Part shown: one piece after another, positions 1 through 64,000 of the stretch
How the letters are laid out: every line of letters starts with the position of its first letter
How positions within the stretch are numbered: position 1 is the first letter of the stretch
Source: Desulforamulus ruminis DSM 2154
GTDB lineage: Bacteria > Bacillota > Desulfotomaculia > Desulfotomaculales > Desulfotomaculaceae
Assembly: GCF_000215085.1 (NCBI RefSeq)
Contig: NC_015589.1
Location: 2,430,120 to 2,494,119 of the forward strand
Length of the DNA: 64,000 bases
Reading direction: 5' to 3'
Translations under genes and position numbers: made by a program
The notes under the pieces: generated by a model
The model's input: only the letters and a program-made list of their open reading frames with translations
The model's database searches: none
What the model was told of the DNA's origin: nothing

Positions 1-1715
1 GAGTGGAAACACTCTTGAATTCCCTGTATTTTATCCTTGTAATATTCATCCAGCCAAGATACACCCCCGGTCGCACCCAATAAGCGGTTCTGCAAAATCC
101 CTGTCAGCTTCTTTAAATGATGGCAGCCGACAGCGGGAAGATCCGGTAAATAACGACCGCATAAATCAAAGAGAAGCGAAGCTTCTGTAAACTCCAGACC
201 CTCCCGGTGTTCCTTGGGCTCCAGCGTCAAATCCTGCTGCAGGCGACTGCTTATCTCCAGCAGAACCTTGGCCAGGGGTCTTAATCCCGGGTTCTTCCAT
301 AGGGTCAAAGCCAGTTCCCTGCCCTCCTGATAAGCTCCCGACAACCACAAAGCCAGCGCCTTATGCAGGTAAACCTTTTCTAAGAATATACTGTTTTCCG
401 GCAGCAGATCGAAATAGATGAGTCCCCGTCGAAAATCGCCGCAATAAATATGGTACTTTCCCCGTTGGAATAAAATCTCCTCATAAGAATCAGTAGAAAC
501 TTCTCCCTCCAGACATTCCCTGGCCATACCGGGACTTCCCAGGGCGAACAACATCTCTGCCAAGGTCAAAGCAATAGGAGGATGGTTAAAAAATTTCTCT
601 CCTTTAAAATAATCAACCGCTCGGCGAGCTCCCTGGTTTCTCAGCAATAATAAGAATAAACTGCCCACGGGATAAAAAAACCGGTGATTTTCCCTGAGGG
701 CCTTTTCGTAACAAGCCTTTGCTTCGGCCTCTTGACCCAACTTTTCATGACAATAGCCCTTATGGTAATAGGCCAAGAAACCTCCGCTGCCCTGCATATG
801 GCTGTAATAAGCCGGCGGAACACCGCATTGGACGGACTGCTCAAGCCATTTAACCGCCAGCTTATACTCCTGCTTCTCGGACAAAGCCAGGCCCGTCAGG
901 TAATAGATATCGGTGTAGTCCGGATAGGCCAGGGCGGCCTCCTGCCCGAGACAAATGGTTTGGTCAAAGCGCCCCATGGCGTTAAGGCAAAGTAATAGAT
1001 AGCGCAGGGCCGGAGCCCGGACAAGGATATGTTCATCGGTTAGATGACGGTAAGCCTTCTGCAGCAAAGGCAGAGCCCGCCGGGGTTTACCCAGACCAAG
1101 CCACTCCACCCCCAGGTAATATTGAAGAAAAGGGTCCTCCGGATTGGCCGCACAGGCTTTTTTTAAGGACGTTAAATTACGTCCTCTTTTACGGTTTCGT
1201 TCCTGAGCGGAAACCGGAGTGTGTTGAATGTGCAGGGAATCAACCTGGCCCACCGTCTCTTTTTTCTGAATGACTACTTGCTCATGAATGGGGCCGGTAA
1301 AAAAATACTCTTTTTTATTTTTAAACAGGCGAAGCACTAAAAAGCGATTGTACTCTCCCGTTTGCTCGTTAATTTGATAATCCAGCGGCAGCATGTAGGC
1401 CTCGATTCGGGGATCCCGGGAAAGAATTTCTTTTAAATGCCCTGTCGGGCAGACCAATCGCTCATCGGCATCCAAGGATAAAATCCATTCTCCTGTGGAC
1501 TGGCCAATGGCATAATTGCGGGCTTCACTAAAATTTCCCTGCCATGGAAAAGGATATATTTTGTCCGTGTAGCCCGCTGCAATATGCAGCGTGTGATCCG
1601 TTGAACCGGTGTCCACGATGACAATTTCATCAACATGATCCTTCACGCTGTCCAGGCAGGCCGCCAAATAATGGGCTTCATTCCTTACAATCATGGCTAA
1701 GGTAATGGTACTCAT
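1..1715 (-). CDS. Glycosyltransferase family 2 with TPR repeats, 3' end cut by window
   Basis: The frame stays open from an ATG at 1715 to the window edge, giving at least 571 codons. The N-terminus (MSTITLAMIVRNE) and the motifs VDTGSTD and LDADE are those of a GT2 nucleotide-sugar transferase; the acidic residues bind the sugar nucleotide and metal. After about residue 200 the protein becomes helical and TPR-like, with recurring YY-x-G patterns. The start codon overlaps the stop of the upstream gene (ATGA), so the two paralogues are translationally coupled. The acceptor is unknown. The divergent surface-type protein at 3798 suggests a cell-surface or spore-surface substrate, which is inference. 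Confidence 0.85.
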   Translation of the reverse strand, partial: MSTITLAMIVRNEAHYLAACLDSVKDHVDEIVIVDTGSTDHTLHIAAGYTDKIYPFPWQGNFSEARNYAIGQSTGEWILSLDADERLVCPTGHLKEILSRDPRIEAYMLPLDYQINEQTGEYNRFLVLRLFKNKKEYFFTGPIHEQVVIQKKETVGQVDSLHIQHTPVSAQERNRKRGRNLTSLKKACAANPEDPFLQYYLGVEWLGLGKPRRALPLLQKAYRHLTDEHILVRAPALRYLLLCLNAMGRFDQTICLGQEAALAYPDYTDIYYLTGLALSEKQEYKLAVKWLEQSVQCGVPPAYYSHMQGSGGFLAYYHKGYCHEKLGQEAEAKACYEKALRENHRFFYPVGSLFLLLLRNQGARRAVDYFKGEKFFNHPPIALTLAEMLFALGSPGMARECLEGEVSTDSYEEILFQRGKYHIYCGDFRRGLIYFDLLPENSIFLEKVYLHKALALWLSGAYQEGRELALTLWKNPGLRPLAKVLLEISSRLQQDLTLEPKEHREGLEFTEASLLFDLCGRYLPDLPAVGCHHLKKLTGILQNRLLGATGGVSWLDEYYKDKIQGIQECFH

Positions 1716-3676
1716 GAAGGACAGACCTCCTCCGGGCAAAGAGTCATTTCACCCTGGTTCCCGTCATGTTCCTTCTTCAGCCTCTTCCTCCATTCTTCAT
1801 AAAGCTGAATTTGTTGAATATAATATGCCGGTTGGTCCGGGTCCTGCTCAATGGCATAACGGTAATGAAGTTCAGCTTCCGTGAAATTGCCCAGTTCCTG
1901 ATGGCTTTCCGCCAGAAGAAAATGAACCTCTCCGTTGCGTTTTTGGGTTAAATATTCTTCCGCAAGCTCCACGGCTTTCTCCAGGTAGCCATATTTGCGG
2001 TAAAGCAGGATAACGTCCCATTTCCAAGGGGCTAGGCATTCAGGGGCCACTGGTGACAGGATCTCTTCCGCCTTTTGGGGCTCCTTCAGATCAAGCAATC
2101 TTTTCAGGATATCCAGCAGAAGAATTATTCCCTCTTCACCCAGGGTTATTTTCCGCTGGGTTTTCCGGTTCTCCTGGGCCTTAACCACCAGTTTTAAAAC
2201 ATTGTCCGTATCTTTTGATAACCCCATCTGACGCAGGGTCTCTACAATTTCACGCACCTTTTTCCTTTTCCCCTGCAGCCAAAAGCAAAACAATTCATTT
2301 ACTTTTACCTGAGGATAAAGCGTGCTTTCCGCAGTGTAGCCGCTTAATATGCGCAAGGCTTCCAGAAAACGTCTCTCCTGAATCAGGCAGTAGGCCTTTT
2401 GAAATAAAAATTCCTCCGACGCTACACCCCATTGCATAAGGTCATTCAAAAAATCCAATGTGAGCCTGTAGGCGTCCTGTTGAAAAAAGATCTCCGCCAA
2501 TAACAGGGTAGCCTGGGGAGTGCTGAAGTCTAGTACCTTTTTCAAACATTCTCTGGTATATTCAGGATTTAAGCGGGGATCCAGAATTTTTACGATTTTT
2601 TCCAGGGACGGTCGAAAATCCGGGTTATCCCTTAGACTCTCAAGATAATAGCGCAGTGCTTCTTCCTGATTTAAAAAAAATTCGGCAATTTCTCCCAGAT
2701 GATATAGAGAACGGAAACCCCGGACTCCCCCGAAGGAAGCATATTGCGGGGGCTGCTCCGGTAAAGCAACCGCCTGGGAAAAGAGCTCCGTAGCTTTGGC
2801 ATATTGCTTTAATTCCATGCAGCAGCGTCCCCCATAATAATAAAGGTCCGCATAATCAGGGAAAAACCGCAGTGCCTGACGGATTACCTCCAGGGCCTTA
2901 GCCGGCTGCCCGGAGGAAGCATAAGCCATGGTGATGTATCTTAGTAACTTGGGGAAAAAAATGGTTTGTGGATCAATCCCATTGGCTACCTCTATAAAAA
3001 CCGCTGCAGCTTCATCATATCTTTCGAACCTAAAAAGCTCTACTCCATAATGATAGCGCAGCAAATCATTTTCCGGCTGTTGTTCCAGTTCCCTTTGAAT
3101 GATTCTCAAATTTCTATTTTTTTTATCCTTTTCATCAATCTGACGGTCTAAATAGCCATAATGAAAAATTTTGATATCATTGGCAATACGGTAAGCTGCC
3201 TGTGGGTTCTTCTCCAGGATGACGTCCACCATCTGCTCGTGAATCGCACCCCGAAAACGATATTCCGGCCTGTTTCTAAAAAGCCGGAAGACTAAATCCG
3301 GGCAGGTCTCCACCCAGCCCTCTTTTCCGATATAGTTAATAATCTTAATAAAATAACCCTCCACTTGTTCCTCAGCAGTATATTGGACCAGCCTATCCCT
3401 GCTTTCCCGGGCCAACTCCTCATCCGCATCTAAAAATAAAATCCAGTCCCCGGTAGCGTACGTTAAGGAAACATTCCGGGCCTCACCGAAATGATCCTTC
3501 CAGGTAAAGGAGTAAACCCTGGCTCCCATTTCCCGTGCGATCCGGGGTGTTTCATCCGTTGAACCCGTATCCACCACAATGATTTCATCCACAAGACCCG
3601 CAACACTTTCCAGGCACCGTCCGATGTTTTCTTCTTCATTTCTGACAATCATGCATAAACTAACCCGGTTACCCAT
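1712..3676 (-). CDS. Glycosyltransferase family 2 with TPR repeats
   Basis: An N-terminal GT2 domain (SLCMIVRNEEENIG, VDTGSTDET, LFLDADEE) is followed by about 400 residues of TPR-like helices. I place the start at the ATG at 3676 because AGAAGGAG lies just upstream and the protein then begins directly with the GT2 strand. An in-frame extension to 3805 would run into the divergent gene and adds no recognisable residues. It is a paralogue of the next gene downstream, with a 4-bp overlap. Proteins of this build transfer sugars to cell-envelope or protein acceptors; the substrate cannot be read from sequence. Confidence 0.87.
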   Translation of the reverse strand: MGNRVSLCMIVRNEEENIGRCLESVAGLVDEIIVVDTGSTDETPRIAREMGARVYSFTWKDHFGEARNVSLTYATGDWILFLDADEELARESRDRLVQYTAEEQVEGYFIKIINYIGKEGWVETCPDLVFRLFRNRPEYRFRGAIHEQMVDVILEKNPQAAYRIANDIKIFHYGYLDRQIDEKDKKNRNLRIIQRELEQQPENDLLRYHYGVELFRFERYDEAAAVFIEVANGIDPQTIFFPKLLRYITMAYASSGQPAKALEVIRQALRFFPDYADLYYYGGRCCMELKQYAKATELFSQAVALPEQPPQYASFGGVRGFRSLYHLGEIAEFFLNQEEALRYYLESLRDNPDFRPSLEKIVKILDPRLNPEYTRECLKKVLDFSTPQATLLLAEIFFQQDAYRLTLDFLNDLMQWGVASEEFLFQKAYCLIQERRFLEALRILSGYTAESTLYPQVKVNELFCFWLQGKRKKVREIVETLRQMGLSKDTDNVLKLVVKAQENRKTQRKITLGEEGIILLLDILKRLLDLKEPQKAEEILSPVAPECLAPWKWDVILLYRKYGYLEKAVELAEEYLTQKRNGEVHFLLAESHQELGNFTEAELHYRYAIEQDPDQPAYYIQQIQLYEEWRKRLKKEHDGNQGEMTLCPEEVCPS

Positions 3677-3797
3677 CTTTGCGCTCCTTCTGTATTTTTT
3701 TGTAATAAAATATGCATTTGCGGTGGAACTTTCCACACCTGTCAGAAATATTGTATTAAAGGCATATTTTGCCAATCGTAATAAGGAGGAATAATCA

Positions 3798-4559
3798 GTG
3801 CCCAATTTTAAAATCTTTCAGGACAATCCAGATTACGCCAGGATAAAAATCTACGGCAATAACAATATACCCTTTAACACGGATGCAACCGGAAACCTGG
3901 GGATTACATCAGAAGGTCTGGCCGTTACCGCCCCGGTTGGCGGTTTAGCCATTACACCTCCCAGCGAAGGGATGACCATCACATCCACCGGTTTGGCGGT
4001 CACTGCTCCGGCCAACGGGCTTACCGTTACCGCCCCGGCCAGCGGTTTATCCATTACGCCCCCTACCGATGGCTTAACCATCACATCCACCGGTCTGGCG
4101 GTCACTGCTCCGGCCAACGGGCTTACCGTTACCGCCCCGGCCAGCGGTTTATCCATCACGCCGCCCACCGAAGGCTTACTGATTACCTCTACCGGGTTGG
4201 CGGTAACGGGTACTCTGTCGACAACTCTGGCTACCACCGACGTATCCACCGTCATAGCAAACATTACAGACATCGACGGATCTCCTGACGCAACCTATAA
4301 TGTTTTGGGCATCGCCACCTGGACCTTTGGGGTGGTTAACGAATCCACCGAGGACAACGCGCAGGCTCTGGTTAAGCTCCAGCTCAGTCCGGACGGCACC
4401 AATTGGATGGATGATGTCAGCTATACCACCATCAATCAGAACTCCTTGGCAACCTTTGTAGCGACCCCCTTCCTGAAATACGCCAGGTTGTACTATGCAG
4501 CCGTTAATGCAGCCAGCGCCGTCACCTTAAACATCTTCTTCCAAGGTCAGACCTCTTAA
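3798..4559 (+). CDS. Repeat-rich surface-type protein (resembles DUF6385 proteins)
   Basis: The gene starts at GTG 3798 behind AAGGAGGA and encodes 253 residues. Residues about 30-135 are Thr/Ala/Pro-rich units of about nine residues (GLxVTAPAx, GLSITPPTx), which suggests a beta-rich stalk or solenoid. The C-terminal about 110 residues form a compact domain (TDVSTVIANITDIDGSPDAT, then a Trp-rich stretch) that I associate with DUF6385-type proteins of spore-forming Firmicutes, though no search was run. There is no signal peptide or anchor. It is divergent from two GT2-TPR genes, and its Thr-rich repeats could be their glycosylation target (inference). Confidence 0.7.
   Translation: MPNFKIFQDNPDYARIKIYGNNNIPFNTDATGNLGITSEGLAVTAPVGGLAITPPSEGMTITSTGLAVTAPANGLTVTAPASGLSITPPTDGLTITSTGLAVTAPANGLTVTAPASGLSITPPTEGLLITSTGLAVTGTLSTTLATTDVSTVIANITDIDGSPDATYNVLGIATWTFGVVNESTEDNAQALVKLQLSPDGTNWMDDVSYTTINQNSLATFVATPFLKYARLYYAAVNAASAVTLNIFFQGQTS
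3975..4178 (+). repeat. 102-bp tandem repeat inside the DUF6385-like gene
   Basis: Two nearly identical 102-bp units (3975-4076 and 4077-4178) each encode a 34-residue block of the TAP/TPP repeat. They differ at a few mostly synonymous positions. Recent unit duplication or contraction is expected at such a locus. Confidence 0.9.
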
Positions 4560-4597
4560 ACACAGCCTAGATCCGGAACTTTCCTTTAGTCAAATAA

Positions 4598-4638
4598 GGG
4601 CTGCTGCAAAAGAACCAAAAGGTTTCTTTGCACAGCCC
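4598..4638 (+). terminator. Hairpin after the DUF6385-like gene
   Basis: GGGCTG-C-TGCAAA on the left pairs with TTTGCACAGCCC on the right, with a small bulge and a short A-rich loop. It lies 40 bp after the stop at 4559. The T-tract is poor, so this may act as a processing or stability hairpin. Confidence 0.5.
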
Positions 4639-4691
4639 CTTGGCGCCCAATTATAAATTAGTTTTTGTGACACGCCGTTTCTAATTTTAAA

Positions 4692-4710
4692 GGGACTGCT
4701 AAGCAGTCCC
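4692..4710 (-). terminator. Bidirectional terminator between convergent genes
   Basis: GGGACTGCT and its complement AAGCAGTCCC form a near-perfect stem. On the minus strand it follows the YkgJ gene stop and is trailed by TTTAAAATT. It could also serve the plus strand. Confidence 0.65.
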
Positions 4711-4723
4711 CTTAATGTATTAT

Positions 4724-5440
4724 TTATAACATTTTTCCTATCCCGGCTAAAACTTGCTCATCATTTAAGTGATTTTCCAGCCAGGTAAAGGCATATTTCA
4801 TCAGTGCTTCATCATCATGCTGAAGGTCCCCGGGCAAATCCTCCGGCTTACAACCCATGACTGTGGGGCCTGTTAAAAGCATTTTCCTGAAACGATCCAA
4901 ATCGTAACAGGCGATAAAGATCATGTCCATCCGAACCTTCTCCAGAAATGGGTCCTTTAACGCTTTTATCTTTAAAGGAATCCCGCCAAATAAATCTTCG
5001 GTTTCATTATAAATTTCAAGCCCCTGGTTGTCCATCCATCCCTTCACGGTCCATTCCCGGGCTTCTTTTAAACCATGGCAACGGGAAGGTTCAAAGGCAA
5101 TGCCATATTCTCCTTTACCCCGGACTTCCACCGGAGCCATTCTGCAGGACCAGGGACGCACAGAATATACCTGGCACCCGTAATCGGTAATAAAAGGACA
5201 AACCAGGTTATCTTCCCTCATCTTTAATACCACCACCGGAAATCCGGAACCGGGCACCCTTAAAACGTGAGTATGCCGCTCCAGAAATTCGCCCGATGAC
5301 AACCCCAATTGATTTTTCATGCGCAGTACGTCATAAGGAGTCAAAAAAATATTGATGTCCCTGCAGCATTGTTTAAAACATGCCAGTTGTTCGTGGCAGG
5401 AAAAACGAAATGTACCGTTGATGGTTAAGTTTTGGCCCAT
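4724..5440 (-). CDS. YkgJ family cysteine-cluster protein
   Basis: This 238-residue protein carries the cysteine pattern of the YkgJ/CxxCxxCC family: CHEQLACFKQCC near residue 15, then CPFITDYGC and YSVRPWSCR about 60-80 residues later. The family is thought to bind zinc or an Fe-S cluster and its biochemical role is poorly defined. The ATG at 5440 is preceded by AGAGGAG. The gene stands alone on the minus strand, and the eut genes lie upstream with an 88-bp gap. No partner is evident. Confidence 0.85.
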   Translation of the reverse strand: MGQNLTINGTFRFSCHEQLACFKQCCRDINIFLTPYDVLRMKNQLGLSSGEFLERHTHVLRVPGSGFPVVVLKMREDNLVCPFITDYGCQVYSVRPWSCRMAPVEVRGKGEYGIAFEPSRCHGLKEAREWTVKGWMDNQGLEIYNETEDLFGGIPLKIKALKDPFLEKVRMDMIFIACYDLDRFRKMLLTGPTVMGCKPEDLPGDLQHDDEALMKYAFTWLENHLNDEQVLAGIGKML

Positions 5441-5528
5441 AAAACTGCTCCTCTACCTGTTTATCTTTTTATTTATTATAGCACAATCCTTAACCTAACA
5501 CAGACAGGCAGGGAAATAAAAGGATTCT

Positions 5529-6998
5529 TTACGGATCCCTTTCAAAAATCAATGTTTTGATCACCACCGGAACGGTGCTCCCATCCATAATGGGAATTCC
5601 GATGTCAATGTAGTCGCCGTCCTCCACACGGATTTGATCTAAACAGATAACATCACACCTTTTTCTCGTTAATAGAACCCTTAAAGACTGTCCCAAAACT
5701 TTGGCGCAATCTTCTTCCAGTATTAAAACCAAGGGTTGTGACTTGGCATAGTCCTTTGTAACCTGGATAATCACGGCTGCAATTTCCTGTATTTTTTTAA
5801 AGCCAACTCTACCAAGACCTTTTAAAGCGATGGCAACGGGTTCTTGAAATCCTTCCGACCTGTAAGGCCATAATTGCCCTGCCAAGCCCTGGCTCATCTC
5901 CACTTGACTTAGCGGCACTTCGTCCGGAAAGGGCTTTATCACCGGAATGTTGCGCATGGGCAGCCGTTCAGGTGCAATATCGATGGTGCTGCCGCTTAAG
6001 TTCATAGTATGGGAACCTGCCCCAATAACCGTAGCCCGGAGGGTCTCTCTGGGCCTGACCAATTGCCAGGATTCATGATCAAAGTTTTCTTTAATGGCCC
6101 GTCCCAATAATGGGCCAATATCTCCAAAACGGCTACACTCTTGAACATTCCGGATTTCCTTCCCGGAATAAATAAAATCAGCCACGCCTCCGGAAAAGGT
6201 AACATAATGAATCGGGTAGTCCAGCCGAAGAGAGGGCCCCATGAGGATGCGGCTGGTCACGGGAGGCAGTAATCCGGGCTTTAATAAATTTCTGATTGCC
6301 CTGGCCATGTTTACGGTTAGGGCTTTAAGGGCTTCCAACTCTAATCCTTTTCCTACTTCCCAGCACTGTCCCCCTTCTTCCAGGATAATCTTTGCGGCAG
6401 GGGCCAAATATTGGATGAATTCTCCACCGGGATCCAATTCCACCAAACGTCCGCCTATATTGACACAGGTAGCATCAATGACTCTCCCTTCCCTAAACAC
6501 CGCCAGATTGGAAGTTCCTCCACCCACATCGATATTCAGAACCACCCGGTGAAATTCGGAGGACATGGCGGCTGCTCCGGCACCCCTGCCGGCCAGAACC
6601 GATTCCAGTAAAGGCCCGGCGGTAGCGACCACGAAATTTCCGGCATAACCGGCCAGGGCCTCGGACAGACTCCTGGCGTTTTCTTTTTTTGCGGTTTCGC
6701 CGGTGATAATCACCGCTCCGGTATCCACCTGCTCCGGGCCAAGCCCGGCCTTTTGATATTCCCGAGCAATGATTTCGGTAACCCCCTGGGCGTCAATCCT
6801 TTCTCTAGTCAATAGCGGGGTAAAATAAACCTCACTGCGGTAAAGGATTTCTTTGCCTGTGATCGACATGTGGGGAACCATTGAACCGGGAGCTGTGTTG
6901 CATACCGATATGCGGCTGACAACCATTTGGGTGGTGGTAGTACCCACGTCAATACCCACACTGGTCATTTCCTCCATCTGCTTGGCCGTACTTAGCAC
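5529..6998 (-). CDS. eutA: Ethanolamine ammonia-lyase reactivating factor EutA
   Basis: This is an actin/Hsp70-like ATPase of 489 residues. The phosphate-binding segment GIDVGTTTTQMV is near the N-terminus and a second glycine-rich strand, NIDVGGGTSNLAVF, near residue 170. EutA exchanges damaged cobalamin out of EutBC using ATP. It is the last gene of the permease-eutB-eutC-eutA run. The start is unclear: GTG 6998 sits on top of the AAGGAGG box and is too close to it, ATG 6977 is rather far, and an ACG (6987-6989) has the best spacing. Confidence 0.9.
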   Translation of the reverse strand: MLSTAKQMEEMTSVGIDVGTTTTQMVVSRISVCNTAPGSMVPHMSITGKEILYRSEVYFTPLLTRERIDAQGVTEIIAREYQKAGLGPEQVDTGAVIITGETAKKENARSLSEALAGYAGNFVVATAGPLLESVLAGRGAGAAAMSSEFHRVVLNIDVGGGTSNLAVFREGRVIDATCVNIGGRLVELDPGGEFIQYLAPAAKIILEEGGQCWEVGKGLELEALKALTVNMARAIRNLLKPGLLPPVTSRILMGPSLRLDYPIHYVTFSGGVADFIYSGKEIRNVQECSRFGDIGPLLGRAIKENFDHESWQLVRPRETLRATVIGAGSHTMNLSGSTIDIAPERLPMRNIPVIKPFPDEVPLSQVEMSQGLAGQLWPYRSEGFQEPVAIALKGLGRVGFKKIQEIAAVIIQVTKDYAKSQPLVLILEEDCAKVLGQSLRVLLTRKRCDVICLDQIRVEDGDYIDIGIPIMDGSTVPVVIKTLIFERDP

Positions 6999-7006
6999 CT
7001 CCTTGC

Positions 7007-7789
7007 TTACTGTAAGGCAAGCTTAACCCCACTGGCTTTCGCATCGTACATTTTCTTTAATACGGTGGCCAGATGAGCTCCCGCCTCCGCGGGAGGCGTA
7101 CCTCCTTTGTGAATGTTGGAAACCACCGTGTGGTCTGCCATCAAGGTATCTTGATCGGGCTTATAAATCATGTACGCACTCATGCTGGCGGAAGTCCCCA
7201 AGCCGGGTCTTTCGCCCACCAGCAGTACAACCACCTCAGCCTCCAGGGCTACGCCGATAACATCCATAACCGCCACTCGCCCATATTTTACAAAAATATC
7301 GGTACCCACTTTCAGATCATAAGCCGCCAGTCCCTGCTTAAGGGCCGGCAGAATGTCTTCTAAATTAGCTTCAATGGCTTTAGAGCTTAGACCATCGGCA
7401 ATGATGATCTGCACCTGAGGTTGAAACAAGCATTCTTGGCGAATTTTCTCCAATTCCTCTTCTGAAAGCACTCTGCCTAAATCCGGCCGGGTTAAATACT
7501 GGTCTTTATTCTTAACCTTGGTCTGAACCCTAACCAGATTAAAATCCGCTAAAAATTCTTCGCTAACTTCCTTAAATACGGAATCTTGGGCGGTGGCGTG
7601 GTCCGCCCTGAAGCGAAGCAGCGTTCTGGTGAGCGGCCTGGGACCGCTGCGCCAAACACCGATTCTGGCAGGAGTGCTTTGCTTGAAAAACTCCAGAGCA
7701 GCCCGGTCTTTGGGTTCAGGTATTAATATTTCCTTTTGCAAATCTACTGCCGCCAGGTCTTCCATCCCTTGGGCTTCCTTTTCATTCAT
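7007..7789 (-). CDS. eutC: Ethanolamine ammonia-lyase small subunit EutC
   Basis: The 260-residue product matches the small subunit of adenosylcobalamin-dependent ethanolamine ammonia-lyase: TPARIGVWRSGPRPLT near residue 40, an RFRADHATAQD segment, and the C-terminal block GERPGLGTSASMSAYM. With EutB it converts ethanolamine to acetaldehyde and ammonia and holds part of the cobalamin site. The start overlaps the eutB stop by 4 bp (ATGA), consistent with 1:1 subunit synthesis. No microcompartment shell genes are present in this locus. Confidence 0.95.
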   Translation of the reverse strand: MNEKEAQGMEDLAAVDLQKEILIPEPKDRAALEFFKQSTPARIGVWRSGPRPLTRTLLRFRADHATAQDSVFKEVSEEFLADFNLVRVQTKVKNKDQYLTRPDLGRVLSEEELEKIRQECLFQPQVQIIIADGLSSKAIEANLEDILPALKQGLAAYDLKVGTDIFVKYGRVAVMDVIGVALEAEVVVLLVGERPGLGTSASMSAYMIYKPDQDTLMADHTVVSNIHKGGTPPAEAGAHLATVLKKMYDAKASGVKLALQ

Positions 7790-9168
7790 TTAACAGCACT
7801 CCCTTGGCGGGTGAATATGGAAGGATCTCCTGCCTTTGGCGTAAGGCAGCCCTTTTCCATTAACCCCATCTTCTCCATCCACTTTTCAAATTCAGGCAGG
7901 GGGCGCAGACCCATTAACTGACGTAAGGTGGCTGCATCATGAAAACTGGTGCATTGATAATTCAACATCACATCGTCGCCCATGGGAATTCCCATAAAAT
8001 AATTTACGCCGGCCGATGTGAGTAAAACCGCAAGATTCTCAATATCATTCTGATCCGCTTTCATGTGATTGGTGTAACAGGCGTCAACCCCCATGGGAAC
8101 GCCGGTGAGCTTGCCCATAAAATGATCCTCCAACCCCGCCCGGATTACCTGCTTGGCATCATACAAATATTCCGGACCGATGAAACCCACCACGGTGTTA
8201 ACCAGGAAGGGCTGGAATTGTTTCGCTAAACCGTAACAACGAGCCTCCAGCGTCACCTGATCTACATCCTTATGGGCATCGGAAGAGAGCTCCGAGCCCT
8301 GGCCGGTTTCAAAATACATGATGTTGGGGCCGGTACCGCGGCCATACTTCAGACCGATCTCTCTTGCTTCCTTTAAAATGGCCACATTAATACCAAAGGC
8401 GTCGTTGGCAGCCTGTGTTCCTGCCAAACTCTGGAAAATAAGATCCCCCGGCGCCCCTTTTTCAATGGCCTTCATCTGGGTTGTTACATGGGATAATACA
8501 CAGACCTGGGTGGGTATCTCCCACTGCTGTACGAAATGATACATGGTTTCCAGCGATCGGGTGGTGCTGGCTACCGTATCCTCCACAGGGTTTAGGCCAA
8601 TCAAGGCATCGCCTACCCCATAGGTTAAGCCCTCCCGCATGGAACTCAGAATTCCTTCGGGACGATCCGTAGGATGATTGGGTTGTAAGCGCATGCCCAG
8701 GCAGTTAACCAACCCGTTGCTGGTATTGCAGTGGGCCGTGACCGGCACTTTCTTTGCTCCATAAATCAGGTCCAGGTTAGACATGAGCTTGGCCACGGCG
8801 GCCACCATTTCGCTGGTTAAACCTCTGCTGACCCGGCGGATACCATTGGCATCCGCAGAATCACAGAGTATGAATTCCCTCAGTTGTCCCACGGTCCATC
8901 CTTTAATATCGTTATAAACCGACTGGTTGATCCCGTCGTAAATGGTTCTTGTAACTTCATCCTCTTCATAGGGTATAACCGGGTTGTTATAAATATCTTC
9001 CAAAGTAAGCTCACTCAATACAATTTTGGCCGCTACCCGCTCCCCGGCGGATTTTGCCGCTATACCGGCCAAAACATCCCCTGATTTCTCCTCATTGGCT
9101 TTAGCCAGCACCTCCCGAATATCCCGGAAAGAAAAAATCTGTCCAAAAAGCATGGTCTTCAACTTCAT
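7786..9168 (-). CDS. eutB: Ethanolamine ammonia-lyase large subunit EutB
   Basis: At 460 residues it has the usual EutB length and reads as the TIM-barrel catalytic subunit: LKTMLFGQIFSFRDIREVLAKANEEKSGD-like N-terminus, the substrate segment VTAHCNTSNGLVNCLG, and FETGQGSELSSDAHKDVDQ. It cleaves ethanolamine through a cobalamin radical mechanism. It follows the permease gene after an 80-bp gap holding a hairpin, and it is coupled to eutC. ATG 9168 is preceded by GGGGAGGAAC. Confidence 0.96.
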   Translation of the reverse strand: MKLKTMLFGQIFSFRDIREVLAKANEEKSGDVLAGIAAKSAGERVAAKIVLSELTLEDIYNNPVIPYEEDEVTRTIYDGINQSVYNDIKGWTVGQLREFILCDSADANGIRRVSRGLTSEMVAAVAKLMSNLDLIYGAKKVPVTAHCNTSNGLVNCLGMRLQPNHPTDRPEGILSSMREGLTYGVGDALIGLNPVEDTVASTTRSLETMYHFVQQWEIPTQVCVLSHVTTQMKAIEKGAPGDLIFQSLAGTQAANDAFGINVAILKEAREIGLKYGRGTGPNIMYFETGQGSELSSDAHKDVDQVTLEARCYGLAKQFQPFLVNTVVGFIGPEYLYDAKQVIRAGLEDHFMGKLTGVPMGVDACYTNHMKADQNDIENLAVLLTSAGVNYFMGIPMGDDVMLNYQCTSFHDAATLRQLMGLRPLPEFEKWMEKMGLMEKGCLTPKAGDPSIFTRQGSAVK

Positions 9169-9209
9169 TCACTGTTCCTCCCCCGCTGCCATCCGGCATA
9201 GGCATGGTG

Positions 9210-9242
9210 GATGTTCCGGCAGCTACGGGCTACCGGAACATC
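9210..9242 (-). promoter_or_regulatory. Intercistronic hairpin between permease gene and eutB
   Basis: GATGTTCCGG and CCGGAACATC form a perfect 10-bp stem with a 13-nt loop. There is no T-tract on the minus strand, so it fits mRNA end protection or partial attenuation better than full termination. Confidence 0.5.
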
Positions 9243-9247
9243 AAACA

Positions 9248-10657
9248 CTAGCCTAACTCTTCTTCCGCTTTCTTCAGGATAGCAAACTCTTCTTCCGGCG
9301 CCTTGGCTACCAAGTGATGGCGACTGTAAAAGGCAAAATAAGCTACAAAGATTGCGTAGACCAATGCGGTCCAGAGAATTACCTTGGGAGCGTAAAAGAA
9401 ACCGGCGAACAAAGCAATTATGGCCAGCACCAGAGCAACATAGGGAGTCACCGGATAACCGGGAACCTTATAGGGTCTGTTCATATTGGGCTGTTTTTTT
9501 CTTAAAACAATGGCTGAAAGCATCATCATAATATAAGAGATCACCGCGCCAAATACCGCAATTTGAATTAAAACGTCACCATTCCCCAGGATAGCGCCTA
9601 CGATACCGATGGCGCCGCCCGCCAGCAGGGCCACATGAGGGGTGCGGAAACGGGGATGAACCTTTGAAAGTCCCTGCGGCAGGTAACCTGCTCTGGATAA
9701 AGCGAAGATCGCCCGCCCGTAACCAAATATAATGCCATTGAAGCTGGCAATCAGACCGGCTAAGCCGATCAGCGCCAGTCCTTTAACGGACCAGTGAGCC
9801 TGACCCAGGGCCATGGACAGAGCTTCCGGCAGAGGACTGTCCGATTGCCCCATGACTTCGGCACCCCCAAGACCCACTGCTAAAAATAAAACTAAGAAAC
9901 CTGTAATAACCAAAGTGGCAATGGAAGTAAGCAAACCCTTGGGCATATCTTTTGCCGGATTTTTACATTCCTCGGAAACAAGGGGTAAACCTTCAATGGC
10001 TAAAAAGAACCAAATGGCATAGGGAATGGCAGCCCAAATCCCCAGCCAGCCCATGGGTAAAAACGCTGTATTGCCTGCTGTGGGAGCAATTTCCCAGACT
10101 TTGCTGATATCAAAATGAGAGAAACCTACCAAGCCAAAAATAGCCAGACCAATGACGGCAATAGATGTAACGGCCAGTTCAAAATTTAGAGTTGTTTTTG
10201 CCCCCAGGGTGTTCATAGCCAGAAAGATGCCGTAAAATCCTACTACCCACAGCCAATCAGGAACACCCGGTATCAAAATATTTACATAGCCAACAATTCC
10301 GTTAACAATAACGGCGGGTGCCAAGACATATTCCAGGACGACGCCAATCCCTGCCAGATACCCTCCCCAAGGACCCATAGAGGCACGTCCAAAGGCATAG
10401 GCCCCGCCGGCAAAGGGAATGGCGGTTGCCAGCTCGGCGATGGTCAAACACATGGTAATATACATAATGGCCATTAAAATGGTGGCGATAAATAAACCCC
10501 AAAATCCACCGGCAGCGACACCAAAGTTCCAACCAAAATAATCGCCGGAGACAACATATCCCACTCCTAATCCCCAAAGCAGCAGGGGTCCGGCACATCT
10601 CTTCAATTGTTGGTTTTCCGTAATGTTTGTGTTTACACTGCATCCTAGTTCGCTCAT
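9248..10657 (-). CDS. Ethanolamine permease, APC family
   Basis: This is a 469-residue polytopic membrane protein with about 12 hydrophobic segments and an APC-family N-terminal signature (LGVGYVVSGDYFGWNFG). The segment FAGGAYAFGRASMGPWGGY is typical of amino-acid/ethanolamine permeases. Its place directly before eutB, eutC and eutA makes ethanolamine the likely substrate. ATG 10657 has AAAAGGAGC upstream. Its 5' leader contains the terminator and candidate EutV hairpin at 10736-10800, so expression probably depends on antitermination. Confidence 0.9.
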   Translation of the reverse strand: MSELGCSVNTNITENQQLKRCAGPLLLWGLGVGYVVSGDYFGWNFGVAAGGFWGLFIATILMAIMYITMCLTIAELATAIPFAGGAYAFGRASMGPWGGYLAGIGVVLEYVLAPAVIVNGIVGYVNILIPGVPDWLWVVGFYGIFLAMNTLGAKTTLNFELAVTSIAVIGLAIFGLVGFSHFDISKVWEIAPTAGNTAFLPMGWLGIWAAIPYAIWFFLAIEGLPLVSEECKNPAKDMPKGLLTSIATLVITGFLVLFLAVGLGGAEVMGQSDSPLPEALSMALGQAHWSVKGLALIGLAGLIASFNGIIFGYGRAIFALSRAGYLPQGLSKVHPRFRTPHVALLAGGAIGIVGAILGNGDVLIQIAVFGAVISYIMMMLSAIVLRKKQPNMNRPYKVPGYPVTPYVALVLAIIALFAGFFYAPKVILWTALVYAIFVAYFAFYSRHHLVAKAPEEEFAILKKAEEELG

Positions 10658-10733
10658 ACATTTTGCTCCTTTTCTTTTTGCCTTCTATAAGGAAACACTG
10701 CTCGCGGGTCCGGCATCACCTCCAATCTTTATA

Positions 10734-10800
10734 AATAAAAAAATCCATATAAAGTGGATAGAGATGAAATGCTCCCACCTTATATGGACCTCCTTGCCCA
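10734..10800 (-). promoter_or_regulatory. Terminator with overlapping candidate EutV (ANTAR) antitermination hairpin
   Basis: On the minus strand a 14-bp stem (arms 10744-10757 and 10775-10788, one G-U pair) is followed by seven T residues, a clear intrinsic terminator. Directly upstream and overlapping its 5' arm is a small hairpin at 10785-10800: TGGGC, loop AAGGAG, GTCCA. The hexaloop has A at position 1 and G at position 4, the known ANTAR-target signature. The two structures exclude each other. A clear first hairpin (P1) was not found. Confidence 0.65.
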
Positions 10801-10823
10801 AGTTATTTTATTTTTGCTGAAAT

Positions 10824-11282
10824 TTATCCCCGGCCTTTCAATCTTTCCAGGTAAATATTCCTGTCCAGGGTTTTCTTCAAAACCACTTTCTTTTGTTTTA
10901 GCGCCAGATAATCTTGGTATCTGGCATAGCCGATCCGCAGAGCAGGCTCAAGCTCTTTTTCAGTAACCGGTTTGGTAAGATAGCCTATTACCCCGGCATC
11001 CATGGCCCGCTTCACCATTTCTTCCTCATTATAGGCCGTTAATAAAAGAACCGCACAGAGCTTTTGTCCGGCAATCAGTTTAGCCACCTTTATGCCGTCT
11101 AATTTATCCATTTTAACATCCAGGATGGCCAGGTCCGGTTTAAGGGTATAAACTAAATCTAAAGCGGCTTTACCGTTTCCGGCTTCTCCCACCACCTGAT
11201 GGCCGAGGTCGGTAAGCAATTCCTTAAGATCCATACGAATTAAAATTTCATCGTCTGCCACAATGATCCGTAACGGTTTCAT
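10824..11282 (-). CDS. Receiver-only response regulator, EutV paralogue lacking ANTAR
   Basis: From ATG 11282 (overlapping the eutW end by 35 bp) this encodes about 152 residues: a receiver domain with the acidic pair VADDE, phospho-acceptor LAILDVKMD, a conserved Thr in LLLTAYN and Lys in YLTKPV, then a short coiled-coil tail. The ANTAR RNA-binding domain that follows the receiver in EutV is absent, and the downstream DNA does not code for one in another frame. It may be a phosphate sink or a competitor for EutW. An upstream extension to 11333 lacks a good ribosome site. Confidence 0.85.
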   Translation of the reverse strand: MKPLRIIVADDEILIRMDLKELLTDLGHQVVGEAGNGKAALDLVYTLKPDLAILDVKMDKLDGIKVAKLIAGQKLCAVLLLTAYNEEEMVKRAMDAGVIGYLTKPVTEKELEPALRIGYARYQDYLALKQKKVVLKKTLDRNIYLERLKGRG

Positions 11283-12762
11283 TCTTTTCCGCCCCCCACT
11301 TCGGAAACTCGATCTCCACCACAGCACCGGCATCGTTGTACATTTTTATTTTCCCTCCCAGGCTCTCCGATACTAAAGCATGGGTGATCTGAAGCCCCAA
11401 ATGGGCATTGGTTTCTTTATTAAACCCATTGGGAAAGCCTTTGCCATTATCACGGATAACTAACTTGATATGATGCTCCGCTTCCTCAACCAAGACAAAA
11501 ATTTCCCCTTCCATTTGATGCGGAAAGGCATGCTTCAATGAATTTTGCAGAAGTTCATTGGCTACAATGGAGGTTGGTGTGGCTTGATCCGAGGTTATAC
11601 GAAAGGCACTGCCACGCACCTCAATAGTAATTTTCTGTTCCGGGGAGAGCATGCTTTGGGTCAATATATTTCCTATGCGCTGCAGACACTCTTTTAATTC
11701 AATGGATTCCGATGTGTCTCTGGAGATAATATCATGAACCAGCGCGATGCAACTGATTCGGTTAATACTTTCTTGAAAGGCGGCGCTAACCTCCTTATTT
11801 TTCACTCTTCTCATTTGCAGCCTCATCAGGCTGGCGATGGTCTGCAAATTATTTTTAACTCTGTGATGGATTTCCTTAATGGCGACGGATTTGGCAATAA
11901 GCTGCTTTTCTTTCTTTCTTAATTCAGTAATATCCTTTAACAGGTAAACCGTTCCGCGAACTTCCGTCCCTTCAATAATCGGCAGTGATCTTACAAGGAC
12001 CGTGTCACCCTGTACATTCAGTTCCTGAGCGTCAAAATCCTTAGAAAATATGGGTTCCAGTTCAGGTACCTGATGGATTAGCTGGTCTATATCAATGCTC
12101 ACCGGATTAAGACCTTTAGTTAGCCCTAAAAGCAATTTGTGAGCCACATAATTCGCGTAAACAATCTTTTTTCTTGCGTCTACAATGAACAAGGCGTCAT
12201 GAATGAGTGTTGGCAGAACTTCTCCCACCTCTGTTTGACTCAGCAGTGTATCGGTAAGTTTTTGTGTGGTTTTAGAAAGAAACTCCATGGTCTTTTCCTG
12301 GCGCACCTGAACCGAATTATCCCTTTCCATAATGAGCACACCAATAGACTTGTTCAATTCATTTTTTATGGGAATCACGGTCTGGCTTATGGGATAACCT
12401 TCCTGGCTGGTACCCTGCATATTCGGTACCGGTTCTCCCGTTTCAAAGGTTTGGAATACAGCCGGTTCATTACACTGAATGGCCTGTTGTCCCACCACAC
12501 TGCCCTTGTATAGCGACCGGGCCGTGCCAGGCTTGGCCTCTGCAACAACCACGGCAATCCCGGCTTCCCTGGTAAGAACATCAATAAAAATATCTGCCCC
12601 TGCCAAATCCGCAAAGTGCTGTAAGTTCCTTTGTAAATGGTATAAAACAGAAATATCTTCTTTACTTAATGCCGTTTGCTCTTGGCATAAACTGACCAGC
12701 GCTTCCCCAGGCTCCTTTTGCATTGATCTCAACCTTTCAGCTACCCGCTTTAGCACTGACAA
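11248..12762 (-). CDS. eutW: Sensor histidine kinase EutW-like
   Basis: The 504-residue protein has an N-terminal sensor domain of the HisKA_2-associated type, a PAS-like segment around residues 190-280 (VDARKKIVYANYVAHKLL), the phospho-acceptor helix KEIHHRVKNNLQTIASL, and an ATPase domain with N-box NELLQNSLKHAF and G1 box DNGKGFP. It has no membrane segments, as expected for a cytosolic ethanolamine sensor. It is flanked by an ANTAR regulator and a receiver-only regulator, matching the EutVW system that controls ethanolamine use in Firmicutes. Confidence 0.88.
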   Translation of the reverse strand: MSVLKRVAERLRSMQKEPGEALVSLCQEQTALSKEDISVLYHLQRNLQHFADLAGADIFIDVLTREAGIAVVVAEAKPGTARSLYKGSVVGQQAIQCNEPAVFQTFETGEPVPNMQGTSQEGYPISQTVIPIKNELNKSIGVLIMERDNSVQVRQEKTMEFLSKTTQKLTDTLLSQTEVGEVLPTLIHDALFIVDARKKIVYANYVAHKLLLGLTKGLNPVSIDIDQLIHQVPELEPIFSKDFDAQELNVQGDTVLVRSLPIIEGTEVRGTVYLLKDITELRKKEKQLIAKSVAIKEIHHRVKNNLQTIASLMRLQMRRVKNKEVSAAFQESINRISCIALVHDIISRDTSESIELKECLQRIGNILTQSMLSPEQKITIEVRGSAFRITSDQATPTSIVANELLQNSLKHAFPHQMEGEIFVLVEEAEHHIKLVIRDNGKGFPNGFNKETNAHLGLQITHALVSESLGGKIKMYNDAGAVVEIEFPKWGAEKNETVTDHCGRR

Positions 12763-12805
12763 TTACCCATTCATTGCTTTCTTCCAGATACATTAATAAA
12801 AATAA

Positions 12806-12879
12806 AAGAAGCCTAAGATTTCCGTAGATTATTTTCTACGGCAATCCAGGCTTCTTTGCCTTTCAACCAGTCATGGTTG
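12806..12879 (-). promoter_or_regulatory. EutV-type dual hairpin overlapping an intrinsic terminator
   Basis: On the minus strand, between eutV and eutW, the order is P1 hairpin (12864-12879: CAACC, loop ATGACT, GGTTG), P2 hairpin (12848-12861: AGGC, loop AAAGAA, GCCT), then a long terminator (12806-12856) followed by TTATTTTTATT. The P2 3' arm is also the terminator 5' arm, so P2 formation blocks termination. The P2 loop has A1 and G4, the ANTAR signature; the P1 loop has A1 but A at position 4. This suggests eutV autoregulates eutW. Confidence 0.7.
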
Positions 12880-12953
12880 TCATTTATAATTGATTATGTT
12901 TACTTATTCGCTATCATTTCATACTTTTCCTGCCCATTAGAAATGTATACAAT

Positions 12954-13517
12954 TTAGTTTTGATTCAGCATCTCTTTGGCCACAGAACCCATGCTTTTAT
13001 GCTGATCCATACTGATTTTTCTTAAGTACTGATAGGCTTCTTCCTCACTGCAGCCAAGCTTTTTTTGTAAAAGGGTTTTGGATCTTGATATGATTTCCCT
13101 GTCCGCCACCGCCGTGGAAAGTTTTCGTACCTCTCTATTAAGCCTACTCAGTTCCTGAAACCGGTGCCGGGCGATCATCAGGCAGGGGCCTAGCTTTTCC
13201 TTATCCACCGGTTTGGTTAAATAACCCAGTGCTCCACAGGTTATTGCCTCTTCAATGGTTTCAGGATCACAGTAAGAGGTCAAAAGAACCACCGGAGCCA
13301 ACATCCTCTTGACAATTTCCCGGGTTGCTCCCAAACCGTCGGTTCCTGTCATCATTTTTATATCCATTAAAATGATATCGGGTTGCTGCTTTATGGCCAG
13401 CTCCACTGCGGCTTTCCCATGACGGCATTCCGCCACAACCTGATGATTTAGTTCCTTCAGCATATTCCTAATATCCATGCGAATAATTGGCTCATCTTCA
13501 GCAATAACTACTTTCAT
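12954..13517 (-). CDS. eutV: ANTAR-domain antitermination regulator EutV-like
   Basis: Starting at ATG 13517, the protein has a receiver domain (VIAEDEPIIRMD, phospho-acceptor IILMDIKMM, KPVDKEK) followed by a coiled coil and a C-terminal ANTAR domain (SRSKTLLQKKLGCSEEEAYQ, then LRKISMD). ANTAR proteins bind paired RNA hairpins and prevent terminator formation. It is first in the regulatory run and two candidate RNA targets lie downstream, at 12806-12879 and 10734-10800. The 21-residue upstream extension to 13580 has no ribosome site and is unlikely. Confidence 0.9.
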   Translation of the reverse strand: MKVVIAEDEPIIRMDIRNMLKELNHQVVAECRHGKAAVELAIKQQPDIILMDIKMMTGTDGLGATREIVKRMLAPVVLLTSYCDPETIEEAITCGALGYLTKPVDKEKLGPCLMIARHRFQELSRLNREVRKLSTAVADREIISRSKTLLQKKLGCSEEEAYQYLRKISMDQHKSMGSVAKEMLNQN

Positions 13518-13671
13518 CTGTCTCACCGCCAATGATATCCGTTTGTCTATCAATTTATCACTATCGTTACATCCTGGCAATCCCTTTCACAGACGAATAC
13601 TGTATTCTTGTTAATGGAAACAATAACAAAGGGGTTGTTGCACTAACAGCGCCTTTTTGTCCACTCAACTG

Positions 13672-15333
13672 TCAAACCCTAATAATAGCCCCTTTATCGG
13701 CTGATTCTGTAATGCGTGCATATAGAGCCAGATAGCCCCTGGTTACCCTAGGAGCAGGGGCTTGCCATTTTTCCTGCCTTACCGCAAGCTCTGTGGGGGA
13801 AATTGCGATATTTAACTGGCGGTTGGGGATATCAATATCAATGGAATCCCCTTCCTGAACCAGTGCCAATGGTCCGCCTTCCATAGCCTCGGGTGAAATA
13901 TGCCCCACAAAACAACCATTGTTCGAACCGGAGAAACGTCCATCGGTGATTAAGGCTACTTTCTTAGCTAACCCCATACCAACCAACAGTTTCATAGGCT
14001 TAAACATTTCCGGCATGCCCGGACCACCCTTGGGACCTTCATAGCGAATGACAACAACATCACCTGGTTGAATCTTTCCTGCTTCAATTGCCTCTATGGC
14101 CAGTTGTTCACTGTCAAAGACCCTGGCTGGCCCGCAAAATTTCAAAAGTTCCGCAGCTATGGCTGCAGGTTTGGTTACTGCCCCATTGGGGGCCAAATTG
14201 CCCTTAATTACCGCCAAACCACCGTTTTCGTGGAAGGGCTCTGACATGGTCTTGATAACCCGACTGTCTTTAATAACGGCAGTTTGCACATTTTCCAAAA
14301 CTGTTTTCCCTGTGACGGTTAAACAATTTGTATTTAACACTGGCGCCAGTTCCTTCATCACTGCGGGGACACCACCGGCAACATGGAAATCAGCTAGATC
14401 ATATTCACTGGCTGGCATAATTCCCGCTATATGAGGTGTTCCCTGACTTAACTCATGAAACCATTCCAGGTCATAATCCACCTTCGCCTCGTAGGCAATG
14501 GCCGGTATATGTAGTGCCACATTGGTTGACCCACCGATGGCAGAGCTTACCCGAACCGCATTGGCCAGAGATTCTTTGGTAATGATCTGACCGGCTGTAA
14601 TACCCCGTTTTATTAAATCTACAATGACACGACCGCTTTGCTGGGCGGCCCTGAACCTACTGGCATCCACTGCAGGGATGGTAGAACTACCGGGTAAGGC
14701 CATACCCATTGCCTCGGCCAAACAGCACATTGTATTGGCGGTACCTAACATGGCACAGGAACCAGGTCCCGGGCAGGCACAATTTTCTAACTCCTTATAC
14801 TCGGCCAAGGTCATTTCCCCAGCCTTTAAGGCACCCAAACTCTCCTGCACTATGGAACTGTCGGTGTCTTTGCCCTGGAAGTGCCCGGGCAGCATGGGCC
14901 CACCATTGACAAAGATCGCTGGTAGATCTAGTCTGGCCGCAGCCATGAGCATACCAGGGACAATCTTATCGCAGGAACCTAATAACACCATGCCATCGAA
15001 CCGATGGGCCTGAATCATCATCTCAATATCATTGGCAATTAAGTCCCTGGTCGGTAAAATATACCTCATTCCTTCATGACCCTGGGCAATTCCATCACAT
15101 GCAGCGATGGTACCAAACTCCACAGGGGTACCGCCAGCCTCCCGAATACCCGCTTTAACTGCTTCACTTACTTCCCGTAAGTTATAATGGCCGGGAACTA
15201 CGTTATTCCAAGAGTTAACCACTGCCACCAGTGGTTTATCCAAATCCTCATCGGTATAACCCATCGATTTGTAGAGGGAACGGTTTAGGGCCCAGTCGGG
15301 GAAATGAAGAATTTCTTTACTACGGTGAAACAA
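13672..15333 (-). CDS. IlvD/Edd family dehydratase, probably a sugar-acid dehydratase
   Basis: The 553-residue product is a full-length IlvD/Edd Fe-S dehydratase. Cysteines C121 (GSCDKIVPG) and C193 (CACPGPGSC) match two cluster ligands of classical IlvD, but the first ligand position (PCN in IlvD) reads PGH at 47-49, while a cysteine appears at C79 ([12 protein letters not shown]). The gene ends a run of KDG kinase and KDPG aldolase genes, so I infer that it makes 2-keto-3-deoxygluconate from gluconate or an epimer. Dihydroxyacid dehydratase of branched-chain synthesis is the alternative; no other ilv genes are nearby. Confidence 0.8.
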
Positions 15334-15358
15334 TGCTGGCGACCCCCTTTATTTTCGA

Positions 15359-16354
15359 TTATGGACGTTCTTTTAAATTTACTTTTCCTTTAATTTCTTT
15401 GTTTACGAGATTCCTGGGGTAGTAACCTTGCAAAACTTCAGCCACCCCCTGGGCTGCTTTGATTTGCAGATCCGTGCCGGCTTCTTCGGAGTACCAGGCC
15501 ACGTGGGGATTTAGAATGACATTATCCATCTTTAACAGGGGACTTTCTGAACGTACTGGTTCAATCTCTAGGACATCCAGACCAGCACCGGCAATCCAAC
15601 CCTCTTGCAGGGCTTTAACCAGTGCCTCCTCATCAATAACAGGTCCCCGTCCGGTATTTATGATAAAGGCTGATTTTTTCATCATTTTAAATTCTTTTTC
15701 ACCAAGCAGATGTTCAGTCTCTGCATTTAAAGGGGCGTGCACGGAAATAAAATCTGAGGTCTGCAATAGCTCTTCTAAACTTACTTTTTTAACGCCAAAC
15801 TGCTCTGCCACTGCATCGGGAATATAGGGATCAAAAACCAAGAGATTCAAGCCAAAGGCCTGGGCTTTTTTGGCCAGGGTTTGGGCAATCCTGCCAAAAC
15901 TAATTAAGCCTAGATTTTTGCCTCTGAGACGGTAAACGGGTACAGATACCTTATAGTCCCAATTCCCTTTTTTGACTTCATTGTTCATTAATACAGTTTT
16001 TCGGACACAGGCTAAAAGCAGAGCCATGGCATGATCGGAAACTTCATCCATACAGTAGTCAGGTACGTTTACCACACAGATACCCTTCTCTGTGGCAGCA
16101 GCCAGATCCACTGTGTTAATCCCCACACCATAACGTCCAATAACTTTGCACCTGTCCAAAGCCTGAATAACCCTTGGCGTCAGTTGTGCGTACTGATTCA
16201 GTAAGCCATCTGCATCTTTGCAGGCTTCTATCAGTTCTTCCTCTGTTTTGCATTGGGCTGGCACCAGACTAACCCCTATTTGTGCTAATACTTCTTCCTC
16301 ATACTTAAGGGTAGAATATTCGTAGTCGGTTACCACAACTTTTAGATTTGACAT
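15359..16354 (-). CDS. D-isomer specific 2-hydroxyacid dehydrogenase
   Basis: The protein has the Rossmann motif GLISFGRIAQTLAKKA near residue 150, the catalytic arginine in NTGRGPVIDEEA, and the catalytic histidine in NPHVAWYSEEA. That C-terminal form is seen in the CtBP/2-ketogluconate-reductase-like branch. I choose ATG 16354, with GGGGTGA upstream, over the in-frame GTG nine bases before it. In this locus it could reduce 2-ketogluconate (or another 2-keto acid) to the 2-hydroxy acid; phosphoglycerate dehydrogenase activity is less likely. Confidence 0.85.
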   Translation of the reverse strand: MSNLKVVVTDYEYSTLKYEEEVLAQIGVSLVPAQCKTEEELIEACKDADGLLNQYAQLTPRVIQALDRCKVIGRYGVGINTVDLAAATEKGICVVNVPDYCMDEVSDHAMALLLACVRKTVLMNNEVKKGNWDYKVSVPVYRLRGKNLGLISFGRIAQTLAKKAQAFGLNLLVFDPYIPDAVAEQFGVKKVSLEELLQTSDFISVHAPLNAETEHLLGEKEFKMMKKSAFIINTGRGPVIDEEALVKALQEGWIAGAGLDVLEIEPVRSESPLLKMDNVILNPHVAWYSEEAGTDLQIKAAQGVAEVLQGYYPRNLVNKEIKGKVNLKERP

Positions 16355-16377
16355 CTTAGTCACCCCGCTAGGTTTTT

Positions 16378-17013
16378 TTATAATCTGGCATTGCGAACTA
16401 GTTCCACTAATTGACTAGCCTTCTCCGTAATATAGCTCCAATTACCTTCCGCTATAACCTGTTGGGAAGCCAGAGACCCACCAACACCCAAGGCCAGGCA
16501 GCCAGCCTTAATGAACTCGGCTGCGTTATTTACATTAATACCGCCGGTGGCCATGATCGGAATATGACCCAATGGTCCACGAATATCTTTAATATATTTT
16601 GCCCCCAGGGTGCTGGCTGGAAAGACCTTCACCATGTCAGCCCCGAGTTCATAGGCTCGAACAATTTCCGTGGGAGTCATTGCCCCTGGGGCAACTGGTT
16701 TGCCGTAACGCTTGGCCACAGTAATAACATCTGGCTGCAGGCTGGGGGAAACAATAAACTGCGCTCCGGACAAAATGGCTAAGCGAGCAGTTTCACCATC
16801 CAGCACAGTACCTGCCCCGACAATAAATGTTCCTGCCATTTCCGAGGCAACCTTCTTTATTACCTCCAATGCCCCTGGCGTCTCGACGGTAATTTCAATG
16901 CTATTAATGCCGCCAGCTTGCAAAGCCTTAGCCAAAAGAATGATTGTCTCCGGTTGGCTACCCCGAACCACTGGTATAACGCCAACTTTCGTTAATCCAG
17001 CAAAACCATTCAT
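16378..17013 (-). CDS. eda: KDPG/KHG aldolase (copy 1)
   Basis: This 211-residue class I aldolase has the expected elements: IEITVETPGAL, VGAGTVLDGETA, GAMTPTEIVRA, and the Schiff-base lysine in MVKVFPAS. It splits KDPG into pyruvate and glyceraldehyde-3-phosphate. The ATG overlaps the kdgK stop by one base (TAATG), so the kinase and aldolase are coupled. A second aldolase lies upstream at 18062. The last step of the inferred sugar-acid pathway belongs here. Confidence 0.92.
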   Translation of the reverse strand: MNGFAGLTKVGVIPVVRGSQPETIILLAKALQAGGINSIEITVETPGALEVIKKVASEMAGTFIVGAGTVLDGETARLAILSGAQFIVSPSLQPDVITVAKRYGKPVAPGAMTPTEIVRAYELGADMVKVFPASTLGAKYIKDIRGPLGHIPIMATGGINVNNAAEFIKAGCLALGVGGSLASQQVIAEGNWSYITEKASQLVELVRNARL

Positions 17014-17972
17014 TATCGATCAACCCCTTCTTTATAGCCCCTAAATACAGCTACCTCATCCATCGTAGGCAACCCTTCCACATCGCCGATTACTGTGGTG
17101 GCCATGGCCCCCACTGCATTGCCCAGTTTAACTGCTTCCTCCATGGGGTAACCTTTTAACAGGCCTGCAATAAAGCCCGCTGCAAAACCATCACCTGCAC
17201 CAATGGGATCCACCACCTTATCAATGAGATAGCCCCGAACCAATTTATGCTCTGTGGGGGTTGCATAATAGGCACCCTTCTTACCCAGCTTGACCACAAC
17301 CTTCTGGACCCCTAAAGCCAAAAATTGAGCAGCAATTTTTCCCGGGTCGGTCTCGCCTAAGAGGATTTCACCTTCGCTAACCCCTGGTAAAATAATATCT
17401 GAACTGGCAGCTAATTCCATTATCACCTGACGTGCCCTATCTTTCTCCCATAACTTCAGGCGAATATTGGGATCTAAACATATGGCTACACCCCGTCTTT
17501 TAGCTATTGCGATAGCCTCTTTGATAGTCTGGTGGCAAGACTCGCTCAGTGCCGGCGTAATGCCGCTGATGTGCAGTATCTTAGCCGAACCAATATAGTC
17601 GGCATCAAGATCTGCCGGTGACATCCGGCTGGCCGCTGAATCTTTGCGGTAATAATAAACTTTACTTTCCCCGTATTCCCGCCGCTCTTTGAAGTACAAG
17701 CCGGTGGGGGCCGAGACATCAAATTTTACCTGGGATGTATCCACACCCTCACCCTGAATAAAGGAAAGTACATATTTACCAAACTCATCATTGCCCAGTC
17801 GGCTAATCCACCCGGCACTGCGTCCTAATCTAACCACACCGATGGCAAAATTGGATTCTGCACCACCAATTTGTTTAGTAAACTGACTAATATATTTTAA
17901 TGGTCCTGAGCTTTCGGGGTTCATTAAAACCATTGTTTCACCTAATGTAACAACCTCTGGCATAATCTTCAC
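17013..17972 (-). CDS. kdgK: 2-dehydro-3-deoxygluconokinase, PfkB family
   Basis: The 319-residue PfkB sugar kinase has the N-terminal substrate glycines (QIGGAESNFAIGVVRLG) and the C-terminal catalytic motif DPIGAGDGFAAGF containing the base aspartate. It phosphorylates 2-keto-3-deoxygluconate to KDPG. It is coupled to the aldolase gene and sits between two aldolase genes, which supports KDG as substrate over other PfkB sugars. The spacer upstream (17973-18061) carries short A/T-rich TAGCTTTTAG repeats and no clear promoter. Confidence 0.9.
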   Translation of the reverse strand: MKIMPEVVTLGETMVLMNPESSGPLKYISQFTKQIGGAESNFAIGVVRLGRSAGWISRLGNDEFGKYVLSFIQGEGVDTSQVKFDVSAPTGLYFKERREYGESKVYYYRKDSAASRMSPADLDADYIGSAKILHISGITPALSESCHQTIKEAIAIAKRRGVAICLDPNIRLKLWEKDRARQVIMELAASSDIILPGVSEGEILLGETDPGKIAAQFLALGVQKVVVKLGKKGAYYATPTEHKLVRGYLIDKVVDPIGAGDGFAAGFIAGLLKGYPMEEAVKLGNAVGAMATTVIGDVEGLPTMDEVAVFRGYKEGVDR

Positions 17973-18061
17973 CTACCTGTTTCGTAAAAGCGCCCATTAC
18001 TATAGTTGCTTTTAGCTTTTAGTCTTTAGCCATTAGCTTTTAGATAGTTGGCTAATGCTAA

Positions 18062-18694
18062 CTAGGCACGCTCCTGTCTAACTGTCTGTACAACTTGAAT
18101 ATATTCCTTAGCCCTTGCTACAACCTTCTTAGTTCCCCCTTCAGCCATGGCTTTGAACAAATCCGTGGTTCCTAGGGAAGTCACCCCAGCCCTTAAAAAA
18201 TCAGCAGCATTGTTTATATTTACCCCACCCACCGCCATCATCTGGGTCTGGGGATAAGGTCCTAAAATATTTTTAAAATATTGGGTTCCCAGCACTCCGG
18301 CGGGAAATATTTTTACCATCTTAGCTCCCCAGCGGATGGCCTGAATAACTTCCGTGGGGGTCATTGCTCCTGGTACCACTGGCCTGCCATATAGATTTCC
18401 CACCTCAATAACTTCCTGCGAAAGATGTGGACTAAGAATAAACTGAGCACCCGCGGCAATCACCAGGGAGGCTGTTTCTTTATCCAAAACGGTACCTGCC
18501 CCCACAAACATTTCCTTGCCAAAGTAGGCCCTGAGCTGACTAATCATGTCAATGGCCCCGGGGGTGTTGCAGGTCACCTCCACCGCCTTTATGCCCCCTT
18601 CCTGTAGGGCACTTACCAAAGGAATCAATTCTTCTTTTTTAACACCACGAACGATGGAAACCACTCCGGTTTCCTTTACACAATCAAAGTTCAC
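18062..18694 (-). CDS. KDPG/KHG aldolase (copy 2)
   Basis: A 210-residue class I aldolase homologous to the copy at 16378: VEVTCNTPGAI, VGAGTVLDKETA, GAMTPTEVIQA, and lysine in MVKIFPAG. It differs in the loop before the active-site glutamate and in the C-terminus, so the two are diverged paralogues rather than a recent duplication. The second enzyme may act on a stereoisomer such as KDPGal; this is inference. It lies between the IclR regulator and kdgK, all on the minus strand. Confidence 0.9.
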   Translation of the reverse strand: MNFDCVKETGVVSIVRGVKKEELIPLVSALQEGGIKAVEVTCNTPGAIDMISQLRAYFGKEMFVGAGTVLDKETASLVIAAGAQFILSPHLSQEVIEVGNLYGRPVVPGAMTPTEVIQAIRWGAKMVKIFPAGVLGTQYFKNILGPYPQTQMMAVGGVNINNAADFLRAGVTSLGTTDLFKAMAEGGTKKVVARAKEYIQVVQTVRQERA

Positions 18695-18781
18695 CTAAGT
18701 TCACCTCATATCTTCAGCTAATCGACCTCATATATTTCACCATGTAAAACATTGTTCCAGATAATGAAAGAAGCATGCCCC

Positions 18782-19564
18782 TTAAGGACAATACCCCAGA
18801 CGATGGGAAATCTTTAACCCCGTCTCCCTTATCTTAGCCGCCAATTCGGGAACCCTTTCTCTTGTTACTCGGGATTCTGGACCTGCAACACTAATGGAAG
18901 CAATCACCTGCCCTGAATGATCCCAAACTGGTGCAGCAACGCAGCGAATACCCAATTCGTTTTCTACCTCGTCAATTGAAAAACCCTGCAGCTTGATTTC
19001 TGCCAAATGTTTTAGCATTTCATCTATATCCGTAATCGTATTAGGTGTTTTGCGAGGCATCCCCTTTTCTTGAAGAATTTTTACCACTTCTTCCTGGGGC
19101 AGAAAAGCCAGTATGGCCTTGCCAACCCCTGTACTGTGTACCGGACCCCTACGACCAACCTGCGAATACATGCGAATGGTACTAGGACATTCCACTTTAT
19201 CAATGTAAACAATCTCTCCCTGCCGGAGAACACACAGGTGCACAACCTCATTGGCAAATTGCATAAGTTCTTCCAGGAAAGGCCTGGCCTCCTGGCGCAC
19301 TTCCATATTAGTCAGCATCTTATTGCTTAGCTCGATTATTTTTAACCCCAGCTTATATCTTTCCGTCTCAGAATCTTGCTCCACAAATCCCCTCTGGGCT
19401 AAGGTGCCAAGGAGGCGATGAACAGTACTTTTATGCAGGTCCACTTCATGGGCCAGTTCAGTAACCCCCAACCCCTTTTGGTAATTTCCTAAAACCTCTA
19501 AAATTTTAAGGGCCCTTTCCAGGGACTGAACAGTTTGTCCAATACGTGTGGTCAAAGGTATCAC
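18782..19564 (-). CDS. IclR family transcriptional regulator
   Basis: This 260-residue protein has the IclR N-terminal winged helix (QSLERALKILEVLG, ELAHEVDLHKSTVHRLLGTL) and the C-terminal effector domain (GRRGPVHSTGVGKAILAFL, SVAGPESRVT). Relatives such as KdgR sense KDG or uronate intermediates. The start may be GTG 19564 or TTG 19555; a GGGTG box favours the TTG. It probably controls the surrounding genes; two GAAAC-N3-GTTT-type dyads lie before dctP and before the SDR gene. Confidence 0.9.
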   Translation of the reverse strand: MIPLTTRIGQTVQSLERALKILEVLGNYQKGLGVTELAHEVDLHKSTVHRLLGTLAQRGFVEQDSETERYKLGLKIIELSNKMLTNMEVRQEARPFLEELMQFANEVVHLCVLRQGEIVYIDKVECPSTIRMYSQVGRRGPVHSTGVGKAILAFLPQEEVVKILQEKGMPRKTPNTITDIDEMLKHLAEIKLQGFSIDEVENELGIRCVAAPVWDHSGQVIASISVAGPESRVTRERVPELAAKIRETGLKISHRLGYCP

Positions 19565-19697
19565 CCACTTTCGCCAATTTGATAAGTCATCTGCTTTTCA
19601 GAAAGGATATCTCTATTAAACAACAATGAGGGTAACACCTTTAAATTTTACAAAAGATAGAAAAACTCCTCCTCCACCCATTATAAATACTTTTTAA

Positions 19698-20990
19698 TTA
19701 TAATCTCGTGATTAAATTGCCGGATTCATCATAATGAAAGGACTCCAGTTCACCTAATATCTCAATTTGTGAATTGGCCATTGCCTCTGGCAGCAGTCCC
19801 TCTGAAATATAGATTTCCTCCAGATGCAGGGAATTTTTGATACGTACTATCCTGAGCTTCTCCGGTTGTAAACAATAGGAGGTTTTGATGGCACACCGGA
19901 TGGCATAGTCATCACTGCGCATCACCATAGGAATGCGTACGGTGGGAGGGAAAGCTGCTGTAAGGGCATTAATATAGGTTTTGGCCATATTAAAGCTATC
20001 ATAGAGCCGCATGGTTGTAATATCTGCAGGTGCCACACCGTTACCATTTCCCTCGGTTCTTTCACTTAAACCCAGTACCACAATGCGCTCTGTTACCAGC
20101 TCACCTTTGGCAAAGGTGGTGGAAAAACGCCCAGTAACATTGGGGTCCATACCGTCACCGCTGATATCCTTGCCTATCTCATCCACCACTAAAATATCCA
20201 ATGGGTTAAAAAGAATCTTGGGCATTAGTTCCTTGGCCTTCTTAAGGAGCTGGGGCTCCACTGCCAAAATCTCATCCACTGGAACAGCATGGATTTCTGA
20301 GGTTTGATCATAGGCATTTTCTAAAATAGCAATTCCAAAGAGTAAATTAGCCTTTTCAAAGGTTATTTTACTGGCAGGGATTAATTTTTGATCAAAATGA
20401 TTCATCCCTAACTGGTGGCAGGACTCGGCACCCTTTTGTTTGCCCAACCCTATTACACTCATCTTTACAATGCCGCTTTCAATGACACCACGGAAAGCAG
20501 TGTGGGGCTTAATGCGGTTGATAATGATAACCCCATCTGCTGCCAACACATGCTTGTCCACAAAGACCGGCAGGCCATTGGCTTCACCCACCTGCTCTAC
20601 TTCCATCGAAGAAAGAATTGGCACTCCCATAGACTCTTCGGTAATACCCAAGGTCTCCAATACTTCTTTCTGACCTTCGGCAGTGGCTCCACCATGGCTG
20701 CCCATAGCCGGGATAATAAAGGGCTCTACACCCCGGGTTGTTAGAAATTCCAGGGTGGTTTTGGTAATTTGAGCAATATTAGCAATGCCGCGGCTGCCCA
20801 CTGCCACTGCCACCCTCATACCTGGACGAAGCAACTTCTTAATCTTCTCTTTATTTAACTCCTCAAATACAGCGGCATCTACCCTCTCTATTTTAGGGGC
20901 ATGAAAAAGTTGGCGTACTTTAACAAACCTAGGAACTGAGACTTCATCTAAGATTCTTTCGATTTCTGAAAAATCGCCAAGAATTGGCAT
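19698..20990 (-). CDS. LarA-like nickel-pincer racemase/epimerase homologue
   Basis: The 430-residue protein has the LarA/DUF2088 fold signature. H99 (GSHGGA), H163 (KPHTAFRG), K176 and H192 (ESCHQ) line up with LarA H108, H174, K184 and H200; the K-to-H spacing of 16 is the same as in LarA. Those residues hold and use the nickel-pincer nucleotide cofactor. LarA homologues include lactate racemase and sugar-acid C2 epimerases. Its place between an IclR regulator and a TRAP transporter, beside KDG genes, points to a sugar acid. LarB/C/E maturation genes are not in this window. Confidence 0.82.
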   Translation of the reverse strand: MPILGDFSEIERILDEVSVPRFVKVRQLFHAPKIERVDAAVFEELNKEKIKKLLRPGMRVAVAVGSRGIANIAQITKTTLEFLTTRGVEPFIIPAMGSHGGATAEGQKEVLETLGITEESMGVPILSSMEVEQVGEANGLPVFVDKHVLAADGVIIINRIKPHTAFRGVIESGIVKMSVIGLGKQKGAESCHQLGMNHFDQKLIPASKITFEKANLLFGIAILENAYDQTSEIHAVPVDEILAVEPQLLKKAKELMPKILFNPLDILVVDEIGKDISGDGMDPNVTGRFSTTFAKGELVTERIVVLGLSERTEGNGNGVAPADITTMRLYDSFNMAKTYINALTAAFPPTVRIPMVMRSDDYAIRCAIKTSYCLQPEKLRIVRIKNSLHLEEIYISEGLLPEAMANSQIEILGELESFHYDESGNLITRL

Positions 20991-21004
20991 CTACATTCAA
21001 CCTC

Positions 21005-22285
21005 CTACTTAGTAAACCAGCCAAGTGGTGTCATAACCAGCTCAGGGAAAGCAATAAGGAGTGCTAAAACTGCTAGCTCTGCCAACAGGAAAGGCCAGAT
21101 TTTCTTTACCAATTCTACCAGCGTAACATGTCCTACACCACAGCCCACATAAAGAACTGTGCCGATGGGCGGGGTAATTAACCCAATAACTAGGTTCAGA
21201 ACCATAATAATTCCGAAATAAACAGGATCAATACCTGCCTTCAAAATGAGAGGCATTAATACAGGAGCAAAAATCAATATGGCAGGGGTTAAGTCCATTA
21301 CCATGCCTAGTAAGAACAGGAATATATTAATGGCAATCAATAACATAATGGGACTCGCGGCAAGGGAGCCAAAAAGTTCTGCCACCTGAGTAGGAATTTG
21401 GGCAACGGTCAAAAGCCAGGCCACAGCCATAGCAGCAGAGGCTACAAACATTACCACAGCCGTCCCTTTGGCAGCGGCCACAAAGATTGGTGGCAAATGC
21501 CGGAATTTTACATCTTTATAAACAAACATAGACACCAGCAAAGCATAAACTACCGCTACAGCTCCAGCCTCGGTGGGTGTAAAGATCCCAAACCGGATCC
21601 CGCCCACGATGATTATAGGCATTAATAAAGCCCATATGGACTCCTTAAAAACTTGGATAGCCTCAGCCGTCGTGTATGCCTTACCCTTTGCATAGTTATT
21701 TTTCCTAGCAATAATTGTCCAAGTAATCATAAGCGCCGTGGCCAGGATCAAACCTGGAACAATACCCGCCATAAACAATTTGGTAATGGAAACCCCAGCC
21801 GTAACACCAAAAACAATCATTGGAATACTCGGCGGAATAACGGGGGCAATCAAGCCTGAGCTTGCCACCAGGGCTGTTGAAACATCTCTTCTGTAACCTT
21901 CACGTGCCATAAGAGGAATTAAGATACTACCTAAGGCAGCAGTATCAGCCACAGCGCTGCCGGAAAGGCCTGCAAACAAAACACTGGCTAAAACCACCAC
22001 ATAACCTAAGCCGCCTTTGATCCGACCAACTAAAACCATAGCAAATTCAACGATCTTCTTAGAAAGGGAGCCATGTCCCATGATTTCCCCCGCCAGCATA
22101 AAAAAAGGGATAGCCATCAGAGGAAAGCTGTTGGCACCGTAAACCATATTTTGGGCAATAATTTGAGCATCAAAATTCCCCAGAAAGAGCATTAGAATAA
22201 TCCCACAAAGCACCAATACCACAGCAATGGGAATGCCCAGGGACAACAAGAGAAAGAGGCTGCCAAAAAATACACCTAAGGCCAT
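21005..22285 (-). CDS. dctM: TRAP transporter large permease DctM
   Basis: This is a 426-residue, 11-12-segment membrane protein with DctM hallmarks: AIPFFMLAGEIMGHG, the GSAVADTAALGSILIP region, and PPSIPMIVFG. It forms the sodium-driven channel subunit of a tripartite TRAP uptake system. It follows dctQ by 5 bp and precedes the LarA-like gene by 14 bp, so uptake and epimerase are likely co-transcribed. Confidence 0.93.
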   Translation of the reverse strand: MALGVFFGSLFLLLSLGIPIAVVLVLCGIILMLFLGNFDAQIIAQNMVYGANSFPLMAIPFFMLAGEIMGHGSLSKKIVEFAMVLVGRIKGGLGYVVVLASVLFAGLSGSAVADTAALGSILIPLMAREGYRRDVSTALVASSGLIAPVIPPSIPMIVFGVTAGVSITKLFMAGIVPGLILATALMITWTIIARKNNYAKGKAYTTAEAIQVFKESIWALLMPIIIVGGIRFGIFTPTEAGAVAVVYALLVSMFVYKDVKFRHLPPIFVAAAKGTAVVMFVASAAMAVAWLLTVAQIPTQVAELFGSLAASPIMLLIAINIFLFLLGMVMDLTPAILIFAPVLMPLILKAGIDPVYFGIIMVLNLVIGLITPPIGTVLYVGCGVGHVTLVELVKKIWPFLLAELAVLALLIAFPELVMTPLGWFTK

Positions 22286-22290
22286 GCTTT

Positions 22291-22767
22291 CTACTCCCCT
22301 TTACAAAGCTTAATAATTTTACCAATAGTGATAAAACCAATCATTACGGCAGCTAATACGTAGGAAGCTGAGATAAAGGAGAAAGGAATTCCGGTAGCTG
22401 GTCCTAGGGTAGACATAGCAATTTTAGTAAAACCCAGACCTCCAGAAAGCATGACTCCCACTGCAATAAGAACCAGAATATAGCCCGCAAGATCGACAAC
22501 TTTCTTTGGTACACCCTTCAATCTGGAAGTAATAAGATCCACACCAATATGTTGATTATCCTTATAGGCGGTGATCGTTCCTAAGAAGATAGTCCAAACA
22601 AATAAATAACGGGATAACTCCTCACTGGAAACAATTGTTTGTTCGAAAAGATAGCGGAGGAAAGCATTTATAAACACTAACAATACCATCCCAGCTAAGG
22701 ATAAAAACATCATATAATCTATGAACTTATATACCCCACGAGTTATTTTAGAAGTGGATTCAGACAT
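22291..22767 (-). CDS. dctQ: TRAP transporter small permease DctQ
   Basis: This 158-residue protein with four hydrophobic segments matches the DctQ family: ELSRYLFVWTIFLGTITAYKD followed by HIGVD is the typical core. It bridges the binding protein and DctM. It lies in the order dctP-dctQ-dctM, with a strong hairpin between dctP and dctQ that may make the binding protein more abundant. Confidence 0.92.
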   Translation of the reverse strand: MSESTSKITRGVYKFIDYMMFLSLAGMVLLVFINAFLRYLFEQTIVSSEELSRYLFVWTIFLGTITAYKDNQHIGVDLITSRLKGVPKKVVDLAGYILVLIAVGVMLSGGLGFTKIAMSTLGPATGIPFSFISASYVLAAVMIGFITIGKIIKLCKGE

Positions 22768-22790
22768 TCCGTCACCTCCATCTTTTAATG

Positions 22791-22819
22791 ATGCTGCCCC
22801 CCCTAAAGGGAGGCAGCAT
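22791..22819 (-). promoter_or_regulatory. Intercistronic hairpin between dctP and dctQ
   Basis: ATGCTGCC and GGCAGCAT pair, with further C/G pairs toward the loop, 9 bp after the dctP stop. Such hairpins protect the upstream message and raise solute-binding-protein levels over the membrane subunits. Confidence 0.6.
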
Positions 22820-22828
22820 TTAGTAAAT

Positions 22829-23863
22829 TTACTGCACAGCCATTACCTTATCAGCCATTTCCTTGGTACCAGGATAGGTTTTGTAGAACCATTCTTGTAC
22901 AGGTTTTTGAGATTCAATTAGTTTTTGCTTGAAGGTTTCATCCGGGAAGACAACGGTCAGACCCTTTTTCTTTAAGAATTCGATATCCTTTTGTTCATTT
23001 TCTTCCAATAGTTTCCACTCGTAAGCTGCTGATTCGTTAGCTGCCTTTTGAACAATTTCTTGCAGTTTAGGATCTAAACCTTGCCAGAACTTCTCGTTAA
23101 CCATGTAGAGGTTAGGGGAGAACAGGTGACGAGTATCTACCACATATTTTTGCACCTCATACATACCGGAAGCCTTTAAGGTTGCATAGGGGTTCTCCTG
23201 ACCATCAATGACCTTTTGCTCCAGGGCTGTAAATGTCTCGGAAATCGGCATGGGTACAGCGTTAGCGCCTAGGCCTTTAACCATTTCCACATAGATGGGG
23301 TTGTTGGGAATCCTTAATCTAAAACCTTTAAAATCCTCAAATTTTTCAAAGGGTTTACTGGAAGACACTACCCGGAAACCATTGGCGGTCCAGGCTAGGG
23401 TACGGGTACCCATCTTTTCTTCCATGCCCTTGACGATTTCTTTACCAAGCTCACCATTAAGTACTTTCTGTGCATGGGCGTAATCGCGGAATAGCAAAGG
23501 CATTTCTGTCAAACCAACCATCGGCAGGTCTTTAGCAATCAGACCACCGGTGACGCACATTTCTACACTACCGTTTTTCGTTCCATCAATAAACTGTTCC
23601 TCAGAGCCAAGGGTAGCATTGGGGTAAATTTCTACTTTAATTTGTCCGTTGGACTCTGCTTCAACCATCGGCTTAAATTTTTCTTTTAAGGCAATATTCT
23701 GCGGGTGTTCATCAGCAAAGTAGTGTGCTACTTTCAGGGTAATGGCTTTACCTTGTTCGGAGGCGTCTTTTTTCTCTTCACCGCCACCGCCACAACCGGT
23801 TAAGAAAATACTGAATAACATAATACCTAGGACACTTAAGGCAACCTTAGACAGCTTTTTCAT
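22829..23863 (-). CDS. dctP: TRAP transporter solute-binding lipoprotein DctP
   Basis: The 344-residue protein starts with a lipoprotein signal (charged KKLSK, hydrophobic core, then LTGC lipobox with Cys24) and continues as a DctP/TAXI-type binding protein. RLRIPNNPIYVEMVKGLGANAVP and ALEQKVIDGQENPY hold the conserved carboxylate-binding arginine region. The family binds C4-dicarboxylates or sugar acids; the neighbours favour a hexonate or uronate. ATG 23863 has AAGGAGGTC upstream. A promoter with an overlapping palindrome lies about 140 bp upstream. Confidence 0.93.
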   Translation of the reverse strand: MKKLSKVALSVLGIMLFSIFLTGCGGGGEEKKDASEQGKAITLKVAHYFADEHPQNIALKEKFKPMVEAESNGQIKVEIYPNATLGSEEQFIDGTKNGSVEMCVTGGLIAKDLPMVGLTEMPLLFRDYAHAQKVLNGELGKEIVKGMEEKMGTRTLAWTANGFRVVSSSKPFEKFEDFKGFRLRIPNNPIYVEMVKGLGANAVPMPISETFTALEQKVIDGQENPYATLKASGMYEVQKYVVDTRHLFSPNLYMVNEKFWQGLDPKLQEIVQKAANESAAYEWKLLEENEQKDIEFLKKKGLTVVFPDETFKQKLIESQKPVQEWFYKTYPGTKEMADKVMAVQ

Positions 23864-23993
23864 ATTTGACCTCCTTGAAAATAGTATTTTATAATAACCT
23901 TTTACAATCAGTTAATTAACGGATCACCTCCCTGGAATAGGATAACTCCGGACTCACAATGGGTAATTACGATTATTGTTTTTGTTGTATTTC

Positions 23994-24028
23994 GTTTCAT
24001 ATTATGAAACCCCGTTTTACATCGTTAA
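23994..24028 (-). promoter_or_regulatory. Candidate dctP promoter with overlapping operator
   Basis: On the minus strand TTAACG (24023-24028), a 16-bp gap and CATAAT (24001-24006) form a plausible sigma-A promoter. A perfect 17-bp palindrome GTTTCATATTATGAAAC (23994-24010) covers the -10 box, and an overlapping GAAAC-CCC-GTTTT resembles a KdgR-type box. The IclR regulator is the obvious candidate binder. Confidence 0.5.
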
Positions 24029-24132
24029 GTAAAAAATAATCGCAATATGTATATTTTATCATTCGACAATTTCTTCAAAATTCCTTCAAATTTGTTTCAT
24101 TATTCAAAATATTGTTTTATTTTTGTTTTAGT

Positions 24133-25152
24133 TTAAGGAGTAAATAAAATCTTCATAGAATTTCCGCTACTAAGCATTAAATCGAAGCCCTCTTGGGCCT
24201 TTTCTAAGGGAAAACGATGGGATATCACTTGCTCTATTTCCTTTAGTTGCCGAAGTATATGTAATGCCACTTCATAATCCCTTGGCTCATAAACTCTTAC
24301 ACCAATGATGGAAAGTTCATTAAAATTCACTGTCCTTAAATCGATTTTGCTTGGCTCTTTAAAGACACTGACTACGACAATTTGGCCGGTAATTTTAACC
24401 AATCGGGTAGCCAGCAAGGCCGTTGCAGGGGCACCCGCTGCCTCATAGACAATATCGACACCGTTTCCACCAGTAAGTTTAAATATTTCCGCTTCAGGGT
24501 TATTGGCTGAATCCAACACTTTAAAACCAAGGTTTCTAGCCAGTTCTCGTCTGCTGTCGCTGATCTCACCAACTATAACCTCTGAAGCACCGGCAAATCT
24601 GGCAGTAATTGCAGTTAGAAGCCCAATGGGTCCACCACCCAGCACTGCCACAGTTTCTCCTGCCTTCAGGGCAGACTTTCTGATGGCATGGGCTGTAACT
24701 GCCACAGGTTCCACCAAACAGGCCAGATCCAGCGGTAGATTAGCTGGTAGTTTTACTATCTTAGCAGCATCCACTTTAACATATTCTGCAAAACCACCAT
24801 CAATATCTATCCCTACCAGGGCCAAACTTCTACAAACATGGGCATTGCCAGTTCGACAGGGTTGACAGTGTCCACAGGATATTAACGGATTTACGGTCAC
24901 CTTATCCCCCACTTGAATCGTGCTGTCTGGCGGTAAACATGTTTCCACCACCTCACCGGTAAATTCATGACCCATAATTAAAGGGGCTTTAGCCCGTGGG
25001 TGTTTACCCAAGTAGATTCCCAGATCGGAACCACAAATCCCAGCATAATGAACCTTGATCAGAACCTCACCGAAATTTAATATTGGTTTCGGCACCTCTT
25101 GAAAGTTCAGTTGTTCTTTGCCTTGCCAAACAATAGCTTGCATGGTTTTCAT
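24133..25152 (-). CDS. Zinc-dependent MDR dehydrogenase (idonate/threonine-type)
   Basis: The 339-residue medium-chain dehydrogenase has the catalytic zinc ligands GICGSD and GHE, the structural-zinc loop CGHCQPCRTGNAHVC, and the cofactor motif GGGPIGLL. The family includes L-idonate 5-dehydrogenase, sorbitol and threonine dehydrogenases. Its partner is the SDR gene 23 bp upstream. An IdnD-IdnO-like pair that isomerises idonate to gluconate through 5-ketogluconate fits the locus, but substrate is inferred from context only. Confidence 0.85.
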   Translation of the reverse strand: MKTMQAIVWQGKEQLNFQEVPKPILNFGEVLIKVHYAGICGSDLGIYLGKHPRAKAPLIMGHEFTGEVVETCLPPDSTIQVGDKVTVNPLISCGHCQPCRTGNAHVCRSLALVGIDIDGGFAEYVKVDAAKIVKLPANLPLDLACLVEPVAVTAHAIRKSALKAGETVAVLGGGPIGLLTAITARFAGASEVIVGEISDSRRELARNLGFKVLDSANNPEAEIFKLTGGNGVDIVYEAAGAPATALLATRLVKITGQIVVVSVFKEPSKIDLRTVNFNELSIIGVRVYEPRDYEVALHILRQLKEIEQVISHRFPLEKAQEGFDLMLSSGNSMKILFTP

Positions 25153-25175
25153 TTGTCTATCCCTCCGGTCCGCAT

Positions 25176-25946
25176 TTATAAAGCCATTGATAGAAAACCA
25201 CCATCCACCTCTATGGTCGTTCCGGTAATAAATTTTGCTGCATCAGAGCAAAGGAACACAGTCGCACCTACCAAATCCTCCGGTACTCCTAACCTTTGCA
25301 TAGGCGTACGATTCATAATCTTATCGTAGGTTTCTTTTTCTGATAGCATTTTTTCGTTAAGTGCTGTCTTAAAGTAACCCGGTGAGATGCAGTTTACATT
25401 GATGCCATGGCTGGCCCATTCAGCCGCCAGCACTTTGGTTAGCTGTAATACTGCACCCTTGCTGGCACAATAGGCCGCGGAGCGGGTAATTCCTAAATGG
25501 GAACCAAGGGAGGCGATATTAACAATTTTCCCATAATTTTGGGCCAGCATCTTTTCCCCCACTAGCTTGCAACAGAGAAAGGTTCCCTTTAAATTTACAG
25601 CAATTACATGATCCCATTCTGCCACAGTCAATTCTATAACAGGCTTTTTATAGTTTATTCCTGCTGCGTTAATCAAAATATCAATACGACCAAACTTGGA
25701 CATTACTTCCTCTACTAGGCGTTGAACCTCTTCTTCCCTGGTTACATCCACCGTAGTTAATAAAGATTGAACACCTGATGCTTCGATCTCTTTAACAACT
25801 TCCTCGTTACGTTGTTTGCTCCGGCTAACCGGTATGACATTAGCCCCCGCTTTGGCCAAACCTAAACTTATGGTTTTACCCAGACCTCCGCTGCCCCCTA
25901 CGAAAATAGCAACTTTACCTGTCAAATCAAAAGCTTCCAAAAACAC
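25176..25946 (-). CDS. Short-chain dehydrogenase, gluconate 5-dehydrogenase type
   Basis: The SDR has the cofactor motif GGSGGLGK, NAAG, a catalytic Ser in NIASLGSH, and YCASKGA (YxxxK), ending in a substrate loop typical of IdnO/KduD-like enzymes. I prefer the GTG at 25946, which has a GGGAG box 7 bp upstream; the frame also opens at a GTG at 25988, but that lies inside the GAAAC/GTTTC dyad. It would reduce 5-ketogluconate or oxidise the reverse. It is the first gene of the SDR-MDR pair. Confidence 0.85.
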   Translation of the reverse strand: MFLEAFDLTGKVAIFVGGSGGLGKTISLGLAKAGANVIPVSRSKQRNEEVVKEIEASGVQSLLTTVDVTREEEVQRLVEEVMSKFGRIDILINAAGINYKKPVIELTVAEWDHVIAVNLKGTFLCCKLVGEKMLAQNYGKIVNIASLGSHLGITRSAAYCASKGAVLQLTKVLAAEWASHGINVNCISPGYFKTALNEKMLSEKETYDKIMNRTPMQRLGVPEDLVGATVFLCSDAAKFITGTTIEVDGGFLSMAL

Positions 25947-25980
25947 AAAACCACTCCCATCGCCCGTTTGTTTCAAATCG

Positions 25981-25995
25981 CGAAACACAGTTTCG
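25981..25995 (-). promoter_or_regulatory. Candidate IclR/KdgR-type operator before the SDR gene
   Basis: CGAAAC-ACA-GTTTCG is a perfect 6-bp dyad with a 3-bp centre, the same GAAAC-N3-GTTTC layout as KdgR boxes. A TATAAA-like -10 lies next to it, but no clear -35 was found. Confidence 0.45.
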
Positions 25996-26067
25996 TTTTA
26001 TAGTTAATAAAAAATTCTATTTATTTTTTCAGTTTCCTGCATCTTTTAAAAAATCGCACCTTTTTCA

Positions 26068-26754
26068 TCAGAAGTTACTGGTCTGACTCTTTTTGTCCGT
26101 TAATAAATATAACCATTTAACAAACCAGCTTTGCCTGCCGCACCAATAAAATAGCATTAAGAACAATTGTGTAAACCAGCCTATGGTGAAGGAAAATATT
26201 AATGTTCCTACACCAATTTTCCCGCCCAACAGAAAACCCAACGTAACCACAAGCACTTCAAGTACAGTTCTTACTAGGCCAATGCTCCTACCGGTTGATC
26301 GTTGGAGGCCCATCATTAAACTATCCCTTGGACCAGTACCCATATGTGCCGAAATATATGCCCCTGTTCCTAGTCCAAAACAAAAGATGCCAATTAAAAG
26401 GTACGCATACTGTTGTAAGTATGTAATAGCAGGTGGGATAAGGTTTACAGACATGATGAAATCAATAAATACACCACCCATGAGCATATTAAGGATTGTA
26501 CCGAAAGTCGGCTTTATGCCCATTGCATATGCTATGATAACACAGAGTAGTCCGGTTGCAATATTTACCTGACCAAAAGTTAGAGGTACGTACTTCGTCA
26601 TGCTAATATGAAAAACATCCCAGGGACCTAAGCCTAGATTTGACTCTAAAATTAGTACAATCGAAAAGGCACATATAAATAATCCCAGGGAAAACCAGAA
26701 CAACTTCACTAGAAAAAGGATTGCTTTCTTTATTACAATGTTATTGAAAATCAT
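26068..26754 (-). CDS. YczE/YitT family membrane protein
   Basis: The 228-residue protein has five to six hydrophobic segments and the YczE signatures SNLGLGPWDVFHISM and HMGTGPRDSLMMGLQ. Members are uncharacterised integral membrane proteins, some near transporter or lipopeptide loci. The promoter at 26787-26814 lies just upstream, so it is probably its own unit and not part of the sugar-acid operon, although it reads toward it. Confidence 0.85.
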   Translation of the reverse strand: MIFNNIVIKKAILFLVKLFWFSLGLFICAFSIVLILESNLGLGPWDVFHISMTKYVPLTFGQVNIATGLLCVIIAYAMGIKPTFGTILNMLMGGVFIDFIMSVNLIPPAITYLQQYAYLLIGIFCFGLGTGAYISAHMGTGPRDSLMMGLQRSTGRSIGLVRTVLEVLVVTLGFLLGGKIGVGTLIFSFTIGWFTQLFLMLFYWCGRQSWFVKWLYLLTDKKSQTSNF

Positions 26755-26786
26755 TTATAAGACTCCCTACCGGAATGATATTACCC

Positions 26787-26814
26787 ATTATGCTACAACA
26801 TATTTTAACAGCAA
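26787..26814 (-). promoter_or_regulatory. Sigma-A type promoter for the YczE gene
   Basis: On the minus strand TTGCTG (26809-26814), a 16-bp gap and CATAAT (26787-26792) lie about 33 bp before the ATG at 26754. Confidence 0.55.
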
Positions 26815-26846
26815 TAGTAATAAAAATAAACTTTGTCTAAAAGAAA

Positions 26847-26883
26847 AAAGCCAAATCCCCACTAGAAAGTGAAGATTGGCTTT
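26847..26883 (-). terminator. Intrinsic terminator after the pseudogene
   Basis: AAAGCCAA and TTGGCTTT arms with a second inner stem (CACT/AGTG) are followed by TTTTTTC on the minus strand. It closes the remnant at 26904-27314. Confidence 0.7.
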
Positions 26884-26903
26884 CATTTTCAATTAATATT
26901 TAG

Positions 26904-27314
26904 CTATTTATATTGTGCTGCTCCGTTTTTATAACCTTGTAGGTGAACAACCCCATAGCTGTGGTTCTTTTCTTTAAATTGTTCTAACCATTGAAGATAA
27001 TCCTGGTAATTAAAATTACGAACACCTTGATCTTTCATATATTTTAAGAACATTTTGTAGTCTTTATAATCTACACGATTTCCACAATTATTTTCTCATT
27101 CCACTGGGGATATCTTCCCGTTTGTACGCTCCAGCGATTTAATACCCAGGCAATCCCCTCTGACTTCAACTTATTTAAGCCCGACCCCACTGCCTCCGAA
27201 TGTGCAATGGAGGTTTCCTCTAAGTAATTAAGAACAGAAACCGGTAGTAGCCTCCTGGTATTGGTTGACCTCATAATAATGAACTTCAAACTCTTTTTGA
27301 TAATGTTTTTTCAT
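26904..27314 (-). pseudogene. Truncated, frameshifted acyl-ACP thioesterase fused to unknown tail
   Basis: From ATG 27314 the frame reads MKKHYQKEFEVHYYEVNQYQ and then shifts near 27240 into VSVLNYLEETSIAHSEAVG followed by WVLNRWSVQTGRYPQWNEKI, stopping at 27071. This is the hotdog N-terminus of acyl-ACP thioesterase, which is normally about 240 residues. The rest is missing. A different frame from about 27078 to 26904 encodes about 55 residues (VDYKDYKMFLKYMKDQGVRN and on) that I do not recognise. The frameshift and truncation show that it cannot make an active thioesterase. Confidence 0.7.
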
Positions 27315-27343
27315 TTTACCCCACTCGGCACTACTAATATAAC

Positions 27344-27375
27344 AAAACCCTACAGCCGTTAAGTTGCAGGGTTTT
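27344..27375 (-). terminator. rRNA operon terminator
   Basis: On the minus strand AAAACCCTGCA and TGTAGGGTTTT pair across a 10-nt loop and are followed by GTTATATT, 9 bp beyond the 5S 3' end. Confidence 0.8.
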
Positions 27376-27383
27376 TAAAATTA

Positions 27384-27500
27384 ATCTGGCAACGACCTAC
27401 TCTCCCAGGGGCGTGAGCCCCAAGTACCATCGGCCCTGGAGGACTTAACTGCTGTGTTCGGGATGGGAACAGGTGTATCCCCTCCGGTATCGTCACCAGA
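27384..27500 (-). rRNA. rrf: 5S ribosomal RNA
   Basis: The 117-nt sequence has the conserved 5S core CCGAACACAGCAGTTAAG and complementary ends (TCTGGTGACGATA and GTCGTTGCCAGAT). It is the last gene of the operon. Confidence 0.95.
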
Positions 27501-27522
27501 AACTTATTGACTTATTCATTCC

Positions 27523-27537
27523 CTGAAAACTAAACAG
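27523..27537. repeat. 23S processing-stem arm (partner at 30575-30591)
   Basis: CTGAAAACTAAACAG is the inverse of CTGTTTAGTTTTCAAGG at 30575-30591. The two arms flank 23S rRNA and would pair in the precursor for RNase III cleavage. Confidence 0.75.
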
Positions 27538-27564
27538 CGCTTTTCGTAAAGGTCATACATTAGG

Positions 27565-30500
<2,936 letters not shown>

Positions 30501-30600
30501 ACTTTCTTACCTTTTTTGCTCGGATCCATTGCTGTTTCCTGCAAAATTGTTTCTACGACGCTTTACTTGTTTCGCTGTTTAGTTTTCAAGGAACGGTCGG

Positions 30601-30712
30601 CCTTTGATCTGCTTCGCCTTGCTTCGTCAGCCGCTTCGTTCGTGTGCTCACGTATTCCTATACGCTCCGCGCACTCTCTCGCGGCTTCCTTGCCATGCTC
30701 GCATCTGAAAGG
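30601..30712. repeat. rRNA spacer repeat, copy A (full)
   Basis: The unit runs from CCTTTGATCTGCTTCG to GCATCTGAAAGG with a centre GTGTGCTCACGTAT..ATACGCTCCGC. Related copies are at 31051-31146 (centre only) and 32879-32923 (ends only). All share one orientation. Confidence 0.7.
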
Positions 30713-30733
30713 CCTTTAGGCAAAATTTAAAAT

Positions 30734-30809
30734 TGGTGGAGACAAGCGGGATCGAACCGCTGACCCCCTGCTTGCAAGGCAGGTGCTCTCCCAGCTGAGC
30801 TATGCCCCC
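30734..30809 (-). tRNA. tRNA-Ala (TGC)
   Basis: A 76-nt cloverleaf: acceptor GGGGGCA/TGTCTCC with two G-U pairs, anticodon loop CTTGCAA, T-loop GTTCGATCC, and an encoded CCA end. It lies in the 16S-23S spacer. Confidence 0.95.
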
Positions 30810-30850
30810 ACGTTGTATCGTGATAAGCTTTTCGGCTTGTGACGATCCAA

Positions 30851-30927
<77 letters not shown>

Positions 30928-30990
30928 CGGTTTTTTTATTTGTTTGATGAGATACTTAAAATCAACCGGTTTCCTGGTTGATTTCAGGTC

Positions 30991-31006
30991 TCTCAAAACT
31001 AAACAG
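30991..31006. repeat. 16S processing-stem arm (partner at 32851-32867)
   Basis: TCAAAACTAAACAG followed by TCGGATGATGAACG is the inverse of CATCATCGTT-CTGTTTAGTTTTCA around 32841-32867. The arms flank 16S and should pair in the precursor. Confidence 0.7.
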
Positions 31007-31050
31007 TCGGATGATGAACGATCGACCAGAGTACGCGCGTCTCGCGATAA

Positions 31051-31146
31051 GCTTCGCCCTGCTTCGTCAGCTGCTTCGCTCGTGTGCTCACGTATCTCTT
31101 ATACGCTCCGCTCACTCCCTCGCAGCTTCCTTGCTTGGCTCGCTTC
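31051..31146. repeat. rRNA spacer repeat, copy B (centre)
   Basis: It shares CTGCTTCGTCAG, CGTGTGCTCACGTAT and ATACGCTCCGC with copy A in the same orientation but lacks the GATCTG and CATCTGAAAGG ends. Confidence 0.65.
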
Positions 31147-31162
31147 TCCCAAGCCGCTTACG

Positions 31163-32702
<1,540 letters not shown>

Positions 32703-32878
32703 ATATCCTAAAATATTTTCAAGAGTTGATTTGCTCTTGTGTTCTGAATTACTCGCTAGCGTTTTCACGCTTTGACGAGGATTGTTTTTGGTCCGCCTAC
32801 TCTCGGGTTCTCACCCGACTTTGGCTTCCCGCTTTTCATCCATCATCGTTCTGTTTAGTTTTCAAAGACCAGCTTCGA

Positions 32879-32923
32879 CCTTTGATCTGCTTCGCTTGAC
32901 TTGTCACGCTCGCATCTGAAAGG
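32879..32923. repeat. rRNA leader repeat, copy C (ends only)
   Basis: CCTTTGATCTGCTTCG is joined to CGCTCGCATCTGAAAGG, equal to copy A with its centre missing. It lies in the leader before 16S. Confidence 0.65.
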
Positions 32924-32981
32924 TCTCTTATTAGCTTTTTTGGCTTGTCCTTTTGTTCACCGCTCAGCGGCGACATTTGTT

Positions 32982-33010
32982 ATCTTACCACCAGTCGACT
33001 CATTTGGCAA
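32982..33010 (-). promoter_or_regulatory. rRNA operon promoter
   Basis: On the minus strand TTGCCA (33005-33010), exactly 17 bp, then TAAGAT (32982-32987), about 280 bp before 16S. A GCCGCTGAGCGG hairpin follows in the leader. Confidence 0.7.
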
Positions 33011-33191
33011 GTGCTAATTTATAACTTTTTTGCCTCATTTTTCGGCTGTGCAAGCAGGACTGTTGATAATAGTAGCATATGGATATCAGGGTCGTCAAGG
33101 CGATTATTTCTATGTATTTTCTTTTGTTCAGCAATAAATCGTGGCTTTTTCACATTACCACTATTTTCCCTTTAATAACAAGGAAGTATGC

Positions 33192-33216
33192 AAAAAACCT
33201 GACTTCTGCCAGGTTT
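33192..33216 (-). terminator. yunB terminator
   Basis: AAACCTG and CAGGTTT form the stem and TTTTTTG follows on the minus strand, 20 bp after the yunB stop. Confidence 0.7.
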
Positions 33217-33236
33217 CATGATACCCATGGATGTTT

Positions 33237-33911
33237 TTATTGTCCCACAACACCCCCGGGCATAGAGATTAAAGCCGGCGGCACATCTCCGACAATAATG
33301 CTTTCAGCCAGAGGCACTTTGACGCTGACCTTAAAAACTTCCTTATGAAGGGGAACAGCAATCTGAAATTCGGAAGTCAGATCCATCCATATTAAATGTC
33401 GGGTCTGGTTTATCCCGGCTCCCTCAAATTTATCAATGATATCCACTCTTACAATGCCCACGGGAATTAACCGTACATTCAACTCGGGGCCCAGGGCAGC
33501 CAGCAACTGAAACCCGAGAAGTTGGCCCAGTGGAATATTAATACTTTGATTATCAATCTTCCTCAAGGCTTCCTGCACCTTCAGGGTCATATCGGTTGAT
33601 AGTTGGTTTATTTTTACGGTATCCGCCTGAATCATCACAATCTTACCGGAACTGTCCTTGTGAATATGAATAAGGTCCTGGTAATGAACCGGCTGTTTTG
33701 CCATCCTGTCTCTGACGGTTTCATTTAATATTTCCGTGGCCAGATGAATGGCCTTTACCCGGGCAATGGTAAAGATACTGGGCTGGAGAACCCGATCGGT
33801 AAAAATAAAGAACCCTACCAATAATCCCACCACTACCAATGAAATCATGAGGACGACATATTTTTTTGACAGGCCTCTTGTTTTTCGGAACAAAAAAATT
33901 CCCCCCCACAT
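33237..33911 (-). CDS. yunB: Sporulation protein YunB
   Basis: A 224-residue protein with one N-terminal membrane segment (about residues 18-38) and the YunB body: RVKAIHLATEILNETV, GKIVMIQADTVKINQL, and the C-terminal EFQIAVPLHKEVFKVSVKV. YunB is required for normal sporulation in Bacillus and is made in the mother cell. ATG 33911 lacks a ribosome site. TTG 33893, with GGGGGGA upstream, may be the real start. Confidence 0.9.
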   Translation of the reverse strand: MWGGIFLFRKTRGLSKKYVVLMISLVVVGLLVGFFIFTDRVLQPSIFTIARVKAIHLATEILNETVRDRMAKQPVHYQDLIHIHKDSSGKIVMIQADTVKINQLSTDMTLKVQEALRKIDNQSINIPLGQLLGFQLLAALGPELNVRLIPVGIVRVDIIDKFEGAGINQTRHLIWMDLTSEFQIAVPLHKEVFKVSVKVPLAESIIVGDVPPALISMPGGVVGQ

Positions 33912-33965
33912 CTTATATATATGAAGGGGTGCGTCAAAAAAGGTGTTAGCCTATATCAATAAGAA

Positions 33966-34366
33966 CTAAATTTTAACGGATAACCTGGCAAAGCGACGTT
34001 TACCGGCCCGGATAACCGTTCCGTCCTCCGGTTTAAAGCGCAGATTGGGATCGCTTACGTCAGTACTTCTTCTTCGGTCAATTGCTTTCTGGTTTCGGAT
34101 TTTCCGCCGGGATCGCCGATACGACCGGTGTAATCTCCTAATATAATGGTCGCCTGATGGCCCGGTTCCTGAAACTGACGGAGCTTTTGCAGCACCACCG
34201 TATGTCCCGGTTGGATATCCGGCGCGGTGGGATCAAGTCCTAATTTAATGTGCAGCGGCTTATGATTAGACACCGATTTTTTAAGCTTCTCCACCATCTC
34301 CTCTTCAGGTATGATCTCGGCGGCCCCTCCCTTGATAATTCCCAGTTGCTTTTCCACACTAACCAT
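33966..34366 (-). pseudogene. Tyrosyl-tRNA synthetase remnant with large internal deletion
   Basis: The first 103 codons encode the TyrRS N-terminus ([22 protein letters not shown], which holds the HIGH-like motif, then [12 protein letters not shown]). The frame stops at EEEVLT. The next bases, in another frame, encode DPNLRFKPEDGTVIRAGKRR and FARLSVKI up to a TAG at 33966, the extreme C-terminal end of the S4 domain. About 270 residues including KMSKS are gone and the joint is out of frame. A functional tyrS must exist elsewhere. Confidence 0.88.
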
Positions 34367-34395
34367 AACCCGGCTCCTTTCAAAACAACAGTTAA

Positions 34396-34421
34396 AAAGA
34401 GTCAGTTACACCGTACTCTTT
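34396..34421 (-). terminator. Terminator-like hairpin in the tyrS remnant leader
   Basis: AAAGAGT and ACTCTTT pair across a 12-nt loop and are followed by TT on the minus strand. No T-box consensus was found. Confidence 0.35.
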
Positions 34422-34516
34422 AATGAGTCTTATTTTATAAAAAATCCTAACTAATATACCAAGGTTAACAGCATATGACAAGAAAGCAAAATAGGTACTC
34501 CCAATTCCTTCACCTG

Positions 34517-34525
34517 TGTTATAAT
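34517..34525 (+). promoter_or_regulatory. Extended -10 promoter for the PBP gene
   Basis: TGTTATAAT is a perfect extended -10 element 44 bp before the start codon. The -35 region is poor, as is common for extended -10 promoters. Confidence 0.5.
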
Positions 34526-34568
34526 TCTGTTATTGTGGCACGATTTTTCTAAAAGGAGGTTTAGACTT

Positions 34569-36920
34569 TTGGCTAGAAAAAAAAGCCGAAGGCTCAGAAC
34601 CGGACGTTTGGCTTTTCTAATAGTGGCTTTCTTGGTTTTGGTGGGCGGTGTAGCTTCCCTGGGCTATTTTGCCTATGCCGTTGCGGACATGCCTGCCTGG
34701 AACCCTGAATCCCTTGAAACCTTACTGCCCACATCGATATATGATAAGGATGGAAATCTGGTTACCCGAATTGGTGCTGAAAACCGGGAACCCATTAAAC
34801 TGCTTGAAGTCCCCAACGTGGTTCGGGATGCTTTCCTGGCCACCGAGGACGACCGTTTTTACGACCACCATGGTATTAACTTTCGCAGTTTCGGCCGGGC
34901 CTTATATCGAAACGTTCTGGCCGGTGAGATCCGTGAAGGGTTCAGTACCATTACCATGCAGTTGGTAAAACTATCTTATCTGTCGCCGGACCGCACACCC
35001 AAAAGAAAGATCCAGGAAGTGATCCTTACCTTACAAATGGAAAGGCACTTTACCAAAGACGAAATCTTTGAAATGTATTTAAATAAGATCTTTTTTGGAC
35101 AGGGCGCCTATGGCATTCAGTCCGCTGCTCAAACCTATTTGGGCAAGGACCTTAAAACCGATGAATTGACTCTGGATGAGGCGGCTTTTTTAGCAGGTTT
35201 GCCTCAGGCGCCTTCTTCTTACTCCAGCTACCTGGATGAAACCCCGTCGGTCGGCGAGGATAACCAGGTTAACGAAGCGTATCAGAAGAAGTATGACATG
35301 GCCTTAAACCGCCGGAACACCGTACTCCTGCGCATGAAAGAAGCCGGGAAAATAACGGAAGAGCAGCGTCAGGAAGCCGCTGCCAAACCACTGCCCACAG
35401 CGGATAAAATGCAATCGGTCAGCTACCCTTATCCTTATTTTGTGGATTATGTAACCGAAAAGCTGGTTGAAAAATACGGCGCCGATATGGTTTATAAGGG
35501 CGGTTTAAAGGTTTACACCACCCTGGACCCCAAAATTCAAAAAATTGCCGAAAACGCCATGGCCAACAAGAATAACTTTCCCAGTTCCCCGGTGGATGCC
35601 AACGGTTTACCTCAGCCCCAGGGCGCAGCGGTGTTTATGGAACCGGGAACCGGGTATTTAAGAGCCATTGTTGGCGGCCGGGAACACAAACAGCAGCGTC
35701 AGCTAAACCGGGCCACCCAATATCAGACTCTGGCGGATGGAAGAAAAATTGGACGCCAGCCGGGTTCATCCATTAAGCCCATTATCGCTTACGGACCGGC
35801 CATTGAATACAAAGGAATGGGGCCTGCTTCCATTATTGACGATATTCCGCAAAGCTTCGGCAGCTATAGTCCCAGAAACGCGGACGGTTCCTTCCGGGGT
35901 CTGATCCCCATGAGAACGGCATTGATCCATTCGGTCAACATTGTGGCCATTAAACTTCTGAATCAAGTAGGGTTGAATCAGGCCGTTAAATTTGCCAGCG
36001 GACTTGGCATTACCACTCTGGACGCCAATAAAGACGGTTTGGCCATGGCCCTGGGGGGTGTCAGTACCGGCGTTATTCCTTTGGACATGGCCGGTGCCTA
36101 TGGCGCCTTCGCCAACCGGGGAATTTATGTGCAGCCCCACGCCATTACCAAAGTGGAGACTTCCGACGGTACGGTGCTAGATGAGTTTAAACCCGAACAG
36201 CATCAGGCCATGAAAGCCACCACCGCTTATTTAGTTACCGATATGCTGAAGTCTGCGGTCCAGTCGGGTACCGGCAGCAGGGCCAATATCGGTCGTCCGG
36301 TGGCCGGTAAAACCGGGACCACCGACGAGGGTAAAGACATCTGGTTTGTGGGCTATACCTACAACCTGGTGGGGGCTGTTTGGATTGGTCACGATTCACC
36401 GAAAAAAATGCCCCAGTCCTACGGCGGTATGTACCCGGCCATGATTTTCAAAGAAGTCATGAGCAAGGCCCTGGCCGGAACACCCGCCAAAGATTTCCCC
36501 CGGCCTTCGGGTATTACCAGCGCCACGGTGGACAGCAAATCCGGTCTGCTGCCCGGGCCCAACACACCGGCGGATCATATGATTAGCGACCTGTTTGTTA
36601 CAGGCACCGTACCCACCGAGGTGGATAATCTGCATCAAGTGATGGAGGTTTGCGCCACCACCGGTGAACTTCCCAACGAATACTGCCCTGACCGGATTAC
36701 CAAGGTTCTGTTAAAGCTGCCCTACTCGGTTCCCTCCAATGTGGCGGATTTCGCCTTAAGAGCGCCGACCCAAACCTGCACCCTGCACACCGTTGATGGA
36801 ATTGACCCGTCAGCTGCGGAAAAATACGTACTTCCGGAACAGCCCGACTCCGGCAAGGAAAATGGCGGGGAAAAACCAAACCAGCCCAACAATGGAAACA
36901 GCTGGTTGCCGGGAACCTAA
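34569..36920 (+). CDS. Class A penicillin-binding protein (PBP1A type)
   Basis: I start at TTG 34569 because AAGGAGG lies 9 bp before it; the frame extends 12 codons further without support. The 783-residue protein has a basic tail, one membrane segment (about 12-36), a GT51 glycosyltransferase domain (ATEDDRFYDHHG, GFSTITMQLVK, EMYLNKIFFGQGAYG) and a transpeptidase domain with SSIK, SVN and KTGT motifs. The tail ends in a Gly/Asn/Pro-rich stretch. It polymerises and cross-links peptidoglycan outside the membrane. Confidence 0.95.
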   Translation: MARKKSRRLRTGRLAFLIVAFLVLVGGVASLGYFAYAVADMPAWNPESLETLLPTSIYDKDGNLVTRIGAENREPIKLLEVPNVVRDAFLATEDDRFYDHHGINFRSFGRALYRNVLAGEIREGFSTITMQLVKLSYLSPDRTPKRKIQEVILTLQMERHFTKDEIFEMYLNKIFFGQGAYGIQSAAQTYLGKDLKTDELTLDEAAFLAGLPQAPSSYSSYLDETPSVGEDNQVNEAYQKKYDMALNRRNTVLLRMKEAGKITEEQRQEAAAKPLPTADKMQSVSYPYPYFVDYVTEKLVEKYGADMVYKGGLKVYTTLDPKIQKIAENAMANKNNFPSSPVDANGLPQPQGAAVFMEPGTGYLRAIVGGREHKQQRQLNRATQYQTLADGRKIGRQPGSSIKPIIAYGPAIEYKGMGPASIIDDIPQSFGSYSPRNADGSFRGLIPMRTALIHSVNIVAIKLLNQVGLNQAVKFASGLGITTLDANKDGLAMALGGVSTGVIPLDMAGAYGAFANRGIYVQPHAITKVETSDGTVLDEFKPEQHQAMKATTAYLVTDMLKSAVQSGTGSRANIGRPVAGKTGTTDEGKDIWFVGYTYNLVGAVWIGHDSPKKMPQSYGGMYPAMIFKEVMSKALAGTPAKDFPRPSGITSATVDSKSGLLPGPNTPADHMISDLFVTGTVPTEVDNLHQVMEVCATTGELPNEYCPDRITKVLLKLPYSVPSNVADFALRAPTQTCTLHTVDGIDPSAAEKYVLPEQPDSGKENGGEKPNQPNNGNSWLPGT

Positions 36921-36949
36921 ACCAATCAAAAATAGCTAAATAAGATTAA

Positions 36950-36982
36950 AACACCCCGGCGCCCATGGCTGCCGGGGTGTTT
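36950..36982. terminator. Shared terminator between PBP and EamA genes
   Basis: ACACCCCGGC and GCCGGGGTGT form a strong stem followed by TTTGCATT on the plus strand and by TTTTAATC on the minus strand, so it can end both convergent genes. Confidence 0.8.
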
Positions 36983-36994
36983 GCATTAAAGGGA

Positions 36995-37942
36995 TTATTC
37001 CTGGGTGGCATGCTTTTTATTGACCTGGCTTTGATGTTTAAAGGTTCCGGCCACTCCCAGTAAAACAAGAACCGTTCCCCCCAGGGTCCATACGCTCAGC
37101 GGCTCATGCAGGATCAGCCAGCCTAAAAATACCGCCACTACCGGGTTTACATAAGCATAAGTCACCACCAGGCTGGTTGGCAGCATTTTAAGAGCCATAA
37201 TAAAGGAAGTAAAAGCAAAGAGTGAGCCAAACACTACCAAGTAGCCCCAGGCCCACCAGGCTTCCGGCGTGGGATTGGGCCAAGGCTCTCCCAAAAGCAG
37301 GGCAGCCAGAATAAACCCAATGGCTCCAAAGAGCTGTTGGTAACCTGAGCTGACGATGGGACTTAAGGCCACCGGATTTCTGCGCTGTACAACCATGCCG
37401 ATGCCCCAGAAAAGAGGAGCCAGCAATAGGGCAAAAATACTGTGCAGATTGGCCTCCCCTCCGGTACGAAAGGTGGGGAAGGAAAGTACGCCAATCCCCA
37501 GGAACCCCATGAGCAGTGATCCTATCAGCAGCTTGGAGGGGATTTTACGGTCCAAAATTCCTTCAATAATGGCTACCCACAGGGGCACGGAAGCCACCAG
37601 CAGGGCCGCATAGCCTGAATCCGCCTGCTGCTCTCCCCACATGACCAACCCATTGCCCCCAACCCACAGGAAAAAACCCGATAAAGCATGAACCCAAAGT
37701 CCCTTTGGGGAAATCTTTAAGGATTGACGGGTAATGAACGCCACCAGAAAAAGAATCGCCGTAGCAGCCAACAAGCGGGAGCCTCCCATACTGAAGGGAG
37801 GAAAACCCGACCCCTCCCGGACTCCCACCCGGATGGCCAGATAGGTACTGCCCCAGACAATATAAACAACAAATAAATGAAAAAGACCCACCCATAGGGA
37901 GGAATTCGGGGCCGCTATGGACCTTGGAGCTGTGCTTGCCAT
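36995..37942 (-). CDS. EamA family drug/metabolite transporter
   Basis: A 315-residue protein with ten hydrophobic segments in two EamA halves (IVWGSTYLAIRVGVREG in the first and SLFAFTSFIMALKMLPTSL in the second). It resembles the YedA-like exporters of amino acids or drugs. ATG 37942 follows AAGGGAG. It has its own unit, convergent with the PBP gene. Confidence 0.9.
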   Translation of the reverse strand: MASTAPRSIAAPNSSLWVGLFHLFVVYIVWGSTYLAIRVGVREGSGFPPFSMGGSRLLAATAILFLVAFITRQSLKISPKGLWVHALSGFFLWVGGNGLVMWGEQQADSGYAALLVASVPLWVAIIEGILDRKIPSKLLIGSLLMGFLGIGVLSFPTFRTGGEANLHSIFALLLAPLFWGIGMVVQRRNPVALSPIVSSGYQQLFGAIGFILAALLLGEPWPNPTPEAWWAWGYLVVFGSLFAFTSFIMALKMLPTSLVVTYAYVNPVVAVFLGWLILHEPLSVWTLGGTVLVLLGVAGTFKHQSQVNKKHATQE

Positions 37943-38052
37943 ACAAAAGGACTCCCTTACATTTTTTTAACTACTTTAATAACTAATAAAAATAATTCTA
38001 ACTCTGTTTTTAGCAGGTGACAACATGCAATTTTGAAATATTTTCAATTATG

Positions 38053-38299
38053 ACCACCCTCTAAGCGGGTGGTTTGCTCTAGCCCTATAAGGCATGGCAG
38101 CGGGCTGAGCTTCAAGTCTCACTGAAAGGTCCGTCCAGCCGCACCTAGCTTAAGCTTTTTGGGTCCATCTGCGTAGGGTGATTTTCTCTTTTTACAATAG
38201 GAAAAATCCTTACGGTTTAGGGTAAGGATCTTTCCTTCTAGAAATGCATCTTGATTTCTAAAAACCCGCTCTAATTCGGGTTGGAGCCTGCGCATTAAA
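38053..38299 (-). mobile_element. Possible IS200/IS605-type right-end remnant
   Basis: Read on the minus strand, a short open stretch (RKDFSYCKKRKSPYADGPKK and on to GRTFQ at 38119) is followed by a GC-rich untranslated segment and ends in the hairpin ACCACCC-TCTAAGC-GGGTGGT (38053-38073). A 3' hairpin and structured end are what TnpB/IS605 elements leave behind. The coding part is too short to prove it. Confidence 0.35.
38201..38229 (-). terminator. Terminator of the ABC transporter operon
   Basis: ATCCTTAC and GTAAGGAT pair and TTTTTCC follows on the minus strand, about 70 bp after the permease stop. Confidence 0.65.
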
Positions 38300-39157
38300 T
38301 TACAAATCTTTTCTCTCAAAGGAATAAACCGCCAAACAAACACAGGCTGCAATATAAAGGCAAGTATATACCAACATGGCGTTACTGGGAGGCACATTGA
38401 CGCCAAAGGGTCCTAAGGATAAGGAGGACAGAGGATTGGCCTCATTGCCGGTTACAAAGGTTAACATCTTCCTGAATAAAGCATCGCTGGGCATTACCAG
38501 GCTGGTGGCGATGCCGATATTGATCAGAGAAGCATTGGCAATGGCCGAACCTACCTGTTCTAAAAACCCTCCGATCATTCCTAACCCGTACAGGATCACC
38601 GAAATAATTCCCGCGGCGAGCGTTCTCAACAGGGTGCTGAAAACCAACGCCACTCCCAGCAGCACCAGGGGTTGGAGAATGAAGACCAACGCGCCGGAAA
38701 TAAGCCCCCCGGCTGTCAGCAGGGACAATACAGCGGGGCTGTAATATTGATTCAGTACCAGCACCGCGGTATAGAGAACCAAGGCGTAAACGGCAAGCAT
38801 GGAACCATAGCCCAAAAACTTACCTAAAACAATTTCCCTCCTGGGAATGGGTTTAGAGACAACCGCATGCAGCAAACCGTTTTCAAGCTCCGAGGCGATG
38901 GCTCCCACACTGCCCATGATGGCCAGTAAAGCCAACAGAAAGGAAGAAAAATAGAGCCCCGCCCCTAACAGTTGGCTTCCAATGATCTGCTGCAAAATTA
39001 ACTGGGAGCCCCTCATGGACTGGGTTCTCAGTTCCTCAGATACAAAATCAAGGGCCACACCGTACAACAGGATAAATAAAACGGAAAGCAATAAGGTGAC
39101 CAGGAAAATCCTTTTGCGAAAAACCTCCATAAAAGTCAGCCGGGCAATACTTAACAC
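38300..39157 (-). CDS. ABC-2 type transporter permease
   Basis: A 285-residue protein with six hydrophobic segments and the NosY/ABC-2 pattern, including ELENGLLHAVVSKPIPRREIVLGK after the second segment. It overlaps the ATPase gene by 7 bp, so the two form one exporter. The substrate is unknown. The upstream sigma/anti-sigma pair in the same direction may control it. Confidence 0.9.
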   Translation of the reverse strand: MLSIARLTFMEVFRKRIFLVTLLLSVLFILLYGVALDFVSEELRTQSMRGSQLILQQIIGSQLLGAGLYFSSFLLALLAIMGSVGAIASELENGLLHAVVSKPIPRREIVLGKFLGYGSMLAVYALVLYTAVLVLNQYYSPAVLSLLTAGGLISGALVFILQPLVLLGVALVFSTLLRTLAAGIISVILYGLGMIGGFLEQVGSAIANASLINIGIATSLVMPSDALFRKMLTFVTGNEANPLSSLSLGPFGVNVPPSNAMLVYTCLYIAACVCLAVYSFERKDL

Positions 39158-40110
39158 AAGGGAGAACCTCCTTCCGACCTACCCTCATGGGCGATATATT
39201 CCAGGAACAAGTTCTCCAATGAATCCCAGACAGGATGAACTTCATAGAGCTGCACTTCCGCTTCCACTAAACCTTTTATCAGTTGTGGCGTATCCTGGCT
39301 ATCCTTACAGCTAAACAGGTATTCACGACCTGTTCCGGAAGTTCCCGCGGACCCGCAGGAGAGTAGCGGGTAGCCCTGGGAGACCAATCTTTCCAGGATA
39401 TCCGATTGGATTTCAGCTTTGGCCACCACCTTGATTTTAAAGTTGTGGGCGGCAATTTCCCGCCAGTTGCCCTGAAAAATCAGGCGGCCCTCTTTAATGA
39501 TGGCAATTTCATCACAAACCGTTTCCAGTTCGCTTAGCAGATGACTGTTTAAAAAAATGGTTTTCCCCTCTTTTTTTAGAGAAACAATTAAATCCCGCAC
39601 CAGTTTTCGGCCAATGGGGTCCAGGGCCGAGGTGGGTTCATCCAAAAACAGCAAATCAGGATTGGGCAGCAAGGCACAGCCCAATCCAATTCTCTGCTGC
39701 ATGCCTTTGCTGTAATTGCCGATCTGTTTATTCCCCTGTTCCGCCAGTCCGATCTCTTCTAGAATTTTGGGGATCCTTTGGGCCGCCTCCTGGGAGGAAA
39801 GTTTAAATAAAGACGCATGAAACCGGAGCAAATCTTCTCCGGTTAACCAGTCGTGGTAACGAAAATTTTCAGGAAGAAAACCAACTTTCTTGCGCACGGA
39901 AATATCCTTGAGCGGCTTATCCAGTATTTTCGCCTCACCGGAACTGGGATGCAATAGTCCCACCAGCATTTTTACCAGAGTGCTTTTTCCCGCCCCGTTG
40001 GGTCCCAATAAACCAAAAACAGACCCGCGGGGAACTGACAGGGATATTTCCCTGCAGCCCCCACGGCCTTCATAAGTCTTTGTCAGTTTGTGGGTTTCAA
40101 TGGCCAGCAT
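39151..40110 (-). CDS. ABC transporter ATP-binding protein
   Basis: A 319-residue ATPase with Walker A GPNGAGKST, signature YSKGMQQR, Walker B LLFLDEP and the switch histidine in NSHLL. The C-terminal extension is that of ABC-2/CcmA-type exporters. It sits 34 bp after the anti-sigma gene and overlaps the permease gene. Confidence 0.93.
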   Translation of the reverse strand: MLAIETHKLTKTYEGRGGCREISLSVPRGSVFGLLGPNGAGKSTLVKMLVGLLHPSSGEAKILDKPLKDISVRKKVGFLPENFRYHDWLTGEDLLRFHASLFKLSSQEAAQRIPKILEEIGLAEQGNKQIGNYSKGMQQRIGLGCALLPNPDLLFLDEPTSALDPIGRKLVRDLIVSLKKEGKTIFLNSHLLSELETVCDEIAIIKEGRLIFQGNWREIAAHNFKIKVVAKAEIQSDILERLVSQGYPLLSCGSAGTSGTGREYLFSCKDSQDTPQLIKGLVEAEVQLYEVHPVWDSLENLFLEYIAHEGRSEGGSPLC

Positions 40111-40143
40111 ACGATCGCTCCATTTTAAAATTATTGATTCAAA

Positions 40144-41268
40144 TTAGTAGAGGGATTGGGCAACCTTCACGGCGTTCTCGGAATCCAGGAACCCGTTTAA
40201 TTGATAGATCACGCCGTTGTCCACCCACATCAGGTAGCCAAAGCCCTGGTTATTTTGAGCATAAATGGCGTCCTGTCCATTGACCGTCATTTTTTCCATT
40301 CCGTCCTGGCCGGCATCAGGAACAATCATGGTGTTCTGCCAGTCGTCAATGCTGGCCAACTGATTCCGTAAATCATCCGGCAGGATGGGTAAATCCAGCA
40401 GAGCGGCTCTCAAATCCTCCGGATCAACGCCCGAGGGTACCACCACTTCTGGAGTGGCAAACTGGTTCAGGGTGAAGCCCCTTTGTCCGTCGTTTTGCAG
40501 ATACTGCAATTGTACTCCCGCCGGAACATGAATGCTAAAGGCTTTTCCCTGCAGGCTTTCCGGCAGCAGGGTAGCGGAACCCAGAGCCTTCAGCAAAGCG
40601 TTGGCCTGGTCCACTTCCAGCCGGAACTCGGCTTTACCGTCCTGCTGAACCTTTGCCTTCTCAGACAGGGAATAGCCCTCGGGAATAAAGGACGGTTGTT
40701 TTACCTTAAAAGATAATTGATTTTGGATATCCGCCGGAGCCATCTCCACCTGTTCCGGCTTTTTAATAACTTCCACTTTGCCAAATTGTTTCAGATCAAT
40801 TTCCCCGGCTTTGGTTTCAATGGCCCGGGCCATTTGCTGCATTTCATCGGGACTTACTTTTATCATTTGCATCTTCTGTACTCTGAAAACCGAAAGAAAA
40901 TCGGCCACCGCTTCCTGTACCGGTGCAAAGGTCAGCGAGCCGGCCAACACCAGCAGCGAAGCCGCCACCATGGCCCATTTCTTAAATTTCCTTGTCATGC
41001 TTTGACCTCCATTATCCACTTTTTTCATGCCTTCTACATGAGATAGTTGAAACCTTTTATGCTCATCCTGCTTGGGCATCATTTCATCCAGAGCGGAACC
41101 ATATTTCATTAAATGCTGACCGGTCCAATCCTCCAACTGGGAGAGTTCCGCCAGAGTTTTTGCGCACCGGGGGCATTTTTGAGCATGCTCCAGGAATTGC
41201 CCTCGCTCTTGTTCGGGGATTTCCCCATCAAGATACGCCTGCCAGGTACCTGTATCCGGACAATTCAT
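40144..41268 (-). CDS. Membrane anti-sigma factor with zinc finger and DUF4367-like domain
   Basis: The 374-residue protein starts with a ZAS-type zinc finger (HAQKCPRC, with an earlier Cys3), then one membrane segment about residues 94-115 and a large C-terminal region of the DUF4367/outside-sensor type. ZAS proteins bind and hold an ECF sigma factor until a surface signal arrives. The ATG lies 20 bp after the sigma gene stop. The unusually long exterior domain suggests sensing outside the membrane. Confidence 0.85.
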   Translation of the reverse strand: MNCPDTGTWQAYLDGEIPEQERGQFLEHAQKCPRCAKTLAELSQLEDWTGQHLMKYGSALDEMMPKQDEHKRFQLSHVEGMKKVDNGGQSMTRKFKKWAMVAASLLVLAGSLTFAPVQEAVADFLSVFRVQKMQMIKVSPDEMQQMARAIETKAGEIDLKQFGKVEVIKKPEQVEMAPADIQNQLSFKVKQPSFIPEGYSLSEKAKVQQDGKAEFRLEVDQANALLKALGSATLLPESLQGKAFSIHVPAGVQLQYLQNDGQRGFTLNQFATPEVVVPSGVDPEDLRAALLDLPILPDDLRNQLASIDDWQNTMIVPDAGQDGMEKMTVNGQDAIYAQNNQGFGYLMWVDNGVIYQLNGFLDSENAVKVAQSLY

Positions 41269-41287
41269 TCCTTGCCACCTCCTCAGT

Positions 41288-41791
41288 TTATTCCTGGGAT
41301 TGATATTCTCGCTTGAACCGCTCTCTGGCCCGGGCCAAAAGGGTTCCTACAGAACCTTTATTAATATCCACCGCCTCAGCAATCTCACCATAACTGTAGC
41401 CGGAAAATTTCAGCAGCAGCAGCATACGATCCCGGGGTTGCAGACGTTCTAAGGCCCTGTGAACCAACTGAAAAATTTCCCGGTCCAGGACGGACGTCTC
41501 GGCGGAAGGGGCCGCAGTTGCAAAGGAATCCGCATAAAACTGCCGGAAGGTCTTTTCTTCCCGGCGGCGGCGACTGCCCTCACTGCGCAGATAATCATAG
41601 CAGATATTGTTGGTCACCTTTACCAGCCACCCGGAAGGATTTTGGATGCTTGACAAACCTGTATGGTGCAGTCTGGCAAAAGCCTCCTGGGCCGCATCTT
41701 CGGCTGCCACCGGATCTCCCAATAAAAAGGCGGCCTGACGTACCAACCGGGGATACATCTCCACATATAGTTTTTGAAAAAAATGCTCCAT
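41288..41791 (-). CDS. ECF-type RNA polymerase sigma factor
   Basis: From ATG 41791 this encodes 167 residues with sigma-70 region 2 (DAAQEAFARLHHTG, NPSGWLVKVTNNICYDYLR) and region 4 helix-turn-helix (LQPRDRMLLLLKFSGYSYGE, AVDINKGSVGTLLARARERF). It is coupled to a membrane anti-sigma gene and an ABC exporter. An in-frame extension to 41875 adds residues not typical of the family. A 65-bp part of this gene (41534-41598) is found again at 45415-45479. Confidence 0.9.
   Translation of the reverse strand: MEHFFQKLYVEMYPRLVRQAAFLLGDPVAAEDAAQEAFARLHHTGLSSIQNPSGWLVKVTNNICYDYLRSEGSRRRREEKTFRQFYADSFATAAPSAETSVLDREIFQLVHRALERLQPRDRMLLLLKFSGYSYGEIAEAVDINKGSVGTLLARARERFKREYQSQE
41534..41598 (-). repeat. 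65-bp segment of the sigma gene, duplicated at 45415
   Basis: This codes for the linker between sigma regions 2 and 4 (DYLRSEGSRRRREEK and on). It matches 45415-45479 at 62 of 65 positions in the same orientation. Confidence 0.95.
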
Positions 41792-42060
41792 ATGTTCACC
41801 ATAAGTGGTCCCGGTTTGGACCGGTACCGCCGATAAATTTACGCTAATAGTACCACCCCTTCCCCTGTTGCGCAACAGGAACCCACATTGGATGTTTCAT
41901 AAGATAGACGGGGCAGGGGATAAAATAATGACACATCTTAAAAAAATTCTGCTGTCAAAATTTATGAGTCACAAGGCTTTCCTCGCCCTTGCTCTTGTAT
42001 AGGAGCCTGTTCGGACTGAGAAAACTAGAGTTGGTTCCCCTATAATAAGGAAGGGAGGTC

Positions 42061-42201
42061 ATGAACATCAGCAGCAAACTGAAATCCAGGGATGCCGGAA
42101 AGCAGAAGGCCGAGCCGAAGTTGAGCAAAGATAGGAAATCAAACAAGCCGGCACAGGTTAACAGCCCCGGTACAACCTATTTTGCAGGAAATCCGGAATA
42201 A
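42061..42201 (+). CDS. Small basic protein, 46 residues
   Basis: ATG 42061 is preceded by AAGGGAGG, and a strong terminator follows the stop at 42235. The product (MNISSKLKSRDAGKQKAEPK and on to YFAGNPE) is Lys-rich, hydrophilic and likely disordered. I do not recognise it. The ribosome site and terminator argue for a real gene. A TATAAT lies close before the ribosome site. Confidence 0.55.
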   Translation: MNISSKLKSRDAGKQKAEPKLSKDRKSNKPAQVNSPGTTYFAGNPE

Positions 42202-42234
42202 GCGTGGTAAAAACAGAATCCATATAAAAATCGG

Positions 42235-42267
42235 GGCTGGACCCTCCCTTGAGTCCAGCCTTTTTTT
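42235..42267 (+). terminator. Strong intrinsic terminator
   Basis: GGCTGGAC and GTCCAGCC form a perfect 8-bp stem followed by seven T residues, 33 bp after the small gene. Confidence 0.9.
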
Positions 42268-42553
42268 GTCTAAAAAAGTGCCATCTGCTATGCAGACGTT
42301 TGCAAAGCCTTTGCCAGAGCCTCCTATTCGCTTTCCCACCTTGACCACGGGCAACCGCGCGCTGTTCTATATGGATCACGCTTCACCATTGATTCCAGAT
42401 TCATAGATCATAAAATTCCACCGATATCTTTTTGCACTGTATATTTTCGATGTATAATTGAAATCAGATTGCAGCAACAAAATATTACCATATATTATAA
42501 AAAACAGTCTATTGAAGAAGAATTGACTCATTGCAGAACTGAGAGGGATATGG

Positions 42554-43723
42554 ATGGATTTTTTTAATATTAACATGGGAACGATGTTAATTGTTATCAT
42601 TTTAGGCCATCTTCTTACAGGCGTACTGATCATTGCCTATACGGCGCAACACAAAAGAACAAAAACGGTCAATACGTTTTTACTTTCTAAATTGCTTCAG
42701 GCCCTCGCGTGGTTCATGATTGGGCTTAGGAACCCAATACCTAACATGGTTTTGATCGCTGTGGGCAATTCCATATTGTTTATTGGCGCGGCTTTGGAGC
42801 TGATCGCTTTTCTGATTCTGAAAAATAGCTATACCAAAAGGATCAAAAGGGCTTATATCTCCTTGCTTATTGGATGTATCATTGTCTTTGTCTCAGCCAT
42901 AGCCTATGGCTTTCCGGAGAACGTCAGAATTACCTTAGGTTCTTCCATCACAATAATATTGATGGTGTTTCCGGTATATAAGCTTTTTGCAGACAAAAAA
43001 TCCTCCATACTACAAAAAATAATTGCTTCTTTTTATAGCGTTACAATCCTTTTTTCAATTTTCAGGGCTTATACGGCTTTAACCACAGACCTTGACATGA
43101 ATTTGGCTTCAACAAACATTTTTAACACCGGACTGTTTTTGTTGCTCTATATCGCAATGCTCGCGGGAAGCACAGGCTTTATTCTCTTGGATAAGGAAAA
43201 GCTGGATGCGGATCTGCTTAAAGCTGCGTCCTTTGATGGTTTAACCAATACTTTAAACCGAAAAACCTTTATATTGCGTTCAAAAGAGCTTATTTCCCTG
43301 TTTGCAAGAAAGCAGGAACAAATCTCATACTTGCTTATCGACATTGATGATTTTAAAAAAATCAATGATACCCATGGCCATTATGCGGGCGATATCGTAC
43401 TGCAAGATTTTGCCGATACCCTCAGGAAACAGTTGAGAAATTACGACTTGATCGGCAGATATGGCGGAGAGGAATTTGCCGTATTGCTTCCGGGAACAGG
43501 CAAGAAAGAAGCCGGTGACATTGCGGAACGGTTAAGGGCGGCGGTAGAGGATTCGTCCATCCAGACCGATACTGAAATAAAGTATACGGTAAGCATCGGC
43601 GTCTGTACCATCATCCCCGACAAAGAAACCAGCATTGATATGCTCTATAAACTCAGTGATAAGGCCCTTTATACCGCAAAAAAACAAGGCAAGAATTGCT
43701 GTAGAAACGCAATAAAGGCATGA
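42554..43723 (+). CDS. Membrane-bound diguanylate cyclase
   Basis: The 389-residue protein has about seven N-terminal hydrophobic segments (to about residue 215), then a GGDEF domain: FDGLTNTLNRKTF, LIDIDDFKKINDTHGHYAGD and the active-site GGEEF. Cyclic di-GMP synthesis from two GTP is expected. GAGAGGG precedes ATG 42554, and TATAAT at 42453-42458 may be its -10. No effector gene is next to it. Confidence 0.92.
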   Translation: MDFFNINMGTMLIVIILGHLLTGVLIIAYTAQHKRTKTVNTFLLSKLLQALAWFMIGLRNPIPNMVLIAVGNSILFIGAALELIAFLILKNSYTKRIKRAYISLLIGCIIVFVSAIAYGFPENVRITLGSSITIILMVFPVYKLFADKKSSILQKIIASFYSVTILFSIFRAYTALTTDLDMNLASTNIFNTGLFLLLYIAMLAGSTGFILLDKEKLDADLLKAASFDGLTNTLNRKTFILRSKELISLFARKQEQISYLLIDIDDFKKINDTHGHYAGDIVLQDFADTLRKQLRNYDLIGRYGGEEFAVLLPGTGKKEAGDIAERLRAAVEDSSIQTDTEIKYTVSIGVCTIIPDKETSIDMLYKLSDKALYTAKKQGKNCCRNAIKA

Positions 43724-43905
43724 TATTGAACGGCTATACGCATTTAAACTGTTTTAATTTTAGCCATAGAACAATATATCAAAAACAGCTATAAGAGGAA
43801 ATGGCATCAATTCCCATGAGCTTAGAGGAGTATATCCATCCGTTTACGGGTAAGTGAATCCCTAAGCGAGTGGTTATGATTGTCTTTGTAAATTGCCGGA
43901 TATTT
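43724..43905. other. Gene-free stretch between convergent genes
   Basis: It holds only an 18-codon open stretch (43801-43857, MASIPMSLEEYIHPFTGK) with AGAGGA before it, which I cannot assign. No clear terminator is seen. Confidence 0.3.
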
Positions 43906-44931
43906 TCATTTTGAAAAGTTAAGTTGAATATCCACAATCTCCGACTGTGTGCCAATCCGTACCGGGGGACCCCAGGTACCGTAACCCGATGAAACGATCA
44001 CCTGTAAGGAATCCTTGGCCAGATAACCGTAATCCACTTCGAAAATCCTCCGGGTGATGAGCTGATTGGGGAAAAATTGTCCCCTGTGAGTATGTCCGGA
44101 AAGCTGTAAATCAACCCCGCTGTCCTTTGCTTCATCCAATAAAACCGGTTGATGATCCAGCAAGATAACGGGTTTTTCCCGGTTTACTTCTTTCATTAAT
44201 TCCTTTAAACTCTTCCGTTTTCTCGAAGCATCCTCTCTGCCAACAATATAAAGTCCCTCGGCTTCAACCACTTCATCTCTCAAAATGCGGATGTCGGCTT
44301 CTTTAAAAATAGCCAGGCATTTATCCAGGTTTCCCGTATAATACTCATGGTTGCCCAAAACACCGTATACACCATAGGGGGCTTTGATTTTTTTCAGGGT
44401 TTCTTTTTCTCGCAGCAGCACATTAATATCCCGGTCATCAAAAATATCTCCGGTCAGAAGCACCATATCCGGGTTTAAGGCGTTGATTTCCCGGACCATT
44501 TTTGCTACATAACCTTTCTCTTTTTCACGATCAATATGAATATCCGCAAGCATGACCACATGGAGATCCTTGCCCGCCTTGGGAATGGCAATATCATAAT
44601 GCTGTACTTGAATGTCTCTGGCATGAAGCACACCGTAAACAATCAGCAGGATAATCAAAACATAAGAGCCGATGATAAAAGGTTTATTCTTAACCACCAA
44701 ACCCAGGGCCGCAACAAAGGCGGCGTAATAAAAAAAGACCATCCAGTAGTTTCCCATCGCCCCCAAACCCTTGACTCCAAAGCGGCTGATGATAGGGGAA
44801 CAGGCAATAATGGCAAAAATGCTCCAAAAAATAAATTTATTGATCTTCACTAAATCAAGAATCTGCCTGCCAATTTGCCAATTGAGAAGCGTGTATAACA
44901 GAATAATCATGATAAACCAAAAGAATCGCAT
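43906..44931 (-). CDS. Membrane-anchored metallophosphoesterase
   Basis: A 341-residue protein with four N-terminal membrane segments (to about residue 115) and a calcineurin-like phosphoesterase domain: LADIHID, GDIFDDRD, GNHEYY and SGHTHRGQ supply the two-metal site. YkuE/YpbG-like members act on lipid or nucleotide phosphates. It stands alone on the minus strand, convergent with the diguanylate cyclase. Confidence 0.9.
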   Translation of the reverse strand: MRFFWFIMIILLYTLLNWQIGRQILDLVKINKFIFWSIFAIIACSPIISRFGVKGLGAMGNYWMVFFYYAAFVAALGLVVKNKPFIIGSYVLIILLIVYGVLHARDIQVQHYDIAIPKAGKDLHVVMLADIHIDREKEKGYVAKMVREINALNPDMVLLTGDIFDDRDINVLLREKETLKKIKAPYGVYGVLGNHEYYTGNLDKCLAIFKEADIRILRDEVVEAEGLYIVGREDASRKRKSLKELMKEVNREKPVILLDHQPVLLDEAKDSGVDLQLSGHTHRGQFFPNQLITRRIFEVDYGYLAKDSLQVIVSSGYGTWGPPVRIGTQSEIVDIQLNFSK

Positions 44932-45056
44932 ATGGGCTCCTTAGGTCATTCTTAAAAAATTCATTAAGAAAAGTCTAACCCTGTTTTTAGGGTTTTATAA
45001 TGAAAGACGTGGCCGTGCATTAAATAATAACACTTTGTTCTAAAAAAAGCAGCAAA

Positions 45057-45080
45057 AAAGCTTGGCCTCGGCCAAGCTTT
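45057..45080 (-). terminator. Terminator after the FlhB-like gene
   Basis: AAAGCTTGGCC and GGCCAAGCTTT form a perfect 11-bp stem with a 2-base centre; TTTGCTGC and TTTTTTT follow on the minus strand. Confidence 0.85.
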
Positions 45081-45113
45081 GCGCAGCGGCGGAAGCTGCT
45101 GTTGTCCCGCCGC

Positions 45114-45389
45114 TTATTTTCTGGACTGTTTGTCCAGAGAATAGACAAAGACCAGCACCTCAGCCACGATATTGTACAATTCCGGGGGTATCTCGGCTCC
45201 CAGATCAAGGTGCGCAAGCATTTCCACCAGGACAGGATCTTTGTAAACCGGTACCGCTTTCTCCTGGGCAATTTGCAGCATCTTTTCAGCCAGATAGCCT
45301 TTTCCCGCTGCCACCACCCTGGGGGCAGTGTCTATTTCCTGGTCATATTGAAGGGCCACTGCTTTTCTGACTTTTTCTTCCTGTCCCAT
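45114..45389 (-). CDS. FlhB C-terminal-domain protein, YlqH-like
   Basis: The 91-residue protein matches only the cytoplasmic C-terminal domain of FlhB (VRKAVALQYDQEIDTAPRVV, VPVYKDPVLVEML, and LDLGAEIPPELYNIVAEVL). Stand-alone forms like B. subtilis YlqH lie next to a FliK-like gene, as here. ATG 45389 has GAGGAGG 7 bp before it. The frame runs on to 45479, but those 30 codons come from the copied sigma-gene segment and are probably not translated. Confidence 0.85.
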   Translation of the reverse strand: MGQEEKVRKAVALQYDQEIDTAPRVVAAGKGYLAEKMLQIAQEKAVPVYKDPVLVEMLAHLDLGAEIPPELYNIVAEVLVFVYSLDKQSRK

Positions 45390-45414
45390 GGCTGCCCTCC
45401 TCAATTTCTTTCTT

Positions 45415-45479
45415 ATAAAACTGCCGGAAGGTCTTTTCTTCCCGACGGCGGCGGCTGCCCTCACTGCGCAGACAATCAT
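45415..45479 (-). repeat. 65-bp copy of the sigma-factor gene segment
   Basis: It differs from 41534-41598 at 3 positions. It sits exactly between the stop of the FliK-like gene (45479-45481) and the ribosome site of the FlhB-like gene. It has no function that I can see, other than lengthening the spacer. Confidence 0.95.
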
Positions 45480-47242
45480 TAAATACTCACATCTAGAATA
45501 CGCAGTTTCCCATCCGAATTGTCTCTATTGAGCCCTTTGGGTCGCAAATCCTCCCCCAAGGAACCTACCTTCCAAAAGCAAGGGTGCAGATGATAACCCA
45601 TTTCATCAAAAGCATCCTGCAGTTTGGGCCAGGAATCTTTCAATAACCCGGCCACCCGGTCTTCCGTAACCTTTCCGCCGGCCATCACCTCTTTGTCCCT
45701 TACCTTGAGTTCCAGCAGCAAAGGGCCTAAACCAACGGTATTCAGCATCAGGGCCAGGCTAAAATGAGCCGGATCAATGGCTTTTTTCTTGCCGCCCTCT
45801 TTTATAATTTTTAACTGACCCCAGGTTTCCCCTTCGCCGTCCCGGGCAAAGGGTAAATTAAAATAAAGATAATCCTGCGGATCGTCTACCTTATTCAATG
45901 CCTGAAAGATCTGCTGGCCCGCCATCTGCCGTTCAATTACCGTTCCTTCCTGCAGCAAACGCTGGCCCTGTACCGAGCTGCCCGCTTCCTTCACCGCCTC
46001 CCTGACTTCCAGCAGCAGCCGGCCGAAAACCTGCAGCAGCCGGCCAAATTCCCTGGGTTTAACCTGACCCTGCAGTTCAACTTCCTTGGAGTTTGCCGGG
46101 GCCGCTGAATTCTCGCTGTTTTGCTCCGGTGTCTTATGTATGGGAGCCGGTGCCTCACCGGGCGTACTCTTTAAAGCGGACTCCCGAATTTTACCGAGGG
46201 GCAGTCCCCCCTCGGCAGTTCCCCGATTTTCGAGCGGTTTCTGAGCCTCCGCTCCCGGCCGTAGCAACGGGGTGGCAGCGAAGCTTTCCCCCTCACCCTT
46301 TTGGGAAACCTGGGCCGCCACAACTTTTACCTGGGGCAGCACGCTTTCCTGGGGGGGTTCTTCCGGCCCTGCAGCGGAAGGCGGCACGGCGGAACCCGCC
46401 CCTCCTTGGGGCAGTTGGGCGTTGATTAAAGCCCGGAGCTGTTCCGCCACTTTCAGCACTCCCTTTTGGGGATCCAGGGTTAGGTTCTGCAGGGCTTCCT
46501 GCAACTGCAGGAACAAATTGTTCCCGCTCTTGGAAAGAACCACAGGCGAATTTTCCTGAGAGCGGTCCCCGGAAAGCATACCGGAGGACGGCGGTTGCGG
46601 GGCTCCGGTTTCATCCCCTAAAAACCCCGTCAGTTTATGCATAAACAAAGCCAGTTGTTGTACTTCGCCGCCCTGTTTGGAATCCTTCATGCCGGATAAA
46701 AAAGAGTGAACGGCGTCAAGCACCCGGGGTTCCGGCAAAATCCCCATCTTTAGGCCTAATAAAGCCTTTTCAATATTCTCCGGATTATTTCCCCCCAGCC
46801 GCTGCACCAGGCGTTCCGCCAGTTGCAATAATTCAGGCCTTAAAGGAAGCTCCTGCTTTAGAAAGCCCTGAATGAGATTGCGGTTCAGGGGTGTATCTTT
46901 AATACAAAGCTGATCCAGCAGATTTTTCAGTAATTCTTCCTGCCCCGGTCCATGGGAGGTCATTAATTTTACCAGGTACTGCCCTTCCTGCCGGCCCTGC
47001 ACTTCCATGGCCACCTTGCCGCCCACCGGCAGTGCATAAGGCGATTGGACTATAATGTCTCTTCCCTCCACCCGGACCGCATAGGTGTTATTCGACAGAC
47101 GGCCCATAACCGTCCCTTGATAGACATCGCCCTTTTGCCAGCCTAAATCCCGGCTCTCCACCTTGGCTACCCCGGAAGCGGCGGCCGCAGCAGCACCGGG
47201 ATTCACTCCGGATACCGTCATTGCCATATTCATCCCGCCCAT
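45479..47242 (-). CDS. FliK-like hook-length-control protein, YlqG-like
   Basis: The 587-residue protein has an N-terminal beta domain (QKGDVYQGTVMGRLSNNTYA), a long Gln/Pro-rich middle (about residues 200-400), and a C-terminal FliK-type domain (YLYFNLPFARDGEGETWGQL, then KAIDPAHFSLALMLNTVGLG). The pair with an FlhB C-terminal protein copies the arrangement of B. subtilis ylqG-ylqH. There are no other flagellar genes here, so a role in flagellar export is unproven. ATG 47242 follows CAGGAAT. Confidence 0.8.
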   Translation of the reverse strand: MGGMNMAMTVSGVNPGAAAAAASGVAKVESRDLGWQKGDVYQGTVMGRLSNNTYAVRVEGRDIIVQSPYALPVGGKVAMEVQGRQEGQYLVKLMTSHGPGQEELLKNLLDQLCIKDTPLNRNLIQGFLKQELPLRPELLQLAERLVQRLGGNNPENIEKALLGLKMGILPEPRVLDAVHSFLSGMKDSKQGGEVQQLALFMHKLTGFLGDETGAPQPPSSGMLSGDRSQENSPVVLSKSGNNLFLQLQEALQNLTLDPQKGVLKVAEQLRALINAQLPQGGAGSAVPPSAAGPEEPPQESVLPQVKVVAAQVSQKGEGESFAATPLLRPGAEAQKPLENRGTAEGGLPLGKIRESALKSTPGEAPAPIHKTPEQNSENSAAPANSKEVELQGQVKPREFGRLLQVFGRLLLEVREAVKEAGSSVQGQRLLQEGTVIERQMAGQQIFQALNKVDDPQDYLYFNLPFARDGEGETWGQLKIIKEGGKKKAIDPAHFSLALMLNTVGLGPLLLELKVRDKEVMAGGKVTEDRVAGLLKDSWPKLQDAFDEMGYHLHPCFWKVGSLGEDLRPKGLNRDNSDGKLRILDVSI

Positions 47243-47412
47243 TTCAAAATTCCTGTATCCATAAAATCGGAGGAAAATAAATAAAGTTTACTTTCCCTGG
47301 TAAACATGCACCAAGATTTTTTAAGATAAATAAATATCCTTGGAAAGGTTAGCCATTTATCCGACTGCTTCATAAACTATAAAAAATAAATTATCAAAAG
47401 GAAGGGATAAAA

Positions 47413-47925
47413 TTGAATAAAGGATATTGCGATAAAAATAAAGGTACCATAGAAGAAACCACTAGAGATATGGCTTGCGCGCAAATCCTAGGCGGACCCC
47501 TGGCGCCCCGGTTGACCGGTTTAGTTTATTTTACCGCTGTACCTGGAGGCACCTGGGTGGCAGTGGAAGTATGCGGACTGCCGCCTTACCAACCGGCTCA
47601 AAATTGTGGTCAGCCTATTGGCCCCCATGGTTTTCATATTCATGAAAACTGCAACTGCGAAGTTGGCGATGTGAATGACCCCTTCATGGGCGCCGGCGAG
47701 CATTGGAACCCTACCAACCAGCCCCATGGCAATCATGTGGGGGATTTTCCGGTATTGTTCTCAAACAACGGCTATGCCCGCATGGCCTTCTTTACCAATA
47801 AATTTAAACCCTGTCAGGTAGTAGGCCGGTCGATCATTATCCATCAAAACCCGGATGATTACAGAACCCAGCCCTCGGGCAATTCCGGAAAGCGTCTGGC
47901 TTGTGGGATTATCGTAAATTGCTGA
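47413..47925 (+). CDS. Cu/Zn superoxide dismutase family protein
   Basis: The 170-residue protein starts at TTG 47413 behind AAGGAAGGG. Metal ligands are visible: HGFHIHE (copper), GEHWNPTNQPHGNHVGDFP (zinc and copper) and IIIHQNPDDY, with paired cysteines. There is no signal peptide, which is unusual because bacterial Cu/Zn SODs are mostly exported; spore-associated forms exist in Firmicutes. It has its own transcript. Confidence 0.88.
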   Translation: MNKGYCDKNKGTIEETTRDMACAQILGGPLAPRLTGLVYFTAVPGGTWVAVEVCGLPPYQPAQNCGQPIGPHGFHIHENCNCEVGDVNDPFMGAGEHWNPTNQPHGNHVGDFPVLFSNNGYARMAFFTNKFKPCQVVGRSIIIHQNPDDYRTQPSGNSGKRLACGIIVNC

Positions 47926-47945
47926 TGGCGTCCTTTTTAGCCTTC

Positions 47946-47984
47946 AGGCCTTGCCGTAGAAGAAAATCTTTAGCGGCAGGGCCT
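47946..47984 (+). terminator. Hairpin after the SOD gene
   Basis: AGGCC-TTGCCG and CGGCA-GGGCCT pair with a bulge, about 20 bp after the stop. The following bases (AAAATTTAAT) make a poor T-tract. Confidence 0.45.
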
Positions 47985-48120
47985 AAAATTTAATATGTAC
48001 GGATTCAGGGGTAAGGTGATCCCCGCTGTGGTAAAATAAAAAATACCTGGAATGATTCCTTTATTATATCAGACAAGCATTAGAACCTTGTTTTTATTTT
48101 ATGAAAAAAGGTGTTCATCC

Positions 48121-48534
48121 ATGGCCTATTGGCTGGCCAAAACAGAACCGGAGGCCTTCAGCTACCAGGATTTAGAACGCTTGGGCCGGGATCGCTGGGA
48201 CGGAGTAAAGAATTTTGTCGCTCTCCGGCACATCGGCAAGATGCAGCCGGGGGACCGGATGTTTATTTACCATAGCGGTAAGACAAAAGCCATTGTGGGA
48301 GTGGCCCGAGTGGTTTCCCTTGCCTATCCGGACCCGGCGGAACAGGATCCACGGCTGGTGGTGGTTGATGTTGAACCCCTTTATCCTCTAATACGACCGG
48401 TGACCTTAAAAGAAATTAAGCAAAACCCCGCTTTTCAGGAATGGGAACTGGTAAAACAATCCCGCCTGTCGGTGATGCCGGTTTCCGAACCGCACTGGCG
48501 CTTGATTCATGAACTGGCCGGTAATGCATCCTGA
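48121..48534 (+). CDS. EVE domain protein
   Basis: A 137-residue stand-alone EVE (PUA-like) protein: MAYWLAKTEPEAFSYQDLER, WDGVKNFVALRHI, GDRMFIYHSG, and WELVKQSRLSVMPVSEPHW. The fold resembles YTH readers and may bind modified bases in nucleic acid. ATG 48121 has AAAGGTG upstream; the frame opens 69 bp earlier without support. Its 3' end overlaps the cydC end by 28 bp, tail to tail. Confidence 0.9.
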   Translation: MAYWLAKTEPEAFSYQDLERLGRDRWDGVKNFVALRHIGKMQPGDRMFIYHSGKTKAIVGVARVVSLAYPDPAEQDPRLVVVDVEPLYPLIRPVTLKEIKQNPAFQEWELVKQSRLSVMPVSEPHWRLIHELAGNAS

Positions 48535-50249
48535 GAGATCTGCCACAGTTGACGGTAAAGACCCTCCTGCTTTAACAGCATTTCTTCTTTTCCCTGCTGC
48601 ACCACCCTGCCCCGGTCCAAAACCAGGATTTGGTCCATTCTTTCCAGTCCCCGCAGGTTATGGGTAATGATCAGTGTGGTCCGTCCTTCCATTAATTCAT
48701 CAATCTCCCCCATCAGCGCTTGTCCGGTCAGCGGGTCCAGACCGGAGGCAGCCTCATCCAAAATCAGAATGGGGGCGTTTTTCAAAAGAACCCGGGCAAT
48801 GGCCAGGCGCTGTCGCTGGCCGCCGGATAGTTTAAACCCGCCTTCCCCCACGTAGGTATCATAGCCCTGGGGAAGGCTTTGGATAAAGGAATGAATCCTG
48901 GCCCGCCGGGCCGCTTGCCTTAATTCCTCCTCGCTGGCCTCGGGTTTGGCCAGCAGAAGATTTTCCCGGATGGTGGCATTAAATAAATGGGTGCGCTGGC
49001 TGACTACCCCCACCAGGGACCTTAAATGCTCCTGGGTGTAGTCGTTGAGCATCCGGCCTCCCAGGCAGATGGAACCTTCCTGATAATCCCAGAAACGCAG
49101 CAGTAGATGAACCAGAGTACTTTTCCCCGCTCCGCTGGGGCCCACCAGGGCGGCACGCCCTCCTTCCGGCAGCCGCAGGTCCAGTCCGTCCAACACCCAG
49201 GGCCCCAGGCCGTTATACCGAAAGCGCAGTCCCTTCACCTGCAAATCATAGTTCTGCGGTTTCTCCCCGGAGGTAGGAGCTGAATCCAGTACCGCCGGTT
49301 TAGCTTCAATAATATGAAATAATCTCCGGGCCGCCGCCAGGCTTTCGTCCAAATAATGCAGGCTGACAGCCAAGGGCAGTATGGCCTCAAAACTGCTGAG
49401 TACGGCCAGGGCCAGCATGGCTAAATCAATGCCCTTAAGTTTGCCGGCGGCAACCAGGGGAATGGTCAACACCAGCACCGACCACATGGCCAGATTCATC
49501 AGCAGGCCCGTCAAAGCCGATGAAAGGCCGCTGATGCCGGCCACCCGCCGCTGCAGTGCCAAAAGCTCCTGGCTTAAACCGCCCGCCTGGCCGCACAGGG
49601 TTTTAACCTGTCCAAAGGCGATGATTTCCGTCATTCCCTGAATGCCGTCCACCAGATGGGCATTAAGCCGGGACTTTACCTCCACCAACCGGCGTCCCGC
49701 ATTCCGGCCCGCCCCTTTCACCAGCAAGGGCACCCCTATCCCGGCGCCAAGGAAAAAGAGCATAAAAAGGATTCCCAGCTTCACTTCATAACGGACTAAA
49801 AAAAACACCATCAACAGCAGCACCAACAGGGCCACCAGGGGCGGAGCCAGCACCCTTAGATAGAAATTTTTTAGGGTTTCCACATCGGCCACAATGCGGC
49901 TTAACAGATCCCCGCTGCGATAGTTCAGCAGCCGGGCCGGCGCCAAGGGCTCCAGCCCGGCAAAAAACCAAACCCGGATTTGTCCCAAAACCCGGAAGGT
50001 GGCGTCATGGGATACATAACGCTCCAAATACCGCAGGACCGCCCGGCAAATTCCGAAAAAGCGCACCCCTACGATAGCGGTCATTAAATCCAAAACCGGA
50101 GGATGCAGGGCCGCACTGGCAATAAGATAGGCCGAGAGGCCCATGAGGCCGATGTTGCTGGCCACCGTGAGAAAACCCAGCATTACTGCCAGCAGCATGG
50201 AGGGCCAATAGGGTAAAATGAGGCCTGACAACCGGAGAAAAGTCCTCAT
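48507..50249 (-). CDS. cydC: Thiol reductant ABC exporter subunit CydC
   Basis: The 580-residue half-transporter has six membrane segments and an ATPase domain with GPSGAGKST, the signature LSGGQ and Walker B ILILDEA. CydDC exports glutathione or cysteine and is needed for haem insertion in cytochrome bd. The start overlaps cydD by 4 bp. It is the last gene of cydABDC. Confidence 0.93.
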   Translation of the reverse strand: MRTFLRLSGLILPYWPSMLLAVMLGFLTVASNIGLMGLSAYLIASAALHPPVLDLMTAIVGVRFFGICRAVLRYLERYVSHDATFRVLGQIRVWFFAGLEPLAPARLLNYRSGDLLSRIVADVETLKNFYLRVLAPPLVALLVLLLMVFFLVRYEVKLGILFMLFFLGAGIGVPLLVKGAGRNAGRRLVEVKSRLNAHLVDGIQGMTEIIAFGQVKTLCGQAGGLSQELLALQRRVAGISGLSSALTGLLMNLAMWSVLVLTIPLVAAGKLKGIDLAMLALAVLSSFEAILPLAVSLHYLDESLAAARRLFHIIEAKPAVLDSAPTSGEKPQNYDLQVKGLRFRYNGLGPWVLDGLDLRLPEGGRAALVGPSGAGKSTLVHLLLRFWDYQEGSICLGGRMLNDYTQEHLRSLVGVVSQRTHLFNATIRENLLLAKPEASEEELRQAARRARIHSFIQSLPQGYDTYVGEGGFKLSGGQRQRLAIARVLLKNAPILILDEAASGLDPLTGQALMGEIDELMEGRTTLIITHNLRGLERMDQILVLDRGRVVQQGKEEMLLKQEGLYRQLWQISQDALPASS

Positions 50250-51988
50250 GAGGCCACCCCCTGAAAAGTTTTAACCAGCCGGTAATACAGCCCCCGGGCC
50301 TTCATTAGTTCCTCATGCCCCCCGCTTTCCACCAGACACCCTTGATCCAGCACCAAGATACGGGAAGCCCGGCGGACGGTGCTTAGGCGGTGGGCGATTA
50401 GCAGGGTGGCGCGGCCTTGCATCAAGCGATCCAAGGCCTGGCGGATTACCTGTTCACCCGCAGGATCCAGACCCGCCGTGGGTTCGTCCAGAATCAGCAA
50501 GGGAGCATTTTTTAAAAAGGCCCGGGCAATGGCCAGGCGCTGGACCTGACCCCCGCTAAGCCGGGCGCCCTGTTCCCCCACCGGGGTTTGATAACCCTGG
50601 GGCAGCTCCCTAATAAATTCATGGGCTCCGGATAATCGGGCGGCCTCCTCCACCTCATCCGGGGAAGCGCCGGGCCGCCCCAGTAAAATGTTGTCGGCCA
50701 CCGTTCCGAAAAACAGGTGGGGATTCTGGGGGACCAGCGCCACCTGCTGCCGCCATTCCGAGGCCGGAATTTGATTCAGGGGAATTCCGTTCACTTGAAT
50801 CACCCCTTGTTCGGGCTGCACAAAACCCAGGAGCAGATGAGTCACCGTGCTTTTTCCCGCGCCGCTGGGCCCCACCAGGGCTACCTGCTCCCCCGGCCCC
50901 AGTTCAAAGGACACCCCCTGCAGAGCCGGTTTTTCCGCTTCGGGATAAAGATACCGAACATCCCTGAAAGAAACCCTTACCTCCGTTCCCGGCAGAGAGG
51001 TTCCTTCTTCTTTCTCCGGGCCAGAAGAAACCGGCGTTTCCAGCACCTCAAAAATGCGGTTGGCCGCGCTGACGCCGTTCATTCCGGCGTGAAACTGACT
51101 TCCCAGCATTCTCAAAGGCAGATAAAACTCAGGGGCCAAAAGCAGCAGAAAAAAAGCCTGTTCAAAGGGAATGCGGTCATAAACCAGGCGCAGTCCCAGG
51201 GCAACCGCCACCAGGGCCGTGCTGATGGTGGCCATAAACTCAAGCATCAGGGCGGATAAAAAAGCAATCCGCAGTACTCCCAGGGTGGTTTCTCGAAAAC
51301 GGTTGCTGATGCGGGCCATCACCTCCACCTGGGCCTTGCTTCGGCCAAACAGCTTCAGGGTGGTCAGCCCCTGGAGCACATCCAGGAAATGAGCGCTGAG
51401 TCGGCTTAGGGTTTCCCACTGGCGTTGGGTCAGATTTTCCGACCATTTTCCGATCAAGATCATGAACAGAGGAATCAATGGCGCTGTAAAGAGAAGAATA
51501 AGAGCGGTTGTGCTGTCCAGGGGAAAAACAAAGGCCAGGATCAACACAGGAATGAGGGCCGCCAGAAACAGCTGGGGAAGATAGCGGGCAAAATAATCCT
51601 CCAGGGCGTCTACCCCTTCCACCAAAAGATTGACCAGTTCTCCCGTGCGTTCCCCCCGGGCGTGCAGCGGCCCCAGGTCCAGCAGGCGATGCAAAAGCTC
51701 CCGGCGGAGTTTTTCTTTTATTTCTGCCGCCGCCCGGTGCGCCGTTATTTCATTGACCCAGGAGAGCACCGCCCGTAAAAGGATCAATCCCAGCAAGACC
51801 AGCAGCCAGGGCCGGACCTGCGCCAAATTTTGCCCCTCCAGAAAAACCCCGTTGACTACCCGGGCCAGATAAAGGGCCTGGAACACCGCCACCAATCCCA
51901 CCACCGCTCCCAGTACGGCGGTTAATAATAAAAAACGGCGAACAGTCCGGGCCTCGCGCCAAAGCCGCCTGTCAATCATTCCTGCCAC
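50246..51988 (-). CDS. cydD: Thiol reductant ABC exporter subunit CydD
   Basis: The 580-residue half-transporter has a CydD-type N-terminus (RRLWREARTVRRFLLLTAV), six membrane segments, GPSGAGKST, LSGGQ and LLILDEP. The start may be GTG 51988 or ATG 51979; AAGGGG lies before both. A hairpin with arms GGGGCAGGG/CCCTGCCCC separates it from cydB. Confidence 0.93.
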   Translation of the reverse strand: MAGMIDRRLWREARTVRRFLLLTAVLGAVVGLVAVFQALYLARVVNGVFLEGQNLAQVRPWLLVLLGLILLRAVLSWVNEITAHRAAAEIKEKLRRELLHRLLDLGPLHARGERTGELVNLLVEGVDALEDYFARYLPQLFLAALIPVLILAFVFPLDSTTALILLFTAPLIPLFMILIGKWSENLTQRQWETLSRLSAHFLDVLQGLTTLKLFGRSKAQVEVMARISNRFRETTLGVLRIAFLSALMLEFMATISTALVAVALGLRLVYDRIPFEQAFFLLLLAPEFYLPLRMLGSQFHAGMNGVSAANRIFEVLETPVSSGPEKEEGTSLPGTEVRVSFRDVRYLYPEAEKPALQGVSFELGPGEQVALVGPSGAGKSTVTHLLLGFVQPEQGVIQVNGIPLNQIPASEWRQQVALVPQNPHLFFGTVADNILLGRPGASPDEVEEAARLSGAHEFIRELPQGYQTPVGEQGARLSGGQVQRLAIARAFLKNAPLLILDEPTAGLDPAGEQVIRQALDRLMQGRATLLIAHRLSTVRRASRILVLDQGCLVESGGHEELMKARGLYYRLVKTFQGVAS

Positions 51989-52005
51989 CCCTTAAAATTT
52001 CTAAC

Positions 52006-52030
52006 GGGGCAGGGTTCTTTTCCCTGCCCC
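52006..52030. promoter_or_regulatory. Hairpin between cydB and cydD
   Basis: GGGGCAGGG and CCCTGCCCC form a perfect 9-bp stem. On the minus (transcribed) strand it has no T-tract, so it likely tunes mRNA stability; the T-rich tail is on the plus strand. Confidence 0.5.
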
Positions 52031-52103
52031 GCCTTTTTCTTAAACCGTTCTATACGGGATCAATTCTTTCCTGCCTTTGCATTCTTTCCAATTTTCCATA
52101 CGG

Positions 52104-53108
52104 TTAGTAATGCAGATGCTTGGTGCTGACGCGCCGGCGGAAAACCCAATAGGTCCAGCCCTGATAAAGCAGAACGATGGGCACCATGACCAGTGCCACA
52201 ACCGTCATGATCTTAAGGGTATAGGGGCTTGAAGAAGCGTTATAAATGGTTAAACTCCATTCCGGATTCAGGTTGGAAACCATCACTCGGGGGAAGAGTC
52301 CCCAGAACATGGCCACGGTGAAAAAAACAATGGTCAAACCGCTAGAGACAAAGGACCAGCCGTATCGGCCACGGCGCAAAAGCAGCCAGGCCAGCACCAG
52401 GAATAGGGCGGTCCCCACAAAAGCGATGGCTGCGCCGGTTTTGGTAAATAAATCTGTTTGCAGATAGGTCAACACAGCTAACAACAGGGCCACCGGTATG
52501 GCCAGCATCCCGATTTTTACGGCTGCCCCCCGGGCACGTTCCACCATGGCCCCTTCAGTCTTCAGGGTAAGGAAGAGAGCCCCGTGCAGTGTGAAGACCA
52601 GCAGGGTGGTCAGGCCTCCCGCCAGGGTATAGGGAGAGAGCAGATCCCAAAAGGACCCCACATACTCCATTTGGGCGTCAATGGGAACCCCCTGAAGCAG
52701 ATTGGTCACAGCCACACCCCAGAGCAGAGCGGAGACCAGGCTTCCCCCGAAGATCATCCAATCCCAGAAACTTCGCCAGCGGGGGTTTTCATCACTGCTG
52801 CGGAATTCAAAGGCCACACCCCGGACAATCAGGGCCAGCAAAATCAGGAAAAGAGCCATGTAAAAGCCGCTGAACAGCGTGGCATACCAGGCGGGAAAGG
52901 CCGCAAAGGCAGCTCCGCCGGCGGTGATCAGCCACACCTCGTTGCCGTCCCAAACCGGCCCAATGCTGTTAATGATCACCCGCCGTTCGGTGTCGTCCTG
53001 GCCTAAAAAAGGCAGTAGAATGCCCACACCGTAATCAAAACCTTCCAGAAAGAAAAAGCCGATAAACAAAACCGTCACTAAAATAAACCAGAGAATATTT
53101 AAGTCCAT
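52104..53108 (-). CDS. cydB: Cytochrome bd oxidase subunit II CydB
   Basis: A 334-residue protein with about eight to nine membrane segments and the CydB N-terminus LNILWFILVTVLFIGFFFLE, then GFDYGVG. With CydA it forms the quinol oxidase that reduces oxygen to water. It overlaps cydA by 10 bp. In an anaerobe it probably serves oxygen removal. Confidence 0.95.
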   Translation of the reverse strand: MDLNILWFILVTVLFIGFFFLEGFDYGVGILLPFLGQDDTERRVIINSIGPVWDGNEVWLITAGGAAFAAFPAWYATLFSGFYMALFLILLALIVRGVAFEFRSSDENPRWRSFWDWMIFGGSLVSALLWGVAVTNLLQGVPIDAQMEYVGSFWDLLSPYTLAGGLTTLLVFTLHGALFLTLKTEGAMVERARGAAVKIGMLAIPVALLLAVLTYLQTDLFTKTGAAIAFVGTALFLVLAWLLLRRGRYGWSFVSSGLTIVFFTVAMFWGLFPRVMVSNLNPEWSLTIYNASSSPYTLKIMTVVALVMVPIVLLYQGWTYWVFRRRVSTKHLHY

Positions 53109-54487
53109 AACGATACCCCCTTGGCCGATGAGTCCACGGTACCAACAGCGGCTGTGTCTGAGGGCCCCTGTTTAATAAACTTTAATAAAAGATACAAATC
53201 AACCACCGCCAGCACGCCGTAAACCAGCGTAAATCCAATCATGGTGGTGAGAATCTCGCCGGCGGACACCGAGGGCGAGACCGCCGCCTCCACCCGCTGC
53301 AGACCGTAGACAATCCAGGGCTGCCGGCCAACCTCCGCCATATACCAGCCGGTGCTGTTGGCAATATAAGGGATCGGAATGGTCCAGATCAAGGCCTTAA
53401 GCACCAGGGGCTTTGTCTCCAAACGTCCGGTTTTCCACAGATACAGGCTGAGCAAAGCCATTAAAACCAGCCATGATCCTGCAGCCACCATGATGCGAAA
53501 ACTCCAGAACACCGGGGTTACCGGCGGGATATAATTTCCCGGACCGTATTGGGCCTCGGCTTCCGCCTGCAGCTCATTGATTCCCTTTACCTCGCCGTCA
53601 AAACGATTATAAATCATAAAGCTCTGTAATCCGGGAATAGCCACCTCAAAGGAATTGCTCCGGTTTTTCTCGTCAATGGAAGCCAGCAGCACCAAGGGCG
53701 CCGGATTGGCGGTTTCCCAGTGAGCTTCCGCCGCCGCCATTTTCATGGGTTGGGATTCTGCCAGATACTGCCCCTGTAAATGCCCTACTCCGGTTACCGC
53801 AAAAACACTAATGACGCCAAAAATCAGGCCGATCTTAAAGGAACGACGGAAAAAGTCCAGATGGTTCTTGCGTAACAGATGGTAGGCGCTGATACCCATG
53901 ACAAAAAACGCCGCCGTAACATAGCCCCCAAACACTGTGTGGGGGAATTGGTAAAAAACGTGAGGATTGGTAATCAGGGCAAAAAAATCGGTCATTTCCG
54001 CCCGGCCGTTGCGGATAATATAGCCCACCGGCTCCTGCATAAAGGAATTGGCAATCAAAATCCACAGAGCGGACAAATTACTGCCAATGGCCACCATCCA
54101 TATGCTTAAGGCATGCAGTTTCTTGGGCAGCTTATCCCAGCCGAAAATCCACAGTCCCAGGAAGGTGGATTCCAGGAAGAACGCCAGCAGGGCTTCGATG
54201 GCCAGAGGAGCGCCAAAAATATCCCCCACAAAGCGGGAGTACCCGGACCAGTTCATCCCGAAATGAAATTCCTGCACAATGCCGGTAACCACGCCCATGG
54301 CAAAGTTAATCAGGAATAATTTGCCCCAGAACTTGGTCATTTTTCTATAAGTCTCATTCCCGGTCCGCACATACATGGTTTCCATAATCGCTACCAGGAT
54401 CGAGAGACCCAGGGTTAATGGAACAAAAAGAAAGTGATACACCGAGGTAATCCCGAACTGCCATCGGGCCAATAAAAGTTCACTCAT
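53099..54487 (-). CDS. cydA: Cytochrome bd oxidase subunit I CydA
   Basis: From ATG 54487 (after GGGGGG) this encodes 462 residues with about nine membrane segments and CydA features: the haem histidine in SVYHFLFVPLTLGLS, GRAEMTDFF and NSTGWYMAEVGRQPW. The Q-loop is short, as in Firmicute bd oxidases. Twelve codons upstream are open but lack a ribosome site. The Rrf2 gene precedes it by 136 bp. Confidence 0.95.
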   Translation of the reverse strand: MSELLLARWQFGITSVYHFLFVPLTLGLSILVAIMETMYVRTGNETYRKMTKFWGKLFLINFAMGVVTGIVQEFHFGMNWSGYSRFVGDIFGAPLAIEALLAFFLESTFLGLWIFGWDKLPKKLHALSIWMVAIGSNLSALWILIANSFMQEPVGYIIRNGRAEMTDFFALITNPHVFYQFPHTVFGGYVTAAFFVMGISAYHLLRKNHLDFFRRSFKIGLIFGVISVFAVTGVGHLQGQYLAESQPMKMAAAEAHWETANPAPLVLLASIDEKNRSNSFEVAIPGLQSFMIYNRFDGEVKGINELQAEAEAQYGPGNYIPPVTPVFWSFRIMVAAGSWLVLMALLSLYLWKTGRLETKPLVLKALIWTIPIPYIANSTGWYMAEVGRQPWIVYGLQRVEAAVSPSVSAGEILTTMIGFTLVYGVLAVVDLYLLLKFIKQGPSDTAAVGTVDSSAKGVSLWT

Positions 54488-54623
54488 CAATTTCCCCCCT
54501 ACCGCTTGGTAATCATACCCCATTCATAAACTAATTAATGAAAAAGTTCCTTTGCTTAACCGTTTTTGTTCTGTCTCCCTCCTTCCGGCTAAAAGTTAAA
54601 TTTATACGCTTCATGTTTGTCAG

Positions 54624-55034
54624 CTATTTGGGATTTGCAAGGTCGGCAAAGTTATGACGGCCCAGTTCCCGAATCATGGTGCTCTGTATTCCGGCCAAAG
54701 CCTGATGAACCGGACAATGGCCGGCCCAATTCTTAGTACAGTAGTCCTCATCTACAAAACAACGGTTGATGCAGACCGGCCCCTCCATAACCTCCACCAC
54801 ATTCAGCAGAGAAATCTCTCCAGGAGCTTTGGCCAGGGAAAAGCCCCCCGCCACTCCCCGGTGGGAGAGGATCAGTCCCGCTTTAACCAGCGACCGCATA
54901 ATCTTCTGCAGGAAGCGCATAGGGATCTGCTCCCGGGAGGCAATGGCCTGGGCCGAAACAATTTCACCAGGAGGCAGGCTGGCCAGGTACAAAACAACTC
55001 GAAAGGCATAGTCGGTAGCCTGGTTAAACTGCAT
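54624..55034 (-). CDS. Rrf2 family transcriptional regulator
   Basis: The 136-residue protein has an Rrf2 winged helix (ATDYAFRVVLYLASLP, IPMRFLQKIMRSLVKAGL, RGVAGGFSLAKAP) and cysteines C98xxxC102 followed by Cys and Cys (YCTKNWAGHCPVHQ), fit for an Fe-S cluster. Such proteins sense iron-sulphur status, NO or redox. ATG 55034 has AGGAGG before it. It probably controls itself and cydABDC. Confidence 0.9.
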   Translation of the reverse strand: MQFNQATDYAFRVVLYLASLPPGEIVSAQAIASREQIPMRFLQKIMRSLVKAGLILSHRGVAGGFSLAKAPGEISLLNVVEVMEGPVCINRCFVDEDYCTKNWAGHCPVHQALAGIQSTMIRELGRHNFADLANPK

Positions 55035-55064
55035 GTCAGAAACCTCCTAATGTATACCGAATGA

Positions 55065-55108
55065 GTATAGTTTAAACCCACTATACCGCACCCGATTTTC
55101 CATGTCAA
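55065..55108 (-). promoter_or_regulatory. Rrf2 promoter with overlapping operator dyad
   Basis: On the minus strand TTGACA (55103-55108), 17 bp, TATAGT (55080-55085): a near-consensus promoter. A perfect dyad GTATAGT-N8-ACTATAC (55065-55086) covers the -10 box, and another GTATAC lies at 55052-55057. Autoregulation by the Rrf2 protein is likely. Confidence 0.8.
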
Positions 55109-55314
55109 TGAAGCTTATCTTACATTTTACTTACAAAACAGCACAAGAAAATTTGGCTATTGGTTTTGTTAAATGCTTGCAAAATCTAAACGGATAAAAA
55201 TTTTCTTTTTAACTTTGTACAAAGCGTAATTGCAAAAGTAATTTACAATAATTTGCAAAAAATTCAAAGAGACTTTTATATAGATAAACCAAATTTATTT
55301 GTCTAATTTTCTTA

Positions 55315-55586
55315 GTCGATCGTGTTACTGCGAGAACTCAAGTGATTGACGACAATTTAATAAAGACCAAAGTGGCATAATTAAAGGATTGAAGAAAATA
55401 AAATATTAGAAATAGCCTAGGCGTTTTTTATGGTACGCCTTATATGTCGCCGGATTCAACGTGCTTTTAGTTTACTATGAGGATGTAAAACTCTGTGGAT
55501 ATTAAGACGTTTTTAGCTTGATTTGAAACTTTATAGGTAAACACTTTCTTTTGTGAGGTGAGAGGTTTTTAGCCTAGGGAGACTGG
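55315..55586 (+). CRISPR. Decayed CRISPR leader with degenerate repeats
   Basis: The region 55315-55461 matches the leader before the intact array: GTCGATC...GATTGACGAC, GACGACAATTTAA, GGCAT, CGCCTTATAT and TCGCCGGATTCAACG line up with 59966-60117. Then come repeat remnants: 55462-55491 (about one-third changed), 55509-55529 (exact repeat with 9 internal bases lost), and from 55565 GTTTTTAGC only, after a 35-nt gap equal to a spacer. Confidence 0.8.
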
Positions 55587-55595
55587 GTATTTATT

Positions 55596-56250
55596 TCCTT
55601 TTTAACGCATATATCTTCTAAAACATGATCCTGCCCCTTCGTTTTGGGTCAGAAAGACCTGCTGGCAAGGTTTTTCCTGTGGAGGATCTTTCCGGGTTGC
55701 TGGATAGTCCTTTCCTGGTCTTTGACACTTTTCGGCCAGTATACACCGCAGTTCTTCTCCCACCTCATCAGCTCCCAAACGCTCGTTGCGAAGCAACTTA
55801 ATAGCTTCCTCCTAAGTCTTTTCTAATAAACAGCGCCCTGTCCTTTGTTCCGAATTATTAACTGCAATGACTATAATTCAACAATGCACTCCCTACCCCC
55901 ATTTTCTAACGCCTTTTATGCAAAAAATTGATTCGACAAAAAACCACATTTTAATTTATAGATATTTTTTGAATTATACTATATATTATTTAATAGATTA
56001 TCTATTTTAATTCTAAGATATAAATTTTATTTTATAAATGGCAAAAATACAAAGTTAATGTAATTTCTAAAGATCATAAAATTTAATCTATTTTTAAGAG
56101 TTAAAACAAATTACCAAATCGGAAACAGATTACAGATTATTGAAAATGTTTTCTATAAAATAAATTAATTAAACGAAAGGTGGTGTTAAGAAGTCTTTAT
56201 AAGTGACAAAAAGGGAAAACTTTTATACTTTAAAATTGGAGGGAAGTATT
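55596..56250. other. AT-rich stretch without a confident gene
   Basis: A 64-codon minus-strand frame (55602-55796) has no recognisable domain and may be part of a decayed gene. The rest, to 56250, is about 75-80 percent A+T and likely holds the promoter of the secreted-protein gene at 56251. Confidence 0.4.
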
Positions 56251-56775
56251 ATGATAAAAAAATGTAAAAAATCAATATCTATAACTTTATTTGCTATTTT
56301 TGCTTTGTTTAGCATACAACTAGGTGCATATGCTGCAACTCAATATTACGATAAGGGGCCAGTAAGTTATAATCCGGCGATATTTACTGACTATGGTTTA
56401 AAGAATTTTCCATACAAAATATACATGCATGAGGCAACTACTCCGGGAAGCAGTAGTAGAAATGTTTTCTATCATGAGTCTTATGGAACTTATTTTTCTA
56501 ACTTATATGGTGGCGAAACAACCGCAGATGGCATAGCCTGGATGGTGGAAGTAACAAATAGCTACTACTCGGGTTCAACTAGAAAATTAGCAGTTAATCC
56601 ATGGAATTGGACTACTTTATCTATGTACATTCCTGATGGATATCTGCCATTTGGAGGTTACTATGATCCTGATGTATCAGTATCCCTTAGTAATTCATAC
56701 GTTGAGGCTCGCACCGTCGTAAGCGGAGATAAGTTGTGGAGTAGTCCATCAAACAATACTATAATTAACTTTTAA
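56251..56775 (+). CDS. Secreted protein of unknown function
   Basis: From ATG 56251 (GGAGGGAAG upstream) this encodes 174 residues: a signal peptide (KKCKKSISI, then a hydrophobic core, cleavage near AYAA) and an aromatic- and Ser/Thr/Gly-rich body (15 or more Tyr; GGYYDPDVSVSLSNSYVEAR). It is predicted to be beta-rich and exported. It is AT-rich compared with the core genes. It lies 17 bp before another secreted-protein gene and likely shares its transcript. Between a relic CRISPR and an IS, it may be acquired DNA. Confidence 0.75.
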   Translation: MIKKCKKSISITLFAIFALFSIQLGAYAATQYYDKGPVSYNPAIFTDYGLKNFPYKIYMHEATTPGSSSRNVFYHESYGTYFSNLYGGETTADGIAWMVEVTNSYYSGSTRKLAVNPWNWTTLSMYIPDGYLPFGGYYDPDVSVSLSNSYVEARTVVSGDKLWSSPSNNTIINF

Positions 56776-56792
56776 GGAGGGAAGCAAAAATA

Positions 56793-57479
56793 ATGAAAAA
56801 AATAATTATGCTAGTAGGTCTCTGTTTAGTCTTGAGTATCTCGTCCTTTATTTATAATGGTGTTTTTGCGAGTTCAAATGATAAAAAGACTCAAAACGCT
56901 GATGAAATTAATAAAAGTGGAGAAATTTTATCTCAAAATGCCAAAAAATATAAGGAAGATCTAAAAAATGAAAAAGTGATAGCCTTAATTGGGGAGGAAA
57001 AAATTCTTTACAAGGAGTTTGCATTAAAAAAAATAATGCTAGAATCTAAAGCGGAAATTAAGAAGACCAAAAAACCTACTAATAAAGATGTATTCGAAGA
57101 ACTAAAAGAAGATAAAATATCTATAGTAATGGCAAAGCAAATGGATGTTTATCCAACAGAAGCTGAGGTTAAAGAGTATATTAGTAATATGAGAAAAGCT
57201 ATTAATGAATCTGATAACCCAGAGGCACTAACATATTTTACACAGAATTATGGAATTTCCGAAGATGAATACTGGAACGAATGGTCAGAACCACTTTACA
57301 AACAAAGCTTAATTAATATTAAATTAGGCAATGCCCTTGCCAGTAAAGTTCCTCAAGAAAAAGGCGATTCTAGAGAAGAATACAATAAAAAGGTAAAAGA
57401 AAATTATGTAAAAATAAAAGATACATTTAAAGAGCAAATCAAGGTTGATATCTTAGATAATGACTTAGGGATTACTTAA
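56793..57479 (+). CDS. Secreted SurA/PrsA-N-terminal-like protein
   Basis: The 228-residue protein has a signal peptide (to about residue 27, VFASS) and a helical, Lys/Glu-rich body. IALIGEEKILYKEFALKKIM and YGISEDEYWNEW resemble the SurA/PrsA N-terminal chaperone domain; there is no PPIase domain. It starts 17 bp after the previous stop with AAGGAGG, so it may be a chaperone for its neighbour. Codon use is AT-rich. Confidence 0.7.
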   Translation: MKKIIMLVGLCLVLSISSFIYNGVFASSNDKKTQNADEINKSGEILSQNAKKYKEDLKNEKVIALIGEEKILYKEFALKKIMLESKAEIKKTKKPTNKDVFEELKEDKISIVMAKQMDVYPTEAEVKEYISNMRKAINESDNPEALTYFTQNYGISEDEYWNEWSEPLYKQSLINIKLGNALASKVPQEKGDSREEYNKKVKENYVKIKDTFKEQIKVDILDNDLGIT

Positions 57480-57552
57480 TTTTTATTTATAGTAAAAATT
57501 AAGTAAAAGAGGTCTACCATGGAAATTGGTAGCGACACCCATAAAAAGATGA

Positions 57553-57740
57553 TATACTGACAACAGACGAGGGTGTGGCTCGTGGGGTTAGTTGCTCATG
57601 AAAATGAGTTAACTCGGCTCTGAAATGCCGCCCTCGTTTTGTTGTTATCCATGACATTTACCGGGATGATGCCGTCCTGCGGGAAGTGGCTCTGTTAGTA
57701 GACGTGATGTTGGATAACAACGGGGTGGCGCCATAAAGGG
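57553..57740 (+). ncRNA. Candidate IS110 bridge RNA
   Basis: A -10 box TATACT (57553-57558) precedes two large stem-loops in the noncoding left part of an IS110 element. Loop 1 is closed by CAACAGACGAGGG (57561-57573) with CCCTCGTTTTGTTG (57631-57644), and has an inner CTCAT-GAAA-ATGAG hairpin. Loop 2 is closed by a perfect 11-bp stem GTTGTTATCCA/TGGATAACAAC (57641-57651, 57711-57721). Two internal loops between promoter and transposase match bridge-RNA architecture. The 3' end is not defined. Confidence 0.65.
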
Positions 57741-57751
57741 AGGGGTTGTAT

Positions 57752-59043
57752 ATGCAACAACAGCACCTGTTAGTCGGCGTGGATGTAGGGTGCCGCAAAC
57801 ATCACGTCGCCATTGGTGGATCTGGCGGGATCACAGAACAATTTGAAATCACGCATGACGCCCGAGGCTTTGCGTATTTCTTTGGGCGTGTTAGTGAACA
57901 GGCACGACGCCAACGCTTGCCGGTTGTCGTCGGTATGGAAGGCACTAACGGCTATGCCCGGCCCTTAGATCAACTTGTTAAAGACAAAGGGTATACCCTC
58001 TTGAATGTCAACAACTTAAAATTGGCGCGGTTTAAAGAAATATTTGCGTCTCCGACCAAAACGGACAGTATTGATGCACAACAGATTGTCACGCTTATGA
58101 TGATGGCTCCCTTTATGGAGCAGGTCAAAGAATCCCTGCAACCCGTACTGACTGTCAGCGAGATCGAACAGCAGCTCAAACGGCTCAGTCGCCGCCGCAG
58201 ACATTAGTACAGGAGAAAGTCAATGTGCAAAACCGCATGCAGGTGGACCTTCAATCTGTGTGCCCAGGATTTCTTGATATCATTCATAAAGTGGATGCGC
58301 TCTATGTATTGCGCTTCCTCAGCTTTCGTTCCGATCTACGCCAGCTAGCCAGACTGAGGCCGGCCACCATCCGAAGCATTCCCGGCATAGGCGTGACCAA
58401 AGCGGCGATGTTGGCACGATGGCAGTCCAGCGCCGTCTTTGGATCGGAAATTGCCTGGGTGGGACCGATGATTGTAGAAGACGCCAAACGCTTGCTGCAA
58501 CTAAAGGGAGCAATTGATTCGCTGGAAGCCCAACTGGAGGCTTTGGTTAAACAGTCTTTACTAGCAAGAATCCTTGACAGCATCCCGGGGTTCGGGACGA
58601 TCAGCGCAGCGGAGGTCAGTGGCGAAATTGGGACGATGACACGATTTGCGTCAGAAGCCAGTCTAGCTATCTATTTAGGGATGGCTCCGCTTGACAACAG
58701 CTCCGGCAAGCATAAGGGAACGAAATCGCCGCAACAAGTTAATAAACGGGCTAAGGCAGCCATGATGGTGGGCATGGGGCATCATATCCGCAAAGTAGCT
58801 GAATCAAAAGCATATTATGAAAAGAAACGGACCGAAGGAAAAAGGCACAATCAGGCCTTGCGTTCGTTAGGTAGACACATTACCCGTGTCTTTTGGAGCA
58901 TGGTAAAAAACAACCGTCTATACGAAGAAAAAAACAATCTCCTGTTACATAATTTTATGATAGCTAGGGAGAATGGGATGTCGTTTCAACTGCCTAACTT
59001 CCAATATTTTACTGAATTAGCTCTGGCAGATAAAATCTCTTGA
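57752..59043 (+). pseudogene. IS110 transposase split by a one-base frameshift
   Basis: ATG 57752 (GGGAGGGG upstream) begins a DEDD transposase: GVDVGCRKHHVAI, GMEGTNGYARPLDQ, KTDSIDAQQI. The frame ends at 58207 after LSRRRRH. The next frame continues as QTLVQEKVNVQNRMQ and on through a transposase_20 domain (IPGIGVTKAAML, IPGFGTISAAEVSGE, YLGMAPLDNSSGK, RAKAAMMVGM) to 59043. Adding one C in the CGC run at 58190-58198 restores one frame of about 430 residues. Unless it is a programmed shift, the copy is inactive. Confidence 0.88.
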
Positions 59044-59061
59044 CAAATCGAGCGGGATGTT

Positions 59062-59109
59062 CAGGCCTACATTATTACACATTGTAAAAAGTGCAATAAT
59101 GTAGGCCTG
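59062..59109. repeat. Long inverted repeat after the IS110 element
   Basis: CAGGCCTACATTATT and AATAATGTAGGCCTG are perfect 15-bp arms, with CAC/GTG pairing further in and a short A-rich loop. It may be a terminator or part of the IS right end. Confidence 0.7.
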
Positions 59110-59304
59110 ACCTTAATTATTCTCTTTAAAACTCACTTTATAATGAGGGAACGTTCCTTTTTTGTTAAATATTTTTCTTAACTGACTCAGGAAGTAATTT
59201 AACTCGGACTTTTAGATAAACAACCAGTCGAAACATGGATTGCTCGATATATTGAGAAAATGACCGTTTCTTTTCCGTCAAAAAATTGGCGGTAACATTA
59301 ATAA

Positions 59305-59821
59305 ATGAAACTTACTATCAAAGACTGTACCCTGGATGATATTCATATACTTCATGAAGTTTCTTATAAAAACATATAGTGAAACCTTCAGAAATATGAA
59401 TACACTATTTAACATGAAAACCTATCTGGAACAGGCTTTTGAAATTAACAAACTACGTGATGAATTATCAAATAGCAGTTCGCTGTTTTATTTTCTATAT
59501 GTTGATGAAGAATTAGCAGGTTACTTAAAATTGAATGAATACGAAGCACAAACCGATCTCAACGACCCACAATCCATAGAAATTGAAAGAATATATGTGA
59601 CAAAAGAATTTCAAGGCAAAGGCTTGGGTCGTATCTTATTAAATAAAGCAATTGACACAGCAAATATACGAAAAAAATCGTACATATGGCTTGGCGTCCG
59701 GGAAAGAAATGATAAAGCGATTTCATTTTATAAAAAGAATGGATTTTATGTAATTGGCAACCATCCCTTCTTTATGGGAGAAGAAGAACAAACAGATTTT
59801 ATTATGCGAAAAGATCTATAA
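59305..59821 (+). pseudogene. GNAT acetyltransferase with one-base frameshift
   Basis: ATG 59305 reads MKLTIKDCTLDDIHILHEVS and stops at 59377; the second frame continues KTYSETFRNMNT through the acetyl-CoA site (YVTKEFQGKGLGRILLNKA) and WLGVRERNDKAISFYKKNGF to 59821. Removing one A from the run at 59368-59372 joins the frames into a full-length protein of about 171 residues. It may be a true pseudogene or a homopolymer read error. Confidence 0.8.
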
Positions 59822-59965
59822 TCCGATTAATATGCTTATTGATTGTTAAAGCTAAAATTTTTCTCTTTAGCTTTAAATAAAGATTATTTGTAAAAGGACT
59901 TTAAAATCTTTTGCAGAAAAAATTTAAAATGGTTTGGCAATGCAAATTAATCTGACCTCATTTTT

Positions 59966-60117
59966 GTCGTCGATCGTAGGTAGTGCAAAAAACCCGGGGG
60001 ATCGACGACAATTTAAAAAGGATCAAACGGCATGTTTAAAGGGCTGGAAAAAATGAGGTGTTTAAAATGCCCTATAGCACTTTTATAATATGCCTTATAT
60101 TTTGCCGACTCCGACGG
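59966..60117 (+). promoter_or_regulatory. CRISPR leader
   Basis: AT-rich region ending at repeat 1. It includes a perfect 10-bp inverted repeat GTCGTCGATC/GATCGACGAC (59966-59975, 60000-60009) and TTATAATAT near 60084. The degenerate copy at 55315 supports its extent. Confidence 0.75.
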
Positions 60118-61408
60118 GTTTTTAGCTTACCTATAAGGATTTGAAACTGCCATTTCTGTATCCCTAGAGGTTGACACTATGGCGGTTTTTAGCTTACCTA
60201 TAAGGATTTGAAACAAGCGTCTATATGTCGTTCTCCAAAGTCTGAACTATGTTTTTAGCTTACCTATAAGGATTTGAAACAGAGATTTTTCAATCTCTTC
60301 CTCTGGTTCAAAAACTTGTTTTTAGCTTACCTATAAGGATTTGAAACTACTTTTTTGCAATTTCCTTGATTTCTATTACCGACGTTTTTAGCTTACCTAT
60401 AAGGATTTGAAACGGAATGATCCCTCGTTCAGGATTTCAGGTTTTAGTGAGTTTTTAGCTTACCTATAAGGATTTGAAACCCACCTTCCAGTATAAATGA
60501 TGTTTTTTATTTAAAAGAGTTTTTAGCTTACCTATAAGGATTTGAAACCGCATACTGCGAGAAGAAAAGAATCTAACCCTTGAGTTTTTAGCTTACCTAT
60601 AAGGATTTGAAACCCGCTCAGCAGGCACTGGAACATAAATTAATTGACGAGGTTTTTAGCTTACCTATAAGGATTTGAAACTAAGCGCAAGAAAGACGGT
60701 AGCTATAGGCCTGTAGGGTTTTTAGCTTACCTATAAGGATTTGAAACTTCCATTATCCCAATTAATATCATCCCATTTAAGAGTTTTTAGCTTACCTATA
60801 AGGATTTGAAACTCTCACCCCCTCCATTTTCTTGAACACCGCCCCACAGTTTTTAGCTTACCTATAAGGATTTGAAACACCATTGGCTGATTTTGTCAAT
60901 AACGCTTTGTTTGTGTTTTTAGCTTACCTATAAGGATTTGAAACCTAAACTTAGAAGGAGGTGTGGGAAATGACTAACTTGTTTTTAGCTTACCTATAAG
61001 GATTTGAAACATGTCCTGCTCAACTTTCACCCGCTGGCCATCATGGGTTTTTAGCTTACCTATAAGGATTTGAAACTTTGGAGGTGGTAGCTATGGGTTA
61101 GGTGAGAAAAAAGTTTTTAGCTTACCTATAAGGATTTGAAACCCCAAGGGTTAAAAGGAGAAAAAGAGATAAGGATTGGTTTTTAGCTTACCTATAAGGA
61201 TTTGAAACGTAAAACAGGCCGGTGTGGGAGCGGTGGAAGCTGGAAGTTTTTAGCTTACCTATAAGGATTTGAAACAAAGGGGATGGCTATTACCGTGATC
61301 AGGAAAAGTAAGTTTTTAGCTTACCTATAAGGATTTGAAACTGAGGATCTAAAAGAACGACTGCAAATTTAGTCATTAGTTTTTAGCTTACCTATAAGGA
61401 TTTATCAA
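60118..61408 (+). CRISPR. CRISPR array, 20 repeats and 19 spacers
   Basis: The 30-bp repeat begins GTTTTTAGCTTACC and ends AAGGATTTGAAAC; 19 copies are identical and the last (61379-61408) ends in ATCAA in place of GAAAC. Spacers are 35-38 bp, all different. The leader is on the left and the degenerate repeat on the right, so the array reads on the plus strand. The repeat end GAAAC is usual for type I-B/III systems. No cas gene lies in this window. Confidence 0.97.
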
Positions 61409-61481
61409 AATTATCTTTAGCCTTCATTTCGTATATGCCAGATGATTATCTAACGAAAATACTTTCCATGGAGTTGAGAAA

Positions 61482-63014
61482 ATGAAAAGAGCAACCCTAT
61501 TATGGATTACTGTTTTTATTCTCTGTCTTACCCTTCAAGTAAAACCGGTTCTGGCGGAGACGGTAAAAGTCAGCCTGCCCGGCTTTCCGGTTGCTCTGAA
61601 TGAAGTCACTGTGAACAATGATTACCGCCAGTATCCTCTCATCGTTTATAAAGATATTACCTATTTTCCCATGACCTATTATGACTGTCGTTTTCTGGGA
61701 CTTGAAACCCATTGGTCCACTGAGAAAGGACTGGAGATCAAGAGTACCGGTATAACCGGCGGCTACCGGGATTATCTTGGAAAGGTCAAAAATAAGCAAA
61801 CGGATACGGCGGTGAGGGCTGCCTTTCCTGTGACAATGAATGGCAAGGCCATAGAAAACAGCACGGAAGCCTACCCGTTGTTAACCTTCCGAAATGTAAC
61901 CTATTTCCCGATAACCCGGGAGCTTGGGGAAACATTTGGCTGGGATTGTCAGTTTGATCGTGACAAAGGCTTGATAATTCGTTCCGGCAACGCCGTAGTC
62001 CATGAGGTCTATTGGCCCGGATATCATCCGGAGTACGGTTTTACTACCGGCAATGGTTACTTCTTCTATAGTGGAGGAGACGGTAAGATTTATCAGACCC
62101 AGGGCGGGAAATTGGAAGAGCCTGCGGAGATTTATCGGCTTCCTAAATGGACCTATGGGAACGGAGAGTTTGTAAGACCCCGTTTTTACGTAGAAAATGG
62201 AAAGCCTTGTTTTTCCTATCATCAGGGCGGCGCGGTGATGGGAGCGGATTATTATTTCGAGATTAAGCCGGATGGCACCTGTCGGGAAAAATACTCCGGC
62301 TATCTGACGGTTAAACAGTTTGGCGACTGGAGTGTGACGGCACGGCAGTTTGGGCCGCCCACCAGCGACAATCTCAGTGTGCAATACCGGGAACAGGAGC
62401 CCAAATCCGTGGGGGATCCCGCTTATGTCTACGGCTGGAGTGTTATCGACGGTCAATCTTACAGCCCCAGTAAGGATATTTATTTAATGGGTAAGGAGAT
62501 TTACATTTTAGCTTTTAATCCGGCAAATGGAAAGAATGAAAGCCGAGTACATCGGGTTAACATGGATACCAATCAAGTGACCCAAATGACTACGGAAGCC
62601 GTGGATCATTTTCAAATGAATACTGATTCCATCTATTATCTTAAGGAAGCAAATCTATATCGAACCGGACTGCAGGATGGGGTTACGGAAACAGTTAAAA
62701 CCGGTGTTCAGTCTTTTTGTCTCCTAGATAAGCTGGTTTATTATGTAGATGCTCAAGACAGCCAGCTTTATAAACTTGGCTGGGAGGATTCCCTGAATCC
62801 CGGGGCCAAGGTGAAAAGTCTAAAAATAGAGGACGGCTATCTGATCTGCTCCTTTTCCTCAGAGAAATTTATTCCTTACAAGCTGTTAATTTTTAATGCG
62901 GACGGTAATCTTGTCTGGAAGGGGTCCGACGGAATTAAGGATGTAATCCTGAATCAAGGTGTGATTACTTATCAGTCTGAGGAGGATGGAAGGTTCTTCT
63001 CAGGCAAAATTTAA
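61482..63014 (+). CDS. Secreted protein with stalk-like domains and DUF5050-like region
   Basis: The 510-residue protein has a signal peptide (cleavage after VLAE, about residue 26) and two copper-amine-oxidase-N-type stalk domains (VALNEVTVNNDYRQYPLIVY with DITYFPMTYYDC, and VTMNGKAIENSTEAYPLLTF with NVTYFPITRELGETFGWDC). A beta-propeller-like C-terminal half follows (HRVNMDTNQVTQMTTEAVDH, NLYRTGLQDGVTETVK). It is probably a wall-associated exported protein. It starts 73 bp after the array. Confidence 0.85.
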   Translation: MKRATLLWITVFILCLTLQVKPVLAETVKVSLPGFPVALNEVTVNNDYRQYPLIVYKDITYFPMTYYDCRFLGLETHWSTEKGLEIKSTGITGGYRDYLGKVKNKQTDTAVRAAFPVTMNGKAIENSTEAYPLLTFRNVTYFPITRELGETFGWDCQFDRDKGLIIRSGNAVVHEVYWPGYHPEYGFTTGNGYFFYSGGDGKIYQTQGGKLEEPAEIYRLPKWTYGNGEFVRPRFYVENGKPCFSYHQGGAVMGADYYFEIKPDGTCREKYSGYLTVKQFGDWSVTARQFGPPTSDNLSVQYREQEPKSVGDPAYVYGWSVIDGQSYSPSKDIYLMGKEIYILAFNPANGKNESRVHRVNMDTNQVTQMTTEAVDHFQMNTDSIYYLKEANLYRTGLQDGVTETVKTGVQSFCLLDKLVYYVDAQDSQLYKLGWEDSLNPGAKVKSLKIEDGYLICSFSSEKFIPYKLLIFNADGNLVWKGSDGIKDVILNQGVITYQSEEDGRFFSGKI

Positions 63015-63241
63015 TGTTTTAAAATTAATCCATCGGGATACCTAGTGCATTTGTTGGGATTTCTAATGGAGAGAACGTTGCTAACTATCCCCATGCTAGC
63101 CATATTATCCCATTGCAGAGCTCTAGCCACTGTGTGTACCCCTAGAAGCAAACTTTTTGCACTCTAAGGTTTCTTTTCTTTTGTAACATTTCTATAATAC
63201 TTCCATATTATGGAGTATCACTTAGGAAAGGGGAATGCATA

Positions 63242-63397
63242 ATGGGTTACGGATGTGGCGGAGGTTGCAATCACGGTTGTAGCGGTAACGTCGGTTACGG
63301 CGGGTGCTATGACAGTTGTGCTTTCATCATATTCTTAATTCTTATTCTGCTGCTTCTCGGAGGCACCGGCTTTGGCGGATATAGTGTAGCAAAATAA
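63242..63397 (+). CDS. YjcZ-type small sporulation peptide
   Basis: ATG 63242 follows AAAGGGGAATGCATA. The 51-residue product is Gly/Cys-rich at the N-terminus (MGYGCGGGCNHGCSGNVGYG) and has one hydrophobic segment (FIIFLILILLLL). This is the pattern of YjcZ-family spore peptides. A strong terminator follows 10 bp after the stop. Confidence 0.85.
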   Translation: MGYGCGGGCNHGCSGNVGYGGCYDSCAFIIFLILILLLLGGTGFGGYSVAK

Positions 63398-63407
63398 AGA
63401 ACGAAGG

Positions 63408-63437
63408 CCCCTGGATATCACCAGGGGTTTTTGTTTT
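63408..63437 (+). terminator. Terminator of the YjcZ-type gene
   Basis: CCCCTGG and CCAGGGG pair across a 6-base loop and TTTTTGTTTT follows. Confidence 0.9.
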
Positions 63438-63661
63438 AAGAAGGATGAGTTGGCAAAAATGCCACTCTTTTCTGTCCCAAAAGTTTCCTTCATTGATTGA
63501 ATATAATAAAGCCACCGCATTTTTTTAGCTGCTTGGGAGATTCTCATTACACTTTTGCCAATATTATGGTATAATTTTGATCTATTTTATAACGTCTGAC
63601 AATAATGATATTTAGTCAAAAATAACAGAAGTCCTATATCCAACAGATTATGGAGGTTATC

Positions 63662-64000
63662 ATGGTAAAAAGCTTTGATCTCTCTAAGCTAGATGAGGTT
63701 ATGAAAATTTGGCTGGAATCAAACATTACAGCACATAGCTTTATCCCGGAACAATTCTGGGAAGACAACTTTGATACGGTCAAAGAACTCCTACCCCAAG
63801 CAGAGATTTGGGTATATGAAGATAAAGAAGCCATCAAAGGATTTATTGGTATCTTAAATCAATCTTATATCGCAGGTCTTTTTGTTTCCAACCAGTATCA
63901 ATCCAAGGGAATTGGAAGTAAACTTATTGAAAAATGCAAACAGCTTCACCCGGTTTTATGTCTGGATGTTTATGTGAAGAACCAAAAAGCCATCCGTTTT
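63662..64000 (+). CDS. GNAT family N-acetyltransferase, 3' end cut by window
   Basis: ATG 63662 has GGAGG 5 bp before it. At least 113 residues are visible: MVKSFDLSKLDEVMKIWLES, then the acetyl-CoA-binding V/A motif LFVSNQYQSKGIGSKLIEKC and LDVYVKNQKAIRF. The substrate is unknown. It is not closely related to the frameshifted acetyltransferase at 59305. Confidence 0.85.
   Translation, partial: MVKSFDLSKLDEVMKIWLESNITAHSFIPEQFWEDNFDTVKELLPQAEIWVYEDKEAIKGFIGILNQSYIAGLFVSNQYQSKGIGSKLIEKCKQLHPVLCLDVYVKNQKAIRF

Follow-up and report, generated by a model that had tools for sequence, protein, structure and literature searches.

A decayed CRISPR leader and array remnant near an intact array in Desulforamulus ruminis

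A working CRISPR leader guides the integration of spacers at the first repeat of its array and drives transcription. The CreT toxins of CreTA systems are tiny RNAs, beyond homology detection. Their partners, the creA antitoxin genes, have been described as a short spacer set between two degenerate repeats (PMC8501985), and RNA anti-CRISPRs (Racrs), which belong to phages and prophages, are solitary repeat-like units outside an array (PMC10651486). Here we describe a locus of Desulforamulus ruminis that bears some likeness to each of these systems. It lies in a 64,000-base stretch of DNA (the window) covering positions 2430120 to 2494119 of the closed, 3,969,014-base chromosome. Coordinates refer to the window unless marked as genome positions, and the features of the relic are all on the plus strand.

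Published tallies for the species differ: 11 "CRISPR repeats" were counted in the Desulfotomaculum ruminis DL(T) genome (PMC3569383), and 10 arrays are given elsewhere (PMC8146710). The chromosome has a type I-B cas operon (Cas6b, 8b, 7b, 5b, 3b, 4b, and 1b; genome ~3061547 to 3070077), which would serve both the relic and the neighboring array A1, and a second, type I-C operon, the repeat of which is unrelated to the I-B family. A single leader family has six intact members, which precede arrays A1 to A6. Array A1 (60118 to 61403, plus strand) consists of 19 identical repeats of 30 nt followed by a final, truncated one, and its intact leader occupies 59957 to 60117 on the same strand, 4.6 kb from the relic. 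The other arrays with intact family leaders are A2 (genome 3061057, minus strand), A3 (genome 3099787), A4 (genome 1800074; at least 54 repeats), A5 (genome 3091332), and A6 (genome 1143369, minus strand). Array A7 (genome 1102451, minus strand; in the region L014 12383 to 13465, genome 1102382 to 1103464) has no recognizable family leader; an open reading frame that looks integrase-like by eye is immediately upstream of it. Arrays A5, A6, and A7 have a common trailer, beginning ATACCATAATGGAAACTGC, 3' of a last, altered repeat.

A sister of the A1 leader

The initial annotation of this DNA proposed that blocks resembling those of the active leader, in the same order, precede the relic repeats. 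Alignment of the two regions upheld this. The relic leader (55303 to 55462) aligned over its whole length with that of A1 at a score of 58.5, far above that of dinucleotide shuffles (mean, 10.7; standard deviation, 1.75; z of 27). It also aligned with all six intact leaders, from the inverted repeat through the repeat boundary, and was recovered in a genome-wide BLAST search with E values of ~2e-17 to 4e-17. When the intact leaders alone, six in number and without the relic, were used to build a covariance model, the model found the relic at 65.3 bits (E of 3.3e-9), and all stronger matches in the genome were array leaders. The relic has full-length leader homology directly 5' of a repeat, a feature of the leader family in this genome. 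The initial annotation had also raised the prospect of leader-like blocks away from repeats; only one 25-base fragment of this kind was found, and the other genome copies are at arrays. The fragment is an isolated copy of the leader 5' end at genome 1768337 to 1768361 (L042 4338 to 4362), with no nearby repeat.

The leader of A1 is the closest to that of the relic, with a p-distance of 0.33, versus 0.42 to 0.48 for the other five intact leaders. The homology extends beyond the leader: about 140 nt upstream of it, outside the family core (55168 to 55301), match the A1 flank at 59826 to 59954 (z of 9.5), which begins just past the stop codon of an acetyltransferase gene at 59821. The relic flank did not match the flanks of the other arrays (z of -0.7 to 0.8) and gave a z of 2.9 with the isolated leader fragment at genome 1768337. 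A non-leader flank common to the relic and A1 only, together with the A1 leader being the nearest, points to one local duplication. It might instead be supposed that another leader copy arrived here and decayed independently, because the genome holds six intact leaders and the relic-A1 distance resembles the distances among them. However, the match of the flank to A1 and to no other array makes such an origin very improbable.

Local duplication of the A1 locus followed by decay of one copy, as the initial annotation suggested, is the best reading and a very likely one, given the sister leader, the flank shared with A1 alone, and the decayed repeats, spacer, and inverted repeat. We infer that a local duplication would have copied a leader together with the DNA flanking it upstream and, at a minimum, the beginning of an array. 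One duplicate would have stayed intact as A1, and the other would then have decayed through point mutations, small deletions, and loss of the distal array, the end product being a leader, a first repeat, half a spacer, a second repeat, one spacer, and a stub of a third repeat. Between the two leaders is an IS110-family copy (57511 to 59066, plus strand; ends approximate) with its transposase in two frames. It looks recent because it shares 98% identity with two other copies, and it is the only part of the DNA between the leaders that appears so. Relatives, in which the initial annotation had proposed looking for the same relic, offered no corresponding locus to date the event: in genomes of the same genus the Rrf2 neighborhood had differing neighbors and no orthologous site, and a leader pattern like that of A1 and the relic had no match in the genome contig collection.

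Decay of the leader, repeats, and spacers

The first relic repeat, R1 (55463 to 55491), is a degenerate 29-nt unit with five substitutions and a one-base deletion. R2 (55509 to 55529) is the A1 repeat minus the nine internal bases ACCTATAAG; the remaining 21 bases are identical, including the final eight, TTTGAAAC, which form the crRNA 5' handle. R3 (55565 to 55576) is a 12-base stub, GTTTTTAGCCTA, that begins 35 nt after R2, exactly one spacer length on. The description of these three repeats in the initial annotation was therefore accurate; it had passed over the gap between R1 and R2, where the spacer remnant S1 (55492 to 55508) has 17 nt, half the length of a normal spacer (35 to 38 nt). 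The score of R1 was reached by none of 2,000 shuffles and that of R2 by 2 of 2,000. R3 by itself does not beat shuffles (127 of 2,000 reached its score), and thus its assignment rests on the exact spacing. Near-identical repeats with 35- to 40-nt spacers, as in a functional array, are absent. Among the signals for Cas6 processing, the handle is intact in R2 and mutated in R1, and the core of R2 and the 3' half of R3 are missing. The nine bases absent from R2 seem to be absent also from the last repeat of A3.

At its start, the second spacer, S2 (55530 to 55564; 35 nt), matches the repeat core in inverted orientation, TTTATAGGTAAAC, as the initial annotation had pointed out. The match has a shuffle p of 0.0016, for a comparison chosen after looking, and none of the genome's 209 real spacers does as well against the complement of that core. 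One post hoc speculation is that a hairpin around GATTTGAAAC once paired R2 with the beginning of S2, and that its left arm, just the nine missing bases, was lost by slippage. Neither S1 nor S2 matched any of the 209 spacers, and no protospacers beyond chance were found for either. A search for further repeat remnants between the relic and A1 yielded none that were convincing, and no structured RNA was found across R1 to R3 (z of 0.2).

The leader is decayed as well. At columns conserved in at least 85% of the leaders of the order, the relic is changed in 10 of 36 (28%), compared with a median of ~9% for other leaders. The inverted repeat at its 5' end survives as a left-arm remnant, GTCGATC (55315 to 55321), and a nearly intact right arm, GATTGACGACAATTTAA (55344 to 55360), that has no mismatches to the degenerate consensus. 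The relic retains 9 of the 12 pairs rather than a fully paired element. A model of the inverted repeat scored 51 to 81 bits in the six intact leaders and did not report the relic at E values up to 1, and the folding z was -0.9 in the relic versus -3.7 in A1. A few leaders with intact arrays are likewise down to 6 to 9 pairs, and A4 has an intact array despite a broken left arm. Loss of an arm alone therefore does not kill a locus.

Mutations are unevenly distributed in the relic. R2 (21 of 21 bases) and the R3 stub are nearly free of substitutions, in contrast to ~20% in the leader and R1 (Fisher p of 0.01 to 0.04, post hoc). Such a pattern is not expected under uniform neutral decay and counts against simple decay, as does the retention of the block GATYGACGACAATTTAA. 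One possibility for the low mutation of R2 and R3 is recombination with sister arrays.

The leader inverted repeat and remnants in other genomes

Comparison of the relic with relatives brought to light a covarying, 12-bp inverted repeat with a conserved loop, GTAGTGCAAAAACCCCGGGG, at 59964 to 60011 in the A1 leader and in the leaders of L059 to L135. Of 398 genomes sampled from the phylum, 113 contain it, and almost all loci that could be read far enough have it ~90 to 140 bases before an array. Double changes occur in 10 of the 12 pairs; none of 500 shuffles was as good, and sliding the arms abolished the signal. G-T mismatches (11) and A-C mismatches (14) are about equally common, with no strand bias, which favors a DNA-level element over an RNA hairpin. 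In two loci (L085 and L090) the loop is unchanged but the stem differs, as does the CRISPR repeat. A search of Rfam with the A1 leader gave no match, and no description of the inverted repeat was found in the literature searched, which is not proof of novelty. In the A3 leader (L060 1501 to 1562) the arms are so long that the leader model matches the opposite strand too.

The leader family is present in 27 of 113 genomes of the order, where an array nearly always follows when there is enough downstream sequence. Stubs like the relic occur elsewhere. In L077, for example, an intact leader with its array is followed 1.28 kb farther along on that strand by a shortened leader that has only one, degenerate repeat (1395 to 1496). 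L130 and L134, from the phylum sample, each have a leader and one degenerate repeat with no array; in L130 (1501 to 1700) the inverted repeat is intact and a gene that looks cas4-like by eye is directly downstream. The collapse of arrays to stubs of this kind is thus recurrent. In a genome of the same genus (G001), at L069 and L093 (1662 to 1790 in both), a mobile-element-like end, CCTGAAAATTAAAG, is joined at CTAT inside a CRISPR repeat. The end is repeated, the translation is IS110-like by eye, and two arrays are affected; in L069 the hybrid repeat occurs twice, flanking a spacer, as if acquisition had copied a repeat with a 3' half of element DNA.

The relic shows how a genome with multiple arrays gains and loses CRISPR loci through local duplication, and it provides a natural control for which parts of a leader are under constraint. 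The inverted repeat, a candidate element in over a quarter of the sampled phylum genomes, invites a search for its binder.

Possible functions and comparison with known systems

The relic could be a functional, minimal CRISPR locus in which a crRNA-like guide (CreA or a Cas-regulating RNA) steers the I-B effector to repress the promoter of a toxin or of cas genes. The published form of creA is of this kind (PMC8501985), R2 has kept its handle, and the effector is encoded in the genome. However, the I-B cas operon is ~575 kb away, the handle of R1 is mutated, R2 is without its core and R3 without its 3' half, there is no counterpart in relatives, and neither S1 nor S2 has a seed match (positions 1 to 5 and 7 to 11) in the cas regions searched; a single match elsewhere, at 47792, is unrelated. 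Such a role is highly unlikely. It is just as hard to credit that the leader was reused to promote or regulate the secreted-protein genes downstream. A gene on the same strand begins ~0.6 kb downstream, at 56203, and the leader stub of L130 stands directly before its cas4-like gene, but 55150 to 55700 contain no sigma-70-like site, a terminator-like hairpin is present at 55572 to 55588, and the inverted repeat of the relic is decayed. It is also conceivable, though very improbable, that the solo leaders with one or a few degenerate repeats (those of L130 and L134, the second one of L077, and the relic) are not all dead and form a retained regulatory or decoy class that shares the inverted repeat, and that the D. 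ruminis copy makes an RNA in which the start of S2 could pair with crRNA repeats. Nothing supports retained function, and the relic is an ordinary, well-supported CRISPR pseudo-locus, which has probably lost both transcription and spacer acquisition.

Among described systems, the relic is like a type I-B leader and array (Rfam CRISPR-DR2) in its leader blocks, their order and spacing, its repeat sequence, and one spacer of normal length, but with R1, R2, and R3 damaged and S1 at half length, it is too degraded to count as an array. It shares two degenerate repeats around a spacer with the creA of CreTA; unlike creA, it keeps a full leader, is far from cas genes, has damaged handles, and yielded no target. 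Like Racrs, it comprises solitary repeat-like units outside an array, but it carries a leader and sits among chromosomal genes rather than in a phage, its neighbors being an Rrf2 regulator and, judged from their translations, cytochrome bd-like genes.

What the first reader, a model, noticed from the sequence alone, without database searches (positions are those of the whole stretch)
57553..57740. Two-loop structured RNA in front of an IS110 transposase, likely a bridge RNA
A promoter -10 box stands immediately before two consecutive stem-loops (a 13-bp imperfect and a perfect 11-bp stem) and the transposase start follows. Bridge RNAs of IS110 elements have just such target- and donor-binding loops. 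The loops should carry guide segments matching this insertion site, though the transposase itself is frameshifted here.
Basis: partly seen in the sequence, partly recalled or inferred. Interest (0 to 1): 0.8.

Follow-up and report, generated by a model that had tools for sequence, protein, structure and literature searches.

The report
Bridge RNA of an IS110 element
The region encodes the guide ("bridge") RNA of a jumping gene of the known IS110 family, and its loops match both the genomic palindromes the element inserts into and the element's own ends; the kind of system is already known, so this is a well-supported new example rather than a surprise.

Summary
Positions 57556-57728 encode a two-loop structured RNA in the left end of an IS110-group insertion sequence (57513-59062). 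Three more copies in the same genome fix the ends, with a TC core. Removing the element restores a perfect 19-bp inverted repeat at its target.

An unprejudiced scan of the RNA puts the best matches to left target, right target, left donor and right donor in the order LTG-RTG-LDG-RDG, two per loop, as in IS621 (the left-donor match is tied with a second stretch). The target guides rank first, or within the first seven, among 4,090-5,552 positions at all 15 insertions tested in four genomes.

The RNA is 87-91% identical between lineages whose recombinase genes are 65-70% identical. Compensatory changes support the stems. The targets are REP-like palindromes, several beside RAYT transposase genes.

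Corrections: the -10 box next to the RNA is not conserved in the other three genomic copies; a promoter rebuilt at the circle junction (TTGACA-17-TACCAT) is. All four recombinase genes in this genome are broken; relatives have intact ones.

New member of a known kind, distant from IS621. Transcription and activity are untested.

The parts
57513..59062 (+). IS110-group element, both copies of the TC core included
   Evidence: ends fixed by aligning four copies in the genome
57513..57514 (+). left core TC
57515..57522 (+). right donor half-site TACCATGG; TACCAT is also the -10 of the junction promoter
   Evidence: conserved in G167, G205, G339
57553..57558 (+).
57556..57728 (+). bridge RNA, extent of the covariance model match
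   Evidence: 187 bits
57566..57638 (+). target-binding stem-loop
   Evidence: fold z = -4.9
57582..57589 (+). left target guide GUGGGGUU
   Evidence: best 8-mer of the RNA for the left targets
57617..57623 (+). right target guide GCUCUGA
   Evidence: best 7-mer for the right targets
57641..57721 (+). donor-binding stem-loop with perfect 11-bp closing stem
57662..57671 (+). left donor guide CGGGAUG(AUG), matching CGGGATG of the right end
   Evidence: tied with 57703-57712
57696..57702 (+). right donor guide UAGUAGA, pairing with TCTAC(C)A
   Evidence: best 7-mer for core plus right donor
57752..58207 (+). recombinase, N-terminal DEDD part (PF01548), cut short by a frameshift
58225..59043 (+). 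recombinase, C-terminal part (PF02371), other frame
59040..59045 (+). TTGACA, -35 of the junction promoter, 17 bp from TACCAT in the circle
   Evidence: same in G167, G205, G339
59052..59060 (+). left donor half-site GCGGGATGT in the right end
59061..59062 (+). right core TC
57510..57512 (+). first three bases (AGG) of the interrupted palindrome arm; the rest is 59061-59076
   Evidence: joined flanks give AGGTCAGGCCTACATTATT
59061..59113 (.). rest of the target palindrome; intact partner arm at 59095-59113

Best explanation
This is the bridge RNA of an IS110-group element. Mechanism inferred from IS621 (PMC11208160): the element excises as a circle in which right end meets left end; this brings TTGACA (59040) and TACCAT (57515) to 17-bp spacing and drives an RNA through the left end; the recombinase binds the RNA; the first loop (LTG GUGGGGUU, RTG GCUCUGA) pairs with the two strands of a target around a TC core, the second loop (LDG CGGGAUG, RDG UAGUAGA) with the element's own joined ends; recombination at TC inserts the element into one arm of REP-like palindromes. 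Shown here: ends, core, target sites, fold, conservation, positions of the pairing stretches, junction promoter motif. Not shown: transcription, binding, activity. The copies in this genome are probably not autonomous now, because each recombinase gene is disrupted.
For: Four copies share exact ends and a TC core. Two stem-loops fold better than shuffles. Compensatory change: 17 cells against 7.4 expected, 0 of 500 shuffles; 96% of cells paired against at most 47% when slid. Best guide stretches lie in the right loops in IS621 order. Guides rank the true site first in 9 of 15 insertions and within the first seven in all, out of 4,090-5,552 positions. RNA 87-91% identical where the gene is 65-70%. 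Junction promoter TTGACA-17-TACCAT in four lineages. Recombinase passes the NCBIfam model 'IS110 family RNA-guided transposase' and matches IS621 and ISCro4 in the PDB. Empty site restores a perfect 19-bp palindrome.
Against: No RNA data. Donor-guide matches alone are weak: a 7-base match to the left donor turns up in 235 of 2000 shuffles, a 5-base match to the right donor in 1416 of 2000, and the left-donor stretch is tied with another. Targets are similar among lineages, so guide-target covariation is limited. The count of pairs with double changes is not remarkable (54 of 500 shuffles). The window's own target is a poorer match (11 of 15) than L002's (13 of 15).
Confidence: 0.93

Rival explanations
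1. The structured region is a 5' untranslated leader or attenuator that regulates recombinase translation, as reported for ISPpu9 (PMC8450116), and not a guide.
For: It lies directly upstream of the start codon and would be in any recombinase transcript; ISPpu9 tnp is controlled by small RNAs and its 5' leader (abstract).
Against: Does not predict that loop stretches match target and donor in IS621 order. The Shine-Dalgarno-like GGGAGGGG lies outside the stems. A regulatory role could exist in addition.
Confidence: 0.04
2. The recombinase recognises the palindrome shape of REP-like sequences, and the guide matches are a by-product of G-rich sequence.
For: Several targets are arms of inverted repeats, and G-rich guides match GGGG easily.
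Against: L017 and L172 sit at GGGG-TC-AGGACTG sites, which fit their own guides better (13 of 15) than the usual REP arm does. Insertion is at the same base and orientation in every copy. IS110 relatives use RNA guides (PMC11208160, PMC11187229).
Confidence: 0.02
3. The element is dead and the RNA is only a relic: a former bridge RNA with no present function in this genome.
For: All four recombinase genes are disrupted.
Against: The RNA is almost identical in all four copies, but so recent a spread needs no selection. This concerns present activity, not what the RNA is; breaks could also be sequencing errors.
Confidence: 0.4

Closest known systems
IS621 and its bridge RNA (Durrant et al. 2024, PMC11208160)
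   Same: RNA in the left end; two loops in the order target, donor; guides LTG-RTG-LDG-RDG including the core; promoter rebuilt across the circle junction; REP targets.
   Different: Core TC instead of CT; recombinase about 400 aa and only weakly similar (E = 5.6e-8); a separate 5' stem-loop before the target loop was not established here; different guides and REP family.
ISEc21 and other IS110 elements with seekRNA (Siddiquee et al. 2024, PMC11187229)
   Same: Non-coding region upstream of tnp giving a guide RNA; IS110 group as opposed to IS1111.
   Different: Different element and target; seekRNA length not known here.
IS110 elements in REP sequences, including ISPpu9 (PMC1525189, PMC8450116)
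   Same: IS110-family element inserted in REP sequences, several copies per genome.
   Different: Here the REP-like repeats lie in genomes whose nearest named relative is a Bacillota MAG, several beside RAYT genes, and guide matches are shown by comparison.

Membership tests
IS110 family (IS110 group) | DEDD domain PF01548 plus C-terminal PF02371 | tested here: met
   Both domains above cut-off, in two frames in the window; intact relative passes NF033542 at 179.6 bits against 140
IS110 family (IS110 group) | Longer non-coding end upstream of tnp, RNA in the left end (IS1111 has it downstream) | tested here: met
   Left end 239 nt, right end 17 nt in the window; 254-367 against 111-145 in relatives
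IS110 family (IS110 group) | Insertion at a short core without further target duplication | tested here: met
   TC at both ends; joined flanks restore the palindrome
Bridge RNA (IS621 type) | Two stem-loops with internal loops, conserved by structure | tested here: met
Bridge RNA (IS621 type) | First loop pairs with the target: 5' side with the bottom strand left, 3' side with the top strand right, core included | tested here: met
   core in the LTG is a U-G wobble in this genome
Bridge RNA (IS621 type) | Second loop pairs with the donor in the same manner | tested here: inconclusive
   Best right-donor match is in place and left-donor match is in place but tied; shuffles often match as well by length alone
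Bridge RNA (IS621 type) | Promoter rebuilt across the joined ends | tested here: met
   TTGACA-17-TACCAT in four lineages, as a sequence motif only
Bridge RNA (IS621 type) | 5' stem-loop before the target loop | tested here: inconclusive
   Only a short inverted repeat, 57514-57532, upstream; not examined across relatives
Bridge RNA (IS621 type) | RNA is made, binds the recombinase and is needed for recombination | not testable with these tools
   Needs small-RNA sequencing, binding and recombination assays

The most novel reading that the evidence does not exclude
The bridge RNA is under selection beyond its own element. It is nearly invariant while every recombinase copy in this genome is broken, and left-end fragments with little or no recombinase (L010, L176, L178) persist in a related genome, so RNA-only remnants may act in trans with another recombinase copy or on REP/RAYT loci.
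Probability: 0.07. Interest if true: 0.5.

Novelty: new member of a known kind. Interest (0 to 1): 0.25.

Why it matters
It adds a lineage of IS110 elements with a TC core, a recombinase of about 400 aa and natural targets in REP-like palindromes, several of them next to RAYT genes. Seven copies with an open recombinase frame in one related genome would make it a workable extra bridge-recombination system to test. It does not open a new question.

Tried and rejected
Rfam search of 55-62 kb: no match to the region; the miRNA hits at 59057-59114 are the target palindrome, below gathering scores. A first guide scoring with the RTG one base out of register gave weak ranks and was corrected; the register was set by the core. 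A short pattern scan of viral contigs returned a capped list of 120 contigs; I judged these chance matches of a short pattern and did not inspect them. The L009 match in G103 looks like a chance match in coding sequence. No close relatives in viral contigs or plasmids, none of the left end in phages, none in the other genomes of the class. Core CT was considered and rejected because left (GG-TC-TACC) and right (GT-TC-AGG) junctions share only TC. Spacers of the nearby CRISPR array that hit at E <= 0.01 in the loci compared only hit the array itself, in loci that contain it.

Full report
What is there. The window carries an IS110-group element. Its recombinase is split by a frameshift into a DEDD part (57752-58207, PF01548) and a Transposase_20 part (58225-59043, PF02371). 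The same genome holds three more copies, 98-99% identical. Aligning all four fixes the ends: left flank ...GG|TC|TACCATGG, right end GCGGGATGT|TC|AG.... The shared core is TC, at 57513-57514 and 59061-59062. All four recombinase genes are disrupted, at different places: by frameshifts in three and by an insertion in the fourth; sequencing errors cannot be excluded for the single-base changes. An intact 400-aa relative is in a Bacillota MAG (L012, 89% identical). More distant relatives with long open frames (63-67%) occur in G205, with seven copies, and in G167 and G339.

The RNA. The two stem-loops are real and fold better than shuffles. Seven left ends align at 86% mean identity. A covariance model finds the window copy with 187 bits, and diverged copies in G167 and G339 that served as new data. 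On 11 sequences, 96% of cells are paired, against at most 47% when the partners are slid. There are 17 cells with a change on both sides, against 7.4 expected (0 of 500 shuffles). The number of pairs with such a change (6) is not remarkable (54 of 500), so this is support, not proof. Between lineages the RNA is 87-91% identical while the recombinase gene is 65-70% and the part of the left end upstream of the RNA mostly 71-79% (90.6% for G167 against G339). The non-coding RNA is therefore more constrained than the gene.

Guides. I scored every 8-mer and 7-mer of the window's RNA against the four targets in this genome. The best left-target stretch is GUGGGGUU (57582-57589). The best right-target stretch is GCUCUGA (57617-57623), on the opposite side of the same loop. 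For the donor, the best right-donor stretch is UAGUAGA (57696-57702). The best left-donor stretch is CGGGAUGAUG (57662-57671), tied with CGUGAUGUUG (57703-57712). This is the IS621 order, LTG-RTG-LDG-RDG (PMC11208160). By length alone the donor matches are not beyond chance; their weight comes from their place. Scored over 4,090-5,552 positions around each of 15 insertions, the guides of each element rank the real insertion point first in nine, and within the first seven in all. Some of the competing positions are the other arm of the same palindrome. The 15 insertions are not independent, since most targets belong to a few repeat families. Elements with different guides sit at sites that fit them: G205/G167 have LTG GCGGGGUC and RTG GUCCUGA, and two of their sites, TTGGGG-TC-AGGACTG, match 13 of 15.

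Targets. Joining the window's flanks restores AGGTCAGGCCTACATTATT, the perfect partner of 59095-59113. Both G339 insertions also sit in palindromes. In this genome GGGGTCAGGCTTGACTTATTGA-like sequences occur 14 times within three mismatches, against 0 for the reversed control; two of the 14 are element junctions. Two of them flank a RAYT-type gene (Y1_Tnp match 1444001-1444336) in opposite orientation. The L002 copy lies just upstream of a broken Y1_Tnp gene, and several G205/G167 copies lie beside genes that begin like it. An uninterrupted site nearly identical to L020's right flank is seen in G167 (L176). The window's own palindrome arm occurs nowhere else in the genome at two mismatches or fewer. 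REP targeting by IS110 elements is known (PMC1525189, PMC11208160).

Promoter. Joining right end to left end gives TTGACA-17-TACCAT in the window and in three related lineages, as described for IS621.

Verdict. This is a bridge RNA of a new but ordinary IS110-group member. The mechanism is inferred by homology and anatomy; transcription and activity are untested.

Noticed in passing
window 60118-61341 (- strand): CRISPR array of 19 repeats (GTTTCAAATCCTTATAGGTAAGCTAAAAAC, Rfam CRISPR-DR2) with 35-38-nt spacers, 1 kb downstream of the element; at E <= 0.01 no spacer matched the rest of the window or the fetched loci other than the array itself.
   Followed up: partly
G000:C1:1443886-1444847 (L033, L034, L040): A RAYT-type gene (MVRKPRVHYAGAIYHVIARGNN...) flanked by inverted REP-like sequences of the family this element inserts into.
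   Followed up: partly
L010 1388-1700; L176 1380-1640; L178 1370-1630: Left-end and bridge-RNA fragments in G167 with no recombinase detected directly behind them; in L010 another transposase gene lies behind in opposite orientation.
   Followed up: partly
L017 and L008, upstream of the bridge RNA: The longer left ends in G205/G167 carry an extra inverted repeat AAAGGGGTCTGATTC...GAGTCACACCCCTTT of unknown role; its GGGGTC resembles the target.
   Followed up: no
L012 1990-2120 and 3610-3720: The same ~110-bp sequence stands on both sides of the L012 element, whose right end is missing; possibly a recombination product or a MAG assembly fault.
   Followed up: no
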